From contig JAITAE010000146.1 in assembly GCA_031284295.1 (NCBI GenBank), positions 1-10,568 of the forward strand: a stretch of 10,568 nt of DNA, read 5' to 3'. Position numbers and translations under genes: made by a program. This document shows positions 1-10,568 of this stretch, in pieces (the stretch's first letter is position 1; each line of letters opens with the position of its first letter). Source of the stretch: Spirochaetaceae bacterium (GTDB taxonomy: Bacteria > Spirochaetota > Spirochaetia > Treponematales > Breznakiellaceae). The notes beneath the pieces are model-generated. The model made no database searches, was not told the DNA's origin, and saw nothing but the letters and a program-made list of their open reading frames with translations.

Positions 1-16
1 GAAGCCCGCCAGCGGG

Positions 17-72
17 TTTAAAGTCCGCTCCGCGGTAGCGTACCCCCAGAGGCTTTAAAGTCCGCGGGTACG
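17..72. repeat. 12-bp direct repeat and 7-bp inverted repeat at the window edge
   Basis: TTTAAAGTCCGC occurs at 17-28 and again at 54-65, 37 bp apart. CGTACCC (39-45) is the inverted complement of GGGTACG (66-72). This may be the end of a longer tandem array that lies to the left of the window. No gene is visible in 1-116. Confidence 0.6.
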
Positions 73-116
73 TCAGTTGTTGTCCCTGTAATTAGCTATG
101 TTCACAATGATTCTTA

Positions 117-181
117 ATACAAAGGGGGGCGCTATTTCCATGCCGCTCACGGCACACAGGGGCCTTCCTGTCGCGCCCCCC
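117..181 (+). repeat. 58-bp palindrome-ended dispersed element, copy 1 (left arm of a perfect 65-bp inverted repeat)
   Basis: The core is 124-181, 58 bp. It begins GGGGGGCGC and ends GCGCCCCCC, a perfect 9-bp terminal inverted repeat. An internal hairpin has TGCCG (141-145) pairing with CGGCA (150-154). With the seven bases ATACAAA in front, 117-181 is the exact reverse complement of 624-688. The architecture resembles REP or MITE-type elements. Nothing in it shows coding, and I do not recognise a named family. Confidence 0.85.
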
Positions 182-202
182 CACAGGCGCCCAAACGGTG
201 GG

Positions 203-215
203 CCCCCCCCCCCCC
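203..215. repeat. C13 homopolymer tract
   Basis: Thirteen consecutive C bases are followed by A and five more C bases. The tract lies about 20 bp beyond copy 1 of the 58-bp element, much as a C14 tract lies beyond copy 4. Homopolymers of this length are prone to slippage. No gene overlaps it, so phase variation of a protein is not indicated. Confidence 0.8.
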
Positions 216-280
216 ACCCCCGGCGCCCTGCCCCACTTACCCTCCGCGCCTAGCCCCCCAAAGCAAGGGGTCAATTCCAG

Positions 281-365
281 CCTAAGCCTGGGTGCGATGC
301 CCCCCTAAGCCTGGGGGCGATCCCCCCCTAAGCCTGGGGGCGATCCCCCCCTAAGCCTGGGGGCG
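281..365. repeat. 23-bp tandem repeat, four units
   Basis: Units begin with CCTAAGCC at 281, 304, 327 and 350, an exact 23-bp period. The first unit is the most diverged and the last is truncated after GGGGGCG. Each complete unit contains GGGGG-CGAT-CCCCC, so every repeat can fold into a small GC hairpin on either strand. The array runs directly into the heptamer array that follows. Confidence 0.9.
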
Positions 366-368
366 GCA

Positions 369-515
369 GTGATTAGTGATTAGTGATTAGTGATTAGTGA
401 AGAGTGCTTAGAGCTTAGAGCTTAGAGCTTAGTGAAGAGTGAAGAGTGAAGAGTGAAGAGTGAAGAGTGAAGAGTGAAGGGTGATGAGTGATTAGTGAAG
501 GGTGAAGGGTGAAGG
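369..515. repeat. Heptanucleotide tandem array, 21 phased units
   Basis: Units start every seven bases from 369 with no insertion or deletion: GTGATTA x4, GTGAAGA, GTGCTTA, GAGCTTA x3, GTGAAGA x6, GTGAAGG, GTGATGA, GTGATTA and GTGAAGG x3. Blocks of identical units suggest slippage or unequal exchange. The junction GGCGGCAGTGAT (362-373) recurs at the start of the second array near 7539. It resembles the short tandemly repeated heptamers of other bacteria. Function is unknown. Confidence 0.93.
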
Positions 516-517
516 GT

Positions 518-544
518 TAATCCGTGTAATCCGCGTAATCTGTG
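518..544. repeat. 9-bp tandem repeat, three units
   Basis: TAATCCGTG, TAATCCGCG and TAATCTGTG follow each other exactly. They start two bases after the last heptamer. From 545 to 623 I see only non-coding, G-rich unique sequence. Confidence 0.8.
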
Positions 545-623
545 GACGATTTAGAATATCCCTTTGATGAGTAGCTGGCGGGGTGGCGATGTGGGGGGTA
601 GGGCGCAACGTAGTGCGACCGTA

Positions 624-688
624 GGGGGGCGCGACAGGAAGGCCCCTGTGTGCCGTGAGCGGCATGGAAATAGCGCCCCCCTTTGTAT
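624..688 (-). repeat. 58-bp palindrome-ended dispersed element, copy 2 (right arm of a perfect 65-bp inverted repeat)
   Basis: The core is 624-681, followed by TTTGTAT. It is identical base for base to the reverse complement of 117-181. The two arms enclose 442 bp of simple repeats. Identity over 65 bp implies recent duplication, gene conversion, or inversion by recombination between the arms. Confidence 0.9.
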
Positions 689-719
689 ATGTAAACGCCT
701 ATAGGGTTGTACCCGTATA

Positions 720-737
720 TTGACAGTTGACGGTCAA
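720..737 (+). promoter_or_regulatory. Possible control region of the DUF4912 operon
   Basis: A consensus -35-like TTGACA (720-725) is followed by the 11-bp palindrome TTGAC-G-GTCAA (727-737). No convincing -10 box lies at a normal spacing, and only 17 bp separate the palindrome from the ATG. A second imperfect palindrome, GGGT-TGT-ACCC, lies at 704-714. Regulator binding is plausible, but no regulator gene is present in the window. Confidence 0.3.
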
Positions 738-754
738 ATATACATGATAAGAGT

Positions 755-1525
755 ATGCCGTCGAGCGTTAATTTTGGGTTGCCTTATCTTGAGAGACTTT
801 CTACGCAAGAACTGAAAGATTTGGCCGTTCATTTCGAAATCTATATTCCGCAGGATTTGGAACGACCTTTTATTATCGAAGAACTTCTGGACAACGCGCC
901 CTGTCTTACGCTCTTTCAGGAGGAAAAACCGGCGTCTAACCAACTTGAAACGGATTTTGTCGATGATGAAAATATTCCGCCTGTCCCTGAGCCGGTTGAA
1001 CTGCCTAAACACTACAACATTACGCAAATTGACGCGATCGTGCGCGATCCGTTGTGGGTTTTTGTCTTCTGGGAGATTCGTGAAGCGGACAGAAAGGCCT
1101 ATGAACGATCGCCCGGATTCCGGGGATACTTTTTGCGCGTAAGTCTGGATAAATGTAAAATGGGCAGTAAGATAAGCTCACTGTTTACCATTCCGGTAAA
1201 TCACTCCGATTCGGAATGGTATATTCATTTTCCGCCGGACGGCCCTTGCAGAAGAATATGCAATGTGACGGGGGACTCTACGGAAGGTACCACGCCTTTC
1301 AATGTCGCGCTTTGCGCTGCCTATAGTTCGGGAGAGGATACCGTGCTTGCCGTCACCAGCCCGTTCAGGCTGCCCAGGATTCTGGAAATTCCAGAAAGGG
1401 CCGTGCCCGTTCGTGATGAAAGCACACTGCTTGGTATGTCGGGCATTGATGATTTAGAGATTTTAAGAAGCAGTGAACGAATTTCCATTTCTCCGCAAAA
1501 TGGTTCGACTTTTAGTGCCAGATGA
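755..1525 (+). CDS. DUF4912 domain protein
   Basis: A 256-residue soluble protein with no signal peptide or membrane segment. Residues about 11-47 form a small helical region resembling a SAP/Rho-N-like fold. A variable acidic, proline-rich linker follows (about 55-82). Residues about 84-210 match DUF4912, with HYNITQIDAIVRDPLWVFVFWEI as split landmarks: HYN at 86-88, RDPLW at 97-101 and FWEI at 105-108. The DP-x-W and FWEI signature is typical of the family, whose biochemical role is unknown. The gene overlaps the next start by four bases (ATGA at 1522-1525), which implies translational coupling to the GH57-like gene. In my knowledge DUF4912 genes recur beside GH57 or glycan genes, so a carbohydrate-related role is possible but inferred. 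The start at 755 has only a weak purine-rich upstream stretch and follows the repeat region closely. Confidence 0.85.
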   Translation: MPSSVNFGLPYLERLSTQELKDLAVHFEIYIPQDLERPFIIEELLDNAPCLTLFQEEKPASNQLETDFVDDENIPPVPEPVELPKHYNITQIDAIVRDPLWVFVFWEIREADRKAYERSPGFRGYFLRVSLDKCKMGSKISSLFTIPVNHSDSEWYIHFPPDGPCRRICNVTGDSTEGTTPFNVALCAAYSSGEDTVLAVTSPFRLPRILEIPERAVPVRDESTLLGMSGIDDLEILRSSERISISPQNGSTFSAR

Positions 1526-3144
1526 CGGATAGGAATGTTATCGCGATCGTATTGAACGCGCATCTTCCGTTCGCGCGCAACTATAGCGCGGATTTTTCAT
1601 TCGAAGAGCTTCCTTTTTTCGCGACAGTTTCAGAAACACTGCTCCCGCTGCTGGAAATGTTTGACCGCCTGGAAGCCGGCAAGATCCCGTTCAGGCTGGG
1701 GCTCGCCATTTCCCCGGTTCTTTGCCACCTTTTAACGGATGAACTTTCGATCAACCATTACCTTGATTATGTTGACCGGCAAATCGCTTTCGGCGCGGAA
1801 GAACTTGAACGCACAAAGAATGACCCTGCTATGCATAATCTTGCAAAGTACTATTACGACAACGCGATAGAAAAGCGGGTTAGCTTTACTGAACGTTATG
1901 ACAAAAATATTCCGCGCGTACTTTCACGCTATCAAAAGAAGGGCAGAATTGAGCTGCTTGCCTCGACCGCGACAAACTGTTTTTTGCCGTTCTACATGGA
2001 CCACTTTGAAGTTATACGCGCCCAAATTGAAACGGCGCTTGCCTCGTACAAAAAGTTTTTCAAAACAAAACCGGAAGGACTCTGGCTGCCGGAGCTGGGC
2101 TACCACCCTAAACTCAGCGCGTACCTGAATATTTATAATTTTCGTTATACGGTGATAGACACACACAGCGCGCTTTTGGCAAATCCGCCTCCAAAGTACG
2201 GCTGTTTTTTTCCGCTGAAAACAAAGCGCGGCGTCAACCTGCTGGTAAAGGACTTTTACGCGTACCGCGACATAATGGACAGGGATCGGGGCCTCCCTGT
2301 CGAGAGTACTTTCCGTGACTTTTTTCACGACGCGGCTGACGATCTTCCGCTTGAAAGGATAAAACTCTTTTTGGGTGAGGATGGCATAAGGCTTTCTACA
2401 GGCTATAAATATTTTTCGATAGGGGACAGCGAAGGGCCACGCCGTCTTTACGACCCGGCGCTTGCGGCGGAAAAGGCCCGAAAATACGCGGGGGTGTTCC
2501 TTGAAAGGCGCATTTCGGCGCTCAACCGCGCCTCCGAATTGATGAGGAAAAGTATGGACGGCGACGCGGTCAACATCTGCGCGTGGAACGCGGACTTTTT
2601 GGGGCGGTTCTGGCACGAGGGGCCCATATTTCTGGAAACAGTTTTCCGCGAGGGGTGTCAAAAGAATGAAATTAAGTTCATGACGCCTTCGGAGTATCTG
2701 AGCAGTCAGGCGGAAGCCTCATTTCAGATTATCAGGCCGGAATACTCCTCTTCCGGGTTTAACGGTTATGCCGAGTCCTGGATTGACGCTTCAAACGACA
2801 GTTTTTACCGCCACCTTTTTCATGCGGCCGAGCGCATGGCCGAATTGGCGGAACGTTTTAGAAACGAGACGGGAATCAAAGAACGCGCCCTTAACCAGGC
2901 GGCGCGCGAGATACTGCTCGCGTTAAGTTCCGATTGGCAGCGTTTACTGTCGGCCCAAAACAATATTTCTCTGCCCAAATGGAAAAATTACGCAAAGAAC
3001 GAGCTTGAGTCCCATTTAAAGAATTTTACCACGATATACGAAGCGCTGGGCAGCAGTTATTTAAGTACAAGATTTTTGACTGATATTGAGCGCCGCAACA
3101 ATATTTTTCCAAATATAAATTACAGCGTGTTCAGGAGAAAATGA
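1522..3144 (+). CDS. GH57/DUF1957 family protein, branching-enzyme-like with altered catalytic motifs
   Basis: A 540-residue cytoplasmic protein close in length to GH57 1,4-alpha-glucan branching enzymes. Family landmarks appear in order: LNAHLPF (11-17); ELLASTATNCFLP (about 144-156); GLWLPELGY (186-194) with E191 at the nucleophile position; WNADFLGRFWHEGP (355-368); and a C-terminal DUF1957-like helical region (about 430-515) with a LNQAAREILLALSSDW segment. Compared with the motifs I remember, N12 replaces the first His of HxH, N152 replaces the His of the ATH motif, and N356 sits where the acid/base Asp is expected. It may therefore be inactive as a branching enzyme or have changed specificity. 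It overlaps the DUF4912 gene by four bases, and its stop lies three bases before the next ATG, so it sits in one operon. The family call is firm; the activity is uncertain. Confidence 0.85.
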   Translation: MTDRNVIAIVLNAHLPFARNYSADFSFEELPFFATVSETLLPLLEMFDRLEAGKIPFRLGLAISPVLCHLLTDELSINHYLDYVDRQIAFGAEELERTKNDPAMHNLAKYYYDNAIEKRVSFTERYDKNIPRVLSRYQKKGRIELLASTATNCFLPFYMDHFEVIRAQIETALASYKKFFKTKPEGLWLPELGYHPKLSAYLNIYNFRYTVIDTHSALLANPPPKYGCFFPLKTKRGVNLLVKDFYAYRDIMDRDRGLPVESTFRDFFHDAADDLPLERIKLFLGEDGIRLSTGYKYFSIGDSEGPRRLYDPALAAEKARKYAGVFLERRISALNRASELMRKSMDGDAVNICAWNADFLGRFWHEGPIFLETVFREGCQKNEIKFMTPSEYLSSQAEASFQIIRPEYSSSGFNGYAESWIDASNDSFYRHLFHAAERMAELAERFRNETGIKERALNQAAREILLALSSDWQRLLSAQNNISLPKWKNYAKNELESHLKNFTTIYEALGSSYLSTRFLTDIERRNNIFPNINYSVFRRK

Positions 3145-3147
3145 CAG

Positions 3148-4353
3148 ATGAAGATTCACGCCTGCCGGACAGCGCTTGTATTTTGTGTATTTCTTTTTTT
3201 GTCTTGCACGGAAAGCAAAAATATTTCCATCGAGCGCGAAAATATGTTCACTTTCGACATCGGGCGTCTTGAAGATGAACTTGATATGTTTAACCTGGAA
3301 GGGGAGCGAAGCATACGAAAGACGGCGTTAAAAATGCGGGACGGCTTTTTTTATATATCAAACGGAAATGGTCAAAAGATAGCCCGTTATAATTCTTACG
3401 GCGACCTGCTGTTTTTAATTTACAACGACGAAACAAACCCGCCGCCCATGACGTTAAGCGAAAAGACGGAAGGTACGGCGATAACCCGCTGGGCCTGCAA
3501 ATGGCCGTTGCAGGAGCCCGGCGCCATTGCCGTTAATTCAGAAAAACATATTTTTGCCGAAGACAGGTTTAGCCCGGAGCGGCACGGTTTCGATGTGAAG
3601 CATAAGGTCATACTTGACCGCCTCGTACTTCATTTTGACGCCGATGGAAAATTTATTGACTACCTGGGGCAGGAGGGCAGGGGCGGCACGCCTTTCCCGC
3701 GCATCGAAAATATTTTTACGTCGGCGGACGACGATCTTGTTGTGATCTGCCGGCTGCCCGCCGGTCAGCGCGTCTTTTGGTACGATAAAACAGGCTACCA
3801 AATTTACGACATCCTATTTTCCAACGATACACTGCCAATACCGCCTGACAGATTCGGGCTTACGCCGTCTCTGGACAGCATCAGTGTAGCCCCTGACGAG
3901 CGAAAAATATATTTAAAAATAGATTATTACCGCGAAATACTGGATGAATCAACAAAAACAGTATCCGGGCGCGAGACCGACCGTTCATGCCTATGGATGA
4001 TAAACGCCGGCGATACATCTTTTTCAGGAAATGTTGATATTCCGTTCTTTGAGACATCCTCGACCGTAAACAACCGGAAGGTAACCGAAAATCTTTTGTA
4101 CTCAATGTTTGCCGCAATAAACGGAGGGTATGTATTTTTTTATTATCCGGTAGAGACAGGCTTCTCAATTCTGCTCCTGGCCACGGACGGCTCGGACGAA
4201 CAACGGCGCGGCATGGTAAACGTCAGCGGCGATGAATTGATGTACTTCACCTTTGATGTGTCGGACGAAGGCATACTTTCCGCGCTTTTGGCTACAAATT
4301 ACGAGGTAAAACTGGTATGGTGGCGCACAGACAAACTTGTCGGGAAGATGTAG
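3148..4353 (+). CDS. Predicted beta-propeller lipoprotein
   Basis: A 401-residue exported protein. The N terminus has basic residues, a hydrophobic stretch and LFLSC, giving a lipobox cysteine at residue 20. This is a permissive spirochaete-style lipobox. The mature part contains repeated beta-rich blocks of the pattern YISNGNGQKIARYNSYGDLL, IAVNSEKHIFAED, VLHFDADGKFIDYLG and FWYDKTGYQI. Such blocks are typical of NHL/WD-like propellers. It resembles conserved spirochaetal lipoproteins found near scpA, perhaps the LIC_12708 type, but I could not verify that. AGGAG at 3133-3137 lies ten bases before the ATG, inside the end of the GH57-like gene, so translation is probably coupled. No catalytic motif is seen. 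A role as a surface or periplasmic binding or scaffold protein is inference. Confidence 0.75.
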   Translation: MKIHACRTALVFCVFLFLSCTESKNISIERENMFTFDIGRLEDELDMFNLEGERSIRKTALKMRDGFFYISNGNGQKIARYNSYGDLLFLIYNDETNPPPMTLSEKTEGTAITRWACKWPLQEPGAIAVNSEKHIFAEDRFSPERHGFDVKHKVILDRLVLHFDADGKFIDYLGQEGRGGTPFPRIENIFTSADDDLVVICRLPAGQRVFWYDKTGYQIYDILFSNDTLPIPPDRFGLTPSLDSISVAPDERKIYLKIDYYREILDESTKTVSGRETDRSCLWMINAGDTSFSGNVDIPFFETSSTVNNRKVTENLLYSMFAAINGGYVFFYYPVETGFSILLLATDGSDEQRRGMVNVSGDELMYFTFDVSDEGILSALLATNYEVKLVWWRTDKLVGKM

Positions 4354-4395
4354 GGCATTAAAGCGGCTGGAAACGGGGAGGCCGTTGTGCTATAG

Positions 4396-5214
4396 TTGAG
4401 ATGTATGGATACATCTCTGCTTCTGAATACGCAAGAGCGAAAGGCCTGTTATCAGTTTAAGCTAAAGGAATTTGAAGGGCCGCTCGACCTTTTGCTTTTT
4501 TTGATAAAGCAGAACCGTGTGAATCTTTACGACATACCGATCTCCCAGATCACGGAACAGTACATGGACTATCTTGGATTTTCGGGTGAGCTTGAGCTTG
4601 ATGAACTTTCGGATTTCTATGTGATGGCGGCAACGCTGCTCTACATTAAATCACGTATGCTGCTGCCGCTTGAATTCGGCGACAGCGACGAGATAGAAGA
4701 CCCCAGGCAGGAGCTCGTAGATCAGCTTATCGAGTACCAGCGTTTCAAAAAACTGTCCGAACTGATGGAGGAAAAGGAACGCGAGGCTGAATGGGTGGTG
4801 GAACGAAAAAAGCTCCAGCACGTCCTGCCCTTTGACGACGACGATGTACTCTGGAAAAAAGCGGACGTATGGGAACTGCTCAACACGTTTTCCAGCCTGG
4901 TATCCCATCTTTCCGGCGAGCGCGTCATGGATCTGCGCGAGGAAGTTTCGATAAACGAAAAGATAGCGCTGATGACGGAACTGATCGAACAGCGCGGCGG
5001 GTGCAGTTTTACAGACCTGCTTGTCCGCAAGGGCTCCATAATGGACATAGTCTGCGCGTTCCTTGCGATACTTGAAGCCGTAAAGTACAGACTCGCCACC
5101 ATTTATCAGCATAAACTGTTTGGCGATATTCAGATACGCGGGCCGGAGCTGGAATCTATTCCAGCCCCGGATTCAGACGGAGGGGAAAAACAGCATGGAA
5201 ACGATGGAAAATAA
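4396..5214 (+). CDS. scpA: Segregation and condensation protein A (kleisin)
   Basis: ScpA is the kleisin subunit that bridges the SMC heads and binds ScpB in bacterial condensin, acting on chromosome compaction and segregation. The diagnostic N-terminal block is YQFKLKEFEGPLDLLLFLI, followed by NLYDIPISQITEQYMDYL and the LLYIKSRMLLPLE helix. The C-terminal winged helix ends around AILEAVKYRLATIYQH. Length (272 residues) is normal. The start is uncertain. TTG at 4396 follows a stop codon directly and has GGGGAGG (4375-4381) 14 bases upstream. ATG at 4405 is the alternative and is far from that ribosome site. A TGCTATAGT extended -10-like sequence (4388-4396) raises the possibility of a promoter here. 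The gene overlaps scpB by 20 bases. Confidence 0.96.
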   Translation: MRCMDTSLLLNTQERKACYQFKLKEFEGPLDLLLFLIKQNRVNLYDIPISQITEQYMDYLGFSGELELDELSDFYVMAATLLYIKSRMLLPLEFGDSDEIEDPRQELVDQLIEYQRFKKLSELMEEKEREAEWVVERKKLQHVLPFDDDDVLWKKADVWELLNTFSSLVSHLSGERVMDLREEVSINEKIALMTELIEQRGGCSFTDLLVRKGSIMDIVCAFLAILEAVKYRLATIYQHKLFGDIQIRGPELESIPAPDSDGGEKQHGNDGK

Positions 5215-5911
5215 CGAAGAAACTACAGCCGCCGGACCATACCAGACTGATCTTTTTGGGGGCGAGTTTGACGGCCTTGGGTTTTCGGGATCCGGGCCTG
5301 ATAAAACGGCGGACGGCGAAACGGAGGCTGAACAGCGGGAAGAGGATGTTTTCGGCACGAAGGCCGAACAAAAGGGAGATGGCGTTTTCAGCAGTCCCGC
5401 GCTTGTAGAGGCGGTTTTGTTTCTTGAAGCCGAACCGGTAGACGAAAAACAGATTGCCCGCATCACTTCGCTAACGGAAGACGATGTGGAAACGGCGCTG
5501 GAAACGCTTAAAGAACGCTACAGCCGGCCTGAAAGCGGCTTTGAACTGATCAGGATAGGCGGCGGCATTACGATAGCACCCAAAAGACAGTATTGGGAAG
5601 CCTTGAAAGAGCGCTACGGGCGCAAAAATACGACAAGACTTTCACGCGCCGCGATGGAAACACTCGCTATAATCGCCTATTCCCAGCCGATAACCCGCGC
5701 GGAGATAGAAGCGATACGCGGAGTACAGGCTGACAACATGATACGCCTGCTGCTGGAACGCGGCTTGATCCGTGAAACCGGTAAAAAGGACATCGCGGGG
5801 CATCCTACGCAGTTCGGTACTACAAAAGAATTTCTCACCATGTTCCGGCTTGAAAGTATAGCGGACCTGCCTAAACTGGCTGAAACGGACGCGGAACGCT
5901 TTGAACTGTAG
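5195..5911 (+). CDS. scpB: Segregation and condensation protein B
   Basis: ScpB forms the dimeric winged-helix partner of ScpA in the SMC complex. The start at 5195 (METMENNEE) is chosen because GGAGGGG at 5179-5184 lies ten bases upstream. A longer reading from 5120 would overlap scpA needlessly. Residues about 68-230 are typical ScpB: LVEAVLFLEAEPV, then the signature LSRAAMETLAIIAYSQPITRAEIE in two pieces, IRGVQADNMIRLLLERGLI, and GHPTQFGTTKEFL. The protein is 239 residues. Its first 65 residues are an acidic, Gly/Glu-rich, probably disordered extension, longer than in most ScpB proteins. The gene overlaps scpA by 20 bases and rluB by 11. Confidence 0.95.
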   Translation: METMENNEETTAAGPYQTDLFGGEFDGLGFSGSGPDKTADGETEAEQREEDVFGTKAEQKGDGVFSSPALVEAVLFLEAEPVDEKQIARITSLTEDDVETALETLKERYSRPESGFELIRIGGGITIAPKRQYWEALKERYGRKNTTRLSRAAMETLAIIAYSQPITRAEIEAIRGVQADNMIRLLLERGLIRETGKKDIAGHPTQFGTTKEFLTMFRLESIADLPKLAETDAERFEL

Positions 5912-6635
5912 GGATGGAGACGGCCTTCTCCGTTTACAGGTATACCTGGCTCACGCGGGGGTAGCCTCGCGCCGCGCTTCGGAAAAACTGATAGCGGCGG
6001 GCAGAGTCGGCGTGAACGGCGCGCTTGTTACCGGCATGGGCGCGAAGGTATCCCCCTCCGATACAGTATGTGTTGACGGAAAACCGGTACACCCGGAAAG
6101 CGCGCTTCACTACATAGCGCTCCACAAACCGCCCTTATACATTTGTAGCTCACACGACACGGAAAACCGTCCGCTTGTCCGCGACCTGCTGCCGCCTGAA
6201 ATAATGGAACGGCTTTACAGCGTTGGACGGCTTGATTACCTGTCCTCCGGGCTTATTTTTTTTACCAATGACGGCGCGTTCGCGGCCCGGCTGGGACACC
6301 CAAGCTCTGAAATCGATAAGGAGTACATTGTCGAGGCGTCCGGCCTTATAGGCGACAATGTGGCCGGCAGCTTTCTTGCCGGCATCGAGATAGACGGCCT
6401 TGTCTACCGCGCCCGCGAAGTGGAGCGGCTGGGCAAAAGGGCGCTGCGCATCGTGCTTATCGAAGGCCGTAACCGCGAGATCCGCCGCGTCTTTTCACAC
6501 TTCCACCTGCACCCGAAAAGCCTGCGCCGCATACGGATAGGGCCCGTCAGACTTGACGGGCTCGCGGAGGGTGAAAGCCGTCCGCTCGCCCAGGCGGAAC
6601 TGGACGCGCTCATGAATTACGCCACGCGTGAATGA
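5901..6635 (+). CDS. rluB: 23S/16S rRNA pseudouridine synthase, RluB/RsuA family
   Basis: The enzyme isomerises a specific uridine in rRNA to pseudouridine. It has an S4 RNA-binding domain at about residues 11-60 (VYLAHAGVASRRASEKLI, then VGVNG). The catalytic domain contains VGRLDYLSSGLIFFTNDG with the catalytic Asp at residue 112, and the C-terminal EGRNREIRRVF motif. Length (244 residues) is standard. The only in-frame start upstream of S4 appears to be TTG at 5901, inside the end of scpB. The ATG at 5914 is in another frame and soon stops. The gene directly follows scpB, the common scpA-scpB-rluB order. RsuA, RluB, RluE and RluF cannot be separated by eye, but context favours RluB. Its 3' end overlaps the convergent gene by 26 bases. 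Confidence 0.9.
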   Translation: MNCRDGDGLLRLQVYLAHAGVASRRASEKLIAAGRVGVNGALVTGMGAKVSPSDTVCVDGKPVHPESALHYIALHKPPLYICSSHDTENRPLVRDLLPPEIMERLYSVGRLDYLSSGLIFFTNDGAFAARLGHPSSEIDKEYIVEASGLIGDNVAGSFLAGIEIDGLVYRAREVERLGKRALRIVLIEGRNREIRRVFSHFHLHPKSLRRIRIGPVRLDGLAEGESRPLAQAELDALMNYATRE

Positions 6636-7455
6636 ATTGCAGCGCGTACTGCTGTATCCCGCCAAACCACCTTTCGATGAAGGCGGCTAGCGGCAGCCCA
6701 GTGTAGCGGTAGTGCCAGCTTTCCCATCGGTATCCGGTAAGATGCTCGTAAGCGTCCGGGAACGAGATGACCCAGCCGTATTTTGGCCCGTTCGCGAGTA
6801 TCCAGCGCCCCGCCGGGGTTTGTGCGAACGCGTCCGTGATTGAACCGAAATCCACCGCCAGCCCAAGCTGGTGCTGGCTGAACCCGGGACGGGACGATTC
6901 GCGGTCGGCGGTTTCCTGGCCGTTCTCGCGCACATTGCGGGCATACACTTCGACCTGATAGTCAAAGGAACGGTACGCCGAGGAAGCGGTAAGTGTAAGC
7001 CCGTCCGCGCGCGCGGCCTTCGCCATACGTTCCAGCGCGTCCGCCGCTTCACGCCTAAGGCGTAAAGCGGCGCGGCCTACACGGTACGAGCCGCTATTGT
7101 CCAGCGTTACAAGATCATCCGGTTCGTAGCCGTCCGGCAGCGCGTGACGTTTATCCACAAGCCGCGACAGGAAGGGGTCTCCCCCCATCGCCGCCTCGAG
7201 CTCCGGCAGGAAAACCTCCTTACCCGCCGCAAGTATCCGGGCGCCCATATCCGCCGGAACACCAGCCTCCAAAAGCGCCGCCTCCAGCCTTTCCCGGTAA
7301 GGCCCCGCGTCAAACGCCGCAACGGAAACCTCAGGCGCGGGCACGGCAGCCACCGTCCCCGTCCGCGCGGCGCCCCGTTCGCAGGAACAAGGCAGCGCGA
7401 GAACCGCCGCCATAAGCATAAAAGACTCAGACCGCAAACACGTAAATATTGTCAC
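6610..7455 (-). CDS. M15-family D-alanyl-D-alanine carboxypeptidase (VanY-like) lipoprotein
   Basis: A zinc peptidase expected to trim the terminal D-Ala from peptidoglycan stem peptides in the periplasm. Residues about 105-260 form the VanY/M15B domain. SSAYRSFDYQ (158-167) carries the substrate-binding Arg162. SQHQLGLAVDFG (193-204) supplies zinc ligands H195 and D202. ESWHYRY (245-251) supplies the catalytic E245 and zinc ligand H248. All key residues are present. The N terminus has a hydrophobic stretch ending ALPCSC, so it is probably a lipoprotein with Cys at 23 or 25. The start is GTG at 7455, preceded by GGGAGAGG; an overlapping ATG is out of frame. It is transcribed toward rluB and the two genes share 26 bp at their 3' ends, with no intergenic terminator. 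It probably has its own promoter (see 7476-7503). Confidence 0.9.
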   Translation of the reverse strand: MTIFTCLRSESFMLMAAVLALPCSCERGAARTGTVAAVPAPEVSVAAFDAGPYRERLEAALLEAGVPADMGARILAAGKEVFLPELEAAMGGDPFLSRLVDKRHALPDGYEPDDLVTLDNSGSYRVGRAALRLRREAADALERMAKAARADGLTLTASSAYRSFDYQVEVYARNVRENGQETADRESSRPGFSQHQLGLAVDFGSITDAFAQTPAGRWILANGPKYGWVISFPDAYEHLTGYRWESWHYRYTGLPLAAFIERWFGGIQQYALQFIHAWRNS

Positions 7456-7475
7456 ATCAACCTCTCCCTATCCAT

Positions 7476-7503
7476 ATTATACTGCTTTAGATTTGAAAAT
7501 CTA
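7476..7503 (-). promoter_or_regulatory. Promoter and palindromic operator candidate of the carboxypeptidase gene
   Basis: On the minus strand a perfect TATAAT (7481 to 7476) lies just upstream of the ribosome site. A 16-bp perfect palindrome, TAGATTT-GA-AAATCTA (7488-7503), sits in the spacer region. The -35 box is weak: TTGTAG at 19-bp spacing, or TGTAGA at 18. A weak -35 with a palindrome between the boxes is a common arrangement for a controlled promoter. The regulator is unknown. Confidence 0.55.
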
Positions 7504-7515
7504 CAAAACCCCCTT

Positions 7516-7532
7516 GGGAAGCGCTGAATGAG
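7516..7532 (+). repeat. Terminal-inverted-repeat-like sequence A
   Basis: GGGAAGCGCTGAATGAG matches the MITE ends at 8128 (13 of 16 positions) and, in reverse complement, at 8278 (12 of 16). It marks the point where the unique sequence upstream of the carboxypeptidase gene gives way to repeat DNA. It could be the left end of a 763-bp composite ending at 8278. Confidence 0.45.
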
Positions 7533-7545
7533 CCGCCCGGCGGCA

Positions 7546-7594
7546 GTGATGAGTGAAGAGTGAAGAGTGAAGAGTGAAGAGTGAAGAGTGAAGA
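7546..7594. repeat. Second heptanucleotide array, seven units
   Basis: GTGATGA is followed by six GTGAAGA units in exact 7-bp phase. About 12 degenerate bases and one more GTGAAGG (7607-7613) then lead straight into copy 3 of the 58-bp element. The left junction GGCGGCAGTGAT (7539-7550) is identical to the one before the first array at 362-373. Confidence 0.9.
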
Positions 7595-7611
7595 ATGAAA
7601 TAAGGAGTGAA

Positions 7612-7715
7612 GGGGGGCGCTATTTCCATGCCGCTCGCGGCACATAGCCGCCTACCTGTCGCGCCCCCCTGTCTACATCCCGCGCAAGCGCGGTATTCCG
7701 CCACCCCCCAATCCG
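7612..7715 (+). repeat. 58-bp palindrome-ended dispersed element, copy 3, with extension
   Basis: The core 7612-7669 keeps the 58-bp length and perfect 9-bp terminal inverted repeat. It differs from copy 1 at scattered internal positions. A 3' extension shared with copy 4 follows: TACATCCCGCGCAAGCGCGG with hairpin CCGCGC-AA-GCGCGG at 7680-7693, then a C-rich run and CCAATC. Copies 3 and 4 are in the same orientation and flank the GC-rich array. Confidence 0.85.
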
Positions 7716-7723
7716 CCGCCGGG

Positions 7724-8130
7724 CTGGGAGAAGGCTGTGGGAGCGGGCGGGCCGCCTGGCGGCTGGGAGAAGGCCGTGGGAGCGGTCAGGCCGCCTGGCT
7801 GGGAGTCTGCCGTGGGAGCGGGCCGCCGCCTGGCGGCTGGGAGAAGGCCGGGGGAGCGGGCCCCGCCGGGCGGCTGGGAGAAGGCCGTGGGAGCGGGCCG
7901 CCTGGCGGCTGGGAGAAGGCCGGTGGAGCGGGCCGCCGGGCGGCTGGGAGTCGTCCGGTGGAGCGGGCGGGCCGCCGGGCGTCTGGGAGAAGGCCGTGGG
8001 AGCGGGCCCCGCCTGGCGACTGGGAGAAGGCCGTGGGAGCGGGCCGCCGCTAGGCTGGGAGAAGGCCGTGTGAGCGGGCAGGCCGCCGCCGGGCTGGGAG
8101 AAGGCCGTGGGAGCGGGCGGGCCGCTAGGG
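7724..8130. repeat. GC-rich degenerate tandem array, 11 units of 35-39 bp
   Basis: CTGGGAG recurs at 7724, 7763, 7799, 7837, 7874, 7909, 7944, 7983, 8020, 8055 and 8094. The typical unit is CTGGGAGAAGGCCGTGGGAG followed by a variable GCGGGC/GGCCGCC stretch. Spacings are 39, 36, 38, 37, 35, 35, 39, 37, 35 and 39 bp, mostly not multiples of three. The long open frames across it therefore switch frame from unit to unit and are artefacts of G+C bias. Almost all length variation falls in the GGC/GCC part. I see no gene here. Confidence 0.9.
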
Positions 8131-8279
8131 AAACGCTGATTAATTAAAGGTGGGCGCTATTTCCATACCGTTACCGGCATATAGCCGCTACACTGTCGCG
8201 CCCCCCGGTATACATCCCGCGCAAGCGCGGTATCCCCCCCCCCCCCCAATCGGTGGCCTCATTTAATCAGTACTTCCCT
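8127..8279. mobile_element. MITE-like element with imperfect terminal inverted repeats
   Basis: The left end AGGGAAACGCTGATTAA (8127-8143) and the reverse complement of the right end, AGGGAAGTACTGATTAA (8279-8263), agree at 14 of 17 positions. All three mismatches are transitions. The 153-bp interior holds copy 4 of the 58-bp element plus its extension and no open frame. I see no clear target-site duplication. Proximity to a broken IS5-type transposase suggests possible mobilisation in trans, but this is inference. Confidence 0.55.
8149..8247 (+). repeat. 58-bp palindrome-ended dispersed element, copy 4, with extension and C14 tract
   Basis: The core 8149-8206 is again 58 bp but is the most diverged copy: its left end is GGTGGGCGC and the internal stem is partly disrupted. 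The extension repeats the copy 3 hairpin CCGCGC-AA-GCGCGG (8217-8230). A run of 14 C bases (8234-8247) follows. Confidence 0.85.
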
Positions 8280-8307
8280 TGAGGTTTGTAGCGGGGTATT
8301 AAACCAG

Positions 8308-8623
8308 ATATTGCGAAGAAAGGTTCACTTCGGCGTTGACACCAATGGCCTGCCTCACGTCATGCGGTTCGGGTAACGGCTGCGGGCGTGAGCGACTGCG
8401 GCGGAGCGGTTGAAAAACTTCGGAACTGCGATCCGAATCAGTCGAAGGTGGCAAAAGTCCTGTGCGATGGCGGTTACAGCGGGGGAAAACTTCGCCAATA
8501 CCGTGAAGGCGCTTATAGGGGCTGAAGTATCGCCGGCTGTGGAAGAACTGCGAACGTATGATGCATACCACGCTGCAAATGACGGTTCTTGCGTTTATCT
8601 CGTTACTGCTAAAAAGATATTAA
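8308..8623 (+). pseudogene. Broken IS5-family transposase remnant
   Basis: Three collinear fragments of one transposase lie in three different frames. Fragment 1 (8308-8373) reads KVHFGVDTNGLPHVMRF, a typical RNase H-fold start of an IS5-type enzyme. Fragment 2 (8373-8522) reads VTAAGVSD, then VAKVLCDGGYSGGKL, including the Asp-containing CDGGY motif. Fragment 3 (about 8519-8623) reads KYRRLWKNCER, then LAFISLLLKRY and a stop. The first switch needs a net -1 shift near 8370. The second coincides with an internal deletion that removed the segment normally holding the final catalytic Glu region. The N terminus is missing. The 11-mer TATTAAACCAG occurs at 8297-8307 and across the stop at 8618-8628, bracketing the remnant. 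It cannot encode an active transposase. Confidence 0.82.
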
Positions 8624-8921
8624 ACCAGCTCTTAGGCTATATAGACCTCCCTATTTATGGTGTATTTTCGGGCAGGACAGTCCGCCCGCTACCGTAAATC
8701 ATATACCTTTTGACTTGTTTTGTATATATTCTGACTTGGAATAGGTTCAGTATGCCGTACAAGGTATACCGCTTACCGAGGAATAGTGTCGGCCTGCCGT
8801 GCGCGAAGCCCTCTTGACGCTCCGCAACCTTTCAACTAATATACTCCGTATTAGAGCGTATTTGTAGTAGTTATGCGAAAGGCAGCTCTAAAATTTTGTT
8901 TGAAGATAGCATAAAAATAAC
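8624..8921. other. Gene-free stretch between the transposase remnant and the ridA promoter
   Basis: No credible coding region is seen. Small features include the 8-bp palindrome GGTATACC near 8766 and an inverted pair CTAATA/TATTAG near 8840-8855. Base composition shifts from GC-rich to AT-rich along this stretch, marking the left border of the ridA cassette. Confidence 0.5.
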
Positions 8922-8950
8922 TTGACAAAATACATATTATAGAATATATT
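8922..8950 (+). promoter_or_regulatory. Near-consensus sigma-70-type promoter of ridA-eamB
   Basis: TTGACA (8922-8927) and TATATT (8945-8950) are separated by exactly 17 bp. The predicted transcript would start near 8957, about 45 bases before the ridA ATG. AAGGAG at 8987-8992 is a good ribosome site. This is the strongest promoter visible in the window. Confidence 0.85.
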
Positions 8951-8974
8951 GATAAATTAACATCAGTATCAATA
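8947..8974. promoter_or_regulatory. Operator-like inverted repeat overlapping the ridA -10 box
   Basis: TATTGATA (8947-8954) and TATCAATA (8967-8974) are perfect inverted copies with centres 20 bp apart, about two helical turns. The left arm overlaps the -10 box and the right arm lies past the predicted start. This is a classic position for repression by a dimeric regulator. No regulator gene is adjacent. Confidence 0.5.
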
Positions 8975-9001
8975 AAAATCTATCGTAAGGAGAAACGGGG
9001 T

Positions 9002-9382
9002 ATGGCAAGGAAAGCAATTACTTCAAAAAAGGCAACTTCTGTAGGCCCTTATTCTCATGGAATTGATTCGGATTGGCTGGTATTTTTATCCGGTCAAACA
9101 CCAATGGATCCAAATACAGGAAAAATTGTGGAAGGAGACATTGCGGCTCAGACACAACAGAGTTTTAATAATTTATTTAGTGTATTGCAAGCGGCAGGAT
9201 TAGAACCTGACAATATACAAAAGGTAAATGTATATTTAACAGACATGAATGACTTTCCGGTAATGAATGGAATATATCAAAAACAATTTTCAAAGCCTTA
9301 TCCCGCACGGACAACTATTGGAGTCGCATCATTACCATTGGGTGCAAAAATAGAAATAGAAATGATCGCTCGCAGGAAATAA
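9002..9382 (+). CDS. ridA: RidA family 2-iminobutanoate/2-iminopropanoate deaminase
   Basis: RidA hydrolyses reactive enamine/imine intermediates such as 2-aminoacrylate, released by PLP enzymes acting on serine, cysteine or threonine. This prevents damage to other PLP enzymes. The protein has 126 residues, the usual length. Landmarks are GPYSHG (15-20), FLSGQTPMDPNTG (28-40), VNVYLTDMNDFPVMN and PARTTIGVASLPLGAKIEIE. R103 and E120 fall at the expected active-site positions. A good ribosome site ends nine bases before the ATG. The gene is notably richer in A+T than the 755-7455 block and is followed after six bases by an exporter gene, forming a two-gene operon that looks horizontally acquired. 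Confidence 0.95.
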   Translation: MARKAITSKKATSVGPYSHGIDSDWLVFLSGQTPMDPNTGKIVEGDIAAQTQQSFNNLFSVLQAAGLEPDNIQKVNVYLTDMNDFPVMNGIYQKQFSKPYPARTTIGVASLPLGAKIEIEMIARRK

Positions 9383-9388
9383 TTTGTT

Positions 9389-9970
9389 ATGTTTTCTTGG
9401 ATTTCATTTTTTTCATACGTTTTTATTATGAGTTATACGCCTGGACCAATTAATATTATGTCCATGAATAATGTAAAAAACATTGGTTTGAGAAATAGTA
9501 TATTATTTAATTTTGGCAATTATGCCGGGCACTTTATTGTAATGCTGATTTGCTTGGCTTTTTCAAAATTTTTATATACTGCGATTCCTCAAATACAACT
9601 TCCCATGAAAATATTGGGAGCTGCTTATTTGGCATATTTGATTATAAAAACAATAGTTCCATCAAAAAAAAATGAAACAAAAACAAATGGCAATAGGAAT
9701 TTTTTTGTAGGAATGTTATTACAATTGGTAAATATAAAAATAATACTTTTTGGCATAACCGCAATGTCATCATATTTATTGCCTCATTACAAAAGCGTTT
9801 TGATATTAATTTTATTTGCTGTTTTAATGTCTTCAATACAGTTGACTGGAAATATATGCTGGACATTATTTGGATCATTTCTGAATAAATTATTTAATAA
9901 TCATAGACTGGTATTAAATATAATAATGGCAATAATGTTATTATATTGTATCATAAAATTATTTATATAA
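9389..9970 (+). CDS. eamB: LysE/RhtB family amino acid exporter, EamB-like
   Basis: A 193-residue inner-membrane transporter with about six hydrophobic segments (near 3-25, 38-60, 70-90, 105-128, 133-155 and 173-193). The family hallmark YTPGPINIMS (16-25) is present. From memory it aligns best with E. coli EamB (YfiK, 195 residues), the cysteine/O-acetylserine exporter. The shared blocks are LQLVNIKIILFGITAMS (111-127), GNICW (154-158) and the final LNI..AIMLLYC (176-187). The eamB name is therefore a likely assignment, not a proven ortholog. AGGA at 9374-9377, inside the end of ridA, serves as ribosome site. Composition is very AT-rich: 18 G+C in the 60 bases 9481-9540, against 36 in 6481-6540 of rluB. 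This supports transfer from a low-G+C donor. Confidence 0.85.
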   Translation: MFSWISFFSYVFIMSYTPGPINIMSMNNVKNIGLRNSILFNFGNYAGHFIVMLICLAFSKFLYTAIPQIQLPMKILGAAYLAYLIIKTIVPSKKNETKTNGNRNFFVGMLLQLVNIKIILFGITAMSSYLLPHYKSVLILILFAVLMSSIQLTGNICWTLFGSFLNKLFNNHRLVLNIIMAIMLLYCIIKLFI

Positions 9971-10030
9971 AAAATGGTGTACGGCAAAATGACACAATAT
10001 AAAGCAAAAAATTACCGCACATAACGGGCC

Positions 10031-10079
10031 GGTTTACGCTGACGCCAACTAGGTTTACGCTTCGCCGCCGGGAGGCGGC
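10031..10079. repeat. 10-bp direct repeat and GC stem-loop between eamB and the DUF362 gene
   Basis: GGTTTACGCT occurs at 10031-10040 and 10052-10061. GCCGCC (10064-10069) pairs with GGCGGC (10074-10079) across a GGGA loop. No T-run follows, so it is not a canonical terminator. The return to GC-rich sequence near 10026 marks the right border of the AT-rich cassette. Confidence 0.5.
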
Positions 10080-10134
10080 TTGCCCTCAAGAACTTTCCCC
10101 CCATAATGTGATACGATAGACAAACACTAACGAA

Positions 10135-10156
10135 GCGGCGCTTCCGCCGCATTTTT
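10135..10156 (+). terminator. Terminator-like hairpin immediately before the DUF362 ribosome site
   Basis: GCGGCG-CTTC-CGCCGC (10135-10150) is a perfect 6-bp GC stem with a four-base loop. It is followed by A and TTTTT (10152-10156), then directly by GGAGG (10157-10161) and the ATG at 10168. Form and T-run fit a short intrinsic terminator. Its position inside the leader also allows an attenuator or a stabilising leader hairpin. Confidence 0.5.
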
Positions 10157-10167
10157 GGAGGTTACTT

Positions 10168-10568
10168 ATGAAATACGGAAAACAAAGAACGGTTTACGTT
10201 GTTTGCATCGCCCTTATCTGCGCCGCGATAGGCGCGCTTCAGGGATGCAGCAGGAAAGTCTACGCGCAGACACAGGGAGGCGCGGGGCAAACGCCCCTGC
10301 CGCAAGCCGGCAAGCCCGCGGGGACGCCCGCCAAAGTCTACTTTACCGGCGCCATAAGCCCGGCCGGACTCATGGCGGTCTATAAAGCCCTTGGACAAGG
10401 CCCGGACAATGCGAGCGTTAGGGCCGGCAAGGTGGCGGTAAAAATCTCCACCGGCGAATCGCCTAGGAGCAATCATCTAAAGCCCGCTTTGATAAAAGAC
10501 CTCGTGCAGTCCGTGAACGGCACGCTGGTTGAATCCAACACCGCTTACGGCGGGAGACGGGCAAGCAC
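10168..10568 (+). CDS. DUF362 domain lipoprotein (5' part; runs off the window)
   Basis: The frame is open to the window end, so 133 residues are visible. The start at 10168 follows GGAGG by six bases. Residues 1-27 are a lipoprotein signal with a hydrophobic stretch and a textbook lipobox LQGC, lipidated Cys at 27. A Gly/Pro/Gln-rich linker spans about 28-53. From about residue 54 the sequence reads KVYFTGAISPAGLMAVYKAL, then GKVAVKISTGE, LIKDLVQSVNGTLVE and NTAYGGRR. This is the start of a DUF362 domain, a family of unknown biochemistry that sometimes carries iron-sulfur motifs further on. Where I remember a Cys before NTAYGG, this protein has Ser. Composition is again GC-rich, like the chromosomal core genes. 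Confidence 0.82.
   Translation, partial: MKYGKQRTVYVVCIALICAAIGALQGCSRKVYAQTQGGAGQTPLPQAGKPAGTPAKVYFTGAISPAGLMAVYKALGQGPDNASVRAGKVAVKISTGESPRSNHLKPALIKDLVQSVNGTLVESNTAYGGRRAS

Follow-up and report, generated by a model that had tools for sequence, protein, structure and literature searches.

The window analysed here, the 10,568-bp contig C99 of a fragmented draft assembly (1.84 Mb in 318 contigs, estimated to be 58% complete), carries four copies of a palindromic element that we read, with a probability of about 0.77, as belonging to a new family of short, non-autonomous DNA repeats of the REP/RPE/MITE class, selfish in character and found in one treponeme family. This reading draws on the copy number of the element, its architecture, the compensatory changes in its arms, its confinement to a single family among the samples searched, its presence and absence in two genes, and the terminal ends and duplications found in the genome from which the window comes (hereafter the source genome).

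Two hairpins and their copies in the window

A sequence-only reading of this DNA had claimed an exact inverted repeat near the contig start, and this proved correct: positions 117-181 are the reverse complement of 624-688 at 65/65 bases (E 3.6e-28), and the extended arms 117-190 and 615-688 are 96% complementary. It had also pointed to two further 58-bp copies, and both (7612-7669 and 8149-8206) match, over all 58 positions, a covariance model (R1) of the hairpin called A here, built from 42 copies. The end GGGGGGCGC is intact at 124, 624, and 7612, and reads GGTGGGCGC instead at 8149. The spacer of the inverted repeat (182-623, 442 bp), said to hold only low-complexity sequence, does contain two arrays, but it also contains the second hairpin, B, of copy 2 and a recurring flank module, recognised from contigs C193 and C32, which match 357-572 and 365-572 of a 572-base query. 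The features are as follows.

124-181, plus strand: hairpin A of copy 1, GGGGGGCGC...GCGCCCCCC, 77.8 bits; 117-123 lengthens the exact inverted repeat to 65 bp
182-216, plus strand: degenerate B region of copy 1, C-rich, without a supported hairpin (fold z-score +0.4)
281-365: 23-bp tandem array (CCTAAGCCTGGGGGCGATCCCCC), itself palindromic
368-514: array of AGTGAAG-like heptamers, similar to the array at 7545-7599 beside copy 3
about 518-592 (75 bp), minus strand: flank module downstream of copy 2 B, recurring beside copies on contigs C193 and C32 (L003, L005)
593-623, minus strand: hairpin B of copy 2, of the TACGG...CCCTACCCCCC type
624-681, minus strand: hairpin A of copy 2, 77.8 bits; exact reverse complement of copy 1, with identity up to 688
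7612-7669, plus strand: hairpin A of copy 3, 81.3 bits
7670-7709, plus strand: hairpin B of copy 3, with the end CCACCCCCC
8149-8206, plus strand: hairpin A of copy 4, diverged, 71.7 bits
8207-8246, plus strand: hairpin B of copy 4

Two other repeated stretches lie in the window. Between copies 3 and 4, a GC-rich tandem array of about 11 units of 35-39 bp fills 7722-8125 (404 bp), and at the contig start (1-65) lies CCGCCAGCGGGTTTAAAGTCCGC with a second, diverged copy, a module found again upstream of other copies in the source genome.

Copy 1 lies near the start of a contig in a fragmented draft, so that 117-688 might be taken for a local inverted duplication or an assembly artefact. However, the element recurs at about 150 places, as well as in other genomes, and the two arms differ in their outer flanks; this explanation, already largely refuted by the copies elsewhere, is extremely improbable. 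The next-best copy in the source genome is 97% identical over 59 nt, and since that genome holds at least 149 copies, the exactness of the 65-bp pair is probably not special.

The fixed 58-bp unit proposed earlier stands in part: the unit is indeed defined, with fixed ends in copies of many genera, but the real unit is A plus B, mostly about 89-120 bp long, in which the 58-bp A is normally followed directly by B. In hairpin A, a conserved interior (TTTCC; CGGCA.A.AG) is framed by G6 CGC and GCG C6, while B mostly extends over 25-55 nt before a closing second C-run. The following counts were taken from 122 distinct copies, namely, 73 of the 84 model matches and 49 copies parsed by an earlier pattern; six duplicates, a sequence without B (L101), a copy cut by a contig end (L110), 20 rows missed by the parsing pattern, and partial or weak matches (L170 and the second matches in L154 and L149) were omitted. 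A second C-run follows A in 104 of the 122, whereas 16, several of which have other sequence inserted, show none within 90 nt and two are cut by the end of the locus. The second C-run is preceded by CTAC or CCAC, that is, GTAG or GTGG on the minus strand, in 91 of these 104 copies (34/43 in the source genome and 57/61 in relatives), with a pattern that does not force the tag. Just outside the unit, the base preceding hairpin A, scored in 64 relatives' copies, is either A (88%) or G (12%), and each of the two bases after the C-run of B is A in 79% of 57. Where B does not start with TGTC, it starts with TGCG, TACG, TCGC, or others.

Several copies include additional modules. A second palindrome family (GGAGTTTGC...GCAAACTCC-like) is nested inside the B hairpin of L100, L114, L156, L159, and L162. 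In eight copies of the source genome (L015, L036, L050, L057, L153, L154, L165, and L166), the module AGCCCGATAACGGCGCGCGAAAC or a similar one comes directly after A and replaces B, the B hairpin of L050 coming after the module. In genome G001, the interior of A is opened by the module TTATAAACTAAATTGTTGGAGTTTCGC... in L045, L054, L058, L060, L062, and L066, beyond which A's end and a B hairpin appear in four of them (L054, L058, L062, and L066).

Distribution among genomes and genes

The genome-wide count of copies proposed by the sequence-only reading was carried out with R1 (E 0.1 or better) and gave at least 149 matches in the 58%-complete source assembly; this number is a lower bound because 150 of 2,644 first-look candidates were scored. 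Across the family, with at most 28 candidates scored per genome and a threshold of E 0.001, matches were found in 27 of 195 genomes and 12 of 56 genera, including at least 28 in the source genome and 20 to 27 in each of G080, G075, G002, and G126. When 392 sampled genomes of the phylum were screened under strict filters, just two matched, both of the window's family. The suspicion of a REP/MITE class peculiar to this lineage agrees with a sample in which nothing outside one family matched. The exact A pattern occurs in at least 88 stretches of the GTDB genome set, and the 80 among the matches listed are all titled as Treponema or Spirochaetaceae MAGs; the same pattern gave no match in viral contigs.

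Variants of the element are species-typical, as judged by eye. Three pairs of copies (L100/L128, L102/L126, and L104/L120) occupy the same site in two species and are therefore old, a sharing that also fits a retained function. Homologous genes in the source genome (L152) and in G001 (L048) each have a copy downstream, in opposite orientations, which from their arrangement suggests independent landings or an inversion. On contig C97 of G080 (L208/L132), which belongs to another genus, a copy and its MITE end are identical to a copy of the source genome; contamination or recent transfer may account for this identity.

Judged by crude ORF calls, a frame of at least 100 aa is overlapped by 22 of 68 copies in relatives and by 7 of 33 in the source genome. 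The remaining 46 and 26 overlap none, and on these calls the majority of copies are intergenic, in mixed orientations. Several of the overlapping frames are upstream open frames of genes resembling those for gyrase B, FliI, or pyruvate kinase (named by eye). A gene was called on both sides of 72 copies (50 in relatives and 22 in the source genome), in tandem for 45, convergent for 15, and divergent for 12, counts that come from simple ORF calls and are set against no genome-wide baseline. We rejected a reading of the element as a terminator, as these orientations are unlike those of terminators and none was found at 1-760 of the window.

Copies read in frame were recognised in two gene families, accounting for 3 of 68 relatives' copies in three congeners; overlapping frames were read by eye and Pfam was applied to the three gene products, so a few in-frame copies may have been missed. 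In the uracil-DNA glycosylase (UDG, PF03167) of G006 and G002, a peptide from the minus strand of the element, LGGSPQPCAGVGGR...GNSAPL, lies between an N-terminal segment and the UDG domain, and the UDG genes of four aligned congeners (G008, G009, G001, and G004) lack the element and have a different, variable linker. In G003, the frame of the glutamate racemase gene murI (PF01177) has 333 residues, compared with 271-291 in seven congeners without the element. Its extra segment is the same element peptide with its neighbourhood, the C-terminus beyond it is conserved, and the downstream protein is intact. The UDG and murI cases are natural presence/absence pairs. A precise empty site at the DNA level was recovered at neither gene, and the insertion point is not fixed to the base because the linkers are too diverged between species. 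In-frame copies are rare in databases too, given that 12 candidate public proteins, collected within the length limits of the tool, yielded four clear peptide matches (three UDG-family proteins and the G003 racemase, named as such) and one partial match.

Arm pairing, terminal repeats, and movement

Compensatory changes, which the earlier reading had singled out as a check on the stems, are found in the outer stem of A and in B. In alignment A2 (84 matches, 79 distinct rows), which was fitted to the structure so that pair counts lean towards it, 99.4% of the cells of the outer A helix are paired; one position shows 10 switches from G-C to C-G, and a single cell is G-U. The covariation score of the whole structure (0.090) exceeds that of all 500 shuffles (0.053), a comparison that is not a probability since the rows are related and the alignment is structure-fitted. 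The inner structure of A was tried and is not claimed. Its helices are weakly kept (78% and 66% of cells), and family-wide no more than 65.7% of cells preserve the ATGCCG/CGGCAT inner pairing. In a column scan, the top-ranking pair is an outer one, 8-72, and RNAalifold, run on 42 copies, recovered just 7 pairs, all of them outer, and a covariation term of 0.06. As for B, 48 of 69 distinct sequences fold with a z-score below -1 (mean -1.9). Folded as single-stranded DNA and compared with shuffles, copies 1 and 2 of the window are strong (z -4.7 and -3.7), copy 3 is moderate (z -1.9 and -2.0 on the two strands), and copy 4 is no better than its shuffles (z -0.48).

The strength of the hairpins and their compensatory changes, the conserved interior (TTTCC, CGGCA.A.AG), and a mostly intergenic location could also be expected of a structured non-coding RNA or of an element at transcript ends, such as a terminator, an mRNA stabiliser, or an insulator. 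However, covarying helices of a structured RNA normally include G-U pairs, and here the arms covary with G-U scarce: among the 67 distinct B in the 94 copies (out of 122) that pass a B pattern, G-U makes up 8 of 627 predicted pairs (1.3%), against a mean of 9.9% and a minimum of 7.8% in shuffles, and 18 of 649 (2.8%, against 10.6% in shuffles) on the other strand. Covariation with so few G-U pairs is better explained by a DNA-level structure, or by quasi-palindromes being corrected through template switching, than by a functional RNA. Moreover, the window has no Rfam match at gathering thresholds and no terminator-like site at 1-760, convergent sites number 15 of 72, and two gene families read through the element. 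We therefore consider an RNA function improbable.

Template switching at hairpins can keep the arms of a palindrome complementary. It is conceivable, though unlikely, that the compensation in the arms reflects such quasi-palindrome correction and that the copies are inert fossils of a family. The nearly complete Watson-Crick pairing of the arms, one copy that combines arm types (L028), and the other palindromes located in B loops would suit this explanation, but it leaves unexplained the dispersal of the element, its species-typical subfamilies, and its presence or absence at orthologues, as well as the conserved interior outside the arms.

Copy 4 of the window is the cargo of a MITE spanning 8125-8281 and adjoins the remains of a likely insertion sequence.

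8125-8128: left target site of the MITE, CTAG; the right side is CTTG at 8278-8281 (3/4 match)
8129-8144, plus strand: left terminal inverted repeat, GGAAACGCTGATTAAT
8261-8277, minus strand: right terminal inverted repeat
8282-8700, plus strand: likely remnant of a DDE insertion sequence, adjoining the copy 4 MITE

The assignment of this remnant is based on a 95-base stretch of contig C5 with 92% identity to part of 8282-8700, located in a frame that matches PF01609; Pfam gave no match for the two window frames tested. Among 71 distinct copies of the source genome, a pattern search found a left end (GGGAAGCACTGATT-like) in 25, a right end in 13, and both in 9. Six of the nine have identical 4-bp flanks (CTAA, CTAG, TTAG, TTAG, CCAG, and CTAG), and three have differing ones. 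The target rule of IS5 is YTAR. Another, related-looking left end (CAATGATTC) is present in 23 of the 71, and neither left end was matched in a further 23. The source genome thus has both marks of a MITE, terminal inverted repeats and target duplication. In most other species, neither mark was seen by eye, G080 having related left ends, and since the A-B core is mostly without these ends in other species, it is not defined by the MITE. No full-length insertion sequence with the MITE ends was recovered, the genome having a DDE remnant with PF01609.

On the reading that we prefer, a selfish DNA repeat, the A-plus-B unit would multiply through an enzyme whose gene lies elsewhere and which copies or moves it in trans. 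New copies would land mostly between genes, where they are tolerated, and a copy landing in frame in a gene may persist as an insert within a protein linker. In the source genome, some copies would travel inside a MITE that has terminal repeats of about 14-16 bp, duplicates a 4-bp YTAR-like target, and presumably depends on a DDE transposase like that of the 8282-8700 remnant. That the element moves in trans, which enzymes move it, and that it serves no host function are inferred. Against this reading, no precise empty site was recovered, copies of most other species show by eye neither target duplications nor such terminal repeats, and none of 36 loci around Y1 matches links a transposase to the element.

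The tag on B suggests a different enzyme. Here, a RAYT (Y1 tyrosine transposase) would mobilise B, a REP with a GTRG tag, in single-stranded form, and A would be a partner hairpin that travels with it. GTAG or GTGG lies on the minus strand of B beside a G-run and before the hairpin in the 91 copies noted above, out of the 104 that have a second C-run, the arms vary while the tag is constant, the pairing is almost entirely Watson-Crick, and proteins that we take to be RAYT-like from their sequence features occur in 94 of 195 family genomes. The tag, however, sits next to the G-run inside a two-hairpin unit, and no A hairpin was found in the DNA around 36 Y1 matches; C6/GTRG motifs in seven of these loci gave five matches, none of them an A or B hairpin by eye. 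Co-occurrence is not significant either, with RAYT-like proteins in 17 of 27 carriers versus 77 of 168 other genomes (p 0.15) and any Y1 protein in 20 of 27 versus 89 of 168 (p 0.06), and the source genome, in which more copies were found than in any other, has no RAYT-like match at 58% completeness. These linkage tests neither support nor exclude a RAYT mechanism, since the assemblies are incomplete, and we regard such a mechanism as a minority possibility. Clusters of neighbouring genes (frames of at least 70 aa around relatives' copies and in 20 stretches of the source genome), which span at most 6 loci, showed no transposase by eye in the 25 largest. Rather doubtful is a bolder version, in which the unit would be a two-hairpin single-stranded-DNA element unlike single REPs: within its G6/C6 frame, one G-run would choose between two C-runs (end A or end B), this fold switch would be the substrate of Y1 transposition, and occasional in-frame landings would have added new linkers to housekeeping enzymes of spirochaetes.

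Comparison with known repeat families

The element, apparently a counterpart in spirochaetes to palindromic repeats of Rickettsia and enterobacteria, invites comparison with four kinds of known repeats. According to PMC10969869, Rickettsia palindromic elements (RPE) include in-frame copies in unrelated genes that are translated, and nearly half of the copies in R. conorii are coding. Like RPE, the present family is a short, dispersed palindromic repeat found in frame in protein genes (UDG and murI) and absent from aligned congeners. In contrast to the near half given for R. conorii in that text, in-frame copies are a small share here (3/68 relatives' copies, in two gene families). The present family also differs as a two-hairpin unit with G6/C6 in another phylum. 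In the scheme of PMC3733652, RPE are CGTC-tagged REPs, and CGTC repeats occur in Spirochaetes; a link between these and the present family is conceivable. The present family has no terminal CGTC tag, and TGTC starts 21 of 69 distinct B in a pattern-selected set.

GTAG REPs and REPtrons are mobilised by RAYT, again according to PMC3733652. The present family resembles GTAG REPs in being palindromic and mostly intergenic, with GTRG at the foot of B (minus strand) and variable arms, and differs from them in its unit of about 89-120 bp, its second conserved hairpin, and the lack of an A hairpin beside Y1 genes. With MITEs of IS5-like (DDE) elements, it shares the 14-16-bp terminal inverted repeats and YTAR-like 4-bp duplications of the source genome, whereas its A-B core is found in other species without MITE ends. 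The BOX elements of pneumococcus are modular repeats of different hairpin units, and the present family is likewise modular and made of different hairpin units, a likeness drawn from the general description of BOX.

Because the full feature list of no single one of these families is matched (few coding copies, no CGTC tag, no adjacent RAYT, and MITE ends limited to some genomes), we regard the repeat as a new family of a known class; searches of the open literature on such repeats returned no description of it. Some of the repeated sequence between genes in these treponeme assemblies belongs to this family, and its many related genomes, variable arms, and presence or absence at named genes make it a system in which to study movement, arm complementarity, and protein tolerance. 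Palindromic repeats inserted in proteins, described for Rickettsia, are thereby extended to spirochaetes.
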